Assembly (NCBI GenBank): GCA_937967805.1
Contig: CALBTC010000350.1
Coordinates: 1 to 7,552 of the forward strand
Direction: 5' to 3'
DNA: 7,552 nucleotides
DNA from: an uncultured Anaerolineaceae bacterium
GTDB taxonomy: Bacteria > Chloroflexota > Anaerolineae > Promineifilales > Promineifilaceae
Shown here: in pieces, positions 1-7,552 of the stretch
How the letters are laid out: each line of letters opens with the position of its first letter
How positions within the stretch are numbered: position 1 is the stretch's first letter
Made by a program: the position numbers and the translations under genes
The notes under the pieces: generated by a model
Told to the model about the DNA's origin: nothing
The model's input: only the letters and a program-made list of their open reading frames with translations
Database searches by the model: none

Positions 1-85
1 CTAAATCCCAGGCGGTGCTGAGGGCGCGGGCAATTTCCCGCAGGGCGCTCAACGCTTGTGGGCGGGTGGAGTGGGTGTTGAACAT
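1..85 (-). CDS. Start of a gene running off the left edge (possibly a GAF/signal-transduction protein)
   Basis: On the minus strand an ATG at 85-83 opens a frame of 28 codons with no stop, continuing past the window edge. The N-terminus reads MFNTHSTRPQALSALREIAR followed by ALSTAWDL. An amphipathic helix of this kind (LREIARALSTAWDL) often leads into GAF domains of multi-domain histidine kinases and guanylate/adenylate cyclases. That resemblance is an impression from a very short stretch, not a domain call. There is no Shine-Dalgarno sequence before the ATG. Instead a perfect TATAAT lies six bases upstream, so the message may begin at the ATG itself. The gene is divergent from the toxin-antitoxin operon to its right. 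Confidence 0.5.
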   Translation of the reverse strand, partial: MFNTHSTRPQALSALREIARALSTAWDL

Positions 86-91
86 GAGGCG

Positions 92-120
92 ATTATAGCG
101 AAACGGCCGTATCTTTCATA
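92..120 (-). promoter_or_regulatory. Promoter for the left-edge gene, probably giving a leaderless mRNA
   Basis: On the minus strand a perfect -10 hexamer TATAAT occupies 97-92, and six bases (CGCCTC) separate it from the ATG at 85. The expected start of transcription therefore falls on or next to the A of the start codon. A 17-nt spacer upstream gives only a weak -35 (TATGAA, 120-115). One copy of ACGGCCGT (103-110) sits inside the spacer. The placement of the start is inference from spacing. Confidence 0.4.
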
Positions 121-143
121 AGTCGGTAAACGAACAAGTTTAA

Positions 144-173
144 TTGACACCCGATTAAAAAGGGGTGTAAAAT
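144..173 (+). promoter_or_regulatory. Toxin-antitoxin promoter with operator-like inverted repeat
   Basis: A perfect -35 TTGACA (144-149) is followed after 18 nt by a -10 TAAAAT (168-173). Between and overlapping the two boxes is an exact inverted repeat, ACACCC (147-152) and GGGTGT (163-168), with a 10-nt AT-rich spacer. A direct repeat CCCGATT at 150-156 and 178-184 brackets the -10. Type II antitoxins of the ribbon-helix-helix class usually repress their own operon at such sites, so this is the expected operator. The binding itself is inferred. Confidence 0.7.
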
Positions 174-219
174 AGGACCCGATTTTAGGCCCCAAAATAA
201 ATGCCTTTTGAGGTGAGAC

Positions 220-453
220 ATGCGACAGGCAAAATTTAGTTTAGCAGAACCAAATATCCGATTTTTGAATAAGCATAAACAATATGGCTATAAAGATAAA
301 AGTGCGCTTGTGCGAGATGCCCTGGATCGATTAAGAGAAGAGATAGAGCGCCAGCAGCTAGAAGCCTCAGCTGATCTGTACAGCGAACTGTATGAGATCG
401 ATGAAGAAACGCAAATGTTAACTGATTCAGCCATAAGTGATTGGCCAGAATGA
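220..453 (+). CDS. Ribbon-helix-helix antitoxin of a MazEF/PemIK-type module
   Basis: This 77-residue protein has the layout of a MetJ/Arc/CopG-class antitoxin. A short N-terminal strand (QAKFSL, residues 3-8) precedes two helices (roughly 9-20 and 27-47) that include KSALVRDALDRLREEI; this part would dimerise and bind DNA. Residues from about 48 to 77 are acidic and end in DSAISDWPE, typical of the tail that wraps around and blocks a MazF toxin. The start is fixed by a good ribosome-binding site, GAGGTGAG at 210-217, close to the ATG. Its stop overlaps the toxin start in ATGA, so the two are translationally coupled. The gene is conspicuously richer in A and T than the genes to its right, which fits recent acquisition. 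The DNA-binding role is inferred from family resemblance; no specific subfamily is claimed. Confidence 0.85.
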   Translation: MRQAKFSLAEPNIRFLNKHKQYGYKDKSALVRDALDRLREEIERQQLEASADLYSELYEIDEETQMLTDSAISDWPE

Positions 454-806
454 GCAAGTTACGCCGAGGGATGGTCATTGATATTAACCTGGACCCTACT
501 TTGGGATCCGAAACAGGGAAAATCCGCCCCTGTATTATCGTGACCAATGACACCTATAATGCGCGGGTTCCTGTGGTTCAAGTTGTGCCAATCACGGGAT
601 GGAATGAAAAAAAAGAGCGAATTGTCACCAATGTCACCCTTTTTCCTTCAGAGAAGAATGGACTATCTAAAAAGTCTGTGGCCGATTGCCTACAAACGCG
701 TCCAGTCGATCATCGTTTTCGGCTTGTAAAGATTCGCGGCGCATTGTCTTCAAAGCAGTTGGAACAGATTGATCAGGCGCTTAAGGCAGTCTTTTCACTT
801 CCTTGA
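450..806 (+). CDS. mazF: MazF/PemK-family endoribonuclease toxin
   Basis: The 118-residue product matches the MazF/PemK fold, whose members cut RNA at short specific sequences and halt growth when the antitoxin is lost. Visible family hallmarks are RRGMVIDINLDPTLGSETGK (residues 5-24), the RP pair at 26-27, VPIT at 46-49, and the C-terminal block with KSVADCLQTRPVDHRFR. R26 and T49 line up with the catalytic Arg and Thr known in this family (R25 and T48 of Bacillus subtilis MazF), so the toxin looks active. Length is normal (about 110-120). I chose the ATG at 450, which overlaps the antitoxin stop as ATGA; an in-frame TTG at 441 is also possible but has no better ribosome-binding site. The cleavage sequence cannot be read from the gene. 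The gene is followed by a strong terminator and converges with the glutamine synthetase gene. Confidence 0.92.
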   Translation: MSKLRRGMVIDINLDPTLGSETGKIRPCIIVTNDTYNARVPVVQVVPITGWNEKKERIVTNVTLFPSEKNGLSKKSVADCLQTRPVDHRFRLVKIRGALSSKQLEQIDQALKAVFSLP

Positions 807-834
807 GGCGTGTACATTTGTAGAATGAATAAGT

Positions 835-876
835 AAATATATTGAAAGGTGGGCTGGCCCACCTTTCAATATATTT
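835..876. terminator. Bidirectional terminator, perfect 20-bp inverted repeat
   Basis: The arms at 835-854 and 857-876 are exact reverse complements, separated by only TG. The core is AAAGGTGGGC / GCCCACCTTT and the outer ends are AT-rich (AAATATATT), so either transcript reads a GC-rich hairpin followed by a U-rich stretch. It lies between the convergent toxin (ends 806) and glutamine synthetase (ends 889) genes and can stop both. Confidence 0.85.
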
Positions 877-888
877 CGTTTTACCGGT

Positions 889-3069
<2,181 letters not shown>

Positions 3070-3100
3070 GTTGTTTCTCCTCAATTTGGATAGTTCACTC

Positions 3101-3156
3101 AACCTCCCGTATGCTTCATAAAAATAGCTTGCTGTGGCAGAAACCTGCGGGAGGTT
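3101..3156 (-). promoter_or_regulatory. Long-range hairpin in the glutamine synthetase leader
   Basis: The 9-base arms AACCTCCCG (3101-3109) and CGGGAGGTT (3148-3156) are exactly complementary and enclose about 38 nt. They lie after the leader terminator and before the glnN ribosome-binding site. In the mRNA the 5' arm reads AACCTCCCG, which is anti-Shine-Dalgarno-like and could alternatively pair with the GAGGAG before the ATG. Smaller alternatives such as GGCAG/CTGCC share bases with it. Function is inferred. Confidence 0.4.
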
Positions 3157-3170
3157 CGGCACCTGCCAAC

Positions 3171-3220
3171 AAAAAAGACGCCTGCGCGCAGAAGTCCCGA
3201 AGGATTTCTGGCGAGGCGTC
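3171..3220 (-). terminator. Leader terminator (candidate attenuator) before glnN
   Basis: Read on the minus strand, GACGCCT (3220-3214) pairs with AGGCGTC (3183-3177). Inside are CAGAA/TTCTG-type pairing (3210-3206 with 3193-3189) and a TCC-TTCG-GGA tip, a stable UUCG tetraloop. Six T residues (3176-3171) follow at once, so this is a textbook intrinsic terminator. It starts about 30 nt after the start expected from the promoter at 3257-3285, and therefore sits inside the glnN leader. It shares GGCCnnGACGCCTC with the amt leader hairpin. It could also serve as terminator of the unknown gene ending at 3344, but the promoter lies between them. Confidence 0.75.
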
Positions 3221-3256
3221 TTGGCCTTTACAAGATATTGTTGTTACAGGCTGGCT

Positions 3257-3285
3257 ATTCTAGCGAGGTGTGCGGGCTTCGTCAA
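3257..3285 (-). promoter_or_regulatory. glnN promoter
   Basis: On the minus strand TTGACG (3285-3280), a 17-nt spacer and TAGAAT (3262-3257) form a near-consensus sigma-70-type promoter. Transcription should start near 3250, giving a leader of about 180 nt before the ATG at 3069. It gives glnN its own transcript, separate from the unknown gene. Confidence 0.65.
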
Positions 3286-3301
3286 ATAGTAGTTTGTAGC
3301 A

Positions 3302-3320
3302 AAACGGCCGTCTCCCGTTT
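3302..3320 (-). terminator. Possible weak terminator after the unknown gene
   Basis: On the minus strand AAACGG and CCGTTT pair over a 7-nt loop and are followed by TTG. The 3' arm is built from one copy of the palindrome ACGGCCGT (3304-3311). It lies 24 nt after the stop of the unknown gene. The stem is short, so termination may be inefficient and some read-through into glnN is possible. Confidence 0.3.
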
Positions 3321-3343
3321 GTGCAAATTGTCCAAACGCCGCG

Positions 3344-4288
3344 TCAATCCGGGCTGCTCAACAGGCCACGCCGCTGGAAATCGCGGCGTACGCGCTGGGC
3401 CAGATCAGCGGCGCTGCTGCCCAGGAACAGGCCAAACCGATCTTCATCGGGGCGGGCCTCCACAGCCAGCCAATGCAGGCCATCACGGTATTGCGGCAGT
3501 TCAATTTCGTTGATTTGTAACGGCCGTTCCGCGTGCAAATGATCCTGAATTTCCTGCCAATGGGGCGGGAACAGCCGGTCAGGGCGCAGGTCGAATTTGA
3601 TTTGTAAACGGCCGTCCCCAATCAGCGCCTCAGCCACCAGCTCCCACAAATCCAGCACTTCCATCCCGGCCGACTTGGGCACTTCACGCCGCTGGTTAAC
3701 GGCATAAGTGTAGATCGTTTTGCCGTCGGCCGCCTGGAACACAGGGGCCCAAAAGTCGGTTTGCCCGGTGACGCGCTTTTTCAGGTAAAAAATCGGCCGG
3801 CGCAGCCCCAATGTGGCGCGGCTGACGCCGCGCACGTGCAGCTTATCGCTCAATCCCTTTTCGCCCAAAATGCCCGCCTCGTGCAAAAAATCCGTCAGAT
3901 ATTCGCGCACTTTGGCCAGCTCCACGTGCTTAAAAACCGGGCCGTTTTTGGTGACGGCCAATACCTGTTCATTGATGGTGTACACGGGGAAAACGGCGCG
4001 GGCGCGCCGGGCAATGAAAACGTAGTCAGGCAGTCGCGAAGCGTTCACCAGGCCATGCAGCAGCCGGGTGAGCGGCTCTACAATTTGCTGCGGATGTTTG
4101 GCCGTCACGCGAAAGCCACAGACGTCCACGCCAAATGATTTTTGCAGGCCGATGTGCTCCACAAAAATGGGGATTTGGTAAACTGTGCCGGCGTTCATCG
4201 TGGCCGAGACGATTTCTACGCGGGCGATGTAGGGGTGGGTACGGCCGTATGAATCAACGGCCGTGTTTCGTTCAACAGAAATCTTCAT
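3344..4288 (-). CDS. Unrecognised protein between glutamine synthetase and amt
   Basis: A 314-residue soluble protein with no signal peptide and no evident membrane segment. I do not recognise its family. It is well formed, with codon use and GC content like its neighbours. Visible stretches include YGRTHPYIARVEIVSATMNA near the N-terminus, an RRARAVFPVYTIN segment, HVELAKVREYLTDFLHEAGI, and a C-terminal part with GDGRLQIKFDLRPDRL and RPLQINEIELPQYRD. The last two carry copies of the ACGGCCGT repeat in different frames. There is no obvious catalytic motif, ATP-binding loop or helix-turn-helix. I chose the ATG at 4288; a TTG at 4345 would add 19 residues, but it falls on a likely -10 box (TACAAT). 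The gene is transcribed toward glnN and follows amt on the same strand, so a nitrogen-related role is possible but unsupported. Confidence 0.75.
   Translation of the reverse strand: MKISVERNTAVDSYGRTHPYIARVEIVSATMNAGTVYQIPIFVEHIGLQKSFGVDVCGFRVTAKHPQQIVEPLTRLLHGLVNASRLPDYVFIARRARAVFPVYTINEQVLAVTKNGPVFKHVELAKVREYLTDFLHEAGILGEKGLSDKLHVRGVSRATLGLRRPIFYLKKRVTGQTDFWAPVFQAADGKTIYTYAVNQRREVPKSAGMEVLDLWELVAEALIGDGRLQIKFDLRPDRLFPPHWQEIQDHLHAERPLQINEIELPQYRDGLHWLAVEARPDEDRFGLFLGSSAADLAQRVRRDFQRRGLLSSPD
3511..3618. repeat. Two near-identical 20-bp direct repeats carrying ACGGCCGT inside the unknown gene
   Basis: TGATTTGTAACGGCCGTTCC (3511-3530) recurs at 3599-3618 as GATTTGTAAACGGCCGTCCC with one added A. 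In the protein they encode ERPLQINE and GDGRLQIKF. LQI keeps the same reading frame in both, but the octamer is read in different frames. This suggests the unit is a DNA-level element tolerated in coding sequence. Confidence 0.6.
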
Positions 4289-4298
4289 AAGTTCGTTT

Positions 4299-4315
4299 GC
4301 CTCAGGGGCAAATGA
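4299..4315 (-). promoter_or_regulatory. Small hairpin just before the unknown gene
   Basis: TTTGCC and GGCAAA pair around a 5-nt loop about 10 nt upstream of the ATG at 4288, where a ribosome would land. No strong Shine-Dalgarno sequence is visible here; GAGG inside the hairpin is the nearest candidate. The hairpin could lower translation, but this is only inferred. Confidence 0.3.
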
Positions 4316-4335
4316 TGGTTTGTGTTCTGCTGAAA

Positions 4336-4364
4336 ATTGTATCAACCCTAAATCTCCCGGCCAA
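4336..4364 (-). promoter_or_regulatory. Possible promoter for the unknown gene
   Basis: On the minus strand TTGGCC (4364-4359), a 17-nt spacer and TACAAT (4341-4336) make a reasonable promoter. Transcription would start near 4329, about 40 nt before the ATG at 4288. If it is real, the TTG at 4345 cannot be the start codon on this transcript. Confidence 0.4.
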
Positions 4365-4396
4365 ACGTTTTATTAGGATTTACCCCAGGCAGGCCC

Positions 4397-4457
4397 AGGA
4401 CTGGCAATCCTAAACAGAATGGTTTTATGGCTGCTACTGTCCAGGACTGCCAGTCCT
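4397..4457. repeat. Pair of short palindromic repeats (AGGACTGsCArTCCT)
   Basis: AGGACTGGCAATCCT (4397-4411) and AGGACTGCCAGTCCT (4443-4457) differ at two of 15 positions. The second is a perfect 7-bp inverted repeat around one base. Both are preceded by CC and followed by TA. They resemble dispersed REP-like intergenic repeats. No function can be assigned from sequence. Confidence 0.55.
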
Positions 4458-4478
4458 ACGCTCCATAATTCCTTAGAA

Positions 4479-4515
4479 TAATAAAGAAACCGAGCCAGCT
4501 TCACGCCACCTCGGT
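4479..4515 (-). terminator. Possible terminator downstream of amt
   Basis: On the minus strand ACCGAG (4515-4510) pairs with CTCGGT (4494-4489) around a partly paired 15-nt middle, followed by TTCTTTATT. It lies about 220 nt after the amt stop and would end any transcript that passes the larger hairpin at 4666-4730. Confidence 0.5.
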
Positions 4516-4552
4516 CATCAAAAGAGTTGTTCCTTTATTCAAACCTAATCCG

Positions 4553-4618
4553 GTCATTCCCGCGAAGGCGGGAATCCACTCCTCTAAGCAAATGGATACC
4601 TGCCTACACAGGTATGAC
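4553..4618. mobile_element. MITE-like inverted-repeat element
   Basis: A 66-bp unit begins GTCAT and ends ATGAC. Its two 26-bp arms (4553-4578 and 4593-4618) are imperfect inverted copies of each other: GTCATTCCCGCGAAGGCGGG against the complement GTCATACCTGTGTAGGCAGG, both continuing to ATCCA. Each arm is also a hairpin in itself: ATTCCCGC-GAAG-GCGGGAAT at 4556-4575, and ATACCTG with CAGGTAT at 4596-4615. Arms of the GTCATTCCCGCG type are known from small non-coding repeats in many bacteria. It encodes nothing, so any mobility would depend on a transposase elsewhere. Confidence 0.6.
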
Positions 4619-4665
4619 AATTGCAGGTGTTTGGTTAATCAGGAACATCTCAAAAATAAAAAGGG

Positions 4666-4730
4666 AATAGGACACAGATTCACACAGATTTTCACAGATT
4701 TGTTCTATCTGTGTTCATCTGTGTCCTATT
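4666..4730. repeat. Large CACAGATT inverted repeat, likely amt terminator
   Basis: The arms 4666-4689 and 4707-4730 are reverse complements over 24 bases with two mismatches, around a 17-nt loop. The left half contains three spaced copies of CACAGATT and the right half two copies of ATCTGTGT. It starts seven bases after the amt stop. Read on the minus strand it is followed by CCCTTTTTATTTTTG, so the RNA would form a long hairpin with a U-rich tail. It probably both ends and protects the amt mRNA. Confidence 0.65.
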
Positions 4731-4736
4731 TCTCTT

Positions 4737-6086
4737 TTAGTCAGTGCTGGGGCTGGGGATGATGGCCGATCCAAACTCGGGGTAGTTGACCGTGCCGTGC
4801 TCAGACAGGTCCAGGCCTTCCAGCTCTTCTGTCTCGGAAACGCGCAGAATGCCTGCGGCTTTGAGTGCAAAGAAGACAGCTGACATCATGACGAAGGCCC
4901 AGATGGCGTAAACGGCCGAACCCAACAACTGTACGCCCAACCCGGCGGCATCGCTAAACAGCGCCGTGGCAACACCACCCCAGATGCCGCATAAACCGTG
5001 TACCGGCCAGGCCCCAACGGGATCGTCAATCTTGACTTTCTCCAGCAAGACCATACCGGCCACAACCAGCACACCGGCCACGGCGCCAATAATGAGCGCC
5101 GAAATGTTGGAAACCACATCGGCGTTGGCAGTGATGCCCACTAAACCGGCCAGCATACCGTTAAGCGCGTAGCTCAAGTCTGGCTTACCGTCATTCAGGA
5201 AGGTGGAGGCGATGGTGGCCAGGATACCGCCGGTGCAGGCTGCCAGGAAGGTGTTCACCGCCACGGTTACCACGGCAATCGTGTTTTCCGTACCGGCCAT
5301 GGCCAGCACAGAGCCGGGATTAAAGCCAAACCAGCCAATGAGCAGAATAAACACGCCCAGGGTAGCCGAGGTAATGTTGTGGCCCGGCATCGGGTTGGCG
5401 GTGCCGTCCTTGTTGAAACGGCCGATGCGCGGCCCCAACACAATCGCCCCGGCCAGGCCGGCAAAACCACCCACGGCATGCACAATCAGCGATCCGGCAA
5501 AGTCATGGAAGCCCAGGGAGGAGAGCCAGCCGCCGCCCCATTGCCAGAAACCGGCAATGGGGTAGATGAGACCCGTCAGTACGGCGCTGTAAATGAGATA
5601 AGCGCGAAACTGCATCCGTCCGGCGACGGCTCCGGAGACAATGGTGGCGGCCGTGGCGGCAAACGCCACCTGGAACAAAAAGTCGGTCTGGAAGTGGGGC
5701 AGGTAGCCCAGGTCGATGGCGTCCTGGCCGGGGATGCCCACACCGGCAAAGCCGATGATGCCGTTGGCCGCGCCGCTGTACATGATGCCGTAGCCTACCA
5801 GAAAGTAAAGAACGGCCCCCACACACATGTCCATAACGTTTTTAAACAAAATGTTGATCGTGTTTTTGCCGCTGTTGAAGCCGGACTCCACCAGGGCAAA
5901 GCCCGCCTGCATGAACAAAACCAGTACGGCGGCGATAAACATCGTCAGGTTGTCGATGGCGAAGGCGAGTTCATCCATCGGCGAGATTTCCTGGGCCAGG
6001 GCGTTGTCTACCACGGCAAAGCAAATGGCCAGGGCCAATGCTGACAAACCGATGCGGCTAAAGCGACTGCGAATTTTGTAATCCAT
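4737..6086 (-). CDS. amt: Ammonium transporter, Amt/Mep/Rh family
   Basis: This 449-residue membrane protein takes up ammonium through a trimeric channel-like transporter. An N-terminal signal peptide is likely (hydrophobic stretch 13-31, cleavage near NALA-QE), followed by about eleven membrane segments. Family landmarks, with E. coli AmtB equivalents inferred by eye: F142 and F255 (gating Phe, in FQVAF and GWFGFNPGS), W183 (WGGG), D195 (DFAGS), and the twin pore histidines H203 (IVHAVGGFAG) and H363 (PVHGLCGIWGG). All are intact, so the transporter should work. The C-terminal tail ELEGLDLSEHGTVNYPEF is the segment that in this family controls transport and meets PII proteins; no PII gene is in the window. 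The start is supported by GGAG eight bases upstream. The gene has its own promoter and attenuator-like leader and diverges from gltB. Confidence 0.95.
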   Translation of the reverse strand: MDYKIRSRFSRIGLSALALAICFAVVDNALAQEISPMDELAFAIDNLTMFIAAVLVLFMQAGFALVESGFNSGKNTINILFKNVMDMCVGAVLYFLVGYGIMYSGAANGIIGFAGVGIPGQDAIDLGYLPHFQTDFLFQVAFAATAATIVSGAVAGRMQFRAYLIYSAVLTGLIYPIAGFWQWGGGWLSSLGFHDFAGSLIVHAVGGFAGLAGAIVLGPRIGRFNKDGTANPMPGHNITSATLGVFILLIGWFGFNPGSVLAMAGTENTIAVVTVAVNTFLAACTGGILATIASTFLNDGKPDLSYALNGMLAGLVGITANADVVSNISALIIGAVAGVLVVAGMVLLEKVKIDDPVGAWPVHGLCGIWGGVATALFSDAAGLGVQLLGSAVYAIWAFVMMSAVFFALKAAGILRVSETEELEGLDLSEHGTVNYPEFGSAIIPSPSTD

Positions 6087-6141
6087 CTGTTCTTCTCCTT
6101 TGTTCTGCCACTAAAAAATGATGAAAATTAGGCGACCGTGT

Positions 6142-6162
6142 CGCAGACCCTTAGGGTCTGCG
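6142..6162. promoter_or_regulatory. Perfect hairpin in the amt leader
   Basis: CGCAGACCC (6142-6150) and GGGTCTGCG (6154-6162) are exact inverted repeats with a 3-nt loop. It lies between the leader terminator and the amt ribosome-binding site. A smaller hairpin GCGAC-ACG-GTCGC on the minus strand shares its last bases, so the two exclude each other. It may be part of a leader switch, or a dispersed repeat that landed here. Confidence 0.45.
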
Positions 6163-6171
6163 TCTTGAAAC

Positions 6172-6218
6172 AAAAAACGCCCCTCGGGCAAAAAGTGGAA
6201 TCACTTTCCCGAGAGGCG
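6172..6218 (-). terminator. Leader terminator (candidate attenuator) before amt
   Basis: On the minus strand CGCCTCTCGGG (6218-6208) pairs with CCCGAGGGGCG (6188-6178) over 11 bp with one G-T pair. It is topped by AAAGTG/CACTTT with an ATTC loop, and six T residues (6177-6172) follow. This is a strong intrinsic terminator. The gene to its right, gltB, is on the other strand, so no minus-strand gene upstream could own it; it must act in the amt leader. Its foot GGCCGTGACGCCTC (6226-6213) matches the glnN leader GGCCAAGACGCCTC at 12 of 14 positions. Confidence 0.8.
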
Positions 6219-6248
6219 TCACGGCCAAAATTTATTTGATTGCTTTCA

Positions 6249-6277
6249 ACTCTACTGACCAATCCCGATGAAGTCAA
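6249..6277 (-). promoter_or_regulatory. amt promoter
   Basis: On the minus strand TTGACT (6277-6272), a 17-nt spacer and TAGAGT (6254-6249) form a promoter very like that of glnN (TTGACG-17-TAGAAT). Transcription should start near 6242, leaving a leader of about 155 nt. An inverted repeat AATCCCGAT / ATCGGATT (near 6262-6284, one extra base) overlaps the -35 and could be a regulator site. Confidence 0.55.
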
Positions 6278-6320
6278 TCGGATTAGCCCCGGAAAATTGA
6301 CCGAAAGATTTTTGGCAGGG

Positions 6321-6388
6321 TTGTGAATTCTACACAAAATGGGCCTGACAAGTTGACATAAAAACTCATTGTGCGCAAAATTTCACAA
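6321..6388. promoter_or_regulatory. gltB promoter with paired TTGTG/CACAA sites
   Basis: A perfect TTGACA (6353-6358), 17-nt spacer and CAAAAT (6376-6381) give a plus-strand promoter about 295 nt before gltB. Inverted repeats TTGTG-N7-CACAA (6321-6337) and TTGTG-N10-CACAA (6369-6388) flank it, centred about 50 bp apart; the second covers the -10. They may bind a regulator, but the unequal spacing makes this uncertain. Confidence 0.4.
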
Positions 6389-6574
6389 ATCGCCTAATCT
6401 TTTTGGTTGAATGTCGTACAAACTTAACGATCACAGAGACAGCCCCTCTTTTGTATACTTCTTTTACCCACAATTTTTTCGAAACAACACGGCAAGTTAC
6501 CACAGAGGCCTGGAAGACCTCAACAAGCTTGCTCAAACCCACAAGCTGAACCAACCATTTCTCGAAGATAAATT

Positions 6575-6593
6575 CCCAACGACCTTCGTTGGG
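6575..6593 (+). promoter_or_regulatory. Stem-loop in the gltB leader
   Basis: CCCAACGA (6575-6582) and TCGTTGGG (6586-6593) pair exactly around CCT. The sequence after it, CGTTTGGCGTCTTTACC, is only moderately T-rich, so it is a poor terminator compared with those before glnN and amt. A second helix CTTTACC/GGTGAAG follows nearby (about 6604-6626). It may be a divergent version of the leader element or plain mRNA structure. Confidence 0.4.
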
Positions 6594-6683
6594 CGTTTGG
6601 CGTCTTTACCTGCGCTTTTGGTGAAGAAGGGCCCCTTTACAAACGAACAGCAGCACCTGGCGATAAGAAGAGGAGAGAAAAGT

Positions 6684-7552
6684 ATGAAACAGGTTCAGAC
6701 ATCAGTGGAAATGGGGAAGGTCGATCTGACGGAGGCTGACCAGCGCCGTTTAACACAGTCTCCCCCGGCACAAGGTTTGTATGATCCCCGGTTTGAACGG
6801 GACGCCTGTGGCATGGGCTTTGTGGTGGATGTGCAGGGACGGCCGTCTCACACCATCATCCAGCAAGCCCTTACTGTTTTAGAACGCCTCACCCATCGCG
6901 GGGCCAAAGGGGCCGAAGCCACTACCGGCGACGGCGCAGGCATTATGCTCCAAATACCCCACCAATTTTTTCAACAGCAAACAGAACAACTTGGTTTTAC
7001 GCTCCCCCGGCCGAGCGAATACGGCGTGGGGATGCTCTTTTTACCGCAAAACGCCGACCGGCGGCAGCAGTGCGAGCAGGCGTTGGCCCGCCTCATCGCC
7101 GAAGAGGGGCAAACGCTGCTGGGCTGGCGCACCGTGCCGACCTGTAACAGCAGCCTGGGGGAAACGGCCGTTTCCGGGGAACCGTTCATTCGCCAACTGT
7201 TTATCCAAAAGCAATATTTAAGCCAAAACGATCCCCTGGCCTGGGAGCGTAAATTATTTATCATTCGCCGCCGGGCCGAAAAAGAGATTGCCTCCCTGGT
7301 GGGGGATGACAATTTTTACATTGCCAGCCTTTCCGGCCGCACTATCGTCTACAAAGGCATGCTGCTGTCTGAACAGCTGGAAGATTACTATCCCGACCTC
7401 AGCGACCCGGCGATAAAAACCGCTCTGGCGCTGGTGCACTCTCGCTTCAGCACCAACACCTTCCCCAGCTGGAACCGGGCCCATCCCTACCGCACCGTCA
7501 TTCACAACGGCGAAATCAACACCATTCGCGGCAACGTCAACTGGCTCAAAGC
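6684..7552 (+). CDS. gltB: Glutamate synthase large subunit, N-terminal part
   Basis: The enzyme makes two glutamates from glutamine and 2-oxoglutarate. The 289 codons present cover the propeptide and much of the class II glutamine amidotransferase domain; the gene runs off the right edge. C42 in FERDACGMGF is the expected nucleophile that becomes residue 1 after removal of a 41-residue propeptide, a normal length for the family. Further landmarks are ERLTHRGAKGAEATTGDGAG (about 71-90), LVHSRFSTNTFPSWNRAHPY, and HNGEINTIRGNVNW near the edge. The start is supported by AGGAGAG six bases before the ATG. The synthase and FMN/iron-sulphur domains lie outside the window, so whether the partner is an NADPH- or ferredoxin-type enzyme cannot be seen. 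It completes the GS-GOGAT pair with glnN. Confidence 0.95.
   Translation, partial: MKQVQTSVEMGKVDLTEADQRRLTQSPPAQGLYDPRFERDACGMGFVVDVQGRPSHTIIQQALTVLERLTHRGAKGAEATTGDGAGIMLQIPHQFFQQQTEQLGFTLPRPSEYGVGMLFLPQNADRRQQCEQALARLIAEEGQTLLGWRTVPTCNSSLGETAVSGEPFIRQLFIQKQYLSQNDPLAWERKLFIIRRRAEKEIASLVGDDNFYIASLSGRTIVYKGMLLSEQLEDYYPDLSDPAIKTALALVHSRFSTNTFPSWNRAHPYRTVIHNGEINTIRGNVNWLK

What the first reader, a model, noticed from the sequence alone, without database searches (positions are those of the whole stretch)
3171..6277. Shared attenuator-like leader before glutamine synthetase and amt
Both glnN and amt have promoter TTGACK-17-TAGARt, then within about 20-30 nt of the -10 the sequence GGCCnnGACGCCTC (3226-3213 and 6226-6213 on the minus strand), which is the foot of a strong hairpin with a six-T tail. 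For amt no upstream gene on that strand could use the terminator, so it must cut the amt transcript short unless relieved. Two neighbouring nitrogen genes sharing this suggests a common controlling signal. The apical parts differ completely (UUCG tip versus ATTC tip), so the conserved foot and the outer stem are the likely recognised part. It does not show the known glutamine riboswitch core, and there is too little RNA before the terminator for a two-hairpin ANTAR target or a T-box.
Basis: partly seen in the sequence, partly recalled or inferred. Interest (0 to 1): 0.72.

Follow-up and report, generated by a model that had tools for sequence, protein, structure and literature searches.

The report
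Shared terminator leader before nitrogen genes
In a Chloroflexota bacterium, the genes for a glutamine synthetase and an ammonium transporter both begin with the same short RNA stop signal just after the promoter, which probably switches them on and off together, though this is untested and no further copy was found to compare.

Summary
Both minus-strand genes have a sigma70-like promoter, a leader of about 20-30 nt and a strong hairpin with six T, sharing GGCCnnGACGCCTC exactly. None of 5000 structure-preserving shuffles and none of 135 compared hairpins from octamer-rich DNA, probably of the same lineage, reaches the pair's alignment score. No promoter-like site of 8/12 or better lies between hairpin and start codon, so RNA from the visible promoters must cross the terminator. 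For glnN it could also end the upstream gene's RNA; for amt only ORFs antisense to gltB lie upstream.

Best reading: a paired transcription attenuator relieved by a nitrogen signal. GGC-CnnGAC-GCC can form a small hexaloop hairpin that takes the terminator's 5' foot, placed like an ANTAR P2 hairpin, but with C instead of A at loop position 1 and no P1 found. Regulation is inferred. No Chloroflexota chromosome was available and no other copy was found. amt, an uncharacterised gene and glnN recur on the same Chloroflexota contigs (from contig lengths); that gene's protein is an unproven candidate partner.

The parts
3257..3285 (-). glnN sigma70-like promoter TTGACG-17-TAGAAT
3223..3226 (-). GGCC of the shared 14-mer (glnN leader)
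3214..3227 (-). possible antiterminator mini-hairpin AGGC-CAAGAC-GCCT (glnN); its 3' half is the terminator foot
   Evidence: role inferred
3175..3222 (-). glnN leader intrinsic terminator hairpin
3171..3176 (-). T6 tract of the glnN leader terminator
889..3069 (-). glnN, type III glutamine synthetase
   Evidence: PF12437, PF18318, PF00120
6249..6277 (-). amt sigma70-like promoter TTGACT-17-TAGAGT
6223..6226 (-). GGCC of the shared 14-mer (amt leader)
6215..6226 (-). possible antiterminator mini-hairpin GGC-CGTGAC-GCC (amt)
   Evidence: role inferred
6176..6220 (-). amt leader intrinsic terminator hairpin
6172..6177 (-). T6 tract of the amt leader terminator
4737..6086 (-). amt, ammonium transporter
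   Evidence: TIGR00836, PF00909
3344..4288 (-). uncharacterised 314-aa gene between amt and glnN (listed as a 333-aa ORF from an upstream TTG), own promoter-like site at 4364-4336; candidate partner

Best explanation
The two sites are homologous (or convergently constrained) transcription attenuators. RNA polymerase starts some 15-25 nt before GGCCnnGACGCCTC and by default stops at the T6 tract, giving a leader RNA of roughly 70-80 nt. Under a nitrogen signal a trans-acting factor, most likely an RNA-binding protein, holds the short hairpin GGC-CnnGAC-GCC. That hairpin uses the terminator's 5' foot, so the terminator cannot form and glnN and amt are read through together. Shown: promoter-like sites, hairpins, T tracts, shared sequence, no other promoter-like site downstream. 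Inferred: start sites, termination in vivo, regulation, the antiterminator hairpin, the factor.
For: Shared 62-column leader, 38 identical columns, beyond structure-preserving chance (0 of 5000) and beyond the 135 compared hairpins. Strong folding. Promoter-like sites just upstream of both hairpins: 87 and 223 of 3000 simple shuffles of the same 95 nt give one; none of 8/12 or better between hairpin and start codon. GACGCC foot rare in octamer-rich DNA, 1 of 158. Both genes serve ammonium assimilation, and amt, the middle gene and glnN recur on contigs of equal length. Stepwise folds pair GGC with GCC before the terminator forms in 6 of 6 glnN steps and 3 of 6 amt steps. In 3 of 8 glnN leaders examined in other phyla, chosen from the 14 with a terminator-like hairpin, an A1-G4 hexaloop hairpin overlaps the terminator foot in the same way.
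Against: Only two copies, in one genome; no Chloroflexota chromosome could be compared. The short fold with the mini-hairpin is weak (about -3 to -5 kcal/mol; 3 of 6 amt steps fold otherwise), and a comparable hexaloop overlaps the foot in 11 of 157 other hairpins. The glnN terminator may serve the upstream gene. gltB, in the same pathway, has neither the motif nor unusual upstream structure (z 0.13 and -0.78). No other copy in 266 held records, window included, 80 genomes of other phyla or IMG/VR. Promoter-like sites also lie within 60 nt upstream of 12 of 157 other hairpins, and such sites are not rare in this window (9 found, 4.6 expected).
Confidence: 0.55

Rival explanations
1. Ordinary insulating terminators: the glnN hairpin ends the RNA of the upstream 314-aa gene, the amt hairpin blocks antisense transcription from the gltB side, and the true glnN and amt promoters lie downstream.
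For: The 314-aa gene ends at 3344, 121 nt before the glnN hairpin. Terminator-like hairpins are common in octamer-rich DNA: 158 strong ones in 526 kb.
Against: No promoter-like site of 8/12 or better between either hairpin and its start codon. Same-strand promoter-like sites directly upstream of both hairpins. Only ORFs antisense to gltB lie upstream of amt on its strand. Does not explain the shared sequence.
Confidence: 0.22
2. Two small-RNA genes: each promoter plus hairpin makes a 70-80 nt sRNA whose shared GGCCnnGACGCCTC acts in trans, and the downstream genes use other promoters or read-through.
For: Promoter to T tract is of sRNA size; the conserved stretch begins in the unpaired leader.
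Against: Most of the conserved stretch is buried in the terminator stem; both copies sit sense-oriented before nitrogen genes, with no other promoter-like site for those genes.
Confidence: 0.1
3. A dispersed hairpin repeat with a T tail that landed twice by chance before these genes, or a chromosomal terminator consensus of this species.
For: Two copies in 7.5 kb; octamer-rich DNA reuses another palindrome (ACGGCCGT) in hairpin feet, 25 of 158.
Against: Only 1 of 158 strong hairpins in 526 kb of octamer-rich DNA has a GACGCC foot, and no further copy in 2.6 Mb held; but these are not chromosomes of the species.
Confidence: 0.1

Closest known systems
ANTAR-targeted leaders (EutV, NasR, AmiR; PMC3369931, PMC8934654)
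   Same: Leader terminator before nitrogen genes; a small hairpin with a six-base loop and G at position 4, whose 3' half is the terminator's 5' foot.
   Different: Loop position 1 is C, not A; no upstream P1 hairpin found; stem only 3-4 bp; ANTAR presence in this organism unknown.
glnA / Downstream-peptide motifs (PMC2864571, passages seen)
   Same: glnA RNAs are associated with the same gene classes (glutamine synthetase, ammonium transporters, glutamate synthase, PII).
   Different: No Rfam match to them; only 20-30 nt of RNA between the inferred start and the terminator.
Protein-relieved terminators of the BglG/LicT/SacY kind (PMC3369936, passages seen)
   Same: A protein-stabilised hairpin that excludes the terminator is the proposed logic.
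   Different: Sugar-gene targets; no sequence comparison with that RNA target was made here.

Membership tests
Intrinsic (Rho-independent) terminator | GC-rich hairpin directly followed by a T tract | tested here: met
   T6 at both sites. Termination itself not tested.
ANTAR target leader | Two small hairpins (at least 3 bp, six-base loops, A1 and G4) with a short linker | tested here: inconclusive
   No such pair in either leader. But of five comparison leaders L048, L052, L072 and L079 showed no pair under the same rules and L071 one away from its terminator, so the test has no working positive control. With any base at position 1, amt shows a pair only about 490 nt upstream.
ANTAR target leader | A at loop position 1 | tested here: not met
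   Loops CAAGAC and CGTGAC.
ANTAR target leader | G at loop position 4, in a hairpin overlapping the terminator 5' arm | tested here: met
   G4 is the first base of GACGCC.
ANTAR target leader | An ANTAR protein in the genome | not testable with these tools
   No whole genome held.
glnA / Downstream-peptide riboswitch | Match to the Rfam covariance model | tested here: not met
   No match to these families (E up to 10 in the last two).
T-box leader | Match to the Rfam T-box model | tested here: not met
   No match to this family.
Transcription attenuator | Premature termination in the leader that changes with a signal | not testable with these tools
   Needs RNA data.

The most novel reading that the evidence does not exclude
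A new antitermination system for nitrogen assimilation in Chloroflexota: the uncharacterised protein encoded between amt and glnN (confidently predicted fold with no clear match among solved structures, many invariant Arg/Lys) is a nitrogen-responsive RNA-binding antiterminator that grips the GGC-CnnGAC-GCC hairpin in both leaders.
Probability: 0.08. Interest if true: 0.75.

Novelty: new variant of a known kind. Interest (0 to 1): 0.45.

Why it matters
If true, it would be a paired RNA switch controlling ammonium uptake and glutamine synthesis in a phylum for which the listings of my literature searches showed no study of nitrogen-gene attenuation. The antiterminator would be far smaller than a riboswitch, and there is a named neighbouring gene to test as its partner.

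Tried and rejected
Whole-genome checks: no genome is held for the window. I looked for a Chloroflexota genome behind those 80 loci by Amt (40 genomes, 31 with a match, best 54% identity) and GltB (50 genomes, 10 of them also, 31 with a match, best 58%) and recognised none; genomes with neither gene found stay unclassified by this test.

Viral scans for the leader gave nothing: 34 contigs with the bare foot hairpin, none preceded by GGCCnn and none octamer-rich; 0 with the full motif; 6 with the 5' half only, none with a following T tract; 0 of 6 octamer-bearing records with a GACGCC/GGCGT hairpin. Amt and the middle protein had no relatives in IMG/VR; GlnN one fragment. Leader DNA had no match in plasmids or, for amt only, phages.

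A covariance model from two sequences was not built: the MAFFT alignment is out of register with the amt 3' arm, and I could not supply a hand-made one. An nhmmer profile was used instead. A DNA operator at GGCCnnGACGCCTC was considered; it does not explain two paired stems with differing upper parts or the T tracts, but is not excluded. A leader peptide was not pursued: there is no ATG between the inferred start and either hairpin, though TTG codons (and a GTG in amt) occur (reading).
Full report
What the window is. It encodes a MazF-type protein (+), glnN (type III glutamine synthetase, -), an uncharacterised 314-aa gene (-), amt (-) and the start of gltB (+). Amt is 95% identical to a protein named from an Anaerolineaceae bacterium, GlnN 93% to one from Candidatus Leptofilum, and the middle protein 80-86% to named Promineifilaceae and Anaerolineaceae proteins. 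I infer a Chloroflexota bacterium. No whole genome is held for it.

The observation. GGCCNNGACGCCTC is exact at 3226-3213 and 6226-6213 on the minus strand. TTGACG-17-TAGAAT and TTGACT-17-TAGAGT lie just upstream. On the minus strand four sites reach 9/12, and three of them stand before amt, the middle gene and glnN; simple shuffling of the 95 nt before each hairpin gives such a site in 87 (glnN) and 223 (amt) of 3000 cases; no site of 8/12 or better lies between hairpin and start codon. The window as a whole has 9 such sites on both strands against 4.6 expected. The leaders fold at z -4.7 and -4.2 and the hairpins end in T6.

More than chance. The pair scores 53. The best of 135 hairpins compared (157 collected, short ones left out) scores 45 against glnN and 42 against amt, and 0 of 5000 shuffles that keep the amt pairing reach 53 (mean 24.8, sd 4.7, maximum 48). 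In 52 loci (526 kb, some overlapping; hairpins counted once by sequence) chosen by at least 1.2 ACGGCCGT per kb, 158 strong terminator-like hairpins were found and 1 has GACGCC in its foot; exact runs of 8 or more at the foot occur in 41 of 8910 pairs of the 134 hairpins without the octamer core. That DNA is probably mobile DNA of the same lineage; the octamer is a proxy, not a taxonomy.

No further copy. A relaxed motif search and an nhmmer profile found only the two window sites in 266 records, 2.6 Mb, window included; 0 of 80 genomes carrying glnN; 0 in IMG/VR. These sets hold no identified Chloroflexota chromosome, so absence there says little about relatives.

How it may work. Stepwise folding from the inferred start shows GGC pairing with GCC around the six-base loop CAAGAC or CGTGAC before the terminator forms, in 6 of 6 glnN steps and 3 of 6 amt steps; the 3' half of this hairpin is the terminator foot. 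This gives the conserved GGCC a reason and suggests an antiterminator that needs a stabilising factor. Against it: the hairpin is weak, and 11 of 157 other hairpins have a comparable hexaloop at the foot. I hold the terminators as very likely, conditional relief as likely, and this particular antiterminator as possible.

Comparison with the known. Ramesh et al. 2012 (PMC3369931; passages seen) define the ANTAR target as two small hairpins with hexaloops, A at position 1 and G at position 4, and found linkers of 5-12 nt among the E. faecalis eut genes. The 2022 EutV-RNA structure paper (PMC8934654; passages and the Discussion seen) reports that G4 stacks on the protein, that A1 makes no specific contact, and redefines the minimal target as a single hexaloop, while noting that both hairpins are needed for antitermination in vivo. 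The window leaders have hexaloop, G4 and overlap with the terminator, but C1 and no detected partner hairpin. For comparison, terminator-like hairpins lie within up to 400 nt upstream of glnN in 14 of 80 loci of other phyla; of 8 of these examined, 3 (L048, L052, L072) carry an A1-G4 hexaloop hairpin overlapping the terminator. No P1 was found in those three by my rules, so the P1 test is inconclusive. Rfam gave no match at the gathering cut-off, none for the glnN leader at E up to 10 and three weak matches (two snoRNA families and drum RNA), far below their cut-offs, around amt and gltB.

The neighbour. The middle protein has no Pfam match. Its longest-contig lengths coincide with those of Amt hits 22 times and of GlnN hits 22 times (120 listed for each protein), Amt and GlnN share 7, and six lengths are shared by all three; twelve shifted-length controls give 0-2. 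The cluster is therefore probably conserved in Chloroflexota, inferred from lengths and not from sequence. AlphaFold gives pLDDT 92.5 (alignment of 71 of the 120 listed homologues); searches of solved structures give no convincing match. Invariant columns include R85, K126, R128, R153, K170, K171, R172, R227, R235, R238, R279, R284, R306 and R307, beside acidic ones such as E123, D133, D148, E277 and E282. That is compatible with nucleic-acid binding but proves nothing.

Literature. Searches for Chloroflexi/Chloroflexota with glutamine synthetase, attenuation, ANTAR, riboswitch or nitrogen regulation and for attenuation of glutamine synthetase with ammonium transporter genes listed nothing that, by title and abstract start, describes this element; of those listed I opened only PMC2864571 (passages). 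Most subscription papers are outside that library.

Verdict. A real, shared, non-random leader with an intrinsic terminator before amt and glnN; most likely a small attenuator pair of a known general kind with a new sequence; regulation unproven.

Noticed in passing
window, 11 sites (e.g. 103, 1373, 3304, 7164): Palindromic octamer ACGGCCGT occurs 11 times against 0.13 expected; IMG/VR contigs with 2-4 per kb exist, where 25 of 158 strong terminator-like hairpins have octamer-like feet. It looks like a lineage signature reused in terminators, as uptake sequences are elsewhere (recalled).
   Followed up: partly
window 3344-4288 (-): Conserved uncharacterised 314-aa protein found on contigs of the same lengths as amt and glnN, confident AlphaFold model without a clear solved relative.
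   Followed up: partly
L048, L052, L072 upstream of glnN: Three glnN leaders (records titled Clostridia, Clostridium and Merdimonas) share a GRACAARGGY hexaloop hairpin overlapping the terminator.
   Followed up: partly
L148, L233, L256, L210: Strong hairpins seem to lie between a promoter-like site and the ribosome binding site of a gene on the strand opposite to the T tail, i.e. 5'-UTR hairpins and not leader terminators (my reading).
   Followed up: partly
window 4380-4740: Intergenic stretch downstream of amt with several short imperfect palindromes and CACAGATT-type repeats (by eye).
   Followed up: no
window 3069-3165 and 6132-6172 (-): A second hairpin follows each terminator: AACCTCCCG...CGGGAGGTT before glnN (z -1.2) and CGCAGACCCTAAGGGTCTGCG before amt (z -2.5).
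   Followed up: no
window 219-806 (+): Small ORF followed by a MazF/PemK-type protein, a likely toxin-antitoxin pair.
   Followed up: no
L072:12581-12787 (-): Cobalamin riboswitch by Rfam.
   Followed up: no
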